A stretch of DNA of 64,000 nt, taken from Chitinivibrionales bacterium (GTDB lineage Bacteria; Fibrobacterota; Chitinivibrionia; Chitinivibrionales; WJKA01). The notes under the pieces are model-generated. The model worked only from the letters and a program-made list of their open reading frames with translations, did not search any database and had not been told where the DNA came from. Of the stretch, positions 1 to 64,000 are shown in pieces. Where the stretch lies: assembly GCA_014728295.1 (NCBI GenBank), contig WJLW01000075.1:1-64000 (forward strand), in the 5' to 3' direction. The stretch's first letter is position 1, and each line of letters starts with the position of its first letter. Position numbers and translations under genes: made by a program.

Positions 1-1916
1 GAGAAAAGGTCCCACTGACTGATGTCGATTGTTTCATTCAGAAATGGTTCGATGATACCGAATTTCGCTTTTGTTCCCAGCACAACTTTCCAGAAGAGCG
101 GGTAATAATTTTCAATGCCCGCCGTGGCTTTTATATAATTATATTCGCCTCCTAATCCGGCAAACTGGGGAGTGAAATAAACAACGGAGCCCTTGTTGGG
201 AAAATGAGGCAGGTCGGTGTCGTCTCTGCGCAAAGTAAACGAGAGACGGCTGAGCAATCCCGAAGGAATCAGGTGAATATTAGTAATTGTCTGTTCGGTA
301 ATGCGTTCAGACTCTTTACTTATGCGGTATGTGGCGCTCACACTAAAATAGTCGTCGGGCCAGGCCAGCCTGCGTCCGGAAGTCGCTTCGAATCCGCCGC
401 TCTCGATTATGTCTTTATCATTGGTATTGCTGATATTGTATGCATTGTAAGAATAAAAAATGCTTCCCCGCAACAGTGTCGGCGTATTAAATGCCCACGG
501 TTCGGTAAAGCCGACCGTAATGTTGCGTCGATTTTCACCGTACTCGACCTGTAAATCAAGCTTTTGACCGGCGCCGCGAAAATTGGGAATTGACGTTTGA
601 AAGGTCCCGACGAAACCGTCAACCGGACTGAAGGCTGCACCAACCTGTAATTGGCCGATGTTTTCTTTCTCGGTTACTTCAAAAACAAAGTCGACCGTGC
701 CGTCATCATTCGGCTTCATATCATAATCGACATTGTCAAAATAACCAAGCTGCATGATATCGCGCATCGAGCGAACCATATAGGATTGTCTGAACTTGCG
801 CCCCGGCAGCAGATCTATTTCACGACGTATCACCTTGTCACGCGTTTTGGTATTTCCGCGAATGTCGACTTTGCGCACGATTGCCGGTACTCCTTCGACA
901 ATATTGAAGGTAACATCAATCGTATCGTTGCGATATGCGCGCTCATCCCGCACCTGTACCCACAGATAGCCTTCATCCCGAAACGCGGCGGCAATTGCTT
1001 CTTTGGTCATTAAAAAACGGGTTTTATGAAAAGGTTTGCCCCGCTTCAGCGCAACTTTTGCTTTAAGCGCATCGCTTTCAATAACGTTGTTGCCGGCAAA
1101 AAAGATATCGCCGCGATAGAAACGTTTGCCCTCGTCAAGCGTAACGGTAATATAGATGTCCTCTTTATTGTCTGCATACCAGAAGGTGTCTTGAACGACC
1201 TTTGCATCAAGGTAGCCTTCATCGTGATAGAAAATCATGAGTGTATCAAGATGCTTTTCGTAAAGCTCTTCATCAAAATCTCCACCCCAGAGGAATTTTT
1301 TTTCTTTGGTTTTGAATTTTCGCATTAATTTGCGTTCACTGAAGGCGGCATTGCCGACGAAGGTTATCTGCTCGACTTCAACTTTTTCGTTTTCTTTAAT
1401 ATTGAATTTGGCGATTACCTGGGCCGGAGTTTTTGTCGGCACTTGTTCACACTCTACCCGGGCGCGCAGGTAGCCTTTTTCGGCATACGCCTCTTCAATT
1501 GCAAGAATGTTTTCCTTTTCCAGTGCTCCGGTCAGGGTCTGCCCCTTGCGAATCGTTACGACTTCTTCAAGGTCGCCTTCCTTGAGTTTTTTGTTTCCGC
1601 TGTATTCAATGGACATCACAGACGGATATTCTTCAACCTCGACGAGCAAAGAAACGGTACTGTCGGTCTCATCTTGAGCGTAAATATCAATTGAGCGAAA
1701 CAGCCCCAGATAATACAGCCGCTTAATCGCCTCCTGGATTTTGCGCGAATCGAATTCGGACGGCGTTTGAATTCTGGTGTGCATTCTCACCATGGGCGCC
1801 TGAGCGGGATTAGCCAGCCCCTGGACATTGATCGTGTCAATTACTTTGGCACTGGTGAGAACAGTGCATGTCAAGATGAAAACTGCAAGTTTGGACGGTT
1901 TTTTTCCTGATTTCAA
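1..1916 (-). CDS. bamA: Outer membrane protein assembly factor BamA (C-terminus cut by window edge)
   Basis: BamA is the central outer-membrane subunit that folds and inserts beta-barrel proteins. About 638 codons are visible. They show a signal peptide (residues about 1-22), a string of POTRA repeats to about residue 420 with typical phrases such as YSGNKKL, FVGNAAFSE, FFAGNNVIE and VDIRGNTKTRDKVIRRE, and then the start of the barrel (about 420 onward: VGAAFSPVDG, IPNFRGAGQ). Usual length is about 800 residues, so roughly 160 C-terminal residues, including the beta-signal, lie outside the window. No ATG fits. The chosen TTG at 1916 has an AGGA box ten bases upstream and gives an intact signal peptide. 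The gene starts 14 bp after tamB and is the last visible gene of the lysS-to-bamA run. Family certain, start inferred. Confidence 0.93.
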   Translation of the reverse strand, partial: MKSGKKPSKLAVFILTCTVLTSAKVIDTINVQGLANPAQAPMVRMHTRIQTPSEFDSRKIQEAIKRLYYLGLFRSIDIYAQDETDSTVSLLVEVEEYPSVMSIEYSGNKKLKEGDLEEVVTIRKGQTLTGALEKENILAIEEAYAEKGYLRARVECEQVPTKTPAQVIAKFNIKENEKVEVEQITFVGNAAFSERKLMRKFKTKEKKFLWGGDFDEELYEKHLDTLMIFYHDEGYLDAKVVQDTFWYADNKEDIYITVTLDEGKRFYRGDIFFAGNNVIESDALKAKVALKRGKPFHKTRFLMTKEAIAAAFRDEGYLWVQVRDERAYRNDTIDVTFNIVEGVPAIVRKVDIRGNTKTRDKVIRREIDLLPGRKFRQSYMVRSMRDIMQLGYFDNVDYDMKPNDDGTVDFVFEVTEKENIGQLQVGAAFSPVDGFVGTFQTSIPNFRGAGQKLDLQVEYGENRRNITVGFTEPWAFNTPTLLRGSIFYSYNAYNISNTNDKDIIESGGFEATSGRRLAWPDDYFSVSATYRISKESERITEQTITNIHLIPSGLLSRLSFTLRRDDTDLPHFPNKGSVVYFTPQFAGLGGEYNYIKATAGIENYYPLFWKVVLGTKAKFGIIEPFLNETIDISQWDLF

Positions 1917-1930
1917 GATGATGGTATCCT

Positions 1931-4900
1931 CTAAAAATCTAAAAGATTGCGGATTCTCTGTATCGGCAGACGAAGTTGCATACGAACTTGCGGATTGTAT
2001 TGCAATTCGTCCTGATATTGATAAAAGCTGTTATTAAAATCCATAATGAAGTTGTGCACGGGCATAAATTCCAGACCGATGCTATACTCGGGGCGCAAAA
2101 GCGTGTCGGACGGTACGAATTCTCCACGTGCTTTAAGAAAAACGAGGTCTTTCAAAACATATCTTCCGACGGTAACGCCCATATTTGCCAGCAAATTCCA
2201 CCGGTTGCTCAGAGCGTCATATTGGCGATTGTAAAAGTAATAAAAATAATTAGACGCTATGGACGTTTCAAAGGTCATGACATCAAGGCCCATTTTGCGC
2301 GCCAGTTTGCGCATCGGCTTTCTCAGCAAGTACTGATGAACATACTGTTCGCCAAAATCGGAGAAAAAGCCTCCTGCGCCTTCGAATGTGGAGAATCTCA
2401 GGCCTGCATTCGCATAAAAGGCGCGCTCCGACTCACCGGGAATCTCTTCAAAAGGTGAAGAAACATGAAAGATAAAATTGGGGATACTGTCACGCTGCTC
2501 CCCGCGCTCCCGTTGCGTTCCCATACCCGTTGCGGGAACCATGGCCACCCGTCCTTTGCTTGCAATCGACCCGCTTACCGGATCCTGCAACTGCAGCGTC
2601 AAGGTGATGCGCTCGAATCTACTCGTATCCGAAAATGTTTCCGCGCTGCCCCAGATGATGGGATTGTTCTCATAGCCCTTGCCTTCCCCAAGTGACTGGG
2701 GGGCAAAATCGAGTCCCACCTGCACGTTTCGATCAAAAACTCTTCCGTAGAATATTTCACCCTTGTACGATCGCGCAGCTCCGTAAAGCCGGAACGTATT
2801 ATCGACCATGCGACCACGAACCCTGATCTCCGTCGATTGATCGCAGAGCAATTCTGCAAAACGAATAAGCCGTCGGCGCTTGCCCTGTAGATCCCAGAAA
2901 TAGGTCACTTTGCGACCAGCTTTAACATCCATCTCCCATCGTACATACGGAAACGGATCGAAATCCCACGGCAGTTGCTCTTTCTGCAGCAGAGGAAACG
3001 TGAATTCGGTATTGCGCAAGACCCAGGCGCCGGTAATCTTTACTTTGTCGATCGGCCCCGAGAGGGCAAAATCGCCAAACGGCTCACGGGCTTCAAATAT
3101 CACTTCGGCGACTTCACCGATATCATGAAATCCCGGTATATGTAATTCGACCGGACCGTCATTGGTTTCAACAAGCATGATGCCGAAGTTAAGCGGCCCC
3201 GCAACCAGTGGCTCATAGCCCGGCGGAATCGTATGGGTTGAATAAATTCTGATCGGTTTATTGCGAATCATTCCGTTCATATCAACATGTATCTTGGCAT
3301 CTTCGGCGGTATGCAAGGAAAATTTGAAATCATCCACTTTGGAAGGTACGAAATACTGAATTTCCAGAATGCCGTGAGGAATGTCGACGAATCCGCTCAT
3401 CGAAACGATTTTACCTTCGGTTCCCAGCAGCGAAAAGTCCATCGTCCCCCGGGCGCTTCCCCCCATCGGCGAATCAAGATTTTTATGCAAGGATGCCAGC
3501 AGATCACCATGCGCCGACAGGGCCGCTTTAACGGTATCTCCGGGCCGCTCTTTATTCTGAATAGCGGAATAGGGCAGGTACGCATGGCCATTGAAGCTGG
3601 TCAATGTTGAATCGCGTGCCGACAGTCTGACAATATCCAAGCCCCGGGCGTCGGCCTGGCCGGTCAGTTTGATGCTGTCCAGCGACCAGGAATTAACAGA
3701 AATGCGCGCGGATGCAGCTTCAATTCTTATCGGCAGTGAATCATTTACCGTTCCGAAGCTACCCGATATTTTGCCGCGCAGATCAATATCGTCGCCAAGA
3801 ATTCTCCCCAGACACGAGCCCATATCCACATCATCGAATGCACCGGAAAACTGAATGCCGCGTGCATTCGAAACCGTATCGAGTGTTATGATCGCCTTAT
3901 TGTTTTGTCTGATAACCATCGGCAGTACCGTAACCAGTGAATCTCTTGTCAGGATTATTGCATCGGCGGAAACGGGCTGGATTCCTATAAGATTGGCATG
4001 TTCGAGCCGCAATTCAGAATTCGTTTTAGTGAAATTTTTATTTCCCGTTATGCGGGATTTACCCGAGATAAATCCGTTTTCTATCGGCAGCTCATGTTTT
4101 TGAATCAGCGCCTTGACCGTACGAACGGGCATTTTATGCAGTTGCAGATTGAAAGCATATTGATTTTTATGACCGGTTCCCAGATGTCCCTGTGCCAGCA
4201 ATCCGTTAAAGGCCCTGAGCGAGTCCAGAAGCAGGGAATCCCGATACATTTTGCCTGCCGCGGCAAACGGCATTCGAGTCGCGGAGATAAACAGCTCTTG
4301 TTGGCGTATTGTCCATTCTACGCAGGAGTCGGAGGTATCGCGCTGCTGCAGGGTGCAGAAGAAACTGCCCCTGCCAATATCCGAACTCAAACCGAATGTT
4401 CCGTGCGCCTGCCAGAGTGGTAGCCGGCCGTGAATTTCACCTCTTGCCCAAAGCGTGTCCAAATGCTGCTTCCAGACCTGTGGCAGTGCGTCAATCACCT
4501 CGAGCATAACATCGGCGCCCGGCTCAACATTCGCGTGCAGAAGCGGGTGCTGCGACATAAGCGAATCAATTCTGCCATCAAACCTGATATGCCCTCCGCC
4601 ACGGCCCAGCGTGCGCATCGACATGTGCTCGCGACTGCCTTCAAAAGAAATGTGCGGATCACCGAAAGAAAATCCTTCCCAGGCCAGATTGCCGGCATGT
4701 ACCCGGCCCTTGTATGTGTAGTCGTTTCCCCGACCGGAGATGTTGCAGGTTGCGCCCAAAGTTCCGGCCAGCTTGGGCAAGGCCGGCAGGGTATCTGCGG
4801 ACAAGCGACCCGAAAACGAGTATGCGGCCTTGTCGTATGCAAATCCCAGCTTTCCTCTCCCGCGCACATCGATGCTGTGTCCGTGGATAAGCAGTGTATC

Positions 4901-6076
4901 TATTGTCAAGGTATCGCCCTGCAAAGCTCCGCGTGCATTCGCTTCAGTCAAGGGAATGCCGGCAAAACTGAGTCCACCAACGGCAAGATCGACTGCGACA
5001 CCGCTTGCCGGTAATTGCCGTATGCGCAATGCAATCGCCATCTTCCCCAGCAGCAGGTTGGCTACGAACCGGGGCGCACCGCTCAGAAATGGATCAAGCG
5101 CCACTTCCCGAGCCATGATCTTTATGTCCCGTCGGGCAGATGGTCGCAGCCCCCACACGCCATGCGCGACAAGCCCGATATCCCCCCAGCTTCCCGCAAG
5201 CGAATCAGCAAGAATTTCTTCATCCCTAAAAACGAGCCGGCACGAAACATTGTCGATTGCGCCTATCCGGCCCGGAACTCGCACTGTTGCCTGATCGACA
5301 TGCGCCTCTCCCCGCATCTCGCTGTTTTCGACACTGATTTCGTCATCGCAAATGAATTCGTTTACCAGATCAAACGAGCACTTTTCAAGCACAAAGCTGC
5401 CGAAATTTATCTCTTCATGCACTTTGGCATCTGCCAGCCGCACCGAAAAGCGATGGCCCCGGCCCCCTGCATTCAAGTGGCCCGTAAAAGAAAAATTTTT
5501 TCTGAACGAGCCGACCTTACCTTTCAGCGAAAACTTCATAAACTGTGGACCGGCTTGCAATACGCCGCTGAGCCGCTTGCCCAGCACATGCACGCGCCGG
5601 TTCTTGTCGCGTATGGCCAGTTCGCCTTTGCTGATTCTGATCTCGTTTACCGGCAATGCAGCTATCGCATCCCGAATCGAAGTCCGGCGGGCCGGAGCTG
5701 ACGAATCGGCGGAAAGCGGCTGTGCAACAGCAACCTGTATCCGTGGGCCCGAGACAGCAACTTTATTGATGCATTGCGCAAAGTCAAAGCCTGAAGAGAG
5801 CAGCTTGTGAAAAGAAAATGAAACGGTAATGCGCCGGATATGAACAGATATGGTATGTACGGGAACCTGCACTTTTACATTAGAGAGTGACGCCGATAGA
5901 AATCCCAGCTTGACTTTCTCTACATCAAATTCTCCGCCAATGACGGGAGAAAGATGCTCAACCAGAAGCTTCTCGATATTTTTCTCTTTTTCGAGATGCT
6001 TGACTCCCTGGACAAGGAGAACAAACAGGGACAGAATGATGCAAAAGAGAACAAATACCCACTTACGTGGCTTCAT
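1931..6076 (-). CDS. tamB: TamB-like translocation and assembly module protein
   Basis: A 1381-residue AsmA/TamB-type envelope protein. An N-terminal uncleaved anchor (residues about 6-24, hydrophobic after MKPRKW) would hold it in the inner membrane. The rest is low-complexity, beta-rich sequence expected to span the periplasm as a hydrophobic groove. The last 350 residues match the conserved TamB C-terminal region (DUF490-type), with phrases such as VRGRMVDNTFRLYG, ISKGRVAMVP-like turns and a final RMQLRLPIQRIRN. TamB-family proteins are implicated in outer-membrane protein insertion and phospholipid transport. Its ATG overlaps the clpC stop by 14 bp and its stop is 14 bp before bamA, so tamB and bamA are very probably cotranscribed, as is common. 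Length is in the normal range of 1200-1500. No TamA is seen; neighbouring BamA may be the partner, which is inference. Confidence 0.85.
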   Translation of the reverse strand: MKPRKWVFVLFCIILSLFVLLVQGVKHLEKEKNIEKLLVEHLSPVIGGEFDVEKVKLGFLSASLSNVKVQVPVHTISVHIRRITVSFSFHKLLSSGFDFAQCINKVAVSGPRIQVAVAQPLSADSSAPARRTSIRDAIAALPVNEIRISKGELAIRDKNRRVHVLGKRLSGVLQAGPQFMKFSLKGKVGSFRKNFSFTGHLNAGGRGHRFSVRLADAKVHEEINFGSFVLEKCSFDLVNEFICDDEISVENSEMRGEAHVDQATVRVPGRIGAIDNVSCRLVFRDEEILADSLAGSWGDIGLVAHGVWGLRPSARRDIKIMAREVALDPFLSGAPRFVANLLLGKMAIALRIRQLPASGVAVDLAVGGLSFAGIPLTEANARGALQGDTLTIDTLLIHGHSIDVRGRGKLGFAYDKAAYSFSGRLSADTLPALPKLAGTLGATCNISGRGNDYTYKGRVHAGNLAWEGFSFGDPHISFEGSREHMSMRTLGRGGGHIRFDGRIDSLMSQHPLLHANVEPGADVMLEVIDALPQVWKQHLDTLWARGEIHGRLPLWQAHGTFGLSSDIGRGSFFCTLQQRDTSDSCVEWTIRQQELFISATRMPFAAAGKMYRDSLLLDSLRAFNGLLAQGHLGTGHKNQYAFNLQLHKMPVRTVKALIQKHELPIENGFISGKSRITGNKNFTKTNSELRLEHANLIGIQPVSADAIILTRDSLVTVLPMVIRQNNKAIITLDTVSNARGIQFSGAFDDVDMGSCLGRILGDDIDLRGKISGSFGTVNDSLPIRIEAASARISVNSWSLDSIKLTGQADARGLDIVRLSARDSTLTSFNGHAYLPYSAIQNKERPGDTVKAALSAHGDLLASLHKNLDSPMGGSARGTMDFSLLGTEGKIVSMSGFVDIPHGILEIQYFVPSKVDDFKFSLHTAEDAKIHVDMNGMIRNKPIRIYSTHTIPPGYEPLVAGPLNFGIMLVETNDGPVELHIPGFHDIGEVAEVIFEAREPFGDFALSGPIDKVKITGAWVLRNTEFTFPLLQKEQLPWDFDPFPYVRWEMDVKAGRKVTYFWDLQGKRRRLIRFAELLCDQSTEIRVRGRMVDNTFRLYGAARSYKGEIFYGRVFDRNVQVGLDFAPQSLGEGKGYENNPIIWGSAETFSDTSRFERITLTLQLQDPVSGSIASKGRVAMVPATGMGTQRERGEQRDSIPNFIFHVSSPFEEIPGESERAFYANAGLRFSTFEGAGGFFSDFGEQYVHQYLLRKPMRKLARKMGLDVMTFETSIASNYFYYFYNRQYDALSNRWNLLANMGVTVGRYVLKDLVFLKARGEFVPSDTLLRPEYSIGLEFMPVHNFIMDFNNSFYQYQDELQYNPQVRMQLRLPIQRIRNLLDF

Positions 6077-8501
6077 CTTCTTTCTTTACTTTAGAAAAGA
6101 CCAGATTATCCTTTCCGGCATCGATTTTTATCGTATCGCCGTCGGAGAATTTGTCGGTAAGAAACTCTTCCGCCAACTGGTCTTCTATGAGCCGTTGAAT
6201 GGAGCGACGCAGCGGCCGGGCGCCCAGAATCGGATCGTACCCGTGATCGACAATGAATTTCTTTGCCGCTTTGGTCAGTTTAAGTATAATGTGGCGCTCC
6301 TCGAGACGCGATTGAACATCGTGGAGCTGGATATCGACGATCTGCAGCATATCTTTTTTGCCGAGCGGACGGAATACAATTGTTTCGTCAACGCGGTTGA
6401 GAAATTCGGGATTGAATATGCGCTTTAATTCGTCGGTCACCTTTGCTTTCATTGCTTCATAGTCGGAGACCTCCGTCTGCTTGCCAAAACCGACGGTCCC
6501 GCTCTTTTTGACGTCTCGCGTACCGGCATTCGAGGTCATGATAATAATTGAATTTTTAAAATTGACGCGCCGGCCATAGGAGTCGGTAAGGATGCCGTCA
6601 TCAAGTATCTGCAGCAACAGGTTGTACACGTCCTGGTGCGCTTTTTCGATTTCGTCAAGCAGGATGACCGAATAAGGCTTTTTGCGGATTTTCTCGGTCA
6701 ATTGGCCGCCCTCCTCATATCCGATATAGCCGGGGGGGGCCCCGATCAAACGCGAAACGGCAAACTTTTCCATGTATTCCGACATGTCAATGCGCACCAG
6801 GGCATCTTCGGAATCGAAGAGCCGCTGGGCAATTGTTTTGGCGAGTTCGGTCTTTCCGACACCGGTAGGACCCAGAAAGATAAATGAGGCGATCGGCCGG
6901 CGGATATTGTGCAGCCCTGCACGGGAGCGGCGAATACTGCGCGCTATAGAAGCAAGCGCCTCGTCCTGACCGATGACGCGTTTGCGCAATTCATCTTCCA
7001 GTTGCAACAGCTTTTTGGATTCTTCCTCTTCCAGGCGGCTGAGGGGAATACCGGTCATGGTTGAAATCACCGAGATTACGGTGGTATCATCCACCAACAG
7101 GCGCTCTTCGGCTTTTGACTTGCGCCACAGGGCCTTCTTTTCAAGGAGGGCGCCCTTGAGTTTTTCCTGTTTGTCGCGCAATTTGGCGGCCCGTTCGAAC
7201 TCCTGCTGTTCTACGGCCTTTTCTTTTTCTTTGACGACGTCGGCAATTTCCTTTTCCATATCACGGACTTCCTGGGGGATTTCCATGCTTGACAAACGCT
7301 TACGCGCTCCGGCCTCATCGATTACGTCAATGGCTTTGTCGGGCAGGAATCGGTCGGAAATGTAGCGTTCAGAATGCTTCACCGCAGTTTCGATTGCTTT
7401 ATCGGAATAGGTTACTTTATGATGGTCTTCATAGCTGCGGCGCAGTCCGGCGAGAATGAGAATGGTCTCCGAAACATTGGGGGGATCGACCATAATCGTT
7501 TGAAAGCGACGTGCCAGTGCTCCGTCCTTTTCAACGTACTTGCGATATTCGTCGAGTGTCGTGGCGCCGATGCATTGAATTTCACCGCGTGAGAGGGCCG
7601 GCTTGAAGATGTTGGACGCATCAAGACTGCCTTCGGAGCCGCCGGCTCCCACAATCGTATGCAATTCGTCGATAAAAATGACAATATTGTCGTTTTTCTG
7701 CAGTTCGGTCATCAATGCCTTGAGGCGCTCTTCGAACTGGCCGCGATATTTCGTACCGGCAACCATAGAGGCCATATCGAGATTGATCACGCGCTTGCTT
7801 TCGAGCACCTGCGGTATCTCCTTTTCAACGATTTTTTGCGCCAGCCCCTCAATAATGGCTGTCTTGCCGATACCGGGTTCACCAATCAGGACCGGGTTGT
7901 TTTTTTTGCGGCGGCTGAGGATCTGGACGACGCGTTCGATCTCCTTTTCGCGGCCGATGACCGGATCGAGTTTGCCTTCTACGGCCATTGCGGTGAGGTC
8001 ACGCCCGAAATGGTCGAGAAACGGCGTTTTGCTTTTTTCCTTTGGCGCTCCGACCGACTCACCGCCGCGCAATACTTTGCTGATTTCATCTTTTATTTTG
8101 TCATATTCCAGACCGGCGGCGGCCAGCGCGTTGGCGGCAGCCGATTCGGTATCTTTCATCAGGGCAAGCAACAGGTGCTCGGTGCCGATATATTTATGCG
8201 ACATGGAGCGCGCTTCACTTGCAGCGATTTCCAGCACCTTTTTAGCCCGGGGCGTAAAGGGCAGCATCTGCCCGATGGTCATCTGCCCACCGGTTGAGGT
8301 AATGGATTTTTCGATATTTGAGCTGAGATCGTCGAGATCGATGCCCATACTGCGCAGCACGGCAACTGCAACGCCGTCACCTTCTTTGACCAGCCCGAGC
8401 AGAAGATGTTCGGTGCCGACATAGTCGTTGCCCAGACGAACGGACTCTTCGCGGGCAATCTGCATTACTTTTTTTACACGATCGGTAAACATACCATTCA
8501 T
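6063..8501 (-). CDS. clpC: ClpC-type AAA+ unfoldase
   Basis: An 812-residue Clp/Hsp100 class I ATPase that would unfold substrates and feed them to ClpP. Order of parts: two Clp-N repeats (about 1-145, each with GTEHLLL), first AAA+ domain with Walker A GEPGIGKT near residue 210 and Walker B VIFIDELH, a middle region with a UVR motif near 430-460 ([17 protein letters not shown]), and a second AAA+ domain with GPTGVGKT near 550 and [11 protein letters not shown]. The UVR-containing middle domain marks ClpC rather than ClpA or ClpB. In Bacillus, McsB-marked phospho-arginine proteins dock on the ClpC N-domain; mcsB lies 6 bp upstream here, so the same pathway is likely. No clpP or ctsR gene is in the window. 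Length is normal for the family. Confidence 0.96.
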
Positions 8502-8507
8502 AAGTAA

Positions 8508-9590
8508 CTAATTCCCATTGAGAAAGGTTTTAACAATACTGGCGCGTTCAATTTTCATTTCTCTGTCCTCCAGTTGACGCCCAAGCTTTTCCTGAAGATG
8601 AGCCGGCAGGACGGTTAACATGAGGTAATTGATCTGCTGAATGGACAAGCTGGGTACGACATCGTAATGGATACCGAGCCGGAGAGCTGAAGCAAGATTG
8701 ATGAATTCATTTATTTCAAGCATAACCGCGTGTCGCAGAATGCCCAACGACCGCATTATTTTATCGGAGATCTCAGCGCGGGCCTGCTCGAAGACCGTTT
8801 TTCTGGCCGCACGTTCGTGGGTAATTATTTTCTGCACGGCACCGGTTGTGTTTTCCAGGAACTCCTCTTCCTGCACACCCAGCGTGGCATAATTTGACAA
8901 TTGAAAAAAGCTCCCGACAACATCGGAGTGCTCACCGAAAAAACCGCGGGTGGTAATGCCCAGTTGCTCGGCGCCCTGCAAAACCTGATCAATGGCTTTC
9001 GTCAGAACCAGACCGGGCAGGTGCATCAGAAACGATACCCGCATGCCGGTACCCGAATTGGTAGGACAGCTCGTCAGAAAGCCGCGTTGCTTGTCAAAGG
9101 CAAAGCGAATATGCTCGCCGATACGGGTATCCATAGTGTCAACTACCCGCCATATCTCCTCGGGGCGGTAGCCTGAATTGAGGCATTGCAGTCGCAGGTG
9201 ATCTTCCTCATTGATCATTATGGCAATCCGATTGCGATCGCCGGCAATAACACCGCGATCACCTTCGACGGAAAGCAGGTCGGGGCTGGCTAGGCGCCGC
9301 TCGACAAAAAGTCGTTGCTTGACATTCGTGATTTCCTTGAAATTGACAACCGTAAATGCATCGTATTCTTTGATGGCCTTGAGCTGGCTGGTGATATACT
9401 CAAAAATGCCTTTGCGCTCCGGGAGGGAAGCTTTTTGCGGAAACTGTCTGCCCTCCAGGTTCCGGGCCAGGCGTACACGCGTCGATACGACAATATCGGT
9501 TTCCGGCCCGGAATTATCCAGCCAGGCAGGCATGGTTGAGGTATGCTCGACAGGTTTCATAAGCGTTGTGCTATTTGTGTTTCTTTTCAT
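8508..9590 (-). CDS. mcsB: McsB protein arginine kinase
   Basis: A protein-arginine kinase of the ATP:guanido phosphotransferase family (about 360 residues, normal length). It phosphorylates arginines on misfolded proteins and on regulators, tagging them for ClpCP. Visible signatures are SSRVRLARN-like STRVRLARNLEGRQFP near the N-terminus, which binds ATP phosphates, and the catalytic-cysteine motif SCPTNSGTGMR. A conserved acidic pair NEEDHLR precedes it. The open frame begins at a TTG at 9593 followed directly by ATG at 9590, inside the end of mcsA. A start at 9560, ten bases after the mcsA stop, is equally credible because known McsB proteins begin about there. It is coupled to mcsA upstream and clpC downstream. 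Confidence 0.94.
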   Translation of the reverse strand: MKRNTNSTTLMKPVEHTSTMPAWLDNSGPETDIVVSTRVRLARNLEGRQFPQKASLPERKGIFEYITSQLKAIKEYDAFTVVNFKEITNVKQRLFVERRLASPDLLSVEGDRGVIAGDRNRIAIMINEEDHLRLQCLNSGYRPEEIWRVVDTMDTRIGEHIRFAFDKQRGFLTSCPTNSGTGMRVSFLMHLPGLVLTKAIDQVLQGAEQLGITTRGFFGEHSDVVGSFFQLSNYATLGVQEEEFLENTTGAVQKIITHERAARKTVFEQARAEISDKIMRSLGILRHAVMLEINEFINLASALRLGIHYDVVPSLSIQQINYLMLTVLPAHLQEKLGRQLEDREMKIERASIVKTFLNGN

Positions 9591-10056
9591 CAACAGTCAT
9601 GCTGTTAATGGTATCGCGCAAGGCTGCGGCAAGTTCGAACTCTTCATTCCGAATCGCAGTTTCCAGCTTCACTTTCAGCTTAGGCAGTTCTTCGGTCATG
9701 ACATTCACCAGCGTTTTTGCCGGTTGATACTGCTTGCCGCGATGGGTGTCGTCGCCATGAACTTCCAGCAGCAACTCGCGTATCTCACGGTCAAAGGCCT
9801 GATAGCAGGCAGCACACCCCAGCCTTCCATGCGCCTTGAACTGAGAAAAATGCATCCTGCAACGCGGACAACTCACATCCGGAACAGCAGTATCAAAAAA
9901 CTGCTCCGGTGCAAATCCTTCGGCCGAGATTGAGATGGAAATGCCTTTCTTTTTGGCGCATTCTTCACACAAATGTAAATCTCTTGTTTCGCCGTCCATA
10001 ACGTGTGTTAAATGGATATTCGCAGTTTTCACACCGCAGGTTTCACATTTTTTCAT
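9571..10056 (-). CDS. mcsA: McsA zinc-binding activator of McsB
   Basis: A small zinc protein of about 161 residues that in Bacillus binds and activates the arginine kinase McsB. Four CxxC pairs are visible (CETC, CEEC, CPRC, CAAC), giving two zinc sites in the N-terminal half. A UVR motif forms the C-terminus (AIRNEEFELAAALRDTI), the same motif that occurs in ClpC and UvrB. The open frame can be read from a TTG at 10062, but ATG at 10056 lies eight bases after an AGG and is preferred. The 3' end overlaps mcsB by about 20 bp, implying translational coupling. The classical ctsR-mcsA-mcsB-clpC order is kept apart from ctsR, which is replaced here by lolD upstream. Confidence 0.93.
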   Translation of the reverse strand: MKKCETCGVKTANIHLTHVMDGETRDLHLCEECAKKKGISISISAEGFAPEQFFDTAVPDVSCPRCRMHFSQFKAHGRLGCAACYQAFDREIRELLLEVHGDDTHRGKQYQPAKTLVNVMTEELPKLKVKLETAIRNEEFELAAALRDTINSMTVDEKKHK

Positions 10057-10098
10057 ATTCAAGACCTGACTGTTGCCTGAGTATAAAAATACTTCAAT

Positions 10099-10794
10099 TT
10101 ACGCCGCGGCGTTTTTTGTGCGCACCTTGCCGTCTTCAATGTGAATGTTCCTTCCCATTCTCGACGCCAGCTTATCGTTATGTGTTGCCACAATAAAGGT
10201 CTGTTCCAATTGTGTATGCGCCTTCTGGAAAAGCTGCAGGAGATTCATACTGTTGCTTTTGTCAAGGTTTCCGGTTGGCTCGTCGGCCAGAATCAGGGAC
10301 GGTTGATTAAACAGCGCACGCGCCAGTGCCACGCGCTGACGCTCTCCCCCCGACAGCTCTCCCGGGAAGTGCCGGGCACGGTCCGACAGACCGACAATAT
10401 CGAGCAGTTCGGCTGCACGGGGAATACATTGCTGCCTGGTTTTGCGGGCAATCAGTCCGGGTATCAACACATTTTCGAGCGCATTAAAATCAGGCAACAG
10501 GTGATGAAATTGAAACACAAACCCGACCGAAGTTGAGCGAAAATGGGCCAGGCTTCTGCGGCTCATGGTATTGAGTCTGCGCCCGTTGATTTCGATCGTT
10601 CCATTGGTCGGCTTGTCAAGTCCTCCCAGCAAATGCAGCAGCGTCGTCTTGCCCGAACCGGAGACCCCGGTCAATCCTATCAGCTCACCTTTGGCGATAC
10701 TGAACGAGATATCGCTGAAAATGATGATTTCTCCGCCTTCGTCTGGAAATTTCTTGGTCAGACCGGTGACATTGACCATGGGCGCATTATCCAT
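10099..10794 (-). CDS. lolD: LolD-like lipoprotein-releasing ABC transporter ATPase
   Basis: A 231-residue ABC ATPase of the LolD/MacB subfamily. It has Walker A GVSGSGKTTL, a Q-loop FVFQFHHLLPDF, the signature LSGGERQRVALARAL and Walker B LILADEPTGNLD. The phrase QFHHLLPDFNALENV is typical of LolD, which powers release of outer-membrane lipoproteins from the inner membrane to LolA. Its ATG overlaps the stop codon of the permease gene (TAATG arrangement), so the two are translationally coupled and form one transporter. MacB-type efflux ATPases are related, but the single four-helix permease partner and outer-membrane-biogenesis context favour LolD. Confidence 0.92.
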   Translation of the reverse strand: MDNAPMVNVTGLTKKFPDEGGEIIIFSDISFSIAKGELIGLTGVSGSGKTTLLHLLGGLDKPTNGTIEINGRRLNTMSRRSLAHFRSTSVGFVFQFHHLLPDFNALENVLIPGLIARKTRQQCIPRAAELLDIVGLSDRARHFPGELSGGERQRVALARALFNQPSLILADEPTGNLDKSNSMNLLQLFQKAHTQLEQTFIVATHNDKLASRMGRNIHIEDGKVRTKNAAA

Positions 10795-12047
10795 TATTCA
10801 TACCGTAATGATTCTGCCGGCAATATTCGTGACGCCTGCAAAGCAGGGTAAAGCGTGGCCACAAAACAAATCAGATTTGCCGCCAGATAAATGGCTATTA
10901 CGTCAAGAGCACGAATGAGTACGGGAAGTTTGTTGATAAAATATATGTCTCCGGGAAGTGATATCAATTTGAAATGATATTGCAAATAGCATAAAAGCAC
11001 ACCGGCCAAGGCGCCCAGAGTTGAGCCCAGAAAGCCGATCACCACACCGTTAAGCATAAAAATTTTCATGATAGAGCCGGTAGTTGCGCCCATGCTGATA
11101 AGAATGCCGATTTCTCTGCGCTTCTCCAGAATCATCATGATCAATGAACTGATAATATTGAAGGCGGCGATGATGATTATCAGCGATATGACAATAAATA
11201 TGACCAGCCGTTCAAGCTTCATCCATTTGAACAACGATTTATTCTGGCGCTTCCAATCGATGCCGGTAAAGGGATAGCCGCCAAGATGCGCCTTTACTTC
11301 CTGCAAAATGCGGTCGGCCTTGAAAAGGTCGGTTGTTTTTAGCTGTATACCCTCGACCCCCCTGGTATCGAACAGATTTTGGGCCGATTCAATGGAAATA
11401 TAGGCCAGATTATAGTCATATTCATACATCCCGGTTTCGAAAATGCCGGTGACCGTAAAGCGATTCATGCGCACGGCGGACATTGGATCCATTGCCTCGC
11501 CTGCATTGCCCAGAAAGCCAAGCACGACTTCGGCACCGGGACGTATGCCCAGCTTGTCGGCCATACTCACGCCCAGTATGATGCCGGGAAACGAACGTCC
11601 CTTTGTGGATTCAGCACTTTCAAGCTCCAGCTCACCCATAATGATGCAGTTGCCCAGATCGGTGACGGTCGCCTCGAGGCTGTCATCGATACCATTAATC
11701 AAAACGCCTTCGGTATTGCCTTGATCCGTTCCGGAGCTATATTCCAGGGCCCCTTTCCCACTGAGATACGGGGCGGCGCCGATCACCTGCGGGTGCTGCA
11801 TAATTTCGTTGCGCAGTGAATCGTAGTCCGAAAAGGGCTCGCGATAATACTGGTAAACTCTGGCATGCGCGAAAATACTGATTATGCGATCGCGTACCTC
11901 CTTCTCGAATCCGTTGGCGATCGAAAGTGCGATAACCAGCACGGTAGTTCCCAGAAAGACGCCAAATGCCGAAAAGTAAGCGATCAGCGAGATAAAGCCG
12001 ATCTTGCGTTTACCCCTGAGATACCTGAGGGCGACAAAAAATTCCAT
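10794..12047 (-). CDS. lolC: LolC/LolE-type lipoprotein-releasing permease
   Basis: A 417-residue inner-membrane permease of the LolC/LolE family. It has one N-terminal helix (about 20-45, within FSAFGVFLGTTVLVIALSI), a large periplasmic domain of about 210 residues, then three C-terminal helices including IFMLNGVVIGFLGSTLGALAG (FtsX-like fold). The N-terminal phrase FVALRYLRGKRK and the NGFE that follows are typical of the family. Only one such permease gene is present, so the transporter would be a LolC/E homodimer (often called LolF) with two LolD subunits. That is inference from gene count. It starts 28 bp after lysS and is joined end to start with lolD. Confidence 0.92.
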   Translation of the reverse strand: MEFFVALRYLRGKRKIGFISLIAYFSAFGVFLGTTVLVIALSIANGFEKEVRDRIISIFAHARVYQYYREPFSDYDSLRNEIMQHPQVIGAAPYLSGKGALEYSSGTDQGNTEGVLINGIDDSLEATVTDLGNCIIMGELELESAESTKGRSFPGIILGVSMADKLGIRPGAEVVLGFLGNAGEAMDPMSAVRMNRFTVTGIFETGMYEYDYNLAYISIESAQNLFDTRGVEGIQLKTTDLFKADRILQEVKAHLGGYPFTGIDWKRQNKSLFKWMKLERLVIFIVISLIIIIAAFNIISSLIMMILEKRREIGILISMGATTGSIMKIFMLNGVVIGFLGSTLGALAGVLLCYLQYHFKLISLPGDIYFINKLPVLIRALDVIAIYLAANLICFVATLYPALQASRILPAESLRYE

Positions 12048-12075
12048 GCAGTTTCTTTATGCTCGAGGTGTAAAA

Positions 12076-13548
12076 CTATTCCGGTTTCATGAGCGGGAAC
12101 AGCACCACATCACGCAAGGTATGCGCATTAGTCAAAAGTGCGACAATACGATCCACGCCCATTCCCCACCCCGACATGGGCGGCATGCCGAATTCCATGC
12201 ACGTGACAAAGTCATGATCGACCTCCATTGCTTCGGTGTCCCCGGCAGCCCGGGCCCGGGCCTGCTCTTCGAAGCGCTGGGCCTGATCGACCGGATCAAT
12301 CAGCTCGGAATAGGCATTGATCACCTCCCAGCCGTTTACCACCAGTTGGAAGCGGTCGACAACCTGCGGATTGTCGTCATTCTTACGGGCAAGCGGTGAA
12401 AGATCCAGCGGATGGTGAGTGATGAAAACGGGATTTATAAGCGCCGGGCGTGATACCTTTTTGTAAAGCAGATCGATAAGCGTTCCCCTGCCGGCTTTCG
12501 TGATATCCACTTCATCTCCGAATCTGATCTGCCTGGCCTGAATTGCATCCAGCAGCGTATCCCGAGTTGAGTACGCATCGATGTCGATGCCACAATCTTT
12601 TTCTATAAGCCGGCGAAACGAGAGCCTCGGCCATTCGCCGTCGAAGGAGATCTTCGCGCCGTTATATTCAAGTTCAAGCGAACCATTTACCTCCGCAAGC
12701 ACGTGTTTTAGAAGCTTTTCGGTAAAGTTCATATTGTCAACATAATTCCAATAGGCGCAATAATACTCCAGTAGAGTAAAATCGGGTAAATGTGATGAAT
12801 CCACTCCCTCGTTGCGAAACGACCGGGCAAATTCGAAGACGCGTTCAAACCCGCCGGCAACCGCCCTCTTCAGGTAGGTTTCGGGCGCGATGCGCAGATA
12901 CACGTCCATATCCATCATGTCATGATGCGTAACAAACGGATTGGCCAGAGCGCCGCTGGCTTTATTGGTCAAGATTGGCGTGTCAATCTCCGTGAAATCA
13001 TGCTGATTGAGAAACGACCGGATGGTAGTGATAATCTGTGTGCGTTTCTTGAAACGCTGCATTACCTCGGGGGTCATAATCAAATCGAGATACCGTCTGC
13101 GCAAGCGCAACTCATTGTCGGCGATGCCATGAAATTTTTCCGGCAGCGGCCGCAACGCTTTTGATAAAAATGTCCACTGCTTGATATTTATTGTTTTCTC
13201 GCCTGTTTTCGTAGTAATGATTTCTCCATCAATGCCGATAAAATCTCCAATATCTACCAGTTTTTTGATCGCTGCAAATGCATCACCAAGCTCATTTTTC
13301 TGCGCAGCAAACTGCATTTTGCCAGAAAAATCGAATACATGACCAAATGCAAGTTTCCCCAAAAAACGCAATCCGGTGACTCTTCCGCCAACACGTACCC
13401 CCGCGGTACCGTTTTCAAGCACAGAAGCGCCGGCCAGCGAATGAGTTCGCTCAAACCGCTCTGCATAGGCCGCGTGCCCCGACGCTTTAATCTGCTCAAT
13501 TTTATCGTACCGGACCTGCATTTGTTCGTTATGGTAAATATTGTGCAT
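12076..13548 (-). CDS. lysS: Lysyl-tRNA synthetase, class II
   Basis: Charges tRNA-Lys with lysine. The 490-residue length is standard for class II LysRS. An N-terminal OB-fold anticodon-binding domain spans about 55-150 (VGGRVTGLRFLGKLAFGHV). Class II motif 2 is seen in FEFARSFRNEGVDSSHLPDFT and motif 3 in GWGMGVDRIVALLT near the C-terminus. The KxSRPALINPVFITHHP segment is characteristic of LysRS. It is the first gene of the minus-strand run that continues into lolC and the mcs/clp/tam/bam genes. The start at 13548 has no strong ribosome-binding site, and an ATG nine codons inside is an alternative. Confidence 0.96.
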   Translation of the reverse strand: MHNIYHNEQMQVRYDKIEQIKASGHAAYAERFERTHSLAGASVLENGTAGVRVGGRVTGLRFLGKLAFGHVFDFSGKMQFAAQKNELGDAFAAIKKLVDIGDFIGIDGEIITTKTGEKTINIKQWTFLSKALRPLPEKFHGIADNELRLRRRYLDLIMTPEVMQRFKKRTQIITTIRSFLNQHDFTEIDTPILTNKASGALANPFVTHHDMMDMDVYLRIAPETYLKRAVAGGFERVFEFARSFRNEGVDSSHLPDFTLLEYYCAYWNYVDNMNFTEKLLKHVLAEVNGSLELEYNGAKISFDGEWPRLSFRRLIEKDCGIDIDAYSTRDTLLDAIQARQIRFGDEVDITKAGRGTLIDLLYKKVSRPALINPVFITHHPLDLSPLARKNDDNPQVVDRFQLVVNGWEVINAYSELIDPVDQAQRFEEQARARAAGDTEAMEVDHDFVTCMEFGMPPMSGWGMGVDRIVALLTNAHTLRDVVLFPLMKPE

Positions 13549-13725
13549 AAAATGCTGCCGTATATCTTTCCTGAAACATGGTTGCCGGGACTACACAAAC
13601 TACTGAAAATACTTCATGCAAGAGCTGAATCCAACGAAACGGCACATCTGCGCTTTCCGACTAGTCAAGTTGGTTCTTTGCAGCCGTCCTATACCGCCTG
13701 TTCACAAATAGTATTTTAATGCAGT

Positions 13726-14250
13726 ATGTTTGAAGATATCAGCGGCTCGCCGGGCGGGAATCGTTACCAGAATCCACAATGGCGCAAAGCCTATGAAGAA
13801 ACGCAGATAGTGCGAAAACCTCTGACCGGTATTGTCTCCGGCTATCACGAATTACCCTATATTCTGGTTGCTCCCGAAGAGGAAAATGCGCATTTTGCCA
13901 CTGAAATAAGCGGGAAAATCAGTGCGTCGCCCAAATTTGTGATCAGTCCCGACACGCTTGGAGAAACCTTCGGCGATGTATTTGATGCGGAAACATTCGA
14001 CGAAAACATTGAAGGGCGCCTTTTCACCTTTGCCTATGGTAATCGAAAGAACTTGAAAATACACAGTGACTATCTTACTATATCAAATGTGGATGCCAAA
14101 CCGCAGGAGCATATCAAGTCTGTGGAAGATAAGCTTATGTCGCAGGAGGATATTTCAACCGCTTTGATTTTTGGCCCCGTTTTCAAGTTGTATCCTATTT
14201 CGCTGGATCGATTTCTCAACGAGATAATCGACAGAGAGTTCAGGTTTTAA
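13726..14250 (+). CDS. Uncharacterised protein (174 aa)
   Basis: I do not recognise this protein. It is 174 residues, soluble-looking, acidic, with no signal peptide or membrane segment. It begins MFEDISGSPGGNRYQNPQWRK and has a middle stretch of alternating beta-like segments (ELPYILVAPEEENAH, PKFVISPDTLGETFGDVF) and ends in a segment (ALIFGPVFKLYPISLDRFLNEI) that looks like a folded C-terminal helix. It is transcribed away from lysS across a 177-bp gap and is followed 17 bp later by a small basic protein gene and then a membrane protein gene, likely one transcript. No ribosome-binding site is obvious. Coding is supported by its length, codon pattern and the absence of a competing frame. Confidence 0.7.
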   Translation: MFEDISGSPGGNRYQNPQWRKAYEETQIVRKPLTGIVSGYHELPYILVAPEEENAHFATEISGKISASPKFVISPDTLGETFGDVFDAETFDENIEGRLFTFAYGNRKNLKIHSDYLTISNVDAKPQEHIKSVEDKLMSQEDISTALIFGPVFKLYPISLDRFLNEIIDREFRF

Positions 14251-14267
14251 ACCACGGTTGCCTCATC

Positions 14268-14480
14268 ATGTACGAGAATCCTCAATATCTTACCCCCGAC
14301 GGATATCGGCGTTCAAAAAAAAATCCGCTGCGCACAAAGCAGGAAAAAAAACTGGCTGAAAAGAAACTGGCAGTAAAAAAAAGGGCGGTTAGTTCGTCCT
14401 CCATCCACCCGAAGAGCCGGCTTTCCGACGAAGCAGCAGCTAAAATCGCAGCAGCACTGAAAATTATGCTGAAATCCTAA
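14268..14480 (+). CDS. Small basic uncharacterised protein (70 aa)
   Basis: A 70-residue lysine-rich protein, not recognised. The N-terminal half carries a run of basic residues (KKNPLRTKQEKKLAEKKLA) likely to be helical. The C-terminal 25 residues (SRLSDEAAAKIAAALKIML) look like an amphipathic helix. The basic charge would allow nucleic-acid or ribosome binding, but nothing shows that directly. It sits between two other unknown genes with gaps of 17 and 33 bp in the same direction. The reading frame could be chance in an A-rich stretch, hence the modest confidence. Confidence 0.5.
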   Translation: MYENPQYLTPDGYRRSKKNPLRTKQEKKLAEKKLAVKKRAVSSSSIHPKSRLSDEAAAKIAAALKIMLKS

Positions 14481-14513
14481 ACCCACCCGATCCATATCAA
14501 AGAGAGACCGACA

Positions 14514-14963
14514 ATGTGGATATTCAATTTTTATCGCCTCTATTGCTCACTTGCAGCAGGATTGCTTTATTATTTCTTCATTCAGCGGTCATGGTGGCAG
14601 GCGCTTTTAATTCTCATCGCAGCCCGTGCGGGCTGGTTCGGCATTTCGTGGTACATCAAGAAAGTCGCCACCGATCGTGCGTTCAACAAGTATATCGGCG
14701 AATTTAAGGAAAAATACGGCCCATACGGTATCCGCATGGCAAATAAAGCCGAAAACAATCGACGCATAAAAGAGAGCCTTGCAGAAATATTTGTTGCGGA
14801 TATGCAAAAGCTGAAAAAAAACGTTGAGCAGCTTGACGTAATGGATACGCTCTTTAACGCGGGGATGCGACCGGAAGGAGATGAATACCTGCTGCACGAT
14901 CTCAAATTGAAATACGGCAAAGAACGCCTTGCCAAAGCGGGCATCGAACTGCAAAAAGATTAG
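14514..14963 (+). CDS. Uncharacterised membrane-anchored protein (149 aa)
   Basis: A 149-residue protein with two closely spaced hydrophobic segments at residues about 10-22 and 25-45 (SLAAGLLYYFFIQ and LLILIAARAGWFGISWYI). These are followed by a charged cytoplasmic-type tail of about 100 residues (KKVATDRAFNKYIGEFKEKYG, IKESLAEIFVADMQKLKKNVEQL), probably helical and partly coiled-coil. Function unknown. It is last in the three-gene plus-strand group beginning at 13726. Its stop is 126 bp from the stop of the convergent HD-GYP gene. An ATG with a weak purine-rich leader (AGAGAGACC) supports the start. Confidence 0.7.
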   Translation: MWIFNFYRLYCSLAAGLLYYFFIQRSWWQALLILIAARAGWFGISWYIKKVATDRAFNKYIGEFKEKYGPYGIRMANKAENNRRIKESLAEIFVADMQKLKKNVEQLDVMDTLFNAGMRPEGDEYLLHDLKLKYGKERLAKAGIELQKD

Positions 14964-15089
14964 CTCTGCTTATACTCCAGGGCAAATGCATAGGTCGAGT
15001 CAACAAAAGTAATCTCTGCGGCGTGCAAAAGCCCGTTGATCAGGCCGCTCATAAATGCGGCACGCTAAATCAAGCGGAATTGCAGCGGG

Positions 15090-17066
15090 TCAGTTACCAT
15101 TCAACCATCCTTTGCGTCTGGCAACTTTAAAAAATGCATCGATAACGGCGGGATCAAACTGACTTCCCCGGCACTTGCGAAGCCGTCGAAATGCTTCCTG
15201 CTTGCCCAGGCTGGCACGATAGGGTCGATTGGAGGTCATTGCCTCGAAAGCGTCGGCAACGTGCAGAACGCGTGCGCCCAGCGGAATCTGATCTCCCTGA
15301 AGCTGCTCGGGATAGCCGCTGCCGTCAAAATGCTCATGGTGATACAGGATAAGCTCATACAAATCTCGCAGAAACGGGACATCTTTGACAATATTGGCCC
15401 CCAGCGTTGAGTGCGTTTTCATTACACCGTGGAATTCGTCATACGTCAACGCACCCGGCTTGTTGAGAATGCTGCCCGGAATCCCGATTTTGCCGATATC
15501 ATGCAGCAATCCTCCGTCACGTACCACTTCAATAAGCGCAGGATCCATCTGCAGTTCTTTGGAGATATCTTCGGCAATCTGCATGACATTTTCGGAATGT
15601 CCGTGCGTATAGGTATCTTTGGCGTCAACAGCTATCGCCAGAGCTTTAATCGTGCGAATATAATTTTCTTTCATATCACGGTATAATTTTGCATTGGTCA
15701 ATGCTATGCAGGTCTGATTGACAATGCTGTGCAGCAACGATTGTTTCTCCTGGCTATCGTGGAATGCTGCTCTCGCTGCAATGAACAAAATGCCGTAACA
15801 CTGATTATTATCGGTTAATTCGGTAGCCAGCGAATACGGAAGTGGTACATCAATCTCTGCGCCGGCCTGCAGCGTGCCGGTCATCCGCCTCAGGGTACAA
15901 CGCTTTCGAGCCGGGCGTACGCCCGAACGGGCAAAATATTCCTGCTGGATTTTGCGTTGAAGCGTATCGAGTCCCGCTTCCGTCAGGGTGCCGGCGGCCC
16001 AGTACGTAAGCGCAAATGCGCGCTTTTTAAGTGCAAAAAAGCCGACAAAATCGATTCCTATATGCTCTTGCAGTGTGGTAATCATGTAGCGCAGAATGTG
16101 CTCACTGTCCACCAGTCCCATAAGCTTTTCGGAATAGTTGCTGATAAGCGATAATTCACCGAGCTTCTGATTGATGGAAGTGTATAAATTGGCGTTGTTT
16201 ATGGCAATCCCGGCCTGCGCAGCCAGCACGTCAATAATATTGAGATGTACCCGCGCAAACGAGTCACGTCTCGCGCTGCGGTTTAAACTGACCAGACCAA
16301 TCACCCGGTCGTCAACTTTTAGCGGCACGCATATCGAAGAGCCGATATCTTTTCGATCCAGAACATGGCGCAGGGGCTCCGGAACCTTGCCGTCGGCTAT
16401 CAGCAGCGCCTTCTCGCCGGCAAACACATATTTGGAAATCGGCCATTCGGCCTCGTCGGCAACCGATGACCGGCGCTTGGGCGGTGCAATCCCCTGCTGG
16501 TTGACGATGACCAGCTCATGCTCAGCACGATCCAGCAATTGAATTGAACCGCTGTCGGCATCGGAAACGTTAAGACAACACGAAAGCGTGACTTCAAGCA
16601 ATTGTTCAAGATCATGCGTATTGCTGAGCTTACCGGTAATCTCGTGCAAAGACGCCAGCTCGGACAAGAGCGCATTCTCGCGAACCAGTGCGGTGGTTTC
16701 CAGGGCCTGTAGTATTTTTTTATAGAGCAGCTCAAACTGGACGGGCTTAACAAAAAAGTCAAATGCTCCGTTTTTGATGGCTTTGATGGCCGTATCCATA
16801 TCCGGATGCGCCGTGATTATTATTACCGGAGTACTGTAATCACGTTCTCTGATAGAATCAAGAATTTCCATACCCCCCAGCCCCGGCATGCACACGTCAA
16901 CAACGGCAACAGCAGGATGTAAATCCTCAAACAGCTCAAGCGCCTGCCTGCCGTCGTAGGCGGATGCCGTCTGCAGACCTTTGGTTTCCAGAAACTGGCA
17001 GATAACCTTTGCCAGAGCCTGGTCATCGTCGGCTACGAGAATACAGTGATTTTCAAATGTGCGCAT
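15090..17066 (-). CDS. Response regulator with GAF domains and HD-GYP phosphodiesterase
   Basis: A 658-residue signalling enzyme. The receiver domain is at about 1-120 (ILVADDDQALAK; phospho-acceptor Asp in VAVVDVCMPG; KPVQFE). GAF-like sensory domains follow at about 145-290 and 310-455. The HD-GYP domain occupies the C-terminal 190 residues, with the metal-binding HDIGK and the diagnostic HHEHFDGSGYP, plus DAFEAMTSNRPYR. HD-GYP enzymes hydrolyse cyclic di-GMP, so phosphorylation and a GAF ligand would control c-di-GMP level. c-di-GMP commonly governs pili and exopolysaccharide, both encoded later in this window, but a link here is inference. No cognate kinase is adjacent; the nearest hybrid kinase is at 20013-22130. 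Confidence 0.92.
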   Translation of the reverse strand: MRTFENHCILVADDDQALAKVICQFLETKGLQTASAYDGRQALELFEDLHPAVAVVDVCMPGLGGMEILDSIRERDYSTPVIIITAHPDMDTAIKAIKNGAFDFFVKPVQFELLYKKILQALETTALVRENALLSELASLHEITGKLSNTHDLEQLLEVTLSCCLNVSDADSGSIQLLDRAEHELVIVNQQGIAPPKRRSSVADEAEWPISKYVFAGEKALLIADGKVPEPLRHVLDRKDIGSSICVPLKVDDRVIGLVSLNRSARRDSFARVHLNIIDVLAAQAGIAINNANLYTSINQKLGELSLISNYSEKLMGLVDSEHILRYMITTLQEHIGIDFVGFFALKKRAFALTYWAAGTLTEAGLDTLQRKIQQEYFARSGVRPARKRCTLRRMTGTLQAGAEIDVPLPYSLATELTDNNQCYGILFIAARAAFHDSQEKQSLLHSIVNQTCIALTNAKLYRDMKENYIRTIKALAIAVDAKDTYTHGHSENVMQIAEDISKELQMDPALIEVVRDGGLLHDIGKIGIPGSILNKPGALTYDEFHGVMKTHSTLGANIVKDVPFLRDLYELILYHHEHFDGSGYPEQLQGDQIPLGARVLHVADAFEAMTSNRPYRASLGKQEAFRRLRKCRGSQFDPAVIDAFFKVARRKGWLNGN

Positions 17067-17252
17067 GGAAATACGCTAACCCCTGTCGGGTTGGCTCCCT
17101 TTCCGATGGGTGAATAATGCAGGACTGACAGCACGAGTTGCAGGCTCTGCAAAAATGGGCTGTAATTGCATAGCTAGCTCTAAATATAATAAAACTTGTG
17201 CAATTATGCGGATAATTAACCACGCATGAGGTATGGCGCGCCGAAAGAAAGT

Positions 17253-18299
17253 CTACCAGCCATACCCAATGCTGAGCTGGTAAGTTCCGGCCAATTCGTG
17301 ATAAAGGTAGGCAAAGTTCATTGAAAAATGCTGATCAAACAGGTTTAGCCCTGCGCCGAATGTTACCGGATTAATCCGCGACGTACCGATGCGCACGGCA
17401 ACAATGTTGCGGATCAGGTACTCTCCTCCAAGATTGCCCCGAATGAGAAACTTCACAGGATCTTCGGAGGCCTTGGTCCATGATGGCATGGATAGTGATG
17501 TGTACTCGTCGCTTTTCGTAACCGTATTGTTGCCCGAATTGGCAGCGATATCAAGGGTCGTGTAGTGCAGTTGCAGCCTGCCGTACAAATAGTCGACATC
17601 CGATGCCCACCCCATTGAGAAGCGGAGCTGAGGATATGCCAGATCCACATAACCCGGCTGCCAGCGCAGATAGTTGGTTGTAAGATTGTTTACTTGAAAT
17701 CCGATTCGGAATCCAAGTGGTACGAGATGCAGTACCGTCGATCCATCCACTCCAATACCGTATCCGATCGGACCTTCCAAATTGCGCCGCATGCTATTCA
17801 ATGCCGCCCCGACGCCCAGATGCAGATTGCGGGTGATCTGAAAATTGTAGCCAAATCCGACTCTGAAAAGCAATTCAGATGCAGAAAACTGTTTGTCCCG
17901 GCCGACTATGGGAGCTCCCCCCGGCAAGGTATCCCAGCCGCGGTTATCGGAAATACCGGGCACATACAAGTAATTGAACGAGGCGGAAACGCCCATGTTT
18001 TTGCTCACTGGTGCAGCGAATGAAAGCAGCGAAGTGGAGAAAGTATTCTCATAAAATCCTGCATAGGCAAGCTCCACCACCTGGCGTTCAAGACCCGGCA
18101 AGACAGCGGGATTGCCCTGAGCCGTTCCGTCAGCGGCAAACAGGATATCAGACCTGGCCATAGCCGAAGATTGCGGCAAAGCAAAAATATCGCGGTTGGC
18201 GTTGGAATAATAAGCATCGCCCAATTCATCGTAGCTTTGTCCGGCAACCTGCCACATGAAAATCCCGGCCAGACATAAGGTAACACGCGTTTTTTTCAA
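17253..18299 (-). CDS. PorV/PorQ-like outer-membrane protein
   Basis: A 348-residue exported protein with a signal peptide (residues about 1-21, KKTRVTLCLAGIFMWQVAG). Beta-strand-rich sequence follows with repeated phrases such as ELAYAGFYENTFSTSLLSFAAP, FRVGFGYNFQITRNLHLGVGAAL and MNFAYLYHELAGTYQLSIGYGW. This matches the PorV/PorQ (UPF0164) family of outer-membrane barrels, common in FCB-group bacteria, where PorV serves the type IX secretion system. No other secretion-system gene is here, so the specific role is open. The start is a TTG at 18299 with GGGAG seven bases upstream; no nearer ATG keeps the signal peptide. The stop is 186 bp upstream of the HD-GYP gene. Confidence 0.7.
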   Translation of the reverse strand: MKKTRVTLCLAGIFMWQVAGQSYDELGDAYYSNANRDIFALPQSSAMARSDILFAADGTAQGNPAVLPGLERQVVELAYAGFYENTFSTSLLSFAAPVSKNMGVSASFNYLYVPGISDNRGWDTLPGGAPIVGRDKQFSASELLFRVGFGYNFQITRNLHLGVGAALNSMRRNLEGPIGYGIGVDGSTVLHLVPLGFRIGFQVNNLTTNYLRWQPGYVDLAYPQLRFSMGWASDVDYLYGRLQLHYTTLDIAANSGNNTVTKSDEYTSLSMPSWTKASEDPVKFLIRGNLGGEYLIRNIVAVRIGTSRINPVTFGAGLNLFDQHFSMNFAYLYHELAGTYQLSIGYGW

Positions 18300-18527
18300 G
18301 CTATTGCTCCCTGATTAGCGCATCAGCGCTACATTTTTAGCCGCAAAGAACGTGCACTTCAAAAAATTACGGTCATTACGGGCGCAAATTGTATTTTTAA
18401 CCTAATATAAACCATTTTGTGTTATCCTGCATCAAGTATAAATATCTGCAAACAAAGCCGACGGGCGCACTGTATAGTTCGGGATAAATACAATAAGTGA
18501 CCTGTCGATACGTGCAAAGGAACAAAT

Positions 18528-20012
18528 TTGCTGCACGCTTACAAATCGCTGTTTGTGCTCAAAGCGGCCATGGCAGCAATCGCAGTACTCTTCAAGCTGA
18601 CAAGCGTACGGGCAGACAACGATACGCTTATTCCCCTCGATACTTCCTGCCTTAAATTTGAGATGCCTGAACAGGGCCGTCTTATTACTTCCGATCAATG
18701 CACCGTTTCACTTGCCGCCTGCGGGAAAATCCGCAATGTTGAGATACGGGCAGCTTACCGTACGAATGCAGCAGACTCGATGCATTCACGTGTATTGAGC
18801 AAGCTGAGCATCAGGCCTTTTATCATTGTGTGGCCGGTGGATTCTTTGCAGCGGCAGTTATATTCCGGCGCCCAACTCAGTGCAACAGGCACGACTGCCG
18901 GCGGGCTCAAAGTAAGGGCTATTCGAGAGGGCATATTCATTTCTCCTCACCGGTTTGATCGACGTAAATTGCAGGTTCCCTATGCATTGGGCATGCTAGA
19001 TGATATAAAGGATCAGGCAGTCACCATGCAAACAGCCGACCGCATGCTGGCAGCGAAATTCGGGCACTATTGGAACGCAAACGGATTGCATATCCGCGTA
19101 ACCGTGAAATCGTCATCATTCGAGAGGACGCTTCCGGATGACATAAAGGATCGTATCGGAGCGTTGATAATGCTGGACACCGCCACCACGCGCGAGCCCT
19201 ATCCAACCCAGAACCACGTTATCATCAAAGTGCCGGTATCAAAAAAAGCGGTGCAACTTTATCACAAACCCTCGTTTTTCCCGGACGGTAGTTTTGAGAT
19301 GATTCTGGACACGTTTGAGTATGCCCACGAATTCAAAGTGATCCCCCATGACTTTAAAGGTTTCATAATAGACCTGACCATTCCCGCCCACCTGCTGGGC
19401 AAGACGCCCCCGGACTCTCTCGGATGCAACATCGTGGTAAAAGCCTTCGACTCAAAGGATTCGCTGCGCACCCTCTCATGGGCCGGCGGCGCCAGCAGAG
19501 AAATATACAGCCCGTACCTCTGGCCGACACTGCACTTTGCAGAGCAACCGCTGTTTTCCAGAATCTGGTTTTTGTGGGCAAGCTCATTTGGAGCGGGGCT
19601 GATGCTCTCATTCATGCTGGGATTGATTATGCGGTTAAGCCGCCGCGCCAATTCGGTAACCCGCTTTGAGCAATCCGAAGGCGATCGCAAAGCAATTGAC
19701 GCGATCCTGCTGGCAATCGACAGCTCGCTTACCGACCAAAAGGCCTCACTACAATCAATAGCCGCGGAATTATCCTTCACTCCCGGCAAAATAAGCAAGC
19801 TGCTCAAGCGCTATACCGGCAAATCGTTCAAAGCATATCTCATGAACGCGCGCATTGAGGTAGCCAAAGAACGCCTGCGCTCTTCACATTCCAGCGAAGC
19901 GTTCATCGCCAAATCGTGCGGGTTCAAAGATGTCGGTGAAATGGAAAGGTTTTTCAAGAAGAACTGCAGCATCTCGCCCTACGCATTCCGCAAAGAGTTT
20001 CACATCAGCTAA
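18528..20012 (+). CDS. Membrane-spanning AraC-family one-component regulator
   Basis: A 494-residue protein with three parts. Residues 1-28 are a signal peptide or anchor. Residues about 29-345 are a predicted periplasmic region that includes a segment resembling a carbohydrate-binding/DOMON-like beta-sandwich (DDIKDQAVTMQTADRM, AKFGHYWNANGLHIRVTV, SFEMILDTFEYAHEFKV). A transmembrane helix lies at about 350-373 (IWFLWASSFGAGLMLSFMLGL). The C-terminal 100 residues form an AraC-type double helix-turn-helix (SIAAELSFTPGKISKLLKRYTG, IAKSCGFKDVGEMERFFKK, ISPYAFRKEF). The protein could sense a periplasmic ligand and bind DNA directly. The start is TTG at 18528 with AAGGA eight bases upstream. It converges on the hybrid kinase gene with no bases between the two stops. 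Confidence 0.82.
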   Translation: MLHAYKSLFVLKAAMAAIAVLFKLTSVRADNDTLIPLDTSCLKFEMPEQGRLITSDQCTVSLAACGKIRNVEIRAAYRTNAADSMHSRVLSKLSIRPFIIVWPVDSLQRQLYSGAQLSATGTTAGGLKVRAIREGIFISPHRFDRRKLQVPYALGMLDDIKDQAVTMQTADRMLAAKFGHYWNANGLHIRVTVKSSSFERTLPDDIKDRIGALIMLDTATTREPYPTQNHVIIKVPVSKKAVQLYHKPSFFPDGSFEMILDTFEYAHEFKVIPHDFKGFIIDLTIPAHLLGKTPPDSLGCNIVVKAFDSKDSLRTLSWAGGASREIYSPYLWPTLHFAEQPLFSRIWFLWASSFGAGLMLSFMLGLIMRLSRRANSVTRFEQSEGDRKAIDAILLAIDSSLTDQKASLQSIAAELSFTPGKISKLLKRYTGKSFKAYLMNARIEVAKERLRSSHSSEAFIAKSCGFKDVGEMERFFKKNCSISPYAFRKEFHIS

Positions 20013-22130
20013 CTATACAGATACACGTGTTTCACCGTTTTTATCCATGCGATGCAGCGCCTTCTGAATCTCGAGATCAAGCAGGTTCTTGTCGTAGGGC
20101 TTGGTAAACCATTTGTGAATCTGCATGGATCGAATGCTCTTTTGCTTGGGCGGATACCCCGAGACAACCAGCACAATAAGCTCCGGTTTGATTTTACGCA
20201 ATGAGGCAATTACCTGGTGCGGATCGTCATTGCCCAACTTCCAGTCCATGATAATCACGTTGCAGTCTTCCCTGTATCGCTTGAGCTCTCGCTCAGCCTC
20301 ATCCTTGGTGGCCGACTCGCATGCGGTGTAGCCCAGACCTTTCACGAAGATTTTTAATATATCACGGATCTTGACATCATCGTCCAGCAGCAGGACTCGT
20401 GAACTGAGACGATTGAGCATAATGTGCTTCGTATCCAGGTCGAGATCCTCCTGGCTGCTTTCCGGAAATTCGAGTCTGAAGGTCGTTCCATGCGAGTCGG
20501 TTTTTTCCACAAAAACCTGCCCATTGTGCAAGGTCACGATACGCCTGACCAGGGCAAGCCCCAGACCGGTTCCTTTGCCAGGCTTCTTGGTTGAAAAGAA
20601 CGGATCGAAGATCTTTTCGGTTAAATCCGGCGACATACCGACACCATTATCGGAAAACCGTAAAACAATAGTATTGGCTTCGCTCTGCTTGCGAACAGCC
20701 TTGCCTTCGATCAAAATTCGTCCGCCGCCGGGCATTGCATCACGGGCATTGCCGATCAAATTTTGAAAAATGCGCTTGAGATAATCGGCATCGGCCTGAA
20801 TCCAAAGTTGCTGATCGTGCATTTTTACCTGTATTTCAAAATCGGAGCTGATTTGTTCCCGGAAAAACGGAACGACATTTTCGATAAACGAGACAAGGTT
20901 CAATGACTTGTAATCAAGCGGCTGCTTACGACCCAGGGCAAGCAGCTCAGAGGTAAGAAAACGCGCATCGGCCAGCGTTTCCGCCAGCAGGTCCATGCGC
21001 TTGCGCGTTTCGGGCTCTTTGGTGTCTTTCTGAACAAACTCGACGATATCATGTTCGGTTTGCAAAATATTGTTGAAATCATGGGCCATCCCGCTGGCAA
21101 GTGTACCGAGCGACTCCATTTTCTGATACTGGAACAGCCGGTTAACCATCTCTTCACGCTGTGAAATGGCAATCTCTTTGTCGGTTACATCCGCCATGAT
21201 GCACTCCCAGCCGATACCGCCGCCCGTCTGCTGGGACGGGCGAATAATACTGTCGACAAACTTACGATTGCCTTCGAAATCCTTGATCTCGAACATTCTG
21301 CGAATTCGTTCGCCCTTAAGTGACAATTCTTCGGGCGCTATCATGAATTCCTTGATATTGCGCCCTTCCAGCGCTTTGGGCGGAATGCCCAAAATCGTAT
21401 TCGAGGCCATATTTGCCCAGATGAAGTTACCTTTGTAATCGAGCGTGCAGAGTAATTCGGGCAGACGGTGCACAAGATTTTGAAAACGAATTTCGGATGA
21501 GATCATTTTCTGTATCGCTCTGAAATTGTTGCGCGATATGATGCCGCTCATAATTGCAACCGTCAATAATGCCGCAATGCGAATGCAAAAGTCGGCAATC
21601 CAGCTCTCCTGGGGTGGCTTGAGGGGAAACCACAAAAAGAAATATATAGTACTGAACTCCAGGGCCGCCACGATTCCGCCGAATATTGACAAACGCGCCC
21701 GATGATGCAGTGCCGTAAAGGCCAGGGCAATAAAATAAAGGCTGAAAACGGATGAGTTCAGAAACGTATACGAGCTTGCATTGAGGGGGAATGACCAGAT
21801 GATATAGGAGGCCACCGTCACATCGAAAAAAACCAGCAGGAAATTGGAATATTTTTTTGCCTGCTCATTGCGGTAGGCGATGAGGTAGTACGTGCTGTAG
21901 ATCAGCAAAGCAGCTACGGTGCCGATCTGCACGACAAAAACATTGTGCCGGGTATTACCAATAAGATACGAGGCAATAAAAAGGAAAGCGGCAATCAGCC
22001 CGAATCCCAGTCTGATCCATGAAACCCATTTTTCGCACTGAATTTCAGCCCTGAGAAGCGCTTTTGTTTTGCCGGTCAATTTTTTAATGGTATCGGTATT
22101 TACATTGACTGCTGCTTGTGGATCGTTCAT
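20013..22130 (-). CDS. Membrane hybrid histidine kinase with PAS and receiver domains
   Basis: A 705-residue sensor. Six hydrophobic segments lie at about 35-205 (for example GLIAAFLFIASYLIG, FLLVFFDVTVASYIIW). A PAS domain follows at about 225-330 (HRLPELLCTLDYKGNFIW). The phospho-acceptor region ASGMAHDFNNILQ is of the HDFNN class. The ATPase domain has NLIGNARDAMPGGG, FSDNGVGMSP, IFDPFFSTK and GKGTGLGLALV. A C-terminal receiver occupies about 575-700, with Asp in VIIMDWKLG and Lys in FTKPYD. It would autophosphorylate and pass phosphate to its own receiver; no output partner is adjacent. It starts 16 bp after the DUF4139 gene, so the two are probably cotranscribed. Confidence 0.93.
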   Translation of the reverse strand: MNDPQAAVNVNTDTIKKLTGKTKALLRAEIQCEKWVSWIRLGFGLIAAFLFIASYLIGNTRHNVFVVQIGTVAALLIYSTYYLIAYRNEQAKKYSNFLLVFFDVTVASYIIWSFPLNASSYTFLNSSVFSLYFIALAFTALHHRARLSIFGGIVAALEFSTIYFFLWFPLKPPQESWIADFCIRIAALLTVAIMSGIISRNNFRAIQKMISSEIRFQNLVHRLPELLCTLDYKGNFIWANMASNTILGIPPKALEGRNIKEFMIAPEELSLKGERIRRMFEIKDFEGNRKFVDSIIRPSQQTGGGIGWECIMADVTDKEIAISQREEMVNRLFQYQKMESLGTLASGMAHDFNNILQTEHDIVEFVQKDTKEPETRKRMDLLAETLADARFLTSELLALGRKQPLDYKSLNLVSFIENVVPFFREQISSDFEIQVKMHDQQLWIQADADYLKRIFQNLIGNARDAMPGGGRILIEGKAVRKQSEANTIVLRFSDNGVGMSPDLTEKIFDPFFSTKKPGKGTGLGLALVRRIVTLHNGQVFVEKTDSHGTTFRLEFPESSQEDLDLDTKHIMLNRLSSRVLLLDDDVKIRDILKIFVKGLGYTACESATKDEAERELKRYREDCNVIIMDWKLGNDDPHQVIASLRKIKPELIVLVVSGYPPKQKSIRSMQIHKWFTKPYDKNLLDLEIQKALHRMDKNGETRVSV

Positions 22131-22146
22131 GCTGTTCCAGGTTGCA

Positions 22147-23541
22147 TCATTTAGGTCTGCGCAAAGTGCACTCCAGCTCGTTTTGTGACTCAGACCTTAC
22201 CAGCACGTTCCAGGAAATCGTACTGTCGTCAAGCGCCTCGTACTTATGTGAAGAATGAGCGAGAGTGGTATTTTTGCCAACATACGATTCTATACTCAAG
22301 ATAATATCATTTTTGCCGGCGTTCGACAACAAGAATTTTTGCTTTAATTCTTTTAACTCATTGGTTTGCGAAGCTGGAAAATTGCGTTTTTGAACAATCA
22401 CCTGGGAGTTTGCCGGAACCGGAAAGTGGATTTTTCGGTCTTTTTGCGCTCCGTCAAATTCGCCCGAACCGAGGAACAAATTCGGATGCAGCCGGTTTTT
22501 CTCATATACCGCAACCATACCGGCAGGAAGGGCAAAACCAAGCCTGGCTTTTCTGCTGTTGGAGATCTCCGCAATGCATTCGGCCGTTTTGGATATCCGT
22601 GAGCGTGCCGCTTCATCACGATCAAAACCAACCTGGTATCGTGAGGTCAGATTTGCCGGGACATCGGCAAACCAGAACAGCTTTTTGGTTTGATGATTTG
22701 CAAGCGAAACATTGCTTTTATCAGCTATCTTAAGAAGCGGCTGACGAGCATTTTTACGCTTGAAGGTTTTGCGCAAACGCGCAAGCTGCGGATGAGCTTT
22801 GTCGGCATTGCTTTGAGACGCCTGCTGGTCGCTGCCGATTTCATGCGGAAGACAGAAGCCGATACGGGCATTGGAGATATCCAGCCCGGTCCTGTTATGC
22901 ACCGTAAGCCATCCGGAAAACCGGGCAACTTCTTTGCCTTTTTCCAGTTGCAAATGATACTCGACATCCCAGGACAAGCTGTCGGCAACATAGGTAACGG
23001 CAAATTCAGCCGGCTGTCTTTTGGCCGAATTGATGCGCCAGATCATTGTCGGGGAGGTATAAAGATTCTCCGGCATATAAGGAAACAGGATTTGACCGAT
23101 ATCACCAAAAGTAATTTTGGCGCCCATGCGAAATACTGGTTGCCCGCCGTGAATGCTCAACAGCTCGGCGCTCTGAACACTGGAATCGGGCCAGTCATAT
23201 TCGGCCGGGACAATTTCGAGTTCTTTGCCGATATATTTTTCGAGCAGCTTCTGAGAGCTGACCAGATCATATTCGAAGTTCTGCTCCATCAACACAAGAG
23301 AGGGATTATTCGGCAACTCGAGATAAACCGAATGCTTATTAATTGTTGCAGCCACATTTTCAAAGCGTACGATATGCACCCCCTGTGGCATCTCGATTTT
23401 GCGGACATCATAAAAAGTCGCCTGATCTCCGGCAATGGCTATTTCCAGCGAACTGCGAGAATCCGGGGTAACACTTATATCCGCATGCATATTCCACCAC
23501 ACAGATGCACATACTAAAACCGCCGAATATTTCCGCATCAT
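22147..23541 (-). CDS. DUF4139-family exported protein
   Basis: A 464-residue exported protein of unknown biochemical role that resembles the DUF4139 family, with the characteristic middle region of a mucoidy-inhibitor-A-like protein (AVTYVADSLSWDVEYHLQL, GWLTVHNRTGLDISNARIGF). A signal peptide covers residues 1-20 (MMRKYSAVLVCASVWWNMHA). The open frame extends six codons upstream to a TTG, but ATG at 23541 has GAGGAG six bases upstream and is chosen; the next codon is also ATG. It lies upstream of, and 16 bp from, the hybrid kinase gene. The divergent region before it carries the CRP-type palindromes listed separately. An outer-surface or periplasmic beta-rich structure is likely. Confidence 0.75.
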   Translation of the reverse strand: MMRKYSAVLVCASVWWNMHADISVTPDSRSSLEIAIAGDQATFYDVRKIEMPQGVHIVRFENVAATINKHSVYLELPNNPSLVLMEQNFEYDLVSSQKLLEKYIGKELEIVPAEYDWPDSSVQSAELLSIHGGQPVFRMGAKITFGDIGQILFPYMPENLYTSPTMIWRINSAKRQPAEFAVTYVADSLSWDVEYHLQLEKGKEVARFSGWLTVHNRTGLDISNARIGFCLPHEIGSDQQASQSNADKAHPQLARLRKTFKRKNARQPLLKIADKSNVSLANHQTKKLFWFADVPANLTSRYQVGFDRDEAARSRISKTAECIAEISNSRKARLGFALPAGMVAVYEKNRLHPNLFLGSGEFDGAQKDRKIHFPVPANSQVIVQKRNFPASQTNELKELKQKFLLSNAGKNDIILSIESYVGKNTTLAHSSHKYEALDDSTISWNVLVRSESQNELECTLRRPK

Positions 23542-23641
23542 TTCAATCTCCTCACGCAAACAGCATTCCGGGTCTATGGGGAAGAATAAAGTAATTTAAT
23601 ATAAATCAATGATTTAATACGCTTTCTGGAGCTGTGTTCGA

Positions 23642-23658
23642 TGTGAAATTGCATCACA
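23642..23658. promoter_or_regulatory. Imperfect CRP-like palindrome
   Basis: TGTGA and TCACA half-sites are separated by seven rather than the usual six bases. It lies 101 bp upstream of the DUF4139 start and 136 bp upstream of the chorismate synthase start. The halves are exact CRP consensus, but the spacing makes it a weak candidate; it is listed because a perfect site lies 80 bp away. Confidence 0.35.
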
Positions 23659-23738
23659 ACATATCCGAGGCTCTTTCGGGCCGGAAAATTTCTACTATAT
23701 TTCCATCTATAAAATGTATTTTAGTTGCCTTGAAATTC

Positions 23739-23754
23739 TGTGATTTAGATCACA
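23739..23754. promoter_or_regulatory. Perfect CRP/FNR-family operator, TGTGA-N6-TCACA
   Basis: A 16-bp palindrome, TGTGATTTAGATCACA, matches the CRP consensus exactly in both half-sites and in spacing. Its right end is 39 bp before the ATG of the chorismate synthase gene, and it is about 198 bp upstream of the divergent DUF4139-kinase pair. It could activate the minus-strand genes or repress or modulate the plus-strand gene. The regulator is not in the window. Confidence 0.65.
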
Positions 23755-23793
23755 TTTTGCAATAAACTTTTACCCTTAGCATGGAGATTTGTG

Positions 23794-25125
23794 ATGATCG
23801 GTTGTCATTTTGGGAAATTGTTTCAGGTTTCGGTGTCGGGCGGCTCGTATCAAGACGGCTTAAGCCTGATAGTTCAGGGCGCGGCTCCGGGAATGTCGAT
23901 TACGGAGCAGGAAATTTATGCCGACCTTCTTTTGCGCAAGCCCGGCGCGGATGAATTGTCCTCCCCCCGCAAAGAACCCGACCTGCCGGTTATCTATAAC
24001 GGTATCAATGCCGCAGATACTATCGAAAACGCCGGCAACAAGCATCAGACAAATGGCACCCCTCTGGGCATTCTCATTCCTAATCTCGACCGGCACTTCA
24101 TCCATATCAAACAATATCAGGATACTAACCGCACACCGCGTCCCGGCCATGCCTCTTACGCTTCGTTTATGAAATATGGTCAGGCGGATGATGCGATCGG
24201 TGCGGGAATTTTCAGCGGACGCTATACCTCGACTATCGTAGCTGCCGGCGTCGTCGCCAAGAAGGTTCTGGAACGATTCGGCATCAAAGTTTTCTCTTAT
24301 GTTAAAGAGATGGCCGGGGTGCGGTGCCCGGAGGTCGATCTTGAAAAGTTGTATGAAACTACGGTTGCGTACAAAAAAATGCGCTGCGATTACGATCCCT
24401 TTTATCAGCAGATTTATGTCGCCAACCGCCTGAATATGGATATGCGCTTTCTTGAGAAGATGAAAATATTTGCCGAAATCGAAAACGAAATCGACGACAT
24501 ACGCCGCAAAGCCCCGGAGATTGTGGCCCGGGAGATTCAGTCAAAATATGGGATCCACCATATTGTCAACTGCCCCGACATCAAGGTCGCTCAGGAAATG
24601 GTTGACGCGGTCAATGAAATTTCGGCAACCGGAGATTCCGCAGGCGGCGTCGTCGAAGTGGTTGCCACCGGCGTCCCCGCCGGGCTCGGCGAGCCGGTCT
24701 TCGAAAAGCTCGATGCAGAATTGGGCCGAATGTTGGGCATCGGTGCAGTCAAAGGCGTGGAAGTTGGCGCCGGCTTCGGCGTCAAAGACATGACCGGCTA
24801 TGAATGTAATGACCGTATGCATGCTGAAAACGGCAAAGTAGTTTTCGAATCCAATAATGCCGGTGGCGTTACCGGCGGATTGGCGAGCGGTCAGGCAGTT
24901 GTCGCCCGGCTGGCGGTCAAACCAACCCCCACAATCGACAAAAAACAGAATACGATTGACAAATACACCCTCGAAAACACGGAGCTTGCCGCAATTACCC
25001 GGCGGGACCCTACTATAACCGCCCGTATCTGGCCGGTTGCAGAAGCATACACCGCCTGTCTGCTGCTGGATCAATTGCTGGCCTACACAGCATACGCGTC
25101 ATACAAGCAGATTGACCGGAAATAA
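23794..25125 (+). CDS. aroC: Divergent chorismate synthase
   Basis: Chorismate synthase converts EPSP to chorismate using reduced FMN, the last common step of aromatic biosynthesis. The body clearly matches the clostridial-like branch: RPGHASY, FSGRYTSTIVAAGVVAKKVL, GDSAGGVVEVVATGVPAGLGEP, VKGVEVGAGF and NNAGGVTGGLASG. It is odd in several ways. At 443 residues it is longer than the usual 350-400. The normal GESHG reads GGSYQ (Tyr19 replaces the histidine equivalent to Neurospora His17), the GGGHFSGR motif reads GAGIFSGR, and RHDPC near the C-terminus reads RRDPT. The second catalytic histidine (RPGH) is kept. ATG at 23794 with GGAG seven bases upstream is preferred to GTG at 23791. No other shikimate genes are adjacent, and the gene has its own terminator. 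Confidence 0.85.
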   Translation: MIGCHFGKLFQVSVSGGSYQDGLSLIVQGAAPGMSITEQEIYADLLLRKPGADELSSPRKEPDLPVIYNGINAADTIENAGNKHQTNGTPLGILIPNLDRHFIHIKQYQDTNRTPRPGHASYASFMKYGQADDAIGAGIFSGRYTSTIVAAGVVAKKVLERFGIKVFSYVKEMAGVRCPEVDLEKLYETTVAYKKMRCDYDPFYQQIYVANRLNMDMRFLEKMKIFAEIENEIDDIRRKAPEIVAREIQSKYGIHHIVNCPDIKVAQEMVDAVNEISATGDSAGGVVEVVATGVPAGLGEPVFEKLDAELGRMLGIGAVKGVEVGAGFGVKDMTGYECNDRMHAENGKVVFESNNAGGVTGGLASGQAVVARLAVKPTPTIDKKQNTIDKYTLENTELAAITRRDPTITARIWPVAEAYTACLLLDQLLAYTAYASYKQIDRK

Positions 25126-25157
25126 AAAATATCCGCCAGGCATGAATCGAACTTTAT

Positions 25158-25190
25158 GGCGCATCTTCTTTGATGCGCCTTTCTCATTTT
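25158..25190 (+). terminator. Rho-independent terminator after chorismate synthase
   Basis: GGCGCATC pairs perfectly with GATGCGCC across a six-base loop, and is followed by TTTCTCATTTT. It lies 32 bp after the aroC stop and ahead of the M16 peptidase gene, separating the two transcripts. Confidence 0.85.
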
Positions 25191-25281
25191 GAGAGCAACA
25201 ACAAACAGCAATGTCCCCGGATCCGGTGCGATCATTATTTTTAGGGACATCTTTATGAAATGCAGTGTGGAAGGAAATGCC

Positions 25282-26769
25282 ATGAAAATCATCCTGCCCC
25301 TCATCGTGACACTGATCGTAGCCGCTCAAAGCCCGGCGCTCGACATCTCTTTGCCGGTGCATTACGACAGCCTGGAAAATGGAATGCGCATTATTATCGT
25401 ACCGGATGCCAATGTTGCGGTTGTTTCATGCCGGCTCTATTATTTCGTGGGCTCGATGTACGAAGGTCCGGGTACTTCGGGCCTTTCGCACATGTACGAG
25501 CACATGATGTTTAAAGGTACAAAAACACTCGGCACGCATGATTACGAAAAAGAGCTGCCGTACATGTTTAAGATCGATTCCATTGATGCGCACATTGTCA
25601 AGCTGAAGGAAGCCGGCTACCAGGAATCGGACAGCATGATCCAAGCCCTGCGCAAAGACATTTTTGCCGTGCTGGAGCAACAGCGCAAGCTGTTAAAAAA
25701 AGACGAGATCTGGGAACTCTACATGAACAATGGCGGCACGCACCTCAACGCATGGACCGGTGATGACATGACCGCCTACATCGTAACGCTTCCTAAAAAC
25801 AAGGTTGAGCTGTTTTACTGGATCGAAGCCGATCGCATGCGCAATCCGGTGCTGCGCGAATTTTATTCCGAGCGCGATGTGGTTACCGAAGAGCGTCACA
25901 TGCGCTACGAAAACCAGCCGCGCAATCGCTACTTTGAACGCTTGTTCGGCCTCTATTATCTCGCCCATCCGTATCGCCTGCCGACCATTGGCTGGATGTC
26001 GGATATTCGCAATTATACCCGCGAAAAAATGTATGCACATATCAACAAATATTATACGCCCGACAATGCTCTTTTGGTGCTGGTGGGTGCCGTCGATCCC
26101 GTCCGGGCGAAAAAAGACATTGCCCGCTACTTCGGTTCCATCCCACCGGCAGACGAGCCCAAACGGGAAGTTGTCACCCGCGAGCCCGCTGCCATCGGAG
26201 AACGGCGGTTTATCGTCCATGACGAAGCAGAACCGCGCATCGATCTGCTTTTTCACACCCCCGGCTACCCGCACGACGATCTGTACCGGCTCGATGTACT
26301 GGAAGGAATTCTCTCGGGACGCAGCGGACGTCTGTACAAGCGCCTGGTCACCGAAGAACAACTCTGCACCAATGCCGGCGCCGGCAATGCATTCAGATTG
26401 CATGACGGTTATTTCCACGTCTGGGCAACTCTCAAGGAAGGCACCGATCCGCACCGGGTTGAAAAAATCATTGCCGAAGAGCTGCAACTGCTGAGCGCCG
26501 AACCGCCGCATGCAGATGAAATGGAGCGCAACAAAAATTCAATCCGCATGTCATTTACCACCGGGCTGCAAAGCCTTGAAGGCATCAGTGACCGGTTGGC
26601 CTGGTTTGAACGACTGGGCGCCTGGCAGGATTTATTGACCTACCCCGAAAAAATCGCAGAAGTAAATCCGAATGAAATACCGGCAATCGCAAAAAAATAT
26701 TTCAATCCACGGATCAAAACAATCGGGATGTTGCTTAAAAAAGATGCTCAACGGGAGGAAACGCCATAA
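25282..26769 (+). CDS. M16-family zinc peptidase, catalytically intact
   Basis: A 495-residue exported M16 (pitrilysin/insulinase-type) metallopeptidase. A signal peptide of about 20 residues (MKIILPLIVTLIVAAQSPA) leads into the M16 core. The inverted zinc motif HxxEH is present as HMYEH, and the distal glutamate lies in VVTEERHMRYENQPRN. The second domain (residues about 220-430) holds the inactive M16C fold. The open frame runs 31 codons further upstream, but ATG at 25282 has AAGGAA six bases before it and gives the signal peptide. Its stop overlaps the ATG of the next gene (TAATG), which encodes the non-catalytic partner. Such pairs form heterodimers in the periplasm. Confidence 0.92.
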   Translation: MKIILPLIVTLIVAAQSPALDISLPVHYDSLENGMRIIIVPDANVAVVSCRLYYFVGSMYEGPGTSGLSHMYEHMMFKGTKTLGTHDYEKELPYMFKIDSIDAHIVKLKEAGYQESDSMIQALRKDIFAVLEQQRKLLKKDEIWELYMNNGGTHLNAWTGDDMTAYIVTLPKNKVELFYWIEADRMRNPVLREFYSERDVVTEERHMRYENQPRNRYFERLFGLYYLAHPYRLPTIGWMSDIRNYTREKMYAHINKYYTPDNALLVLVGAVDPVRAKKDIARYFGSIPPADEPKREVVTREPAAIGERRFIVHDEAEPRIDLLFHTPGYPHDDLYRLDVLEGILSGRSGRLYKRLVTEEQLCTNAGAGNAFRLHDGYFHVWATLKEGTDPHRVEKIIAEELQLLSAEPPHADEMERNKNSIRMSFTTGLQSLEGISDRLAWFERLGAWQDLLTYPEKIAEVNPNEIPAIAKKYFNPRIKTIGMLLKKDAQREETP

Positions 26770-28226
26770 TGCCCTATGTCAAATTGCTGGCGGTCGCAAC
26801 CGTCATGTTTTGTATGAATCCTGCCGCGGTTGCGAAAGAAGCGCCCGCTCACCCCGGACAGCTCGCCTACCCCACGCTGGATTGGCGCCCGCCGCTTGGA
26901 AAACCTTTCCGCACCAGGCTGCACAACGGACTACAGCTCTACATTGCCCGGGATACCTCCTTGCCGGTCATTACGATTGCAGGGCACGTCGCATCGGGCT
27001 CTCTGCTCGATCCACCCGGCAAAAAGGGGCTGGCTGCGTTCACGACAACCATGATGCGAACCGGGGGTACGGCCCAATTTTCCGCAGACGATCTCGATGC
27101 TTTGATCGAGCGACTTGCCATCAAGCTCACCATCGCAGCGCATGAGTCACGAATTGATTTTTCGATGTCGTTTATGCCGGAGTTTACCGATACGGCGCTG
27201 ATCATTCTGCAGCAAGTGCTCTTTAAACCCGCCTTCGAAAAAAACAAAATCGCCAAAGAACGCTCCCTGCTCATCGAGCAGATCAAGCATCGTTTCGACA
27301 CGCCTTCACCGATTCTCTCCGCAGCATACGAACGGGCAATGTACGCAGACGCACCAAACGCGCAACTCACTTCAATTGAAAGCGTCACGTCACTGTCAAT
27401 CAAAAACATGCGACAGTTTCACAAACGAACCTTCAAAACAGAAAATATGCTTCTGGCAGTATCGGGGTATTTCGACAAGATAAAAATGCAGCAACGCCTC
27501 GAAGCCATTTTCCCCAAAGCCCGCAACGCCGGGCGGCCCGAATTTCCCGACATAACGGTTCGACCGGTGGCCAAGGCGCTGATTGTGCACAAACCGATTT
27601 CGCAATCATACGTGAGAATCGGTCTGCCCTGGATCAAGCGCCCGCATCCCGACTACTATCCCATGTCAATACTCAACACCATTCTGGGCGGCGGCTCATT
27701 CACCTCCCGTCTCAGTTCGAAAATACGCTCGGACGAGGGCTTGACCTATTCAATCTATTCTTCCGCACAATCGAATTATACCTATCAGGGGACGATTTTC
27801 ATCTCCTTTTTTACGCAGATGGCCACAACCTCAAAAGCCATACACCTCTCAATTGAAGAAGTCGGGAAACTCGTTGCAGAGGGCTTTACCGACAAGGAAT
27901 TCGAGGATGCAAAGAAAGTGCTTATTGACGGTTTGCCCTCGATGTTCCGCTCGCCCCAGGATATCGTTGAAACCTATGCCTGGAGCGAGTACTACGGCCG
28001 ATCGGAGGATCACTTTCGCGTCTACCCCGAAAAAATAACCGCGATCACTCAAAACCAGGTACGGAAAGTTGCCGAAAAGTATTTGAAGCCCGACAGATTT
28101 ACCTTTGTGGTCGTGGCGGATACCGCTCAACTGCACGCACAGGATACGCTTTCGAGCTTCAAGCTGAGTGCGCTGAACAACCGCAGGGTAACCGTTCCCG
28201 ACAGCCTCAAAACCGTCGGGGAATAA
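26769..28226 (+). CDS. M16-family peptidase homologue lacking the zinc motif
   Basis: A 485-residue M16 protein with a signal peptide (residues 1-22, MPYVKLLAVATVMFCMNPAAVA). Where the active subunit has HMYEH, this one reads GLAAFTTTMM, so the zinc ligands and catalytic glutamate are absent. The R-Y pair region typical of the substrate-binding subunit is kept in GGGSFTSRLSSKIRSDEGLTYSIYS. Active and inactive M16 subunits encoded side by side form heterodimers, as with mitochondrial processing peptidase and bacterial PqqF/AlbF-type pairs. The start codon overlaps the upstream stop by one base, giving balanced translation. Confidence 0.9.
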   Translation: MPYVKLLAVATVMFCMNPAAVAKEAPAHPGQLAYPTLDWRPPLGKPFRTRLHNGLQLYIARDTSLPVITIAGHVASGSLLDPPGKKGLAAFTTTMMRTGGTAQFSADDLDALIERLAIKLTIAAHESRIDFSMSFMPEFTDTALIILQQVLFKPAFEKNKIAKERSLLIEQIKHRFDTPSPILSAAYERAMYADAPNAQLTSIESVTSLSIKNMRQFHKRTFKTENMLLAVSGYFDKIKMQQRLEAIFPKARNAGRPEFPDITVRPVAKALIVHKPISQSYVRIGLPWIKRPHPDYYPMSILNTILGGGSFTSRLSSKIRSDEGLTYSIYSSAQSNYTYQGTIFISFFTQMATTSKAIHLSIEEVGKLVAEGFTDKEFEDAKKVLIDGLPSMFRSPQDIVETYAWSEYYGRSEDHFRVYPEKITAITQNQVRKVAEKYLKPDRFTFVVVADTAQLHAQDTLSSFKLSALNNRRVTVPDSLKTVGE

Positions 28227-28227
28227 A

Positions 28228-28983
28228 GTGCACTTTCCGGTTGCCTCGCCCCGGGCAGTTGCAAGCTTATCTTTTTGCGCTGCTATTTTTTTGCAGACAT
28301 GTGGGGGGACCGCCAATAAGGTGCGGCTGAGTCACACACGTTTTGTCGCAGCGGACAATCCCGTGATGCTTTCGGACCATACGCTGCAGGATATCGCAGC
28401 AGGCGTCTTAGCGGCATTTGGAACCGAATCTCAACCGGATCATGTCGGGCAACTCCGGCTACAAGCGGCATCTCGTGGCGACAACACAGGGGCCGCTCCT
28501 TTTAAAAATTTCATTTCCGTTCTTGACCGGCAGGAGTTTTCCGTATTGACATTCAATCCGGGATCGTTTGAAGCCTGGCGGGCGGCCGCATCGGCCCCGG
28601 TGCTGATCGGCATGCTCTTTCTGCCCTTCAGCGGTCGGGATGTTAGACCACTTGACATCGATCGACGCACAAGCTGGAATTGGGCGATCATCGATCGACA
28701 TGCAGAGAATCTGCACCTCGATTTCGCACAGACAATCGTCGCGGGAGAAACGGCGTATACCTTGCGCACCAGTTCGGGCTGCAAGCTGGGTGGCGCACCA
28801 AATGACAATCCCGTAGGTCAGGTTACGGCAAGGGGCGATTCGTATACCCAATGCGTGGGCGCCTTTGTTATCATGCACGAACCCCGCAGCCGTCTTGAAG
28901 CCTTACTCGATGACTGGTATGCAACACTTCCCTATACGTATCCTCGCCCCGAAGTCTTTTCGCTTACTTCCCGCATGCAGTGA
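28228..28983 (+). CDS. Uncharacterised exported protein (251 aa)
   Basis: Not recognised. A GTG start one base after the M16 partner stop, with GGGGA eight bases upstream, gives 251 residues. The N-terminus is hydrophobic (residues about 8-24) and ends in FLQTCGG, a lipobox-like but non-ideal signal, so it may be a lipoprotein. The mature part has short beta-like segments (QEFSVLTFNPGSFEAW, NLHLDFAQTIVAGETAYTL) and few cysteines. It is coupled to the M16 peptidase pair, so a role with them (substrate, anchor or inhibitor) is possible but unsupported. Its stop is 22 bp from the end of the convergent phoH gene. Confidence 0.7.
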   Translation: MHFPVASPRAVASLSFCAAIFLQTCGGTANKVRLSHTRFVAADNPVMLSDHTLQDIAAGVLAAFGTESQPDHVGQLRLQAASRGDNTGAAPFKNFISVLDRQEFSVLTFNPGSFEAWRAAASAPVLIGMLFLPFSGRDVRPLDIDRRTSWNWAIIDRHAENLHLDFAQTIVAGETAYTLRTSSGCKLGGAPNDNPVGQVTARGDSYTQCVGAFVIMHEPRSRLEALLDDWYATLPYTYPRPEVFSLTSRMQ

Positions 28984-29005
28984 TCCAGGAAGCATACCTA
29001 TTCTT

Positions 29006-30322
29006 TTAGAGCAGATTTGCCGCCAATTCCGATAATTGTGATCGTTCGCCTTTAGTCAAGGTGATATGCGCGGCTATTGATTGACTTTTGAATCGCTCCA
29101 CCACAAATGTCAGGCCATTGCTTGACGAATCGATATACGGATTGTCAATCTGATACGGATCGCCGGTAATTACAATTTTAGTACCGTCGCCAACGCGGGT
29201 GATAATCGTCTTGAGTTCATGCGGGGTCAGGTTCTGCGCTTCGTCAACAATAAGGTATTGATTGTGAATGGAGCGCCCGCGGATATAGGTCAACGGCTCG
29301 ATGATGAGTATGCCCATGTCAATCAATTCCCGGAAGCCCTTGAGATGACGGCGGGTCTGACTCTCGGCGCGCATGAGAAACTCGACATTATCGGCAATCG
29401 GGTACATCCAGGGGAAGAGTTTCTGCTCGACTCCGCCGGGCAAATAACCAATATCCTTGCCCATGGGCTGTGTCGGCCGGGAGACCAGAATGCGGCTGAA
29501 TGTATTCTCATCCACCGTCTTATACAGACTGGCGGCAACGGCAAGCAGTGTTTTGCCCGTACCGGCCTTCCCCACCAGTGTCAACATTTGAATGCTGTCG
29601 TTAAGCAGGGCGTCCATGGCAAAAATCTGCTCCTGATTGCGCGGCCGAATTCTCCACACATTACCGTTGCATTCGGATTTGACGCCCACGAGACAGTTCA
29701 AAGCCTTGTCAAAACGACAGTAGCCTTTACGATCCGGATTGTGTATGTCAATTAACTGCACATATTCATTGGGATAGAATTGAAAATCCCCGGGAACCGC
29801 AACGAGTTCCTCTTCCTTGAGCCTGGAAATGAGCCCGGGCTCGACTTGTGCCGTGCGATAACCGGAGTAGAGCTCTTCGATATCAACCTTATCCGACTCA
29901 TAATCCTGCGCCTCCAGACCGAGTGCATCGGCTTTTATGCGCAGGTTGATATCTTTCGTAACCAGGATGGTCGGCTTTGACGTATCATTATTCTTAATGT
30001 CGAGGGCAATGGACAAAATGTGATTGTGCTTGTCGCGCAAATCCAGGTGATAGCGCGGTCGCGTGTCGGGATTGCCAACCGATACATACAGCCTGCCGCC
30101 GTTTTTGAGCGGAACTCCCCGGGCAACAGAACCATTTTTGCGACAGGAATCCAGCGAACGCGATGTATGGCGTGCATTACGGCCGCGCTCAGACAGCTCC
30201 TTTTTGAACTGGTCGACATCCTCGATCACATTGATCGGAATATAGACGTTATTGTCCTCGAATGCAGTGAGAGCATTGGCATCGTACAACAAGACAGTGG
30301 TATCCAGAATGTAATTCTTCAT
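29006..30322 (-). CDS. PIN-PhoH (YlaK-type) ATPase-nuclease protein
   Basis: A 438-residue fusion. The N-terminal PIN domain (about 1-140) begins KNYILDTTVLLYDANAL with the conserved acidic residues (LDT, SIALDI, DINLR), so it could be an RNase. The C-terminal PhoH domain (about 235-430) is an ATPase with Walker A LVGKAGTGKTLLA and Walker B LIVDEAQN, plus RVGDGTKIVITGDP. This PIN-PhoH arrangement is the standard YlaK/PhoH2 type, linked to RNA unwinding and cleavage. It stands alone, convergent with the exported-protein gene and about 88 bp downstream of the methyltransferase gene. Confidence 0.92.
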   Translation of the reverse strand: MKNYILDTTVLLYDANALTAFEDNNVYIPINVIEDVDQFKKELSERGRNARHTSRSLDSCRKNGSVARGVPLKNGGRLYVSVGNPDTRPRYHLDLRDKHNHILSIALDIKNNDTSKPTILVTKDINLRIKADALGLEAQDYESDKVDIEELYSGYRTAQVEPGLISRLKEEELVAVPGDFQFYPNEYVQLIDIHNPDRKGYCRFDKALNCLVGVKSECNGNVWRIRPRNQEQIFAMDALLNDSIQMLTLVGKAGTGKTLLAVAASLYKTVDENTFSRILVSRPTQPMGKDIGYLPGGVEQKLFPWMYPIADNVEFLMRAESQTRRHLKGFRELIDMGILIIEPLTYIRGRSIHNQYLIVDEAQNLTPHELKTIITRVGDGTKIVITGDPYQIDNPYIDSSSNGLTFVVERFKSQSIAAHITLTKGERSQLSELAANLL

Positions 30323-30409
30323 ACTATTTGTTTTTTCCGTCTATTTAACATTAAAGCGTGATTGAAAAATAATCCATCTCCAGACGCTCATTCACACACA
30401 TCTCCCCGA

Positions 30410-30931
30410 TCATGGGAGAAGGAGATTGCGCTCATTAAAACGCACTCCTTCGTTTTCGAGCAATCTGCGTTTCACGGCAACTGACCACCCCTGCGTTTTG
30501 CCCATGAAACCGCCGATTCGGCCCGAGCTGCTTACGACCCGGTGACAGGGAATCACCAGTGGAAGATCATTGCTTCGCATGACAGATGCTACGGCCCGCA
30601 CGGCTTCGGGATTATCGATGTGCGCGGCCAGCTTTTTATAGGATACGGTATGTCCCCACGGAATTGAGCGCACTCTGTCGATGACCATTTTGCGAAATGC
30701 CGTGTACGAATCGGTTTCCGGGACAATTCCGCGCAGTGCGTTTTTATCTCCATCCAGAAAGGCCCAAAACGCTGCGGCAATTGCTTGTTGCGATTTTGTC
30801 GCGGCCGTATGCCGATGCCGGGGCGCTTTTTCCATGAATTCGACACATTGTACACACTGCATTGCGCACTGGTCCTGCACGGTCAGTGACAGACAGACCA
30901 GCGGGTGGGAAACGATGAGTTTTATTGACAT
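30410..30931 (-). CDS. ogt: Methylated-DNA-protein-cysteine methyltransferase
   Basis: A suicide DNA-repair protein that removes alkyl groups from O6-alkylguanine onto its own cysteine. The active site is seen as VIPCHRVV, followed by GRIGGF. The recognition helix region (GHTVSYKKLAAHIDNPEAVRAVASVM) is normal. From the preferred start it is 173 residues, a typical Ogt/MGMT length. The open frame extends eleven codons further, but ATG at 30931 has AAAGG seven bases upstream. It is divergent from uvrB across 59 bp, pairing two DNA-repair genes. No LexA-like box was noticed between them. Confidence 0.92.
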   Translation of the reverse strand: MSIKLIVSHPLVCLSLTVQDQCAMQCVQCVEFMEKAPRHRHTAATKSQQAIAAAFWAFLDGDKNALRGIVPETDSYTAFRKMVIDRVRSIPWGHTVSYKKLAAHIDNPEAVRAVASVMRSNDLPLVIPCHRVVSSSGRIGGFMGKTQGWSVAVKRRLLENEGVRFNERNLLLP

Positions 30932-30990
30932 AGTGCAGCCTTTCACTAACTTCGAATGCGGCATAATGATTAATGTATCTTTAAAATACG

Positions 30991-32979
30991 ATGAACTTCA
31001 AACTGGAATCAGTCTACACCCCCACCGGTGATCAGCCGCAGGCGATCGACCAGCTAGTCGAGGGGATCGAACGTGGCGTCAAGCACCAGACGCTGCTGGG
31101 TGCAACAGGTACCGGCAAGACGTTTACCATGGCAAATGTCATCGAACGCGTGCAATTGCCGACCATCATCATTTCGCACAACAAAACCCTTGCAGCTCAG
31201 TTGTACCAGGAATTCAAGGAGTTCTTTCCGCATAATGCCGTCGAATATTTCGTCAGTTTTTATGATTATTACCAGCCGGAAGCCTATATTCCGTCAACCG
31301 ACACCTATATCGAAAAAACTTCGGAGATCAATCAGGAAATTGACCGGCTCAGGCTGAAGGCAACCAGTTCACTACTGTCCCGCAGGGACGTTTTGATCAT
31401 TGCCAGTGTCTCGTGCATCTATAACATCGGCTCCCCCGATTCCTACGCCGAAGCCAGCACCGAGATTGAAGTCGGCGCCGAATTTGACCGGAGGGATTTT
31501 TTAAAAAACCTGCTGGAAATGCGTTATGAACGCAATGACACGGCCTTCGAGCGCGGCAAGTACCGGGTGCGCGGGGATTGCATCGACGTCTTTCCCGCTT
31601 ATGAAGACACGGCGGTGCGCATTGAATTGTTTGGTGATATCGTTGACGGAATCAAGCAGATTCACCCGGTCGAGGGGAGGGTCATCACCAGCCTCGACGC
31701 CATAACGATCTTTCCCGCCAAGCATTTCGTTTCAACCCGCGTATCAATGGAAAGCGCTTTGCTGCAGATTCAGCGCGAGATGGAAGAGCAGCTCGCGCGA
31801 TTTCGTACCGAACAAAAATTGCTGGAAGCTCAACGACTGGAACAGCGAACGCTCTATGACATCGAGATGCTGCGGGAAACCGGCTACATCAACGGCATTG
31901 AGAATTACTCACGCATTATTGACGGCCGCGAGCCCGGCAGCCGGCCGCATACCCTGATGGAGTTTTTTGCACGCCCCTTCCTGACGATCATAGACGAATC
32001 GCACGCCAGCATTCCCCAGATCGGCGGCATGTACAATGGTGATCGCGCCCGTAAGGAGACGCTGGTGAACCATGGATTCCGCATTCCCTGTGCGCTGGAC
32101 AACCGGCCGCTGCAATTTCGTGAATTCGAAGAAATGGTTGATTTTGCGATCTACTCCTCAGCAACGCCTGCGGATTATGAAGTTGGCAAAAGTGAAGGCA
32201 TTGTCGTGGAGCAAATCATTCGGCCCACCGGTCTGGTGGATCCGCCCATCGAAATTAAACCGGCCGGTCATCAGGTGGATGATTTAATTGGCGAATTACG
32301 AACAACGGTGGCCAAAAAGCATCGCGCACTGGTCACCACCCTCACCAAGCGCATGTCTGAAGATCTGAGCGAATACCTTGAGACGCTTGACTTCCGGGTC
32401 AAGTACCTGCACTCCGAAATTGACACACTGGAGCGTTCCGAGATTCTACGCAATTTGCGCGAAGGTGAATTCGACGTTTTGGTCGGCATCAATCTGCTGC
32501 GTGAAGGCCTCGATCTGCCGGAAGTAGCGCTCGTGGCGATTCTGGATGCCGATAAAGAGGGCTTTCTGCGCTCGACCCGCTCACTTATTCAAATCGCCGG
32601 ACGGGCGGCGCGCAATGTCGAAGGTCGCATCATCCTGTATGCCGATGAAATCACCAAGTCAATCAAGCAGACAATCGCAGAGAGCGAACGCCGGCGGGCC
32701 AGGCAGCTTGCATATAACCAAGAGCATAACATCACCCCCGCAACCGTCAAGCGATCGATCAAGGGACCGCTTTCTCTTTTCATGAAGGAAGACATCGATG
32801 CCTCGGCACTGGTTGTAGAGGAAGAAGCCCCGCATTACGGCTCACCGCAGGACAGCGAGCGCATCAAACGCGAAATCGTCGAATATGAAGAGCGCATGCG
32901 CGAAGCTGCCGCGAATCTTGAATTCGAGAAAGCAGCAAAATATCGTGATCACATCAAAAAATTGAAAGGCGGCCCATGA
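30991..32979 (+). CDS. uvrB: UvrABC excision nuclease subunit B
   Basis: Damage-verifying helicase of nucleotide excision repair, 662 residues, the usual length. Visible features are Walker A GATGTGKTFTMANV near residue 40, the damage-probing beta-hairpin YDYYQPEAY near 92-105, helicase motifs (IDESHASIPQ, SATPADYE, LVGINLLREGLDLPEV, IQIAGRAARN) and a C-terminal UVR motif (EAAANLEFEKAAKYRDHI) that contacts UvrC. The 3' end overlaps the next gene by four bases (ATGA), coupling it to a HEAT-repeat protein. uvrA and uvrC are not in the window. Confidence 0.97.
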   Translation: MNFKLESVYTPTGDQPQAIDQLVEGIERGVKHQTLLGATGTGKTFTMANVIERVQLPTIIISHNKTLAAQLYQEFKEFFPHNAVEYFVSFYDYYQPEAYIPSTDTYIEKTSEINQEIDRLRLKATSSLLSRRDVLIIASVSCIYNIGSPDSYAEASTEIEVGAEFDRRDFLKNLLEMRYERNDTAFERGKYRVRGDCIDVFPAYEDTAVRIELFGDIVDGIKQIHPVEGRVITSLDAITIFPAKHFVSTRVSMESALLQIQREMEEQLARFRTEQKLLEAQRLEQRTLYDIEMLRETGYINGIENYSRIIDGREPGSRPHTLMEFFARPFLTIIDESHASIPQIGGMYNGDRARKETLVNHGFRIPCALDNRPLQFREFEEMVDFAIYSSATPADYEVGKSEGIVVEQIIRPTGLVDPPIEIKPAGHQVDDLIGELRTTVAKKHRALVTTLTKRMSEDLSEYLETLDFRVKYLHSEIDTLERSEILRNLREGEFDVLVGINLLREGLDLPEVALVAILDADKEGFLRSTRSLIQIAGRAARNVEGRIILYADEITKSIKQTIAESERRRARQLAYNQEHNITPATVKRSIKGPLSLFMKEDIDASALVVEEEAPHYGSPQDSERIKREIVEYEERMREAAANLEFEKAAKYRDHIKKLKGGP

Positions 32980-33857
32980 ACCTGGCTATGGCGCGGGAAT
33001 CTCTGGAATCCTCCGATTCGGCAACGGTCATAGCAGCGTTGACGGTCATCAGCAAGAGCGGTCAACTCAACGAATTGCAATCGATTCTCCCGCTGGTTAA
33101 AAGCGCCGGCGCCGACCTTAAAAAAGCGGCCATCAATGCGGCATGCAAAATAATACGCGATAATCTGGTAACCCGCTACAACGAGCTTGAAAGTGGTGTC
33201 CGTGAAAAACTAGGGACGATCATGGCATCAATATCTCCTACCATTGTCGACGAACTCTCCCGTGATCTCTACAGTGAAGACGAAGCGTTGCGTCTGAGAA
33301 CGGTGCAAATCATGGGCCTGCTCAAGAAAAATCCACGTGTCAAGGATGTCGTGGCCGGCCTGGTACCGCATCGCGACGAACGTATCCGGGCCACTGCGGT
33401 GAGCGTACTGGGAAAAGTTGTCGGTCCGCAGGATACCAATCTTATTCTGCAACTCATGAGCGATAAAGACAAACGCGTCCGTGCCAATACCATCGAAGCA
33501 CTGGAAAGTCTGGGCAATCCCCGCCTGACATCCGTCATCATGCGCTTCAAGAAAGACCCCAGCAACCGCATACGAGGCAATGTACTCAAAGCGCTGTTCA
33601 ACCTCGGGCACACGGACATCGACAACGATTTGCTCGATATGATCAAAAATACCGACAATTTCATGAAAGCATCCGCCTTCTGGGTCGTCTCGCAGATTGG
33701 CATTCGCAACAGGGAAATCGCCGATTCAGCCGGATTTTACCTGCTCTCCGATAATGAAATGGTCGCCAATAACGCGCACAAAGCCCTCACCGGCGTCAAT
33801 GATCCCCGAGCCCAAGGCTATCTGAATTACCTATCCGATTTAAAAACAGCAAGTTAG
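32976..33857 (+). CDS. HEAT-repeat protein coupled to uvrB
   Basis: A 293-residue all-helical protein composed of HEAT/PBS-lyase-like repeats, for example IRATAVSVLGKV, VRANTIEALESLG and IRGNVLKALFNLG at spacings of about 31-38 residues. There is no signal peptide or membrane segment, so it is cytoplasmic. Such repeats give protein or nucleic-acid binding scaffolds; no enzymatic motif is visible. ATG overlaps the uvrB stop by four bases, implying translational coupling and perhaps a functional tie to repair, which is inference. Confidence 0.85.
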   Translation: MNLAMARESLESSDSATVIAALTVISKSGQLNELQSILPLVKSAGADLKKAAINAACKIIRDNLVTRYNELESGVREKLGTIMASISPTIVDELSRDLYSEDEALRLRTVQIMGLLKKNPRVKDVVAGLVPHRDERIRATAVSVLGKVVGPQDTNLILQLMSDKDKRVRANTIEALESLGNPRLTSVIMRFKKDPSNRIRGNVLKALFNLGHTDIDNDLLDMIKNTDNFMKASAFWVVSQIGIRNREIADSAGFYLLSDNEMVANNAHKALTGVNDPRAQGYLNYLSDLKTAS

Positions 33858-34056
33858 GCCCAAATACTCTGCATTTTCTGCTATAGCTGAGTTGCCACAA
33901 AAATTAAAGCCCCCCCCGCACCTTGCCGATAAATACTAATGAAAGCAATCCCCTCCTCCAAGGATGGAGATGCTCAAACGGGGGAATCCAGGGACGGAAT
34001 GGTTACCAGGGACGGTAAGTTTCCCCACTTTATGGATTTTCAATTGCGAGGTTTTT

Positions 34057-34374
34057 ATGTCACCAATCGGACCACTCTCTCAGGGCTATCCGCTCAAGGC
34101 ATACGCCTCGGTTGCTGCTCAGGGAAACCGAACAGTGTCCGAAACCCAAAAAAGCGGGACGAAAAAAGAATCGGTTGAATTTTCCGCTTCATCACGTGAC
34201 CTTCAAATTGTCTATGATAAATTAAATGAAGCGGCAGATATGCGCATCCCGATCGTCAAGGAGATCCAAGAACGCATAAAAAACAACGACTACCCGCTGG
34301 AAAACAGGTTGAACAAAGCTCTGGAAATAATGTACGACAAGAGTATTTTGGTACCCGCCTACGTATCGAAATAA
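34057..34374 (+). CDS. FlgM-like anti-sigma factor candidate
   Basis: A 105-residue protein. The N-terminal half (about 1-45) is Gly/Ser/Thr-rich and likely disordered. The C-terminal half reads VEFSASSRDLQIVYDKL, then ADMRIPIVKEIQERIKNNDY, then LENRLNKALEIM. The spacing D-x-R-x-x-x-V-x-x-I-x-x-x-I-x-x-x-x-Y is the signature of FlgM, which binds the flagellar sigma factor FliA until it is exported. No flagellar gene is in the window. An upstream reading frame exists to 33964, but ATG at 34057 has GAGG about six bases before it and is chosen. It is followed 10 bp later by a strong terminator. Alternative: an unrelated small regulator. Confidence 0.6.
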   Translation: MSPIGPLSQGYPLKAYASVAAQGNRTVSETQKSGTKKESVEFSASSRDLQIVYDKLNEAADMRIPIVKEIQERIKNNDYPLENRLNKALEIMYDKSILVPAYVSK

Positions 34375-34384
34375 ACGTGCCGAT

Positions 34385-34418
34385 AAAAAGCCTTTATCAT
34401 CGGTGATAAGGGCTTTTT
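34385..34418. terminator. Strong bidirectional hairpin terminator
   Basis: A 15-bp stem with one G-T wobble and a TCGG tetraloop, flanked by A5 on the left and T5 on the right, begins 11 bp after the FlgM-like stop. The A/T symmetry means it could act in both directions. It separates that gene from tRNA-Leu. Confidence 0.9.
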
Positions 34419-34492
34419 GCACTTGCACATGTACCCTTCCGAAACTCATTTTATAAACCCTTGCATTGACGGAAAATATTCCCGCTCTCCCC

Positions 34493-34577
34493 GCCCGGGT
34501 GGTGGAATTGGTAGACACTAGGGACTTAAAATCCCTTGCTACTTGGTAGCGTACGAGTTCGAGTCTCGTCCTGGGCA
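34493..34577 (+). tRNA. tRNA-Leu(UAA)
   Basis: An 85-base tRNA. A seven-pair acceptor stem (GCCCGGG with CCTGGGC, one G-T pair) is followed by a D-arm with GGTAGACAC and an anticodon arm AGGGA-CTTAAAA-TCCCT, giving anticodon TAA. A long variable arm (GCTACTTGGTAGC) marks class II, and the T-arm contains GTTCGAGTC. The discriminator base is A, as leucine tRNAs require. CCA is not encoded. It stands alone between the FlgM-like gene and the decayed gene. Confidence 0.97.
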
Positions 34578-34681
34578 TTAAAAAAGCTTTGCTTTGCGGG
34601 GCCTTTTGCAGTGGTCTATTCAATGAGCTCAGTTTTCTTTAACTCAACCTTTGCTGCGGTAAACAGTATTTATTACCCCTG

Positions 34682-35471
34682 CTAGTTGGCACGAAACGGA
34701 AAAACATTATCGGCATAAAACTTCTTATAATTCACCACTGATGATACAAGGGGTTGCATAGATTTGTCTCGTTCAACCATCACCTGTACTTTTTGATTAA
34801 CATCATCGGTTTTCCCTGCGTTACTTGCTGCTTGAAGAACATAATCATAGCATTTTCGAACATCAGAGTATTCTGGTTCGTAACCGTAACCATCAGCATA
34901 TTTTTGTAACGCCATAAGACCGAATTTCAGGGAAAGGTCAGAACTTTTTTCAATATAATCTTTACAGGCAGTGGTTAAGGTCTTCGGTTCGACATCATAT
35001 TTTTTCAGCAATTTCTATGGCAAGCTCAATCATGCCAATTTTACGAGCAGCAGCAAAGTAGCGCCTTTCATTGCCGGGATCGGCCTCCAGTATACCATTC
35101 AGGATTCGTTGCGGTGATATCCTGGGGTACTTTTTTCTAATTGCCGATAACGTTGCCAATCCGATTGTTCGAAAAGGCAGCATTAAACCATACCGTTTAT
35201 ATGCTTCCTCGATTCTCCCTGCTTTAAACAGAATTTCTTTACCAAGATCTGCTGCTTGATAGGTGGAATTCGAATCGTACAGGTTATCATCAATCATTTG
35301 CAGCGCCCTGTCGACATCGCCCCTTGCTGCTATAATTTTTATTTCATATTGGCGATAATCAAACAGCATCCGCTCTCTTTGGCTTAAAATTTCAGTAATT
35401 TCATCATACCGACCTAATTCAAACAGGCAGGACAAATGCGGTTCTGCCCCTTTGAAATATAGCCCGGTGTG
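34682..35471 (-). pseudogene. Frameshifted, 5'-truncated helical-repeat gene
   Basis: Two overlapping minus-strand frames continue one another. The upstream frame (35471 down to 34995) encodes CLFELGRYDEITEIL and ends IELAIEIAEKI-stop. The downstream frame (35011 down to 34682) begins KKYDVEPKTL and ends NVFPFRAN. Removing one A from the A6 run at about 35005-35010 joins them as AEKYDVEPK. Both have TPR-like helical pairs (ALQMIDDNLYDS, EEAYKRYGLM). In the upstream frame a stop codon precedes HTGLYFKGAEPHLS with no good start, so the 5' end is also missing. The protein family is unrecognised. A sequencing error in the A-run would restore part of the gene but not its start. Confidence 0.6.
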
Positions 35472-35863
35472 TCAGATGAAAAAACATGTTGTGCTACAGG
35501 TAAAAAGTTGTCCGACCAGTAAGTCATTATCTCAGGTTCTGCGCAAAGATTAGTCCATTGTATAGTTTCGCATCGTCACCGCAATGACATTACAAGGGTC
35601 ATCCCCATGGAGGTATGGATCCAGGCGTATGTAAAGTGGATTCCCGACTGGACGGGAATGACACTATTAGATATTTCCGTCGTGCGGCATTGCAGGTGAT
35701 AATGATATTGCCCTGGCTCGCATAAAAAAAAGCATACCGGTCAGCCAGTATGCCAGATTTGCATGTCGATGCGGATTTCAGGTTTTTGAAACGGGTCGCC
35801 GCACCTCCGGTATCCATCAGTGCTGCGACCTCGATCCTGACCTGATTATTGATCCAGCACTGT
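35472..35863. other. Non-coding gap with repeat element
   Basis: About 390 bp between the decayed gene and the receiver operon end. It contains the 66-bp double-hairpin element (35598-35662). The remainder shows one minus-strand open stretch overlapping the end of the receiver gene with no start signal or recognisable product, so I call it non-coding. No promoter or terminator is clear apart from the hairpins of the repeat itself. Confidence 0.5.
35598..35662 (+). repeat. Dispersed double-hairpin repeat, copy 1
   Basis: A 65-bp copy of an element with ends GTCATCCCC and GGGAATGAC. It has a left imperfect hairpin and a right hairpin around ATTCCCG-N-CGGGAAT. It aligns almost end to end with the reverse complement of the copy at 47636-47701 and with the copy at 56087-56152. 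Confidence 0.8.
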
Positions 35864-36241
35864 CTATATTTCGCCAAGGACCTCAACAAAAGCGGAGGGA
35901 CTGACCGGCTTTTCGAATACTTTACGTACATTGGGAAACTCTTCGCCAGGAGCAAAGCTTTCGAGCAGGTGCTGCGGCTTGTGAATACCGGTGAGCAGCA
36001 TGACGGGAATCCCGGCAGTTTCGTCGGCATCACGCAACTTCTTGACCGTATCCAGTCCGGCACCGCTGTTTTCCATCATCACGTCGAGCAGGATCAGATC
36101 CGGCTTTACGTTCACGGCTTCGGTATAGCCCTGTTCGCCACTCTCGGCGGTGATCACCTCATAGTCGTTGCTTGTCAGCAGCTCTTTCAGCGAATCCCTG
36201 AATTCGGCGCTGTCGTCGATTATTAACGCTTTCTTACTCAT
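35864..36241 (-). CDS. Stand-alone receiver protein 3 of the redox operon
   Basis: A 125-residue single receiver (CheY-like) domain with no output domain. The acidic pocket is ALIIDDSAEF, the phospho-acceptor is LILLDVMMENS, Thr in VMLLTGI and Lys in VFEKPVSP. It is the last of three consecutive receiver genes, 16 bp downstream of the second, in the rex-kinase-NuoF-NuoE operon. A lone receiver can act as a phosphate shuttle or bind a partner protein directly. The three receivers share a design but differ enough in sequence to be separate products. The kinase at 39787-41736 is the obvious phosphodonor. Confidence 0.93.
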   Translation of the reverse strand: MSKKALIIDDSAEFRDSLKELLTSNDYEVITAESGEQGYTEAVNVKPDLILLDVMMENSGAGLDTVKKLRDADETAGIPVMLLTGIHKPQHLLESFAPGEEFPNVRKVFEKPVSPSAFVEVLGEI

Positions 36242-36257
36242 AGCAGTCCTCCTGGGA

Positions 36258-36668
36258 TTAAGGGTTGGTTTGCGATTGCTCCGTTAGCAGATTATGAACT
36301 TTCTCGATAAGCTTTTGGGGCTGGATCGGCTTTTCAATGACATCGGTCACCGGCAGATACTTTTCATGCGCTTCGAAGGAAAAGGGCAGATTCATCTCAC
36401 GGCTGATGCCGGTAATGAGCAGCACGGGTATCGTGGCAAGCTCTTTTCGGGATGCCAGAGCCTTGCTGACGTCAAAGCCTTCGGTGTTGTAGTCCATCAT
36501 TACGTCGAGGATGATGAGCGCGGGATGCATTTTCTCGACAAGTGCGAGACCTTCCTTGCCGTTGGGTGCATGCGCGGTGGCAAAATCTTCGTGCTCCAGA
36601 ATCTCCTGCATGCCGGCGGAAAACTCGGCATCATCATCGATAATGACGATCATTTTCTTATCTGACAT
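36258..36668 (-). CDS. Stand-alone receiver protein 2 of the redox operon
   Basis: A 136-residue single receiver domain: acidic pair in VIIDDDAEF, acceptor Asp in LIILDVMMDYNTEGFD, Thr in VLLITGI and Lys in VIEKPIQP. The phrase MMDYNTEGFDVSKAL closely parallels MMGYDTEGIDVARKL of the neighbouring receiver 1, so the two are likely duplicates. The open frame begins four codons earlier at 36680, but the internal ATG at 36668 has GGAG seven bases upstream and is preferred. Spacing to receivers 1 and 3 is about 14 and 16 bp. Confidence 0.93.
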   Translation of the reverse strand: MSDKKMIVIIDDDAEFSAGMQEILEHEDFATAHAPNGKEGLALVEKMHPALIILDVMMDYNTEGFDVSKALASRKELATIPVLLITGISREMNLPFSFEAHEKYLPVTDVIEKPIQPQKLIEKVHNLLTEQSQTNP

Positions 36669-36682
36669 GATATTCTCCATGG

Positions 36683-37078
36683 TTAAAGCCCGGGTTCGAG
36701 AAGCTTTTTTATTTCACCGATCAGCGTTTTCGGGTCGATCGGCTTTTCGTATACCCGCTCGACCGGCAGCCAGTCGGGATCGGGTTTGGGCATGGCTGAT
36801 AATTTTTTTTCACCGACGATGCCGCTGACCAGAATTACTTTGGTCTTTTTCAACTCCGGTTCGTTGTGCAATTTCCGGGCGACATCGATGCCTTCGGTAT
36901 CATACCCCATCATTATATCCAGAATAATCAGATCCGGAATCATCTTGCGGGCATGTTCGAGGCCGTTTGTACCGCCGAGCGCGTAGTCAACTTCATAGTC
37001 AAATGCTTCGAGCAGTTCCTGATTGGCATGAACGAAATCTTCGTCGTCATCGATAATCAAGATTTTTTTCAAAGCCAT
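36683..37078 (-). CDS. Stand-alone receiver protein 1 of the redox operon
   Basis: A 131-residue single receiver domain with no effector. It has ILIIDDDEDF, acceptor Asp in LIILDIMMGYDTEGID, Ser in VILVSGIVGEK and Lys in VYEKPIDP. A GGAGG sits ahead of its ATG. It begins five bp after the NuoE-like gene, so it is translated from the same message. The insertion after the acceptor Asp (YDTEGID) is shared with receiver 2. Confidence 0.93.
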   Translation of the reverse strand: MALKKILIIDDDEDFVHANQELLEAFDYEVDYALGGTNGLEHARKMIPDLIILDIMMGYDTEGIDVARKLHNEPELKKTKVILVSGIVGEKKLSAMPKPDPDWLPVERVYEKPIDPKTLIGEIKKLLEPGL

Positions 37079-37083
37079 GAGCG

Positions 37084-37602
37084 CTAACCTCCCTGGTAGC
37101 CGTATGTTGCAAGTATTTCTTCGACCTGCTCAAGCTTGACATTACCGTAGACTTCACCGTCAATGATAACCACTGGCGCAAGGGCACACATACCGACGCA
37201 TCGGGCCGCCTCCATTGAAAAGAGGCCGTCCGGGCCCACTTCGCCTTCTTTGATACCCAGCAACGTCTGAATCCGCCGGGCAATGTCGCTAGCACCCTTG
37301 ACATGACAGGCGGTACCCAGACATACCGAGACCGTATGCCTGCCTTTGGGCTCCAGCGTAAAATAATGATAAAACGTGGCTACCGACAAGATTTCGTTGA
37401 CCGTTATGTCGAACATGCGCGCCAGTGTGACCAGATGCGGCTTTTTGAGATATCCCTCTTCGGCCTGTAACCGGTGAAGAATGGGGATCAGGAAACTGCG
37501 CGGATGTTCACGCCCGAAACACTCTTCGGCAAATGCCTGCACGGCTGGCGGCAACGGTTCGGCAGGGAGTTTTTTTGCAGTATCGTTCGTTACGGTTTGC
37601 AT
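37084..37602 (-). CDS. NuoE/HydC-like [2Fe-2S] subunit of an NADH-dependent complex
   Basis: A 172-residue thioredoxin-like ferredoxin of the 24-kDa complex I / HydC / HndA family. The four cluster cysteines are seen as CLGTAC and CVGMC. The N-terminal four-helix region (LIPILHRLQAEEGYL, VNEILSVATFYHYFTL) is standard. In hydrogenases and complex I this subunit pairs with a NuoF-type FMN subunit, encoded 23 bp upstream here. AAGGAG precedes the ATG. No hydrogenase large subunit or NuoG-like catalytic partner is found in the window. Confidence 0.92.
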   Translation of the reverse strand: MQTVTNDTAKKLPAEPLPPAVQAFAEECFGREHPRSFLIPILHRLQAEEGYLKKPHLVTLARMFDITVNEILSVATFYHYFTLEPKGRHTVSVCLGTACHVKGASDIARRIQTLLGIKEGEVGPDGLFSMEAARCVGMCALAPVVIIDGEVYGNVKLEQVEEILATYGYQGG

Positions 37603-37625
37603 AGCTGCTCCTTATTGCAACAGGT

Positions 37626-39794
37626 TTATGCTATCTTTATCGCGTCAAATTTACAAACTTCATAGCAGGTCCCGCACTTGATGCAGACTTCCTGATGAAT
37701 GAAGTGGGGCTCCTTGCGGAAACCGGTGATACAGTTGACCGGGCACTTTCGGGCACACGCTTTACAGCCGATACATTTGTCGGAAATGATTTCGTAGGTA
37801 ACCAGGCCCTTGCACTCGTTGGCGCGGCATTTTTTGTCAACGATATGCTCGATATACTCATCCCGGAAATGCTTGATGGTGCTGAGCACCGGGTTGGGCG
37901 CGCACTTGCCGAGACCGCACAGCGAGGCTTTGGTGGTCACGCTGCAGGCGTCCTCGAGTTTTTTGAGGTCGTTGAGCGTCGCCTTACCTTTGACGATATC
38001 GTTGAGGATGTCAAGTATGATAAAAGTCCCGGCTCGACACGGAGTGCACTGCCCGCAGGATTCTTCAACCATGAATTCCATGAAATAGCGGGCCAGCGAA
38101 ACCATGCAGGTGTCTTCGTCCATCACAATCATGCCGCCGCTGCCCATGATGCTGCCGGCCGACGTCAGCGAGTCATAGTCGACTTCGGTATCCAGATACT
38201 GCTCGGGCAAACAGCCGCCCGCCGGACCACCGGTCTGCACGGCCTTGAATTTCTTGCCGTCGGGGATACCGCCGCCGATGTCGTAGATGACCTCGCGCAG
38301 GGTGGTGCCCATGGGAACTTCGATCAGGCCGGTGTGCTTGACTTTGCCGGCCAGGGCAAACACCTTGGTGCCCTTGCTTTTGCCGGTACCTATTGCAGCA
38401 AACCAGTCCTCTCCGTCCAGCATGATGACAGGCAGGTTGGCGTAGGTTTCCACATTGTTGATAACGGTCGGCTTTTCCCAGAGTCCCGATACGGTAGGAA
38501 ACGGCGGTTTCTGGACCGGTTCGCCGCGATAGCCTTCAATCGATTTGATGAGCGCGGTCTCCTCACCGCAGACAAACGCACCGGCGCCGATTCGCACTTC
38601 GATATCAAAGTCCCAGCCGGAACCGAAGACGTTGGCACCGAGAAAGCCCTTTTTATGCGCTTCGTCAATGGCTTTATTGAGGCGCTCGATAGCCAGGGGA
38701 TACTCGATGCGCGTGTATATGAATCCCTTGCATGCGCCGATGGCATAGCCGCTGATGATCATGCCTTCCAGCACGGTGTGGGGGTCACCCTCGATGGTAC
38801 TGCGGTCCATGAACGCACCGGGATCGCCTTCGTCGGCGTTGCAGATGACATACTTTTCCTTTGCGCTCTGTTTGGCGGCAAGATCCCATTTGGTTGCAGT
38901 GGGAAACCCGCCTCCTCCGCGGCCGCGCAGGACGGACGTCTTTACCTTTTCGATGACCTGCTGCGGTGTCATATCGCCAATCACCCGCGCCGCGGCTTCG
39001 TAGCCTCTGACAAGCAAGTATTCCTCGATGCTTTCGGGATCGATAACACCGCAATTGCGCAGCGTCATGCGCAGTTGCTTGCCGTAGAAGTGCACATCGC
39101 CGAAAAAGGGAATAAACCGGTTGGTCACCCGCGGGGTAACGCTGATGTAGTCGCCGACGACCTTGTTGCGACCGAAGTGCTCATCGACGATGCGTTCGAT
39201 TTTATCGCGAGTCAAATTGACATACGTCACATTCTCGGGATAGACGTGCATGACGGGGCCTACTTCGCACTGTCCCTGGCAACGTGTGCGAGTGATAATT
39301 ACCTTGTCGGCCAGATCGTGATCCTTGATGCTCTGAAACAGGTTGGCCAGCGTTGCGTTGCCGTCTTTACTCTGGCATGAATCGCCATTGCAGATGCTGA
39401 CAACGCGCCGTACGTCCTCACGCCCGTCGGCAACATGCATCGAAAACTCCCGCACCGGCGTATTGTTGAGGATATGCTCATTAAATATGCGCTCGGCTTT
39501 CCGGGGCGTGACATGCACATATTTGATCGGGGTGGAGCTTCGGGCAATGACCGTCACTACCGGTTCCATATCACACCGGCCGGTGCAGCCGACGTTTCCG
39601 AGGCGAACGTTGACATCAGGGTGTTCCTGCATCAGGCGGCTGAAGGTCTGGTAGACTTCGCGGCTGCCGGCGGCATTTTCGCAGGTAGCCGAACCGATGG
39701 TGATGCGATAGTCAATGTTGAACTTGTTTTCAAACAGGCCCCAGATGGCCGCGTTTCTGCTTTCTCTGACGAGTTCTACGGGTTTGTCAGGCAT
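37626..39794 (-). CDS. NuoF/HydB-like NADH-binding FMN flavoprotein with extra Fe-S domains
   Basis: A 722-residue diaphorase subunit. Two tandem thioredoxin-like ferredoxin domains come first (about 28-110 and 128-215). The second has all four cysteines (CNGDSC, CQGQC), but the first has only three clear ones (SATC, CTGRC). Residues about 235-640 are the NuoF core with GRGGGGFP (NADH/FMN site near 291), the FMN-region phrase CNADEGDPGAF, the N3 cluster motif ESCGQCTPCRAGT and CGLGKCAPNP. The last 70 residues are a two-[4Fe-4S] ferredoxin (CIGCKACARKCPV, CIKCGTCYEVC). The total resembles the HydB/HndC subunit of electron-bifurcating hydrogenases but with an additional N-terminal domain. ATG at 39794 has GGAGG six bases upstream. 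Confidence 0.92.
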   Translation of the reverse strand: MPDKPVELVRESRNAAIWGLFENKFNIDYRITIGSATCENAAGSREVYQTFSRLMQEHPDVNVRLGNVGCTGRCDMEPVVTVIARSSTPIKYVHVTPRKAERIFNEHILNNTPVREFSMHVADGREDVRRVVSICNGDSCQSKDGNATLANLFQSIKDHDLADKVIITRTRCQGQCEVGPVMHVYPENVTYVNLTRDKIERIVDEHFGRNKVVGDYISVTPRVTNRFIPFFGDVHFYGKQLRMTLRNCGVIDPESIEEYLLVRGYEAAARVIGDMTPQQVIEKVKTSVLRGRGGGGFPTATKWDLAAKQSAKEKYVICNADEGDPGAFMDRSTIEGDPHTVLEGMIISGYAIGACKGFIYTRIEYPLAIERLNKAIDEAHKKGFLGANVFGSGWDFDIEVRIGAGAFVCGEETALIKSIEGYRGEPVQKPPFPTVSGLWEKPTVINNVETYANLPVIMLDGEDWFAAIGTGKSKGTKVFALAGKVKHTGLIEVPMGTTLREVIYDIGGGIPDGKKFKAVQTGGPAGGCLPEQYLDTEVDYDSLTSAGSIMGSGGMIVMDEDTCMVSLARYFMEFMVEESCGQCTPCRAGTFIILDILNDIVKGKATLNDLKKLEDACSVTTKASLCGLGKCAPNPVLSTIKHFRDEYIEHIVDKKCRANECKGLVTYEIISDKCIGCKACARKCPVNCITGFRKEPHFIHQEVCIKCGTCYEVCKFDAIKIA

Positions 39795-41736
39795 GTACAA
39801 CCTCCTCTTTGGCTACATAGGCGGGGAGTGTAAAAACGAATTCGGTCCAGTTACCTTTCTCGGAGCGGACGCTGATTGTGCCGCCGTGGGCTTCGACAAT
39901 ATGCCGGGTGATGAACAAGCCGAGTCCGGTTCCTTTTTTCATTTTACCTTTCTGCATTTCATTGACGCGGAAGAATTTACCGAAAATTTCGGGAAGATGC
40001 TCTTCGGCAATTCCTTCCCCGCTATTATGCACGCTGAATTCGACCATGTCTTCTTTTTTACGGGCCGACAGCGTTACCGTCCCGCCTTCATTGCCGTACT
40101 TGACGGCATTGCTCAACAGGTTTTCAAAAACCTCCAGCGTGAGATTGTAGTCCACGTTGAGCAGCAGTCCGGGTCTCAGGTTGTTGGCAACCTTCAGGCC
40201 CTTTTCTGCAATAGCCGCGTCGAACGAATCCATCAAGGGTTCGATGACGTCTTTGCCCAGGTCGAGACGGCCCTGAATCGGACGCAATTCTTTATTCTCG
40301 ATGCGCGACAGATTGAGATAGTGTCTGACCATTTCGGTGATGCGCTTGGTGTTGCGGTCGATATTACGCACGGCATTGATCTGCTTTTGGTTGAGGTCAC
40401 CGAACTTCTGTTCGCCGAGCAGATACACGTAGTTCATAATGCTGCCGATGGGCGTCTTGAGTTCGTGTGAAATAAAGCCGAGAGTTTCCATGTAGCTGGC
40501 GTTGGTCGCCTGCAGATCTTCGTTGACAACTTTGAGCTTATTTTCACGCTCGGTCAGCTCTTTGGCCATATCATTGAACGAGTCGATCAGCATGCCGGTC
40601 TCTTTGGAGCAGTTGCCGTAGGTAACAGTTTCCGGCGTATGTCCGGTGCGCATTTTATTTGCGGCGTCGGCCAGCAAGTGCAGCGGACGCGAGACATGTT
40701 CGGCAAAGAAAAACGCCAGTATCAGCGTAACCAGAATCGCTCCGGCAGATAGCGCTGCATATTGCCAGACCAGATTGCGAATCATATCAACAAACGGTTT
40801 TTCGAGAATGCCGACATAGAGCATGCCGATAATTTCGTTTCCGGTGTTGCGAATCGGATCGTAGGCGGTCACATACCAGTCTTTGACCACAAAGGCGCGT
40901 CCCAGCCAGCTTTTACCGTTGTCCAGCACGCGATCGGCAACTTCTTTGGAAACCCTGGTGCCGATTGCACGCTGTCCATCGCGGTCCAGCACGGTCGTTG
41001 CGATACGGCAATCTTTGAGAAAGATAGTGACGGTTCCCATTGCATTACCTTCATAGCGTTCATCCTTGAATACCGCTTTCTTTATCTGCTGAACCAATTC
41101 GGTATTCCGGTTAAGCACGACACCGCCATAAAGTACCGCTTTTACCCCGTTACCATTAGTGATGGGAACTGCGCTGATCATAACCATCCCCCGGTTTTCA
41201 GCCTCCCGTTGTGTCGGACGTGCACGGGGTGTTTCCTCAAGAACCATAAATGCTTTTTCGGCCAGATGGCCCTGCTCGCGGTTGAGCTGGTGCGAGTTCA
41301 TGAGCGCGATACCCGTCTCGACCGATCCCTGTAGCGCTTTTGTCAAGGCCGGTTCGGAACGGAAGTAATCACCGGAATTATAGGGCGGTGCGCCGCGCAT
41401 AACCACCTTGAGTTTCGGATCTGCAACACTTAAAAAGTCGAGTCCATAGCGCATGCGCACTTTTTCAAGTTGACTTTTGATCACCTCAGATTTCCACGCT
41501 GCCTCGTTACAGGCATCGACAAGCTGCGGGCGGTCGCTGGTCATTTTGAGTACCATTTCGAGTTTTTCCATCTCGGCGGACATGACACTCCAGGCGCTGT
41601 TCAAATCTGAGAGGACCTGCGTGTTGGCCCGCGTGAGAATCTCTTTGCGGACAACCTGTACACCGATAAATGCAGACAACGCACCAAACACGATTACCAG
41701 TATCCCGAAGTATTTAAGTAGTCTCGTGCGAAGCAT
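39787..41736 (-). CDS. Membrane sensor histidine kinase of the redox operon
   Basis: A 649-residue kinase. A transmembrane helix at about 10-28 and another at about 325-350 (WQYAALSAGAILVTLILAFFF) flank a roughly 295-residue extracytoplasmic sensor of the single/double-Cache type (CRIATTVLDRDGQRAIGTRV, DWYVTAYDPIRNTGNEIIGMLYVG). HAMP follows (HVSRPLHLLADAANKM), then a HisKA domain with FISHELKTPIGSI and an ATPase domain (NLLSNAVKYGNEGG, GEGIAEEHLPEIF, GTGLGLFI). It lies between rex and the NuoF-like gene, overlapping the latter by about 8 bp. The three downstream receivers are its likely targets, which is inference. Confidence 0.94.
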   Translation of the reverse strand: MLRTRLLKYFGILVIVFGALSAFIGVQVVRKEILTRANTQVLSDLNSAWSVMSAEMEKLEMVLKMTSDRPQLVDACNEAAWKSEVIKSQLEKVRMRYGLDFLSVADPKLKVVMRGAPPYNSGDYFRSEPALTKALQGSVETGIALMNSHQLNREQGHLAEKAFMVLEETPRARPTQREAENRGMVMISAVPITNGNGVKAVLYGGVVLNRNTELVQQIKKAVFKDERYEGNAMGTVTIFLKDCRIATTVLDRDGQRAIGTRVSKEVADRVLDNGKSWLGRAFVVKDWYVTAYDPIRNTGNEIIGMLYVGILEKPFVDMIRNLVWQYAALSAGAILVTLILAFFFAEHVSRPLHLLADAANKMRTGHTPETVTYGNCSKETGMLIDSFNDMAKELTERENKLKVVNEDLQATNASYMETLGFISHELKTPIGSIMNYVYLLGEQKFGDLNQKQINAVRNIDRNTKRITEMVRHYLNLSRIENKELRPIQGRLDLGKDVIEPLMDSFDAAIAEKGLKVANNLRPGLLLNVDYNLTLEVFENLLSNAVKYGNEGGTVTLSARKKEDMVEFSVHNSGEGIAEEHLPEIFGKFFRVNEMQKGKMKKGTGLGLFITRHIVEAHGGTISVRSEKGNWTEFVFTLPAYVAKEEVVHA

Positions 41737-41774
41737 AGTGTTTCCTTCTATTGACTAAAATCCACGTTGCAGTT

Positions 41775-42407
41775 TTAAGGATATACTACTTTTCCGTTCG
41801 AAGATGAAATTTGAAAAATCAGTTTTTCCAGCTCCATGGCCAGATTGATGCGGTTCTCGCTGCACTCCTGCGGTAAAACCAGCCGCACCGGAGTAAAATT
41901 GAGAAATCCCCGTACGCCGGCAAGTACCATACTGTCGGCAATTTTCTGGACCGCGCTGCCCGGCAATGTCAGAATACCTACTCTGATGGAATGCTGCATA
42001 ATGTACTCTGTCAATTTATCAGCTTCATAAATCGGTACCGAAGATTGCTGCCCGAGTTTTTCCTGATCGGTGTCAAATGCGGCTGATATTTCTATATTTT
42101 CCTCTTCGAAGCCATTGTAGTTGCACAGCGCCATGCCGATCTTGCCTGCACCGACCAATACAGTTTTAACGCGCTCATTTTTGCGCAACAGCTTATTGAT
42201 CTCATTGAGAAGCTGGTTGATCTGATACCCCCCGCGCTTGTTGCCGCTGGTCGTGAGCGTCAGAAAATCTTTGCGCACCAGGGATGCCGAAATATCCAGC
42301 GAATCAGCCAGATTGGTCGAAAACACCTTGGAAAATCCCATTTCCTTCAATCGCTTGAGAACGTTCTTGTATTCCAACATTCTCATGGTTAAGCTTTCGT
42401 GATTCAT
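41775..42407 (-). CDS. rex: Rex redox-sensing transcriptional repressor
   Basis: A 210-residue Rex-family repressor, a normal length. An N-terminal winged helix (about 10-80; SLDISASLVRKDF) leads into a Rossmann domain with the dinucleotide motif VLVGAGKIGMAL, followed by AAFDTDQEKLG, and ends in a swapped C-terminal helix (AMELEKLIFQISSS). Rex binds its operator when NADH/NAD is low and lets go when NADH rises. The ATG has GGAGG upstream. Two candidate Rex operators and a promoter precede it, so it probably autoregulates the operon that includes the kinase, NuoF/E and receiver genes. Confidence 0.94.
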   Translation of the reverse strand: MNHESLTMRMLEYKNVLKRLKEMGFSKVFSTNLADSLDISASLVRKDFLTLTTSGNKRGGYQINQLLNEINKLLRKNERVKTVLVGAGKIGMALCNYNGFEEENIEISAAFDTDQEKLGQQSSVPIYEADKLTEYIMQHSIRVGILTLPGSAVQKIADSMVLAGVRGFLNFTPVRLVLPQECSENRINLAMELEKLIFQISSSNGKVVYP

Positions 42408-42459
42408 ATCGGTTCCTCCAACATGCCTGACTTTATATTGTTACTCGAGCACGTTTTTA

Positions 42460-42475
42460 TGTTATAAATATAACA
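42460..42475. promoter_or_regulatory. rex: Rex-type operator 1, TGTTA-N6-TAACA
   Basis: TGTTATAAATATAACA has perfect 5-bp arms with six intervening bases; the extended palindrome is ATGTTATA-AA-TATAACAT. It matches the Rex box style TTGTTAA-N4-TTAACAA in its core. It covers the -10 element of the rex promoter, ideal for repression by steric block. Confidence 0.75.
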
Positions 42476-42495
42476 TTAAACAGCGGTTTTGTCAA
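42467..42495 (-). promoter_or_regulatory. Sigma70-type promoter of rex operon
   Basis: On the minus strand TTGACA (42490-42495) and TATATT (42467-42472) are separated by exactly 17 bp. The -10 hexamer lies within operator 1 and operator 2 sits just upstream of the -35 hexamer. Transcription would begin about 7 bp beyond the -10, roughly 53 bp before the rex ATG. Confidence 0.7.
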
Positions 42496-42501
42496 CGTTA
42501 T

Positions 42502-42517
42502 TGTTATTCTAGTAACA
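42502..42517. promoter_or_regulatory. rex: Rex-type operator 2, TGTTA-N6-TAACA
   Basis: TGTTATTCTAGTAACA has the same arms and spacing as operator 1, 42 bp centre to centre (four helical turns). The two could bind Rex on the same face of the DNA. Confidence 0.65.
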
Positions 42518-42726
42518 TTATATTGCGTAACGCATTGATTTGTAATGTAATTCGGAGGTGGGGATTTAACCGTGAGCAAAGAAGATTCCCGGCTGCCCGG
42601 GAATGAAATGTTGCAAGTTGGCGCATTTTCTATAATGACGCATTCCTTTGGCACCCCGGCAATAACGCATGATATTTCTCCTCACCCCTTCGTCGCTTCG
42701 TCCCCTCGTTGCGTCGCACCACCCTC

Positions 42727-43464
42727 TTATTGACTGTACCGCGAATACTTATAGTATTTCAACTTCTTCCCCACATGCGCCTGATTCAGCACTATTCCAA
42801 TGATTTTATTCTTTAAAATCGGAAACTCATCTATCTTTTTATTGAGGTCGATAATATTGGTTGCGCCCGCCTTTGCCACCAGCACATAGCGTGAGAACAG
42901 GTCTACCACGGTAACGGCATCCGTGGCGGCGCCCAGCGGCGGCGAGTCGAAGATGATCATACCGAAGTGGCGGTTGAGAATCTGCTTGACGGCCACGAAA
43001 CGTTCAGAAGTCAGCAAATCGATAGGGTTGGGAAGGTTGTGGCCGGAGCTGACAAGGTACAAATTAGGTACATGCGTTTGTTGAAACAGCTCGAACACGG
43101 TCTCTTCGGAAATTTGTTTTTCGGAGAAGAGAAAATCGGAGAGTCCGGAACTTTTATTGACGACAAAGGTATTATGCAGCACTCCCCGGCGCATGTCGCC
43201 GTCGATAAGGATCGTCGGCAGTCCCTGTTTGGCAAAGCTGATTGCCATATTGGCAGCCACCGTCGATTTTCCAGCATCCATATCAAGGCTGGTGACGACA
43301 ATTGACTTTTCGTCGCACTGTTGCAGCGCCAGTGATATTTTTGTGCGCAGGGAACTGAAAATTTCAATGACGTAATCGGGTATATGTTCACCGGTTATCA
43401 GGCGATCATCGAGTTTTCTGCGCGGTCTGCGGGTAGCAGGTTGATTCGTGGATGTCTGGTTCAC
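42727..43464 (-). CDS. CpsD/CapB-type tyrosine kinase (BY-kinase) of exopolysaccharide assembly
   Basis: A 245-residue cytoplasmic bacterial tyrosine kinase. Walker A DMDAGKST (Lys66; the usual first Gly is Ala), Walker A' ILIDGDMRRG and Walker B IIFDSPPLGA are seen. The C-terminus carries a tyrosine cluster YYKYSRYSQ, the usual autophosphorylation target. Its GTG start overlaps the Wzz-like gene stop by four bases, so the two act together as a kinase and its membrane activator; in some bacteria they are fused. BY-kinases control polysaccharide polymer length and export. Confidence 0.92.
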   Translation of the reverse strand: MNQTSTNQPATRRPRRKLDDRLITGEHIPDYVIEIFSSLRTKISLALQQCDEKSIVVTSLDMDAGKSTVAANMAISFAKQGLPTILIDGDMRRGVLHNTFVVNKSSGLSDFLFSEKQISEETVFELFQQTHVPNLYLVSSGHNLPNPIDLLTSERFVAVKQILNRHFGMIIFDSPPLGAATDAVTVVDLFSRYVLVAKAGATNIIDLNKKIDEFPILKNKIIGIVLNQAHVGKKLKYYKYSRYSQ

Positions 43465-45113
43465 TGATTACCTCTGCTTTCTTCAGCCCGGGGGATCACC
43501 GGAATGGACTCGAGCACAGGAAATTTGGTCATTTTTTTGAGATCGACTTCCGAGCGGGCGGTTTTATCGATGAAATCCAGCAAGATGACCGGCCCCAGCG
43601 CTGCGGCGATGCCGATCAGCATAGCAATGCCCAGCAACTGCAGCATACTGGTCGGCGGCGGTATAGGCGGAACTGCATAATCCATGACATAGACATCTGC
43701 GACCTCGATGGCATTGGAAACTTTGGCTTCGTTGTAGCGTTTGAGTACACTGGAATGTATCTCCGAATCGACGGCCTGCCTGCGCTGCAGCTCGGCAAGC
43801 TGATGCTGCTTACGGGGCAGTCCTCGAATAGTAGAGGATAAATTACTAATCCTGCTTTTTCGGTTGGCGACCCTGCTTTTAGCTTTCGTTAATTGCTCGG
43901 TCAGGGCCTGATATACTTTGACGCCGAGATTGTCGATTTTTTTCTGGACTTTTAAGAGGTCGGGATGGTCCTTTGCATGCGAAAGCTCCAACTGCTGCCG
44001 TTCCAGGCGCAGGCGCTCGAGGTCGGCCTGCAGAACGGGTGCTTCGAGCGCATTCTGATTGGCAAGAAAGACCAGCACTTCACTGATTGCCCGCAGCTTG
44101 TCATCCCCTTTTGAATAAAGCATTTTCGATTTCAGCTCGTTTGCGGACTTGATGCGTTGACTTCCAGCATATTCGGACGCCTGCAGCATCGCCAGGTCGG
44201 AGACCGTCTGCTGGGCATCCATATCCAGCGCAATAGAGGGATTTTCGGCCAGGAAATCACGCAAAGCGTCATCCGATTTGGCAAGCTGCTGTGCCGCTTT
44301 GTCGAGCTGCTTCTTCAGTACGTCCAACGATTTTCGGGTGCGGCGTTTGCGGAAGTTGAGATTCTGCTGGACAAATGCGTCGGCGATGGCATTAACGGTC
44401 TGAGTTATCAACTCATAGTCGTTACCCGCCAGCGTAACCGTAATATGGTTCTTGCCGCGGCGGGGATTCGAGCCTTCAATGGTCATTTGCTTGTAAATTT
44501 TATCAACCGCCTGGCGCATATTCAATATGTAAAAGGCAAATTCTTTGGGCTCTTGCAGGAATTCATCGTTGAACGTAACATCGATGCCCGCCATCGAAAT
44601 CGTTTTCAGTGCGGCAAGATTACCACTTTCAACGAGGCGGTTTCTGGCGCCCAGACGCTTGTTGGTATACAGCAACGTAAAGGCGCTTCCCTGCTCACGG
44701 TCGATTTTGAATTCGTACTTGCCTACCGCAGCCGTAGAATCGACGTTGACGGAATCGAAAATCGTTGCGCGCGTGTAGTCTTTGACATGCAACTGCAACG
44801 AGAGTTTCTTGACTATTTCACGCAGAAAATTATTGCTCTGCATGAGCACAGATTTATCGTCTTCGGCGGAACCGGGCGGGCTCATCGGATCAAATCCCAC
44901 CGCACTTTCGGTGCCGATCAGCACGGTGGCGGGCAGCTCCGGATTTTCGGTCTGAAACTTGACAAGGTAGACCAGGGCGCCGAATGCAACGACCGGACCG
45001 GAGATGAGTATGTAAATCTTGTTGCGCCACAGCAGCCCCCAGTAGTGACGAATATAGTGGAGAAAGTCTATCTCTCGAAGCGAGGTGCTTTCGGGTAATT
45101 GCGGCTGTTGCAT
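43461..45113 (-). CDS. Wzz-like polysaccharide chain-length/co-polymerase protein
   Basis: A 550-residue inner-membrane protein of the PCP/Wzz family. Helix 1 is at about residues 32-52 (YILISGPVVAFGALVYLV) and helix 2 near 500-520 (LLGIAMLIGIAAALGPVILL). Between them is a long periplasmic coiled coil (KSLDVLKKQLDKAAQQLAKS, ERLRLERQQLELSHAKDH, LTEQLTKAKSRVANRKSRI). The proline-rich PPIPPPTS before helix 2 is typical. It is translated just before the kinase gene, with which it overlaps by four bases, and lies 17 bp after the Wza-like gene. Confidence 0.9.
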   Translation of the reverse strand: MQQPQLPESTSLREIDFLHYIRHYWGLLWRNKIYILISGPVVAFGALVYLVKFQTENPELPATVLIGTESAVGFDPMSPPGSAEDDKSVLMQSNNFLREIVKKLSLQLHVKDYTRATIFDSVNVDSTAAVGKYEFKIDREQGSAFTLLYTNKRLGARNRLVESGNLAALKTISMAGIDVTFNDEFLQEPKEFAFYILNMRQAVDKIYKQMTIEGSNPRRGKNHITVTLAGNDYELITQTVNAIADAFVQQNLNFRKRRTRKSLDVLKKQLDKAAQQLAKSDDALRDFLAENPSIALDMDAQQTVSDLAMLQASEYAGSQRIKSANELKSKMLYSKGDDKLRAISEVLVFLANQNALEAPVLQADLERLRLERQQLELSHAKDHPDLLKVQKKIDNLGVKVYQALTEQLTKAKSRVANRKSRISNLSSTIRGLPRKQHQLAELQRRQAVDSEIHSSVLKRYNEAKVSNAIEVADVYVMDYAVPPIPPPTSMLQLLGIAMLIGIAAALGPVILLDFIDKTARSEVDLKKMTKFPVLESIPVIPRAEESRGNQ

Positions 45114-45130
45114 AGTGATCCTTCGCCGTA

Positions 45131-45838
45131 TCAGGGGTTGTTGCGATTATCCTGCAGTGACTCGTACGCGACTATTGCCGTAATCGTTGCCGAAACGGTT
45201 GATACGATAAAACTGAATATGGGAAGCACTTCCGACTTGAATATCTCCCAGCCCTGTCGATTGGGACGCGGCGTCACCCAGATTTGATCGCCCGACTTGA
45301 ATCCGGCTTTCTCCAGCGACGTGCCGTCCTGAAAGAGCTTGACCAGATCGGCTTCCACCGGTAGACGACTGCGTTCCCAGTTCAGTTTCGCGATACCGTC
45401 TTCACGCTGCGTACCGCCGGCCAGGTATACGGCATCCCACAGGCTGGCGCGCGGGTCGATATAATACAATCCGGGACGATAAAATCCGCCCAGCAGACTG
45501 ACGCGAATGAGCGGGCGAACCTGCAGATTGGGATGCGGCATGTAGTCGACCCAGGCATCCTTGAGCATGGACTCTATCTCCGCAACCTTCATACCCGCCA
45601 CCGGCGTCAGACCAATAATCGGCAAATAGACGCAACCGCGCTGGTCTATGCTGTAAATGCCGTTGGGAAATCCGGTCGTATCCGGAAAAACGGTGATTTT
45701 GATAGCATCCCCGTCGGTAAAAATGTGCTCATCGTATCGAATTGTGCACTCCTCGTCTGAGCTTGTATTTTCACCGCTTACCAGTGATGCCGTCATCGCA
45801 ATCATCAGCAACAATTGTAGTATTTGCCTTTGAACCAT
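45131..45838 (-). CDS. Wza-type polysaccharide export protein
   Basis: A 235-residue periplasmic/outer-membrane export protein with a signal peptide (MVQRQILQLLLMIAMTASLVSG). The conserved Poly_export beta-domain appears in DAIKITVFPDTTGFPNGIYSI with GCVYLPIIGLTPV, then a SLBB-type segment (VSLLGGFYRPGLYYIDPRASLWDAVYLAGG). A C-terminal hydrophobic stretch (about 200-222) could be a membrane anchor. It is shorter than E. coli Wza (379). The open frame starts at GTG 45865, but ATG 45838 with GGGGA five bases upstream is preferred. No lipobox cysteine is visible at the cleavage point. Confidence 0.88.
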   Translation of the reverse strand: MVQRQILQLLLMIAMTASLVSGENTSSDEECTIRYDEHIFTDGDAIKITVFPDTTGFPNGIYSIDQRGCVYLPIIGLTPVAGMKVAEIESMLKDAWVDYMPHPNLQVRPLIRVSLLGGFYRPGLYYIDPRASLWDAVYLAGGTQREDGIAKLNWERSRLPVEADLVKLFQDGTSLEKAGFKSGDQIWVTPRPNRQGWEIFKSEVLPIFSFIVSTVSATITAIVAYESLQDNRNNP

Positions 45839-45858
45839 TTCGTCCCCGTCATTTCTGT

Positions 45859-46893
45859 TCAGCACGACCGGAAATAGCGTTCCTGCTTCTTCCCGGTTTC
45901 CAGATTCAACTGTCTTAAAATCAAATATAAATTGATTCTGCCAACTTTTTGCGCGCCGTACTCTTTCATTGAGAGCAGGTGACTGAGCCTGCCCAGCGAT
46001 ACCGCGCCGTACTCGGCGATAATCAGTTTTATAGAGTCTGCGAGAATGTGATCGTGGCTTTTAAGGGAATCCATGGTACGCGTATCTTTCTTGCGCACAT
46101 CGGGGCGGCTCAGATTCCGGCGGGAAATGGCGGCGCGCAGTGCTTCGATTCCCTGTTCGAAGGTATCAAAGGCGGGCAGTATCTGATTAAACTGCAGCAT
46201 CGCATAGACATCTGCAACTTCCTGCGACATGCAACACACAAACAGCAAACCATCTGCCGAATTGCAGTATTTGGCAAACGAGCTGATCGCGCCCCAGCCC
46301 GTACTGTCGATATATTCGCAATTTGTCAAATCGAGAATAATATGATAAAACCCGAATTTCTCGAGTTTGCCTTGAATGTCGCGAAACCTGATTACCGTGG
46401 CTTGATTGAGTTTGCCACTCAGTTTCATATGGCAAATATTCTGCTGCGGATCGGGCTGCGACAACACAACCGCGGATTGGTCGGATAGGGTGTAAATATT
46501 TCCCAGGGCGGATAATTTGCGGGTTTGAGGCGAAGTGTCGACCACAAATTCGGCAGGTTCAACGATTTGCTCTGTCCCGGAACTGCTCGCATCCGGCAGT
46601 TTGGCCCTCGGCGGGTCAGGGATATCGGCAAGCCCGGCAATCTGTTTTTTGCTTTCATCAACAGAGCCGGCCTGTGGCGCCGGTGGGCCGACGCGCTCTT
46701 TTAATTGCATTATGCGGTCATCAACCTGGTCCAGTGATACCCAGGTGTCAAACATCAGAACCTGACCGCGTTCCAGATGATCCAGATATTCATGCTGCAA
46801 TTCAACAGCATCATCGATAGATACCCAGTTTCCCTTGAGATCGAGAACTTTGCCGGCGTAGACGTTTTGTTTGATCCGGTCAAAAATGCCCAT
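45859..46893 (-). CDS. STAS-domain protein in exopolysaccharide operon
   Basis: A 344-residue cytoplasmic protein. Residues about 150-255 form a STAS (anti-sigma-antagonist-like) domain with the phosphorylatable serine in NCEYIDSTGWGAI (Ser197). The N-terminal 70 residues resemble a small beta-domain (GKVLDLKGNWVSIDDAVELQHEYL, VLMFDTWVSLDQVDDRI), and a Pro/Ser-rich linker follows. The C-terminal 60 residues look like a winged helix (GAVSLGRLSHLLSMKEYGAQK). STAS domains act in partner-switching with serine kinases and phosphatases. Its presence at the head of a Wza-Wzz-kinase operon suggests post-translational control of exopolysaccharide, which is inference. No anti-sigma kinase or PP2C gene is in the window. 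Confidence 0.82.
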   Translation of the reverse strand: MGIFDRIKQNVYAGKVLDLKGNWVSIDDAVELQHEYLDHLERGQVLMFDTWVSLDQVDDRIMQLKERVGPPAPQAGSVDESKKQIAGLADIPDPPRAKLPDASSSGTEQIVEPAEFVVDTSPQTRKLSALGNIYTLSDQSAVVLSQPDPQQNICHMKLSGKLNQATVIRFRDIQGKLEKFGFYHIILDLTNCEYIDSTGWGAISSFAKYCNSADGLLFVCCMSQEVADVYAMLQFNQILPAFDTFEQGIEALRAAISRRNLSRPDVRKKDTRTMDSLKSHDHILADSIKLIIAEYGAVSLGRLSHLLSMKEYGAQKVGRINLYLILRQLNLETGKKQERYFRSC

Positions 46894-46919
46894 AGATATG
46901 ATCCAATCTCCGGCCCGGG

Positions 46920-47363
46920 CTATTCTCGCTCGTCGCCGGCATCATCCGCAGCGGCGGGAACATCTCCGGCAGCCGTAGCGTCGTTGCGGGGGCGAGCGAA
47001 CTCTTTATCGGTAATCTCCTGCACGGTGAAATCCAGCTTGCGCACCGTGACGGCCGTATTTCGAATCTGCTGCTTGAGCTCTTTCAGCGTCACATAGTGC
47101 CATCCCCCGATTGCCGCCAAAGCAAGCAAATTTCCTGCTAAGAGCAAAATTACCCAGATCGAAACGCCGCTGTTGCCGCCCAGCGTACCGACAACCTGTT
47201 CTGCGCCGATTTTTTCCAGTTGCAAAGCCGCATAAGCGCTTTCATTCGAGTCGGGAAATTGCCTGATGATATCTTTGTAAAGCGAACAGGCATCCTGAAT
47301 TCGCTGTTGATTATAGTGCAGATCAAACGCCTGCTGATAGAGTTCCAATGAAGTTTTACTCAT
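46920..47363 (-). CDS. TPR and single-helix membrane protein
   Basis: A 147-residue protein, first in the exopolysaccharide operon. The N-terminal 55 residues contain a TPR-like pair of helices (LELYQQAFDLHYNQQRIQDACSLY, DSNESAYAALQLEKIG). A transmembrane helix occupies about 66-88 (VSIWVILLLAGNLLALAAIGG), followed by a coiled-coil stretch (LKELKQQIRNTAVTVRKLDF) and a short Ala/Asp-rich tail. The topology suggests a membrane scaffold. The upstream 968 bp are non-coding and probably contain its promoter. No enzyme motif is present. Confidence 0.75.
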   Translation of the reverse strand: MSKTSLELYQQAFDLHYNQQRIQDACSLYKDIIRQFPDSNESAYAALQLEKIGAEQVVGTLGGNSGVSIWVILLLAGNLLALAAIGGWHYVTLKELKQQIRNTAVTVRKLDFTVQEITDKEFARPRNDATAAGDVPAAADDAGDERE

Positions 47364-47572
47364 AGTTGGTAATGGCTTGCGTGGTTATATGAAACGAACG
47401 TCCGGGCAGTTAATCCGGCAATAAACATGCACAACGGCTCGTTGCCATGCGGGTGCTAAAATAATTCAAGTTACTGATTACTAATACTCTGCACGAAAGA
47501 GATTACCCTGTATTCGTAATTAAGGTAAAATATCATTTGCGCAAAAGGAAAGGGGCGGGATAATTCTATAAA

Positions 47573-47606
47573 ATGGCGATATCAGCATCATGGCGATATC
47601 AGCATC
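47573..47606. repeat. 17-bp tandem repeat, two copies
   Basis: ATGGCGATATCAGCATC occurs twice head to tail with no mismatch (47573-47589 and 47590-47606). It sits 30 bp from a dispersed repeat copy. Function unknown; probably a simple slippage duplication. Confidence 0.9.
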
Positions 47607-47635
47607 ATCCCCTCGGTGTCGGGTCCTATAATTTT

Positions 47636-47701
47636 GTCATTCCCGTGAAGACGGGAATCTACTTTGCCCACGATATGGATACCCACCTCCGTGGGGATGA
47701 C
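47636..47701 (-). repeat. Dispersed double-hairpin repeat, copy 2 (inverted)
   Basis: A 66-bp copy in the opposite orientation to copies 1 and 3. Its ends are GTCATTCCCG and GGGGATGAC. Both internal hairpins are intact: ATTCCCGTGAAGACGGGAAT and ACCCACCTCCGTGGGG. Confidence 0.85.
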
Positions 47702-48138
47702 AATGCAAAATGCATCCCTCCCGAAAAACCCACTATCGCAAATCAAATCAACCCCTTCCCCGAATTCAAACCCGACATTATCACTAAACAAGTCAACATT
47801 GCCCCCTGACAAGCAATAGCTACCAATGCGCTTTTTATTGCCAAATCCAAAGCGGAATAATATATTTTGGGGTTGGAAAGTTGCTTTATTAGGTCACATG
47901 CGGGGGAAAGAACACCGGGAAAGAGGCAACATTCGTATACATACCGCATAGTGGCATATTTGGATTCAGAGCAAAAGGGTCGCCCTTTCGATACAATAAT
48001 GTTGCCATTATTGTCGAAAAATCCGGGCTGAGACCACGACCGTTTGTCTATTTGCCGTTCAGATTGAAATGAAAATTCTGGTATATAAATTGCACTAGTA
48101 AATGAACCATTTTATGAATTGTGCAACAGAAAAGTATC

Positions 48139-48307
48139 GGCTCCAGCTAAATCGTTTGACAGGAACGTATTACACGGGAGCCATGGATTCGGTGAAACCA
48201 TCGATTCCATACAAAAATGCACTGCCGATTGGGGAGTCCGGCATTTCAAGACACTTCCCACAGGCGCCGGCAGGCATCCGCCCAAAAGCCGGTATGAGTG
48301 GAATCGG
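48139..48307 (+). promoter_or_regulatory. Possible structured RNA leader of the pilus operon
   Basis: Base pairing visible by eye: GGCTCC (48139-48144) with GGAGCC (48177-48182); a hairpin at 48183-48210 with two stems of five and six pairs; and CCGATT (48225-48230) with AATCGG (48302-48307) enclosing inner GCCGG/CCGGC pairs. The multistem arrangement ends 24 bp before the pilC ATG. It does not match a riboswitch class that I recognise. Confidence 0.3.
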
Positions 48308-48331
48308 GAAAGTTGACGACGAGGGATAAGC

Positions 48332-49570
48332 ATGCCCAAATACGCATATAAGGTTCGGGACATAACCGACCGGGTTCTCACCGGAACCGCCGAAGGTGAC
48401 TCTATTGACACCATTATAGATCGTCTTTCCGAGCAGGAACTCATCCCCGTAAATATCGAGGAACTCAACTTCGACGGTACCCGCAAAGGCCAGACCTTTA
48501 TGGATAAGGTCAACGAGGTTCTGCTCAAAATGCAGACCAGGGTGCCGTACAAATCGGTCGTATTCTTCACACGCCAGCTAGCCACGATGGTCAACGCCGG
48601 CGTTCCCCTCGCCCAGGCGCTCGATCAAATCGCTACCGCAGAAAAGCCGGTTTTTCGTAAAATATTGCATACCGTAGCCGATGATATCGCCATGGGGAGC
48701 GCTTTCTCAGACGCCATCGCCCGGCATCCGGGGGCCTTTGATGATGTCTATGTTTCGGTTGTCCATGCCGGTGAAATCGCCGGTGCGCTCGACACCGTGC
48801 TGGATGAGCTGGCAACATATATGGAAAATAATCAGGCGTTGCAGGAGAAGGTTAAAGGCGCGCTGCGCTATCCGGTGTTTATCGGGTTGATTGTGACAGG
48901 CTTGATGGTGGCAATTATGTGGTTTCTGGTGCCGATGTTTCAGAAGCTGTATGCCTCCTCGGATGCCGCACTGCCGGGGCCGACCTTGATTTTGATAACT
49001 GTTTCCGATACGATAAAAAACCATTTTTTGAAGGTTGCAGGAGCAATCGTCGCCATTACAGTAGCATTTGCTATAGCGTTGAATAATGAAACATTTAAGC
49101 GCTACGTAGACGAATATATCCTCTATTTTCCGGTATTTGGCGGAATAGCCAGAAAAAATATCTGGGCCCGGTTTTGCCGCACCATGGCACTGCTCATGAA
49201 TAGCGGAACGCCAATTTTGCAGTCGGTTGAAATTGTCGGCAGCGTTGTGGGCAATAAGCTGTACGCAAAAGCATTGGAAGGTGTTTACCAGAATTTGCGA
49301 ACCGGAGAGCTGCTGAGTACCGCGCTGGATCACTCGAGGCAGTTTCCTGTTCTTATCAAGCAATTAACGGCTACCGGCGAGCTGGCGGGTAGTATTGATG
49401 CGCTGCTGAGAAAAGCTGCGGATTTTTATGAACGCGATATTCGAATTACCGTTGATTCCCTTGCATCTATTATCGAACCGTTCTTGATTGTTACTTTAGG
49501 CGGGATAGTAGGTGCTGTGATGATAGCGCTTTATTTGCCGATATTTAAAGTTGGACAATTGATGAATTGA
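48332..49570 (+). CDS. pilC: Type IV pilus / type II secretion inner-membrane platform protein PilC
   Basis: A 412-residue PilC/GspF protein, normal length. Two homologous T2SSF domains, about 75-195 and 275-405, each contain GxP-type motifs (MVNAGVPLAQALDQIA; LMNSGTPILQSVEIVG), and hydrophobic helices lie at about 175-205, 225-250 and 375-400 (LMVAIMWFLVPMF; FLIVTLGGIVGAVMIALYLPIF). PilC couples the cytoplasmic motor ATPase to the growing pilus. The ATG has GAGGG upstream. The order pilC-prepilins-pilMNOPQ runs uninterrupted, but no pilB, pilT or pilD lies inside the window. Confidence 0.95.
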   Translation: MPKYAYKVRDITDRVLTGTAEGDSIDTIIDRLSEQELIPVNIEELNFDGTRKGQTFMDKVNEVLLKMQTRVPYKSVVFFTRQLATMVNAGVPLAQALDQIATAEKPVFRKILHTVADDIAMGSAFSDAIARHPGAFDDVYVSVVHAGEIAGALDTVLDELATYMENNQALQEKVKGALRYPVFIGLIVTGLMVAIMWFLVPMFQKLYASSDAALPGPTLILITVSDTIKNHFLKVAGAIVAITVAFAIALNNETFKRYVDEYILYFPVFGGIARKNIWARFCRTMALLMNSGTPILQSVEIVGSVVGNKLYAKALEGVYQNLRTGELLSTALDHSRQFPVLIKQLTATGELAGSIDALLRKAADFYERDIRITVDSLASIIEPFLIVTLGGIVGAVMIALYLPIFKVGQLMN

Positions 49571-49606
49571 ATTCAAATAACTATCAAACTCACCAGGAGG
49601 TGCTCC

Positions 49607-50104
49607 ATGACTAGTAGTTTAACAAACAATAAAATCAAGCAACAGAATGGCTTTACGCTCATTGAAGTTATTGTTGTTGCGGTTATTATTGCGGTGCTGT
49701 CGGCTGTGGCGATACCGCTGTATAATGGTTACATTCGAGATAGCAGAAGGAATACTGCTGAGAATGTGGCGGGTTCGGCTGCTAGTTTTATCGGTACCTG
49801 GTATGCAATGAATAGCAGTTTAGATGGAATAGATGTGGATGTAGATGGTACTTCTGCCGGTGCTTTAACAGCAAACACAGGAGAGTGGATTTGGAGCGAC
49901 GAAGGACAAAAGACAACTTTAATAAGCGGGAGTGCAGCTAATGAAAACAGATTTCTCATACCAACAGATATAGCAGTTTATGTTGATGATGCTGACTTAT
50001 CAGTTCGAGGCACACATGTACAGGCTTATGATGGAACATTTGCAGCTTCTCCATCCCCAGCAATAGATTCTGCTGATATAACGCAGCCTTATCATTACCA
50101 TTAA
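49607..50104 (+). CDS. Type IV prepilin (major-pilin candidate)
   Basis: A 165-residue prepilin with the cleavage site NG/FTLIEVIVV. Leader of 15 residues, Glu at mature position 5, and a hydrophobic helix (VIIAVLSAVAIPLYNGY) that forms the pilus core. AGGAGG precedes the ATG, a strong ribosome-binding site consistent with high expression, which favours a major subunit. The C-terminal globular domain is Thr/Ser/Asp-rich and ends YHYH. It resembles the next prepilin strongly in the first 35 mature residues. Confidence 0.88.
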   Translation: MTSSLTNNKIKQQNGFTLIEVIVVAVIIAVLSAVAIPLYNGYIRDSRRNTAENVAGSAASFIGTWYAMNSSLDGIDVDVDGTSAGALTANTGEWIWSDEGQKTTLISGSAANENRFLIPTDIAVYVDDADLSVRGTHVQAYDGTFAASPSPAIDSADITQPYHYH

Positions 50105-50159
50105 TTGTTTTATTCATGTTCCGTTGTGAAATTAGATTGTTAGCAGCACAGATTAAAAT

Positions 50160-50492
50160 ATGTTCAATAGAAAATATGGCTTCACCCTTATCGAAGTAAT
50201 CGTGGTCGGAGTAATAATAACTGTCTTAGCTGCCGTTGCCATACCTATCTACAACGGCTACATGAAAGATACCCGGCAAAAAAATGTAGAAACCCTGGCA
50301 ACGGCAGCAGCCGCTTCGGCTTCAATTTACAAACGCAAATACGACAGCCATCCGCCGGATTTGGCGTCGTTGAATATTTTCAATTTTGACTCTTCCGTTC
50401 ATACGTACGATATTGATTCGAACAACAGCAGAATAATTATCGCTGATACGACGGTTTCATCCAGTACGATAGCCGATACCGTCAGCTATTGA
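50160..50492 (+). CDS. Short type IV prepilin
   Basis: A 110-residue prepilin with a seven-residue leader, cleavage YG/FTLIEVIVV, Glu5 and helix VIITVLAAVAIPIYNGYMKDTRQ. The first 35 mature residues parallel the preceding gene, suggesting duplication. The small globular domain (about 70 residues) is typical of minor subunits or of short Geobacter-like pilins. It is 55 bp from the first prepilin gene and 4 bp from the next. The start has no clear ribosome-binding site. Confidence 0.85.
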   Translation: MFNRKYGFTLIEVIVVGVIITVLAAVAIPIYNGYMKDTRQKNVETLATAAAASASIYKRKYDSHPPDLASLNIFNFDSSVHTYDIDSNNSRIIIADTTVSSSTIADTVSY

Positions 50493-50496
50493 ACTC

Positions 50497-50931
50497 ATGA
50501 ACTATGCAAAAAGATCCGATGTAAATGGCTTTACGATAATAGAGCTGCTGGTTTCCAGCGCACTTTTAGGTATAGGTATCATAGCCTTAGTGGCCATAAT
50601 CACGAAAGGTCAGGAAATTGCCATTAGCGATTCACATCGCAAAAGCGCGTTCATACAATTGAGTTCAATAATGGAAGATACGGTTATCAATGAAAATTTC
50701 GCAACATTTTCAGTAACTGGCGGCTGGGTTACGAGTGCAGAGTCTCTGTTGATTTCTGCTCGGGATGCAAGTAATCCAAAAGATGATCTGAAAGGTCAAT
50801 TGAGATATAACGTATCTCAACAATACATCGATCCACCAATTGGAAGAAGGCGAATTCTGCTCGAGCTTACCTGGCGGGAGCCGGAAGGCATTGATACCTT
50901 GAGCTTGGAAAAATGGATCACTGAATTCTGA
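50497..50931 (+). CDS. Minor prepilin (PilV-like)
   Basis: A 144-residue prepilin-like protein with an 11-residue leader, cleavage NG/FTIIELLVSSALLGIG and Glu5. The phrase LLVSSALLGIGIIALVA is typical of PilV/GspI-type minor pilins. The rest is a small globular domain. It lies 4 bp after the second prepilin gene. In other systems the minor pilins prime pilus assembly at the tip. Confidence 0.82.
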   Translation: MNYAKRSDVNGFTIIELLVSSALLGIGIIALVAIITKGQEIAISDSHRKSAFIQLSSIMEDTVINENFATFSVTGGWVTSAESLLISARDASNPKDDLKGQLRYNVSQQYIDPPIGRRRILLELTWREPEGIDTLSLEKWITEF

Positions 50932-50940
50932 TGGATTTGA

Positions 50941-51489
50941 ATGATGAAACAACAAATTCAGGGATTTACTCTTGTCGAAGTAGTAGTAACCGGATCTATT
51001 GCAGCCGTACTGGCCGGCCTGCTGCTGACAACATTTCTGGCTTATTCGAAAGAATTCAATGACAGTATGACAACATCAATGCTCAACATTTCTGCAAACA
51101 CGGTCAAGGAGAGGATCATGGCCGATGTTCGCAGAGGACAGAATGTTATGGGACCGGGAGAAGACCCGGAGGATGAAATACCATCGTTAGATTCTGTACA
51201 ACCCCATATAAATATCTGGGATGTTGACGGAGTGGAACGTCATATAGCCGGCTATTTAATTGAGGGTACTACCAACCGGCTGCGATACTACGACACAACC
51301 AGCGGAAACTGGTTGCATTTTGAAATTGGCGGTAAGCCGGTTGTAGTAAGTGAAGGCAGCAGATTCATCCTCGATGATTCACGCAAAAAAGTCAGAGTTA
51401 AAATAGGCCTAAAATTGGAATACAACGGCCAGGTAGATTCAATGCCGCCGCTTTCAGGATTTGTCGCAACATGCCGGGAGCGGGAATGA
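50941..51489 (+). CDS. Minor prepilin (PilW-like)
   Basis: A 182-residue prepilin-like protein with leader MMKQQIQG/FTLVEVVVTG and Glu5, then helix SIAAVLAGLLLTTFLAY. It has the long beta-rich C-terminal region expected of PilW/GspJ-type minor pilins (GYLIEGTTNRLRYYDTTSGNW). The gene overlaps the start of the next one by four bases if the latter starts at 51486. Confidence 0.82.
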   Translation: MMKQQIQGFTLVEVVVTGSIAAVLAGLLLTTFLAYSKEFNDSMTTSMLNISANTVKERIMADVRRGQNVMGPGEDPEDEIPSLDSVQPHINIWDVDGVERHIAGYLIEGTTNRLRYYDTTSGNWLHFEIGGKPVVVSEGSRFILDDSRKKVRVKIGLKLEYNGQVDSMPPLSGFVATCRERE

Positions 51490-51959
51490 GATACACCACG
51501 AAAAGCAAGAGTGACGAAGGATCAGCACTTATCGGCGTAGTAGTTTTGATGTCGGTAATGGCAATAGCAGGCGCCGGCCTGATGCAGCTTACCGTGACTG
51601 GTGTTAATATTTTCAGGGACACAGAAGAAGATATAAAACAGGTTATGGCCGCAGAATCAGGATTAAACGTTGCACTAAGGCAAATCAGCAAGTTTGAAAA
51701 TGAAGAACCGGATCCGTGGCAAGATCACCCGGCACGGGAATTATTCCCCGATACGCTTCGCATTAACGGCTACAAAATTACCGTTGACAAAAATAAGATA
51801 GGCGGCGGGAAATTACTTGTTATTGCCTATGTATATTCTCAGGGAGATACCGTAAAATCAGTTGAATATCAGATCGATATCAGCGAGTTCGGATGGGATG
51901 GCGAAGATTCGAGATGGATATTTCCACTGCAAAGATGGAGAGAGAGAAGCTATAACTAA
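51486..51959 (+). CDS. PilX/GspK-like minor pilin lacking Glu5
   Basis: A 157-residue protein whose hydrophobic segment EG/SALIGVVVLMSVMAIAGAGLM follows a short charged leader. The glutamate at mature position 5 is replaced, as in GspK and PilX minor pilins that cap the pilus tip. The rest reads like a PilX domain (MAAESGLNVALRQISKFENEEPDPW). The open frame extends five codons upstream of ATG 51486, but that ATG overlaps the previous stop (ATGA) and has GGGA upstream, so it is chosen. Confidence 0.75.
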   Translation: MRYTTKSKSDEGSALIGVVVLMSVMAIAGAGLMQLTVTGVNIFRDTEEDIKQVMAAESGLNVALRQISKFENEEPDPWQDHPARELFPDTLRINGYKITVDKNKIGGGKLLVIAYVYSQGDTVKSVEYQIDISEFGWDGEDSRWIFPLQRWRERSYN

Positions 51960-51961
51960 CG

Positions 51962-52909
51962 ATGCCAAAAAAATCAACAACAACAATCGGAATAGAATAC
52001 GACTCATCCACCATACGCGCAGCCAGGGTAACCTCGACGGTCGGCAGTGACAGCATAGAATTCAGCGTCGATTCTCTCGAGGAAGAAAAAGGCACATTCG
52101 ACTCCGATGGAGATGTGATCAAGGGCTTGAAGAGCATTAAGTCCCGCATTTCGCCAGGCCCTGCCGACAAAGTTGTATCCTGCCTCAACGGCAAACAGAT
52201 TTTCGCCACCGTCATCCAGCACCGCCGCCTGCCGGACAATGAATTGCGCAATGCGCTCCGTTTCGTCATGCGCAAAAACCTTCCTTTTGAAGTAGCCGGT
52301 TCAACGATTGACTACCAGATAATCAGTTCACCCGACAACAAATCAGATAAGATTAACCTGCTGGTATCAGTCGCCTCGAACACGCTTTTGCACAAGCACG
52401 TAAATAATTTCGAAAAAGCCGGCCTCAAGCCTGATATTGTCGACTTATTTCCGGTCGCCATCATCAATTCATTCTGGGCGGGTTTGTCGGAGCAATTTGA
52501 TGCGGGGATTGCACATGCAGTGATGCATATCGGTCCGTCTCTGTCGACACTGGCATTCGACGGTGTCGGCTTACCATATTTTACCAGAAGCATCTACTTT
52601 GATGCACAGGCGCTTTTTGGAAACGGGCGGTCGGTTGACGAATCAGAAAAGTCTCAAAAGCTGGAATTATACGCCGAAGAAATCGTGCGATCGTTGTCTT
52701 TTTACGAAAAGACTTACAAACCGACCCATTTCAGTTCGGTATATCTGCTTGGTGAGTTTGCGCACAGCAAAGAATTGCTCGAGTATATCGTTGACAAGGT
52801 CGGCATAGAAATGCGCTATAATCTTTTGATGCAAAAGCTGGGTTGTGATAAAAAAGCGCCCATCGGCACGTTTGACATTCCGCTTGCACTGTCAATGCGA
52901 CAAGGTTAG
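51962..52909 (+). CDS. pilM: PilM actin-like assembly protein
   Basis: A 315-residue cytoplasmic protein of the PilM family (FtsA/actin-like fold). The N-terminus TIGIEYDSSTIRAARV is the phosphate-binding-like loop; LPDNELRNALRFVMRKNLPFEV and VDLFPVAIINSFWAG are typical PilM phrases. It links the cytoplasmic side of the pilus to PilN. It lies 2 bp after the last minor pilin and 18 bp before pilN. Length is slightly short of the usual 350. Confidence 0.85.
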   Translation: MPKKSTTTIGIEYDSSTIRAARVTSTVGSDSIEFSVDSLEEEKGTFDSDGDVIKGLKSIKSRISPGPADKVVSCLNGKQIFATVIQHRRLPDNELRNALRFVMRKNLPFEVAGSTIDYQIISSPDNKSDKINLLVSVASNTLLHKHVNNFEKAGLKPDIVDLFPVAIINSFWAGLSEQFDAGIAHAVMHIGPSLSTLAFDGVGLPYFTRSIYFDAQALFGNGRSVDESEKSQKLELYAEEIVRSLSFYEKTYKPTHFSSVYLLGEFAHSKELLEYIVDKVGIEMRYNLLMQKLGCDKKAPIGTFDIPLALSMRQG

Positions 52910-52927
52910 CTAGAGAGCTAAATTGAA

Positions 52928-53512
52928 ATGAAGTATTCAATAAACATGGTACGGATCCTCCGCCAGGAGGAAAGAAAAGCGGAACATAAGCGGCTGCAGT
53001 TGCTGATATTAACCGGGGCCAGCTTCGGCATACTGGTTCTTGCGATAGTCTATTCTGCATTCAATATTCTGCTTATGGAAAAGGCCCTGCAAACAGAGCA
53101 CTCAAAGCTGCAGCGCATTGAAAACGAGTACAAAAATTATAAAACGACCAAAACGTTTGTTGATAAATCTGACATTGAATTGTTGAGCAACTTGCAGAAC
53201 GACAAAGTATTCTGGACAAGAATTCTGGCGAATATCGCTCAGCATCTGCCGCGGGGATACTGGACAAAACAACTGAAATTTGACGGATCGGAAATTGCGG
53301 TATCCGGCGGGGGGCGCAGCAGCAATACATTTGCCGTTGACATAGACCGCTATATCAACGAAATCGACGCCAACGACTATTTCAGCAGTATATTCAAACC
53401 TTCTGGGTTGCAGCTCATTAAAGTTGTCGAAGGAGAAAACGGTTCGGGTCTTACCTTTGAATTTAGCGCCGAATACAAAAAGCAGAATGCATTTTCCAGA
53501 AAGAAGCGATGA
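52928..53512 (+). CDS. pilN: PilN inner-membrane alignment protein
   Basis: A 194-residue protein with a short basic cytoplasmic N-terminus (KYSINMVRILRQEERK, where INM resembles the INLL motif that contacts PilM). A transmembrane helix is at about 29-50 (LLILTGASFGILVLAIVYSAF), then a periplasmic coiled coil and ferredoxin-like fold (ANIAQHLPRGYWTKQLKFDG). It overlaps pilO by four bases. It forms the PilN-PilO bridge to the secretin. Confidence 0.85.
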   Translation: MKYSINMVRILRQEERKAEHKRLQLLILTGASFGILVLAIVYSAFNILLMEKALQTEHSKLQRIENEYKNYKTTKTFVDKSDIELLSNLQNDKVFWTRILANIAQHLPRGYWTKQLKFDGSEIAVSGGGRSSNTFAVDIDRYINEIDANDYFSSIFKPSGLQLIKVVEGENGSGLTFEFSAEYKKQNAFSRKKR

Positions 53513-54051
53513 ATACGTCCAAACCGCAAAAGCAAAAAGGCACCGTTGTTTTAGGCATTGTCATTGTGCTGACGCTCGCTGTAATCGTGTTTGACAGAGT
53601 ATATGTCGCCCAATACGAAAAAAAGTATAAGCACCTCGAGCAGCAACGCATCAATACCGCCAACAAGCTCACAACGGCGAAAATAGTACAGGAAAATCTC
53701 AACCATGTTGAAGAGCTTGTCTTTTTAAACATGGATTTCAAAAACCAGCAAGACACAATTCCGCATCAAACCCATTTTTTCAAATTTCTCACGACCTGCG
53801 TCAACGATTTAAAGATCAGACTTGTCAGTATTGCGCCAACCGAACCGCAGGTAAGCGGCTCGGTAACCGCCTACGGATATGACATTGAGGTCGTCGGCGA
53901 CTTTTTCTCATTCGGAGAATTATGCGCGAAATTCGAAAACAGTCGTCGCATAATGTCAATTGATGATTTTGAAATTTCGGCCGAGGGCAGAAGCGGCTCG
54001 CACATACGGGCCAAAATACACGTCTCGACCTATCGCATCCGCAAAGGTTAA
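53509..54051 (+). CDS. pilO: PilO inner-membrane alignment protein
   Basis: A 180-residue protein with a transmembrane helix near residues 10-28 (VVLGIVIVLTLAVIVF), a coiled coil (YEKKYKHLEQQRINTANKL) and a C-terminal ferredoxin-like domain (HFFKFLTTCVNDLKIRLVSI, IEVVGDFFSFGELCAKFENS). This is standard PilO architecture. It is coupled to pilN by a four-base overlap and followed 9 bp later by the PilP-like gene. Confidence 0.85.
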   Translation: MNTSKPQKQKGTVVLGIVIVLTLAVIVFDRVYVAQYEKKYKHLEQQRINTANKLTTAKIVQENLNHVEELVFLNMDFKNQQDTIPHQTHFFKFLTTCVNDLKIRLVSIAPTEPQVSGSVTAYGYDIEVVGDFFSFGELCAKFENSRRIMSIDDFEISAEGRSGSHIRAKIHVSTYRIRKG

Positions 54052-54060
54052 TCCGCATCC

Positions 54061-54600
54061 ATGAAAATATCCCACTACACCATCGCATCACTCATTGCCT
54101 TCGTCCTCTCCCTCATCATCTTCTTCGGCATGTACCGCCGCAAAGCCAATTTTGACAAGTTGGTGCGCGAGTCGCAGATTGCGACCCAGGGCTACGACAC
54201 GCGTCTGGTGGGCATGGTCAACAAGCTCGAGAAGGAGTTGGCCATTCGAGCCAGCTTCGGTTTCCCGGGCGGCAAGGATCCCATGACCGGCCGCAGCCGC
54301 ACGGTTGCCCGTCCTCAGCGTCCCCGCCGCGCTCCCCGGCAACCCCGGAAAACCGAGCAAGCACCAAAAATTCGCGAGCGTCCCGACCCCATCAAGCTGA
54401 CAGCAGTTATTTTTGATGACACCGACCGCAAGCACACGGCGATCATCATGGACGGTGAGCGTTCGTTGTCGGTTGAGGTCGGCGATGTCGTCGACGATCG
54501 CCGGATTACCCATATAACCAATGAATACATTGCTATGGAAAGTTCCAGCTACCGGTATCGGTACGACATTTACGGCAACAAAAAGCGAATCAGAAAATAA
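54061..54600 (+). CDS. pilP: PilP/GspC-like periplasmic linker protein
   Basis: A 179-residue protein with an N-terminal transmembrane helix at about 8-25 (IASLIAFVLSLIIFFGMY) rather than a lipobox, so it differs from classical PilP lipoproteins. A basic, proline-rich linker (PQRPRRAPRQPRKTEQ) leads to a C-terminal beta-domain (LTAVIFDDTDRKHTAIIMDG, VEVGDVVDDRRITHI) like the HR domain of GspC/PilP that contacts the secretin. Position between pilO and pilQ fits. Confidence 0.75.
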   Translation: MKISHYTIASLIAFVLSLIIFFGMYRRKANFDKLVRESQIATQGYDTRLVGMVNKLEKELAIRASFGFPGGKDPMTGRSRTVARPQRPRRAPRQPRKTEQAPKIRERPDPIKLTAVIFDDTDRKHTAIIMDGERSLSVEVGDVVDDRRITHITNEYIAMESSSYRYRYDIYGNKKRIRK

Positions 54601-54612
54601 CGAATCAGAAAA
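54586..54612. repeat. Short direct repeat at the end of the PilP gene
   Basis: CGAATCAGAAAA occurs twice with a 15-bp period, at 54586-54597 and 54601-54612, the first within the last codons of the PilP-like gene. It looks like a small slippage duplication and adds only spacing ahead of the pilQ ribosome-binding site. Confidence 0.6.
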
Positions 54613-54633
54613 AATAGGGAAGGGAGACACCGT

Positions 54634-55962
54634 TTGTTCTCGAAAATATTGCAATCTCGCATATTGCTTATCGTTTTGTGCTTCGGCTTGAGCTTGACCT
54701 TTGCGCAAGAAGAAACAGCAAGCACCTCTCCCGTTGTCGACGAGCATACCAACCCGCGCCTGAAAACTCCGATTACGCTGCGTGCTAAAGATGCGAATCT
54801 TTCGGAGATACTGAAAGTACTCTCGGAGCGCTCGGGGATGAATTTTGTTTCGAGTGAGGATGTCAACCGCGAAAAAATTACCATCATTCTCAATAAGACT
54901 CCGCTTGACGAGGCAATCAACATCATCGTGCGTGCGGCCGGACTGGCGTATGAAATCATCGGCAATGCCGTACTCATTGCCGAGCCGGAACGCATCAAGG
55001 AGGAAGTCGGCCAGACGGGATACGTGATTAATCTCAAATACGTGCCGGCTACCGAGGTCGCCAAAATGCTCTCCGATCTTACCAAAAACATCAAGGTTGA
55101 CGAAGGCGGCAACCGGCTGATTTGTTTCACCAGCCCGCGTGTTATCAACGAAATCGAAAGAATCATCAAAGCCATCGATCACCCTCACATTCTGGTCATG
55201 CTCGAAACCCGAATCATCGAAGTATCGACCGGCAAGCTGGCAGAATACGGCATCGACTGGAATTCATTGTCGTCAATTTCCGGGAGCATTGTCTATCCCG
55301 AAAGCCCGATGATTTCCGGTTTTCAAACCGACAAATGGAGAAAATTTCCGTTGTCCTTCTCGACGTCGCTCGATTTGCTGCTCAACAACAATGACGGGCG
55401 CATTCTGATGGACTCGAAATTGACAACGACGAATAACCGCCCGGCCAGTCTGCATATCGGCGATATCGTTCCGTACGAAATTCAGGTTTACAATCCTTCG
55501 GCCGGCGGCGGCGTCAACCGGGATATCATCAAAGAAGAAACCGGCGTCAAGGTCTCGATGACCCCGCATGTCAACGAGAACAACCAGGTCACTCTCAGTA
55601 TCGAACCGGAAGTATCCTCGATTCCACGATTCAACGGCAACCTGCCGATTGTGTCCGTTCGTAAAGCGCAAACGACAATCCGCGTCGAGAACGGCCAGAC
55701 CATATTCCTGGCGGGATTGCTTTCCGAGCAAAAGCGTGAAAATATCGACAAGCTGCCACTGCTGGGCCAGATACCGATCCTGGGGCGCTTGTTTCAACAC
55801 CGCAGCATTACCACCGAGAAGACGAATTTGATTATCGAGATCACCCCCAGAATTATCTTCGATACCAAAGATGCCGAACTGGGCGCTGATCATTTCGGGG
55901 TTAAGCAGTCGTATGAGGAAAAGGGCGGGTCGAAGTTGCAGAAGGAGGAGGAGCAAGAGTAG
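54634..55962 (+). CDS. pilQ: PilQ secretin
   Basis: A 442-residue outer-membrane secretin through which the pilus emerges. A signal peptide (LQSRILLIVLCFGLSLTFA) is followed by an STN/N0 domain (ITLRAKDANLSEILKVLSERSGMNF), an N1/secretin-N domain (NLKYVPATEVAKMLSDLTKNI) and the secretin barrel with NGQTIFLAGLLSEQKRE, LPLLGQIPILGRLFQHRS and LIIEITPRII. It is shorter than typical PilQ proteins (600-800) because it lacks AMIN domains. The TTG start at 54634 has AGGGAG seven to nine bases upstream. It ends the pilus run. Confidence 0.92.
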   Translation: MFSKILQSRILLIVLCFGLSLTFAQEETASTSPVVDEHTNPRLKTPITLRAKDANLSEILKVLSERSGMNFVSSEDVNREKITIILNKTPLDEAINIIVRAAGLAYEIIGNAVLIAEPERIKEEVGQTGYVINLKYVPATEVAKMLSDLTKNIKVDEGGNRLICFTSPRVINEIERIIKAIDHPHILVMLETRIIEVSTGKLAEYGIDWNSLSSISGSIVYPESPMISGFQTDKWRKFPLSFSTSLDLLLNNNDGRILMDSKLTTTNNRPASLHIGDIVPYEIQVYNPSAGGGVNRDIIKEETGVKVSMTPHVNENNQVTLSIEPEVSSIPRFNGNLPIVSVRKAQTTIRVENGQTIFLAGLLSEQKRENIDKLPLLGQIPILGRLFQHRSITTEKTNLIIEITPRIIFDTKDAELGADHFGVKQSYEEKGGSKLQKEEEQE

Positions 55963-55991
55963 GACGAGGGGACCGACAGGGCGACGATCGA

Positions 55992-56042
55992 TTGGGTAAT
56001 CATATCGCGGGTAGCGTAGATTCCCGTCTGCACGAGAATGAC
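55992..56042 (+). repeat. Degenerate copy of the double-hairpin repeat
   Basis: The right half is clear (GATTCCCGTCTGCACGAGAATGAC), and the left part matches only loosely (GGGTAATCATATCGCGGG). It shares its right flank with copy 3. Confidence 0.6.
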
Positions 56043-56086
56043 ATATTATTGATCCCGTATTCACAGCAATGGCACTTTTTTGCGAT

Positions 56087-56152
56087 GTCATACCCACGCA
56101 GGTGGGTATCCACACCGTAGGTAGCGTAGATTCCCTTTTTCATGGGAATGAC
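56087..56152 (+). repeat. Dispersed double-hairpin repeat, copy 3
   Basis: A 66-bp copy with ends GTCATACCC and GGGAATGAC, the left hairpin ACCCACGCAGGTGGGT and the right hairpin ATTCCC-N8-GGGAAT. Confidence 0.85.
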
Positions 56153-56272
56153 ATATTATTGATCTCCGGAATGATAATTTTAAGTAAGGGGAGGGATATT
56201 TAAGTAGAATGGCTTGACGTATGGCAGGTGGATAAACGGGGCGGCCTTATAGAGTAGTGTAAGCCAACTGCG

Positions 56273-56647
56273 TTACACGCGCTTTTTCACGTACAGTTCA
56301 ATCAGATGCCCGTCAGGATCGGTGATAATGCGGCTTTGAAAGCGGGGGTGTTCGCGTTTATCGACGTTATCCAGTTCCGGAAATTCGGCCTCGACGCGTA
56401 TGAGTTCATCTCTGGTTATTTCGAACCCGAAAGATTTTATCCCGATTTTTTTAGCCAGTTCAACATGCTGAGCGCTTTCATTGTCAACCTGAGCGAGCAC
56501 AATTTCCACGTGATCGTTGCCGATAACCACGCCCTGGGGAGTGCCATAGATCCTTTGAAATCCAAAATGTTCTTTGTACCATGCCATACTCTCATCAAAA
56601 TCCTGAACCAGCAGAACAATACCATTGCATTTTTTTGGTTGGATCAT
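56273..56647 (-). CDS. VOC-superfamily (glyoxalase-like) protein
   Basis: A 124-residue protein of the vicinal-oxygen-chelate fold. The first beta-alpha unit is GIVLLVQDFDESMAWYKEHFGF, and the C-terminal unit is FQSRIITDPDGHLIELYVKK, whose DPDGHLIEL is the hallmark of the superfamily. Metal-ligand positions of a true glyoxalase I are not clearly complete, and the substrate is unknown. AGGAG precedes the ATG. It stands alone between the pilus operon and a transporter gene. Confidence 0.85.
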   Translation of the reverse strand: MIQPKKCNGIVLLVQDFDESMAWYKEHFGFQRIYGTPQGVVIGNDHVEIVLAQVDNESAQHVELAKKIGIKSFGFEITRDELIRVEAEFPELDNVDKREHPRFQSRIITDPDGHLIELYVKKRV

Positions 56648-56734
56648 GAATCACTCCTGAAATTTTAACAAAAAAAACAGGTTTGCGCAGAAGTAGTAAG
56701 ATACACTATGCGCTCTTGTTCGTGAAGAGGGACC

Positions 56735-57610
56735 TCATGGGCTCGAGGTGCGCGTCAGCTTATCCAGAGATTCCACAATTATGGCGCTTAGTACCAGGGC
56801 TGCACCCGCAATGGTGCGCAGTGTCGGCATCTCATTGAGGTGCGCCCAGGCCAGCAGCGCCGAAGCAGGTACGGCAATTGCGGAAATGATATCAATGGTC
56901 GCAACCGGCAGATGCTTCATGGAATATATGCGCAAGGTGTGCGGCAAGGCGGTAAATACTATCCCGAGCAAAACCAGCCAGGCCAGCGATTGCATACCGG
57001 CGAAGTCGTGCTCGTAGAAGGGTATGAGTGGCGCCAGAACGACTGAAGCGATCATCGTCTGCCATGCCATAACGACCATACTGTCTTCGGACCTCATCAG
57101 CGATTTGGTGATAAGATTGCGCACCGTAAACAACAGGGCCGACAGGAGCGCCACGGCAATTCCGGCAAGTACCCCGGGCGAAGGGTTTCGCCACTCGGCC
57201 AGCAAGCCGACTCCGGCAACAATCAGCAATGCGGCGAATAGTTGGCGGATGCTGGGACGCTCTTTTTGCGACAGCGGTTCGGCCAGCGCCATCATGGACG
57301 GGAACGTAAACAGCGAAACCAATGCTATGGCAACGGTGGTAAATCTCAATGCCAGAAAAAAGGTCGTCCAGTGCGCAGCGAGCAGCAATCCGGCAATAAC
57401 GGTCTGCCTGATTCGCATTTTGTCGAGGGCCTTTTTGTGCCGGGCCTTTGCAAACGCAAACAGCGCCAAGGAGGCAATCAGGCAGCGCCCGGAAACAAGT
57501 GTAACAGACGACATTCCGACTTTTTTGACGATGATGCTGACATAGCCCACCGAAATCGATGCGAAAATCATCCATACATATGCGTTTCTTGCCGGTTGAG
57601 AAAGTGCCAT
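56735..57610 (-). CDS. EamA-type drug/metabolite transporter
   Basis: A 291-residue inner-membrane protein of the DMT superfamily: ten predicted helices in two EamA halves (about 10-140 and 150-285), for example YVSIIVKKVGMSSVTLVSGRC and WAHLNEMPTLRTIAGAALVLS. RhaT/YdcZ-like families look similar; the substrate cannot be deduced. The open frame starts at TTG 57622; the ATG at 57610 is preferred though neither has a strong ribosome-binding site. It is divergent from the lipoprotein gene across about 93 bp. Confidence 0.85.
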   Translation of the reverse strand: MALSQPARNAYVWMIFASISVGYVSIIVKKVGMSSVTLVSGRCLIASLALFAFAKARHKKALDKMRIRQTVIAGLLLAAHWTTFFLALRFTTVAIALVSLFTFPSMMALAEPLSQKERPSIRQLFAALLIVAGVGLLAEWRNPSPGVLAGIAVALLSALLFTVRNLITKSLMRSEDSMVVMAWQTMIASVVLAPLIPFYEHDFAGMQSLAWLVLLGIVFTALPHTLRIYSMKHLPVATIDIISAIAVPASALLAWAHLNEMPTLRTIAGAALVLSAIIVESLDKLTRTSSP

Positions 57611-57703
57611 TTCGGTAGCCAACGTATTTTAAGTTATTAGCTTATATGTCGCAGGACCCGACTAAAATGAATTACCACTTCCGCATTTGCAAGCAGAGCC
57701 GAT

Positions 57704-58435
57704 ATGAACAGGAATATGCAGATACTGGCGGCACTTCCACTCCTGGCGCTGATTACGTGCAACGGCAGGGCGCCGGCGCCGGTCATTGAGCAGGTATTTC
57801 CCGGGATAGTGCAATGGAATGTCGAAGTTGAACGCATGATATTCCAGCGAAGCCTGGACGTCGGGCACCTGTACGAATTGGTTGACAGCATTGCAGAATA
57901 TGTCAGCATTTCCGTCCCGCCGGATCCGGCCGGGCGAAAAATTGACTCGATTACGCAGGTTATCTACCGCGACCTTTCCATCGAACCGATCACCGATACG
58001 GCTCCGATACAATCAACCTTACTGCAACGCGTGCTGGATTCGAAATCGGGAAGCTGTCTGGGACTGGTAAGCCTGTACCTGGGCATTGCTGAACAACTGG
58101 GCATGCCGCTCTACGGCGTATTATTGCCGGGGCACGTTTTTCTTCGCTATCAGGACGATTCGATTCGTTTCAATATCGAAACGTTGCGCGCGGGAATATC
58201 CCGTACCGATTCATTTTATATCGACTATTTCGATGTACGCAAAAGTCAACGCAGATACCTGCGCAATCTTTCCAATGCGCAGGTACTGGCGCTGTACTAT
58301 TTCAACTCGGCAAATACCCTGCGCGATCTGGGCCGTTATGGCGACGCCCGTCGTCACTACCGGGAGAGCCTGCGCTTGTTTCCGCAATTTCGAGAAGCAC
58401 GCGATAATCTCCGCCTGATGCGCAAACGGACGTGA
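57704..58435 (+). CDS. Transglutaminase-like (SirB1-type) lipoprotein with TPR tail
   Basis: A 243-residue exported protein. The signal ends in LALITCNG, a plausible lipobox with Cys19. Residues about 55-190 match the SirB1-like transglutaminase-like domain, with the cysteine in SGSCLGLVSLYLGIAEQLGMP and the histidine in GVLLPGHVFLRYQ. The last 45 residues form one TPR-like unit (YYFNSANTLRDLGRYGDARRHYRESLRLFP). Its enzymatic activity is not known; the cysteine-histidine pair suggests a papain-like fold. It converges with the reductase gene with no bases between them. Confidence 0.82.
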   Translation: MNRNMQILAALPLLALITCNGRAPAPVIEQVFPGIVQWNVEVERMIFQRSLDVGHLYELVDSIAEYVSISVPPDPAGRKIDSITQVIYRDLSIEPITDTAPIQSTLLQRVLDSKSGSCLGLVSLYLGIAEQLGMPLYGVLLPGHVFLRYQDDSIRFNIETLRAGISRTDSFYIDYFDVRKSQRRYLRNLSNAQVLALYYFNSANTLRDLGRYGDARRHYRESLRLFPQFREARDNLRLMRKRT

Positions 58436-59401
58436 CTACCACGAATAGTAGTTTGGCGCAATGCCTTTCGGCGGGAAGACGGCGTCGATCTTCTCGAGGG
58501 TGTTCTGGCTCAATTCCAACTCAACCGCGGCCAGTGCGCCGTCAAGTTGTGCGGCAGTGCGTGGACCGATGATCGGTGCGGTAACTGCAGGTTGTGCATT
58601 AAGCCAGGCCAGGGCTGCCGTGCCGGGTTCGGCGCCCATTTCTTTGCACAGAGCTTCCCAGTGCTCGATTTTTTCCCGATTTGCCTCGACGCGCTGCTTC
58701 ATTTTTTCGCTGCTGCGCCGTCCTTCATGCGCGCCGTTCAGTATCCCGCCCAGCATGCCCCCATCCAGCGGGCTCCACGGTATCAGGCCAAGTCCATAGT
58801 GTTGACATGCCGGAATCACCTCATGTTCGATATGGCGGCTGCTGAGACTGTATTTGCTTTGCTCGCATACCAGTCCCAGGAAATTGCGTCCGGACGCTGC
58901 CTGACACGCGGTGGCAATATCCCAGCCGGCGAAGTTGCTCGAACCAACATAGAGAATTTTGCCTTGCTGCACAAGCAATTCCATGGCCTGCCAGATTTCG
59001 TCCCAGGGAGCATTACGGTCGACATGATGCATCTGGTATAAATCGATGTGATCGGTCTGAAGCCGTTGCAGGCTGTCCTCGCATGCTTTACGAATGTGAT
59101 AGGCGGACAGGCGTTTGTCATTAATGCCGTCTCCCATCTGGCCGTATACTTTGGTGGCGAGGACGATTTTTTCGCGGCGACTGCCCTGAGCGATCCAGCG
59201 GCCGACAATGCTTTCGGTTATGCCCTCGCCCACAACACCGCCGTAGACATTTGCGGTATCGAAAAAATTAATGCCGCCGTCAAGGGCTTTGTCCATGACG
59301 GCAAAGCTGTCTTTTTCTTGGGTGCGGGTACCAAAATTCATCGTACCCAGACAGAGCTTGCTGACCTGCAATCCGGTTCGACCCAGATAAGTGTAACGCA
59401 T
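58436..59401 (-). CDS. Aldo/keto reductase
   Basis: A 321-residue NADPH-dependent oxidoreductase of the AKR superfamily. It shows the N-terminal MRYTYLGRTGLQVSKLCLGTMNFG, the catalytic Asp/Tyr segment FFDTANVYGG, the catalytic lysine region KIVLATKVYG, the His of DLYQMHHVDR, and a C-terminal cofactor-binding phrase PIIGPRTAAQLDGALAA. It resembles the YajO/Tas-like subgroup. GGAGG precedes the ATG. Substrate unknown. It lies 143 bp downstream of the cysteine synthase gene. Confidence 0.93.
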   Translation of the reverse strand: MRYTYLGRTGLQVSKLCLGTMNFGTRTQEKDSFAVMDKALDGGINFFDTANVYGGVVGEGITESIVGRWIAQGSRREKIVLATKVYGQMGDGINDKRLSAYHIRKACEDSLQRLQTDHIDLYQMHHVDRNAPWDEIWQAMELLVQQGKILYVGSSNFAGWDIATACQAASGRNFLGLVCEQSKYSLSSRHIEHEVIPACQHYGLGLIPWSPLDGGMLGGILNGAHEGRRSSEKMKQRVEANREKIEHWEALCKEMGAEPGTAALAWLNAQPAVTAPIIGPRTAAQLDGALAAVELELSQNTLEKIDAVFPPKGIAPNYYSW

Positions 59402-59544
59402 GGTAACCTCCTTGAAAAAATTCGCTAAAATTAACTATGTTTCGACGCTCCCGCCCCGCAGGATCAGGATAACATCGCATTATCGACGTATCGTCGTGTT
59501 CCCGCCTGGCGGAATCGTTGCGGCGTCCTATCGTCGCGCCGTCT

Positions 59545-60462
59545 CTACGGCGGGCAAGAAGCACACACCGAACGGAACACTTCGGTCGAAAGATACCGGT
59601 CCCCCCGGTCGGGAAAGAGTGTGACGACGGTGGCGCCGCACCGGGCTTGACGGGCAACCAGCATGGCGCCCCACAGTGCCGCTCCGCTGCTGATACCGCA
59701 AAACAGCCCTTCGGTCAATGCCAGTTCGCGCACTGTTTCAAATGCCTCATCGTCGGGGCAGGTCAGTTTGTCATCCAACAGTGAGGGCTCATAGATCCCG
59801 GGAACAATTGACTCCTGCATGTTTTTGAGCCCCTGGATGCGATGATTGAGCGAAGGTTCGACGCCGATAACCTTGACCGATGGTTTATGCTCCCGAAAAT
59901 AGCGTGAGGCTCCCATCAGTGTTCCGCTGGTACCCATGCCGGCTACAAAAAAATCAATTTCGCCGCCGGTATCACGAACAATTTCGGGAGCGGTAGTTTG
60001 GTAGTGTGCTTTCCAGTTGGCGGCATTGGCAAACTGGTTCGGCATGAAATAATTATCGCCGTGATGATCAATGATATAATGCGCCCGATTAATAGCGCCG
60101 TCGGTGCGATCGCAGCCGGGAGTCATTTCGAGTTCGGCGCCAAGAGCCATAAGTATCGAACGGCGCTCCTCGCTTACGCAGGCAGGCATGGTTAATTTTA
60201 TTTTGAATCCCATTGCCGCCGCAATCATTGCCATCCCGATCCCGGTGTTGCCGGATGTAGGCTCCAGAATGGTCTTGCCGCCGGACAAGGCGCCTGAATC
60301 GGCGGCTTGTTTCAGCATGAAATAGGCCGGTCGATCTTTTACCGACCCACCGGGATTGTGACCCTCCAGTTTGGCCATAATGCGCACGCCGGATTTGGCG
60401 GGATTCCACATGCGCTTGATTTCAACCAGCGGCGTGTTGCCGATAGCATCAAGTACGCTCAT
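59545..60462 (-). CDS. cysM: Cysteine synthase (O-acetylserine sulfhydrylase family)
   Basis: A 305-residue PLP enzyme making cysteine from O-acetylserine (or O-phosphoserine/thiosulfate, depending on subtype). The PLP lysine is in NPGGSVKDRPA, the phosphate-binding loop is TSGNTGIGMAMIA, and GTSGTLMGASRYF is the glycine loop. The C-terminal GLFCGISSGAALWGAML is typical. The sequence resembles CysM more than CysK (VEPSLNHRIQGLKNM), but subtype is uncertain. It follows the 43-residue Cys-rich gene by three bases. Confidence 0.92.
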   Translation of the reverse strand: MSVLDAIGNTPLVEIKRMWNPAKSGVRIMAKLEGHNPGGSVKDRPAYFMLKQAADSGALSGGKTILEPTSGNTGIGMAMIAAAMGFKIKLTMPACVSEERRSILMALGAELEMTPGCDRTDGAINRAHYIIDHHGDNYFMPNQFANAANWKAHYQTTAPEIVRDTGGEIDFFVAGMGTSGTLMGASRYFREHKPSVKVIGVEPSLNHRIQGLKNMQESIVPGIYEPSLLDDKLTCPDDEAFETVRELALTEGLFCGISSGAALWGAMLVARQARCGATVVTLFPDRGDRYLSTEVFRSVCASCPP

Positions 60463-60465
60463 GGT

Positions 60466-60597
60466 CTATATTTTCCGGGGTTTGCACAGATGCTTTTTCT
60501 TCTCGGCGAATCTGCCGCACTTTTTGCATTTGAATTTATCGTCTCCAGCAGGTTTGCCGGTTTTCTTCTCACCCTTTTTGCAGAGCTCTTTTGACAT
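60466..60597 (-). CDS. Small Cys-rich (zinc-ribbon-like) protein, 43 aa
   Basis: A 43-residue basic protein with four cysteines, including CKKC and a CGRF step. The residues around them (DKFKCKKCGRFAEKKKHLCKP) look like a minimal zinc ribbon. A strong GGAGG lies five bases before the ATG at 60597. The stop codon is three bases from the ATG of cysM, so the two are cotranscribed. Function unknown; a zinc sensor or a small binding protein is possible. Confidence 0.6.
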   Translation of the reverse strand: MSKELCKKGEKKTGKPAGDDKFKCKKCGRFAEKKKHLCKPRKI

Positions 60598-60629
60598 AAT
60601 CGCCTCCGATATGCTATGGATTGCTTGTT

Positions 60630-61568
60630 TTATAAAATAGTAGCTACTCCCACAATCTTGCACAGCTCAGCTACCTCCAGGTACAATGCGTCCAGTGCCG
60701 CAATGTCCTCCTGTTCGAATGAAAAATCGTCGATCCGCGAGGTAGTGCCGATGTTTTTGCCTCTCATGCGTAAATACAACTTTGCATTGGCGGGATAGTT
60801 GTAGCGAACGAGATAGTCGACAATCGTAACGAAGCGCTGGACTTTTTCCGCCGTTTCAGGATGATTGTTGAACTGCGTGCAGAGCCATCCCAGAAGTTCG
60901 GGGAACAAGTTGGCGGCCAGAGCGCTGCAGCCGTGCGCGCCCATTTGCAAACCAGCCAGGAGGGATGCTGCATGTGCGTTGAATAATTGTAGCGGGGTCC
61001 CCCTGGCGGCATGCAACTGGTCGGTTATTATCTGCACGTCCTTGCTGGTGCTTTTGAAATAAGTAAAGCGACCGGTTCGAGCAAGTTCACCCAGGACCTG
61101 CGGGGGCATGATGCGATGACTGGGTTGAGGGCATTCATACAGGCCCAGATGAATGTCGCCGGTCATTTCCACAAATTTCATGAAATTGTCGCGCAGCACG
61201 TCGTCCGTTTCATCCGGCGCGGCGAACTGATTTACCAGCGCAACAACGGAATGCACGTCGGTCTCACGCAGTGCACATGCCAGATCGGCCAGTTCATCCG
61301 GAGCATCCCCATAGAGGCCGGAAGCAACGACCGGTACGCGCCCGTCTGCAAAGTCAACAACAGCCCGCGCCAGGTCGATGCGTTCCTGCACCGACAGGTG
61401 AAACATCTCGCTCGATTGACACACGGCAAACAATCCGGTGACGCCGGCTGCCAGATACCACTCGACGAGTTCATGCAATCCCGCAAAATCGAGTGATGTA
61501 TCATCCTTGAGCGGTGTAATCATAACAGGAACAACGCCCCGGCAAATCGGGGAAGGAGCTGCTGTCAA
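60630..61568 (-). CDS. DapA-family (N-acetylneuraminate lyase/dihydrodipicolinate synthase) aldolase
   Basis: A roughly 312-residue class I aldolase. It has the N-terminal GVVPVMITPLKDDTSLDFAGL, the phrase VTGLFAVCQSSEMFHLSV (where GTTGE is usual), Tyr in LGLYECPQP and the Schiff-base lysine in FTYFKSTSKD. The replacement of GTTGE by CQSSE means it is not a standard DapA; it belongs to an unassigned branch. The open frame begins at TTG 61589, but TTG at 61568 has AAAGG eight bases upstream; no ATG fits. It ends 32 bp before the small Cys-rich gene and is likely cotranscribed with it and cysM. Confidence 0.8.
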   Translation of the reverse strand: MTAAPSPICRGVVPVMITPLKDDTSLDFAGLHELVEWYLAAGVTGLFAVCQSSEMFHLSVQERIDLARAVVDFADGRVPVVASGLYGDAPDELADLACALRETDVHSVVALVNQFAAPDETDDVLRDNFMKFVEMTGDIHLGLYECPQPSHRIMPPQVLGELARTGRFTYFKSTSKDVQIITDQLHAARGTPLQLFNAHAASLLAGLQMGAHGCSALAANLFPELLGWLCTQFNNHPETAEKVQRFVTIVDYLVRYNYPANAKLYLRMRGKNIGTTSRIDDFSFEQEDIAALDALYLEVAELCKIVGVATIL

Positions 61569-61599
61569 GCTATCGTACCTTTCTCCCAAAGAGGCAAGC

Positions 61600-62178
61600 T
61601 CAGAGATTGGAAATATACGTCAGGGTACTCATTATCTCTTCGTATACCGGCAGAAAACGCTGGTAAACATGCGGTTTGGTCCAGAAGGCCACGCGCACGT
61701 TGTAAGTATCCCTTGTAAAGAAGAATTCAACGAACTGATATCCGTACATCATATATTCCCATTTGACCATCGGTTTGTCATACGCCAGAAAATCGATGAG
61801 TTCTTTGTCCTCTTCGATTGATTCACTGTTAATCTCGCGAACTTTGCGGGCGTATTCGATATTTGACAAATTCAAATTAATGGCAATACCGCGCGTCCCC
61901 TGGGTGCCCTCAACCGTAGAGCCGACATACAACAGCTCGCCGCCGGAGTTATAAAATTTTTCGGCCACGCCCTTATTGCTTTTACTCATCCTGTTGGGAT
62001 CAGTCGTTATATCCCAATTGCCCCGGTAGATAAGGGCGAAACCAAGCGATTTATTCTCATAGGCGCGATCCTCCCGGAAATATGAATCGGGATAATATTG
62101 CGTCAACGGTCCTGAGCAGCAAAGGAGGAGCAGCACATATATCGAATGGAATAGTAAGCCGGCAAGAAATCGTTTCAT
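61600..62178 (-). CDS. Uncharacterised lipoprotein (192 aa)
   Basis: A 192-residue exported protein. The signal peptide ends in VLLLLCCSG, a good lipobox with the acylated cysteine near residue 20 or 21. The mature protein is beta-rich with aromatic residues (GFALIYRGNWDITTD, YMMYGYQFVEFFFTRDTYNV) and no known motif. It lies 8 bp after the HEAT protein gene and about 31 bp before the aldolase gene, within a same-direction group. Function unknown. Confidence 0.8.
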   Translation of the reverse strand: MKRFLAGLLFHSIYVLLLLCCSGPLTQYYPDSYFREDRAYENKSLGFALIYRGNWDITTDPNRMSKSNKGVAEKFYNSGGELLYVGSTVEGTQGTRGIAINLNLSNIEYARKVREINSESIEEDKELIDFLAYDKPMVKWEYMMYGYQFVEFFFTRDTYNVRVAFWTKPHVYQRFLPVYEEIMSTLTYISNL

Positions 62179-62186
62179 TAATCCTG

Positions 62187-64000
62187 CTACATCTTAGTTT
62201 GTCCAGCATGCTCTTCTTCGTACCAGGTGCGCCAGGCATCGTAATCATTGCCAAGCTTGCGCCCGGTCATGAGCCAGAGCGTATTCGCAGCCTTTGAGCG
62301 AATCGCCTCGTCGGTATGCTTAAGTGCCTCAATGAGCGACTCGACATCTGTATTATGCTTTTTAAACTCAAGTTTTGTCAAACGCTTAATGACATTTTCG
62401 GCCTTTTCGCGCACATAGGAACTCTGGTCCCGGGTAAGCTTTTGCAACGAACTTACCGCCCGGTGATCGCCGATCTTTCCCAGCGCCTCAACCGCATTGT
62501 GCCGTACGAAGGATATGTTATCATCAAGCAACTCGATAAGAGGTTCAACGGCGGAGACATGGCCTATCTCCCCCAGAGCAAATGCCGCCATTTCACGAAT
62601 ATGCGAATCCCGGTTGTGGATAAGCTTGACAATATCCGGAATCGTCTGCGGGTCCTTTATTTTGCCAAGTACTTCAAGCACCTGCGCTTTATTCCTGTTT
62701 TTTCTGTCACGCAACGAAGCCAGCAATGGTTTGGCATCGCCAAAAGCGACCAGAGCGACGGCAGCTTCTTGCTGAACAAAAATGTTAGTGTCGGCGAGCA
62801 GGGCGATCAGCGGCTTGACTGCTTTGCGATCCTGCAGCCTGCCCAGGGCTTTTGCCGATTGCGAACGCACGAATGGTTCGGGAGCGTCCAGTGCGTCAAC
62901 CAATTCCTTGACCGCCGGTTTACCGATTGCCGTAACGGCGAGCACCGCCTGATCGCCCACGGAAGTAGGCTCATCCAAAGCGCCGACGCGCTCCGGCCCC
63001 TTATCCGGCAAGGGGCGATACACCGCCGTGTCACCGAACAGTTCGATGAGACGCGCCAAGGCGTCTTGCGCCATGTCCGGGTCATCGCGCAAGGCAAGCA
63101 CGGCATCCAGGCGACGTTCCCGCTGCGTCGAATTGAGCTTTGCGATTATGTCTGGTTTCCGCTTTATTGCTTTTTGGCCGGCGGGTTTGGATTTCGCGCT
63201 GTCGGTCGTTGCTGCGGCGGTGCCGTTACGTGCAGGCTGAACGATGACGCCTTTGGCTCCTTCGACCACGGGTTTTGCTGGAGGGACAATCACCGGGGGC
63301 GGCAAAGCAGCACGTGCGGATGGTGCGCCATGGCCGGGCAGAACACGCGAGGCCACAGCCGGTTCCGCATTTTTTTTCCCGGCCGGCAGAGAAGCAGCCT
63401 TATTTTCAGGTGGTGACGCCGGTTGCGACCCCGCGGCGCCGGCCGTTCCCTGTTGCGAGGGCGCCTCGGCTTCAACGAGGTTACCCTCCTCTGCGGCAAC
63501 GGGTTGCTCGACATTCCCGGCACCCACAGCATTGATTTTGCCGGTAGTACGTTGCTGGTCGGATTCATCCGGCAAATCCTCAATTTCGATCTGCGGGCCA
63601 GACTGAGCCGTCATATTCCTTGGAGCTGGTGCGGGAGGCTTTGGCGGCTTTGCCGAATCAGGTTGTGCAATCGGGCCGGAATCGGGCTTGGGCTCAGGGG
63701 AATCTGCTTTGGCGGAAACAGCCGGCTCGATTTGGGCGGGATGCGTTTGAACAACCGCGGCGGGGGCTGCGGCCTGCGCTTCGGATTCAACCGGGGCTTG
63801 CCCTACGGACACAATCAAATTCTTCAATATTCGCACATCCGAGCCGTCAACATCCACTACCAGGAAGTTTGCATTTTCCGACCTGGCCAAACCGACAAAA
63901 CTACTGCCGTTTTTGAGGGTGAGTGCGATTTTTTGGCCGAGCTTATCGGTATAGGAACGACTGGACGATTTTGGTTTGAGCGGGGCAACAGTTTGCAGCG
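62187..64000 (-). CDS. HEAT-repeat protein with Sm-like N-terminus and Ala/Pro linker (5' end cut by window edge)
   Basis: The frame stays open to the right edge, giving at least 604 residues; the apparent start near 63890 is internal because KIALTLKNGSSFVGLARSE precedes it without a break. That segment resembles a short beta-barrel (Sm/SH3-like; NGSSFVG, FLVVDVDGSD). A 200-residue Ala/Pro/Gln-rich linker follows, then about nine HEAT/PBS repeats (VRSQSAKALGRL, IREMAAFALGEIG, VRHNAVEALGKIG, VREKAENVIKRL) to the C-terminus. No catalytic motif is seen. It is the first visible gene of the group that continues into the lipoprotein, aldolase and cysM genes. Confidence 0.85.
   Translation of the reverse strand, partial: LQTVAPLKPKSSSRSYTDKLGQKIALTLKNGSSFVGLARSENANFLVVDVDGSDVRILKNLIVSVGQAPVESEAQAAAPAAVVQTHPAQIEPAVSAKADSPEPKPDSGPIAQPDSAKPPKPPAPAPRNMTAQSGPQIEIEDLPDESDQQRTTGKINAVGAGNVEQPVAAEEGNLVEAEAPSQQGTAGAAGSQPASPPENKAASLPAGKKNAEPAVASRVLPGHGAPSARAALPPPVIVPPAKPVVEGAKGVIVQPARNGTAAATTDSAKSKPAGQKAIKRKPDIIAKLNSTQRERRLDAVLALRDDPDMAQDALARLIELFGDTAVYRPLPDKGPERVGALDEPTSVGDQAVLAVTAIGKPAVKELVDALDAPEPFVRSQSAKALGRLQDRKAVKPLIALLADTNIFVQQEAAVALVAFGDAKPLLASLRDRKNRNKAQVLEVLGKIKDPQTIPDIVKLIHNRDSHIREMAAFALGEIGHVSAVEPLIELLDDNISFVRHNAVEALGKIGDHRAVSSLQKLTRDQSSYVREKAENVIKRLTKLEFKKHNTDVESLIEALKHTDEAIRSKAANTLWLMTGRKLGNDYDAWRTWYEEEHAGQTKM

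Follow-up and report, generated by a model that had tools for sequence, protein, structure and literature searches.

Organization of the operon

The window, which is the whole 64,000-nucleotide stretch of DNA that was analysed, contains a run of seven open reading frames on the minus strand. They encode a Rex repressor, a Cache-HAMP-HisKA-HATPase histidine kinase, a 724-residue NuoF/HydB-like protein, a 172-residue NuoE/HydC-like protein, and three stand-alone receivers. The coordinates, strand, protein families, and close spacing of these genes were described in an earlier note on this DNA, and all of them are confirmed. Starting from rex, the successive spacings are 38 bp, a 14-bp overlap, 23 bp, 5 bp, 2 bp, and 16 bp. 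The 2-bp spacing before the second receiver gene increases to 17 bp if the protein starts at its second methionine. The features are listed from the promoter to the terminator:

42502–42517, no strand assigned: upstream Rex operator TGTTATTCTAGTAACA, a perfect TGTTA-N6-TAACA, 6 bp upstream of the -35 box
42467–42495, minus strand: predicted promoter TTGACA-N17-TATATT with TG before the -10 box, 11 of 12 consensus matches
42460–42475, no strand assigned: downstream Rex operator TGTTATAAATATAACA, a perfect TGTTA-N6-TAACA, overlapping the -10 box
41775–42407, minus strand: rex, NADH-sensing repressor (NF003996, 196 bits, cut-off 138)
39787–41736, minus strand: membrane histidine kinase (transmembrane segment, Cache sensor, transmembrane segment, HAMP, HisKA, HATPase)
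40774–41115, minus strand: sCache_3_3 module of the kinase, residues 208–321, with formate-type residues R244, T247, and T260
37626–39800, minus strand: bfuB (hydB/nuoF-like)
37603–37625, no strand assigned: 23-bp gap between bfuB and bfuC, the slot of hydA in HydA-bearing relatives
37084–37602, minus strand: bfuC (hydC/nuoE-like) with a [2Fe-2S] site (PF01257, 154 bits)
36683–37078, minus strand: receiver RR1, aspartate site intact
36258–36680, minus strand: receiver RR2
35864–36241, minus strand: receiver RR3
35731–35754, minus strand: intrinsic terminator GGCATACTGG-CTGA-CCGGTATGCT-TTTTTTT

The terminator after RR3 has a 10-bp stem and a T7 tract, and no strong internal promoter was found within the seven-gene unit. 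Together with the promoter before rex, this indicates that the unit consists of exactly seven genes. A hydA- or nuoG-like gene belonging to the same transcript was sought between these boundaries, and none is present. A partner encoded just beyond the unit was also rejected, because the terminator is located at positions 35754–35731 and no redox gene occurs from there to the tRNA.

The HydA-less unit was sought mainly within its own phylum (168 genomes), and to a limited extent in other phyla. The gene order, which the earlier note proposed to compare among relatives, is complete in two further genera (loci L024 and L026). At a third locus (L025) the order can be followed from the kinase gene as far as the beginning of RR3, where the contig ends. 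The arrangement is therefore not due to chance. The kinase family occurs in eight of the 168 genomes, at four HydA-less and four HydA-bearing loci.

Two predicted Rex operators flank the promoter

Apart from the two operators at the rex promoter, the 5.29 Mb genome contains no perfect TGTTA-N6-TAACA site. The predicted operators are 42 bp apart here and in genome G001, and 43 bp apart in G032; both their spacing and their overlap with the promoter are conserved in relatives. The same Rex box has been described together with the predicted Rex control of hydrogenase genes in fermentation and hydrogenase operons (PMC5886521). The repressor belongs to the Rex family, with its NADH domain and a predicted cognate operator, and the two perfect operators on the promoter support the predicted Rex control of the operon.

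BfuB and BfuC are related to bifurcating hydrogenases

BfuB is composed of two N-terminal thioredoxin-like domains, an FMN/NADH domain, an SLBB domain, a [4Fe-4S] domain, and a C-terminal two-cluster ferredoxin domain. The PDB chains closest to it are HydB subunits of bifurcating hydrogenases (7t2r_B, 756 bits, and 7q4v_B, 738 bits). The cysteine ligands of the B1, B3, B4, B5, and B2/Zn sites, as well as His652, are kept in all four operon-bearing genomes. The B2 site includes C565, H652, C658, and C663, and its variable fifth position is occupied by Val603; valine is also found there in 8 of 91 HydA-bearing sequences. The elements of the Bfu core, which are the FMN/NADH domain and clusters B1–B5 of BfuB and cluster C1 of BfuC, are all present.

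Judged by its sequence, the NuoF/NuoE-like pair belongs not to complex I but to bifurcating [FeFe]-hydrogenases, of which it is the BfuB-BfuC core. The possibility of a complex I remnant was rejected because the best matches of BfuB are HydB chains and its C-terminal ferredoxin domain is of the HydB type. The complex I set NuoEFG is not complete in the genome, since the sole NuoG-like protein encoded there is HoxU, which lacks PF00384. The NuoE/F-type diaphorase of the earlier note was thus placed in the correct families, but the pair is more precisely the core of a bifurcating hydrogenase.

Five of 187 near-invariant BfuB columns differ in all four HydA-less sequences, which is within the range of 0–14 observed for control lineages. 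Relaxed selection on BfuB after the loss of hydA was therefore rejected. The clade-specific changes include K584Q, positioned beside the B1 cluster, and A365I/V. Structure prediction for BfuB with AlphaFold, based on five sequences, gave a model of low quality (pLDDT of 46), which was not used.

The hydrogenase subunit is missing

The nearest relatives outside the HydA-less group have rex, the kinase, BfuB, BfuC, and the receiver set, with hydA located exactly between bfuB and bfuC (L044 and L111). A further relative, L061, also has the order bfuB-hydA-bfuC. The maturase gene hydF belongs to the same gene run in L044 and is nearby in L111. In the BfuB tree, which also includes relatives from Omnitrophota and Thermoguttaceae, the four HydA-less sequences form one clade (SH-aLRT 100) inside the HydA-bearing ones. 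Genome-wide family searches, each with working controls, detected neither HydA nor HydF in genomes G000, G001, and G002. The same search finds HydA in G019 and G032, at separate loci with their own BfuB. The earlier note's observation that the unit has no catalytic partner extends to the whole genome, in which the only NuoG-type candidate is HoxU at an unlinked [NiFe]-hydrogenase locus (C128). No molybdopterin partner or unlinked formate dehydrogenase was found in the genome, and the latter was rejected as a partner of BfuBC.

HydA with an H-cluster domain, which defines Group A3 [FeFe]-hydrogenases (HydABC), is missing. The core without a BfuA homologue corresponds to Type 4 Bfu enzymes, as there is none in the unit and only HoxU genome-wide. 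However, the rubrerythrin gene that characterizes Rub-Bfu is not directly downstream of bfuB, where bfuC and the receivers are found instead. The double N-terminal domain of BfuB and the B-C order are those of sub-type III (BAC), but the A component is missing, so that the operon is a derivative of this sub-type rather than a member. The core-only unit, the hydA gene in the corresponding slot of relatives, the retained BfuB ligands, and the Rex operators identify the operon, at the level of sequence comparison, as a BfuA-less ("Type 4"-like) Bfu operon of hydrogenase descent.

It is conceivable that BfuBC is a Type 4 enzyme whose third-substrate subunit, of an unrelated family, is encoded elsewhere, comparable to the proposed Rub-Bfu with rubrerythrin. 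BfuA-less BfuBC enzymes have already been proposed (PMC9304861), and the clusters of the bifurcation core are all retained. However, bfuB and bfuC are the only redox genes in the conserved unit in all four genomes, and the genes downstream of it differ among them; we regard a distant subunit as unlikely.

BfuBC might instead borrow HoxU-HoxYH of the unlinked [NiFe]-hydrogenase and give rise to a second, bifurcating form of that enzyme, comparable to Acetomicrobium mobile HydABCSL. In G000, no NuoG-like protein other than HoxU at C128 is encoded; this HoxU adjoins NiFe subunits and a second rex, and a HoxU-type protein is encoded in all four operon-bearing genomes. Among PDB chains, HydB of a bifurcating NiFe enzyme matches BfuB best. 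Such borrowing is nevertheless quite unlikely: a complete HoxF, to which a HoxE domain is fused, is already encoded at C128, nothing resembling a Rex box is conspicuous at this locus, HoxU is also present in relatives without the operon, and BfuB is placed among [FeFe]-hydrogenase-linked sequences in the tree.

Kinase sensor and receivers

Orthologues of the kinase have identities of 55–57% in HydA-less loci and 35–46% in HydA-bearing loci. The only PDB sequence matches of its sensor are two formate-bound sensors (E about 1e-9). The arginine and two threonines, with the spacing R-x2-T-x12-T, are invariant in eight kinases; the ligand residues of PacF are R142, T145, and T158 (PMC12501870). Based on these formate-type sCache_3_3 residues, the sensor is predicted to bind formate. 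None of the four genomes examined encodes PFL-like or molybdopterin formate enzymes, and a formate signal would therefore need to come from neighbours. The kinase of L026 has lost the outside sensor, so that sensing of an outside signal is not a constant feature of the unit. The phosphorylation sites are intact in all three receivers, and in the HydA-less loci RR1 has the receiver of HydA-bearing L111 as its sister.

The earlier note interpreted the operon as a device that reads NADH and, through the kinase, an outside signal, and reports through receivers. The Rex operators, the external ligand-binding domain of the kinase, and the intact receivers are consistent with this idea, but the L026 kinase does not fit the outside signal, and the same regulators are found in HydA-bearing operons. 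Because HydA-bearing relatives carry them too, rex, the kinase, and the receivers are foremost regulators belonging to a hydrogenase operon. In an extended version of the device, BfuBC would have become, after the loss of the hydrogenase subunit, a soluble sensor of the NADH/ferredoxin ratio. Its NADH- or ferredoxin-dependent states would act on the kinase or receivers, so that inside redox and outside carboxylate are read together. The unit retains only the redox core and signalling genes, it has three receivers where most HydA-bearing relatives have one or two, and K584Q and A365I/V are specific to the clade. However, the kinase and receivers also accompany BfuBC where it is the enzyme part of HydA-bearing operons, no domain of BfuBC, the kinase, or the receivers suggests contact, and NADH is already read by Rex. 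A sensory role of BfuBC is decidedly unlikely.

The loss of hydA and the maturases, and that of the kinase sensor in L026, could also be signs of a functionless, decaying hydrogenase operon. This is very improbable, as two families, with a protein identity of about 65%, have retained full-length reading frames, all Fe-S ligands, receiver sites, and Rex operators.

Proposed function of the operon

The explanation that we favour, with a probability of about 0.55 for the whole, is a descendant of a hydrogenase operon in which BfuBC, under the control of Rex, passes electrons between NAD(H) and ferredoxin and is tuned by the kinase and receivers. The ancestor would have been a Rex-controlled, two-component-linked bifurcating [FeFe]-hydrogenase operon of sub-type III with the order BfuB-BfuA-BfuC. 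It would have lost hydA, and in two genera the maturases as well. Rex would repress the operon until the NADH/NAD+ ratio climbs. BfuBC would then act as a soluble oxidoreductase that swaps electrons between NAD(H) and ferredoxin via FMN and the Fe-S clusters and has no dedicated subunit of the BfuA type for a third substrate. The kinase may sense an external small carboxylate, probably formate, and phosphorylate the three receivers, which may adjust the enzyme or its metabolic setting via protein contact.

NADH/ferredoxin electron exchange under Rex control is the most likely role of BfuBC without BfuA, for which no demonstration was found in the literature examined. The complete set of bifurcation clusters is odd in a plain oxidoreductase and suggests that a third substrate may still exist.

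The operon bears on how BfuBC bifurcates electrons and on whether it can work without BfuA. Nature has deleted BfuA here while leaving the core intact across two families, which provides a defined two-subunit protein for testing BfuBC alone. The operon further reveals that some [FeFe]-hydrogenase operons form a subgroup regulated by Rex and a two-component system, with a testable formate-type sensor. No description of this subgroup was found in the literature examined, and a literature search for the arrangement of kinase, Rex, and HydABC in one operon found none either.

Comparison with known systems

Sub-type III BfuABC [FeFe]-hydrogenases have the BAC gene order and a double B5 domain in BfuB (PMC11406978). 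The operon shares with them the two N-terminal thioredoxin-like domains of BfuB and the B-(A)-C order. In contrast, the operon lacks BfuA/HydA, which in two genera is missing from the entire genome, and includes rex, the kinase, and three receivers. Type 4 (BfuA-less) Bfu enzymes of clade 57, some of them with rubrerythrin (PMC9304861), have the same BfuBC core without a BfuA homologue; here, however, BfuB is positioned within HydA-bearing sequences, rubrerythrin is not adjacent, and signalling genes surround the core. The BfuA-less cases in both studies (PMC9304861, PMC11406978) are predictions only. The residues and clusters of BfuB are common to HydABC of Thermotoga maritima and HydABCSL of A. 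mobile, whereas the operon contains neither HydA nor SL.

The Rex box is shared with the Rex-regulated fermentation and hydrogenase operons (PMC5886521), but here two operators with fixed spacing surround one promoter, which heads the operon of rex itself. The kinase sensor resembles formate-binding sCache_3_3 sensors (PDB 8py0 and 8py1; PacF) in sequence and in the arginine and two threonines. It differs from them in belonging to a histidine kinase, in its membrane-proximal position, and in the presence of an extra N-terminal module.

Gene organization and promoter of the operon

The operon comprises seven ORFs on the minus strand (35864-42407), as the earlier note had placed them. Pfam and NCBIfam bear out its family names: Rex, a kinase (Cache/HAMP/HisKA/HATPase), NuoF/HydB-like (bfuB) and NuoE/HydC-like (bfuC) proteins, and three single receivers (RR1, RR2 and RR3). 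A near-consensus promoter, TTGACA-17-TATATT, precedes rex, an intrinsic terminator is positioned 110 bp past the last receiver, and no strong internal promoter was found within the seven-gene unit. The window covers bases 1-64000 of a 158-kb contig; the assembly (5.29 Mb, 134 contigs) is 98.84% complete and 6.39% contaminated.

The palindromic repeat ATTCCCG-N6-CGGGAATGA has nine strand-wise matches in the window versus 0.96 expected, and two copies flank the operon, just beyond the terminator and promoter. Features of the window outside the operon are:
34682-35435, minus strand, downstream of the terminator: two overlapping ORFs in different frames, with no Pfam match, resembling one frameshifted gene
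35638-35661, palindromic repeat
42583-42606, palindromic repeat
47637-47660, palindromic repeat
56018-56041, palindromic repeat
56130-56151, palindromic repeat

Of two predicted Rex operators, one lies 6 bp upstream of the -35 box and the other covers the -10 box; the distance between them is 42 bp. Their pattern, TGTTA-N6-TAACA, agrees with the published Rex consensus (PMC5886521), has a chance expectation of 0.02 in the window, and occurs twice in the whole genome, both times at this operon. Rarity alone is not the argument, because the reversed pattern gave 11 sites in a genome-wide control; the case for putative Rex sites rests on position, spacing and promoter overlap. The same promoter elements are overlapped in genomes G001 (spacing 42, one mismatch per site) and G032 (spacing 43, one perfect site and one with two mismatches), and two one-mismatch sites likewise surround the promoter of the Omnitrophota locus L044.

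BfuB and its redox sites

The 724-aa protein is BfuB of the Bfu family, whose defining feature is the BfuBC core (Schut et al. 2022, PMC9304861). Its closest solved chains are HydB of the bifurcating NiFe enzyme (7t2r, 756 bits) and HydB chains from other bifurcating enzymes; complex I chains match far less well. It contains two N-terminal thioredoxin-like domains, an FMN domain and, at the C-terminus, a ferredoxin domain with two clusters.

Orthologues with 65-66% identity are present in three other genomes. The gene order, which the earlier note had proposed to check in relatives, is complete at loci L024 (another genus of the same family) and L026 (another family); L025 is readable from the kinase as far as RR3, with contig ends on both sides. 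No hydA was found in these three operon neighbourhoods. Across these three genomes and that of the window, the receivers fall into three orthologous groups, one per receiver, with support values of 95, 96 and 100, and all three groups retain the phosphorylated Asp.

All cysteines of clusters B1, B3, B4 and B5, as well as C565, H652, C658 and C663 of the B2/Zn site, are kept in all four HydA-less BfuB. At the fifth B2 position, where the NiFe enzyme has Cys and Thr is frequent (PMC9304861), the window protein carries Val and the three orthologues carry Thr; 8 of 91 HydA-bearing rows likewise have Val. Among 187 near-invariant columns, just 5 are altered in all four HydA-less rows, three of them also in HydA-bearing L111. 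The changes private to HydA-less BfuB are A365I/V and K584Q, the latter in the B1 motif ESCG-K/Q-CTPCR. With all these Fe-S ligands kept, BfuBC is probably still a working core.

Search for a catalytic partner

The earlier note had suggested looking for a HydA- or NuoG-like subunit elsewhere in the genome. Neither an [FeFe]-hydrogenase domain nor HydF was found genome-wide in the window genome, G001 or G002 (just 77% complete, and with no close kinase or bfuB orthologue found). G019 and G032 do carry the hydrogenase domain, at separate loci that have a BfuB of their own. The NuoG-type search did yield a hit in the window genome, HoxU alone, on contig 128, adjoining HoxF and NiFe subunits. BfuBC could borrow HoxU-HoxYH as its partner, or could be served by an unrelated third-substrate subunit. 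No molybdopterin oxidoreductases were found in the four genomes. At the contig 128 locus (L034, 8322-13726), a second rex lies next to HoxU, subunits of the NiFe-hydrogenase and a HoxF to which a HoxE domain is fused.

Kinase sensor and proposed function

The extracellular fold of the kinase, predicted confidently by AlphaFold (pLDDT 87), resembles Cache sensors. Formate is the foremost candidate ligand, because the only sequence-profile PDB matches are formate-bound 8py0 and 8py1 (E about 1e-9), and R244, T247 and T260 have the spacing of R142, T145 and T158, required for formate binding by PacF (as cited in PMC12501870), and are invariant in eight kinases from HydA-bearing and HydA-less operons. 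Searches of the four genomes turned up neither a PFL-like enzyme nor a molybdopterin formate dehydrogenase, and therefore the formate source would be extracellular. The L026 kinase (9550-10662, minus strand; single draft assembly) has lost its entire sensor in frame: the first TM helix is fused to the second TM/HAMP part, and the Cache sensor of about 285 residues is missing.

Rex would repress the operon at low NADH, BfuBC would exchange electrons between NAD(H) and ferredoxin, and the kinase would sense a carboxylate and pass a phosphoryl group to the receivers. The earlier note's device, reporting NADH and an outside signal through receivers, is a possible but less likely reading, because the unit's signalling genes also belong to hydrogenase operons.

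Descent from a bifurcating hydrogenase operon

The unit is genuine and conserved, and derives from a regulated operon for a bifurcating hydrogenase, now without BfuA. The order is rex-kinase-bfuB-hydA-bfuC-hydF-receiver in L044 and rex-kinase-receiver-bfuB-hydA-bfuC-receiver, with hydF close by, in L111; the bfuB-bfuC interval thus holds hydA in near relatives versus 23 bp in the window. The BfuB phylogeny unites the four HydA-less rows in a single clade (SH-aLRT 100), nested in a 9-row group (support 99) whose remaining members all have HydA. One loss of hydA on the stem of this clade is the simplest reading; the branch uniting it with L111 has moderate support (84). The gene unit, its conservation, the hydA absence, the redox sites and the operators are all read from sequence.

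More distant kinase relatives are also housed in [FeFe]-hydrogenase loci of G041, G004, G030 and G009. In G041, one run (L027, 2556-15549) carries rex, a kinase of the same family, two HydA, two BfuC, a receiver and two differing BfuB, of which one bears a fused GltD-like FAD domain, forming two hydrogenases in tandem. In G009 (L162, 6037-10983), two receivers and then a second protein, of REC-HisKA-HATPase type, come after the kinase relative downstream of hydA and maturases, a signalling set larger than, but akin to, that of the window operon.

A 2024 survey (PMC11406978) describes a sub-type III BfuABC in which the genes run B-A-C and the B5 domain is doubled; its kin include Omnitrophota and Thermogutta. 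Loci L044 and L061 fit this description, and the window unit looks like the same type minus A.
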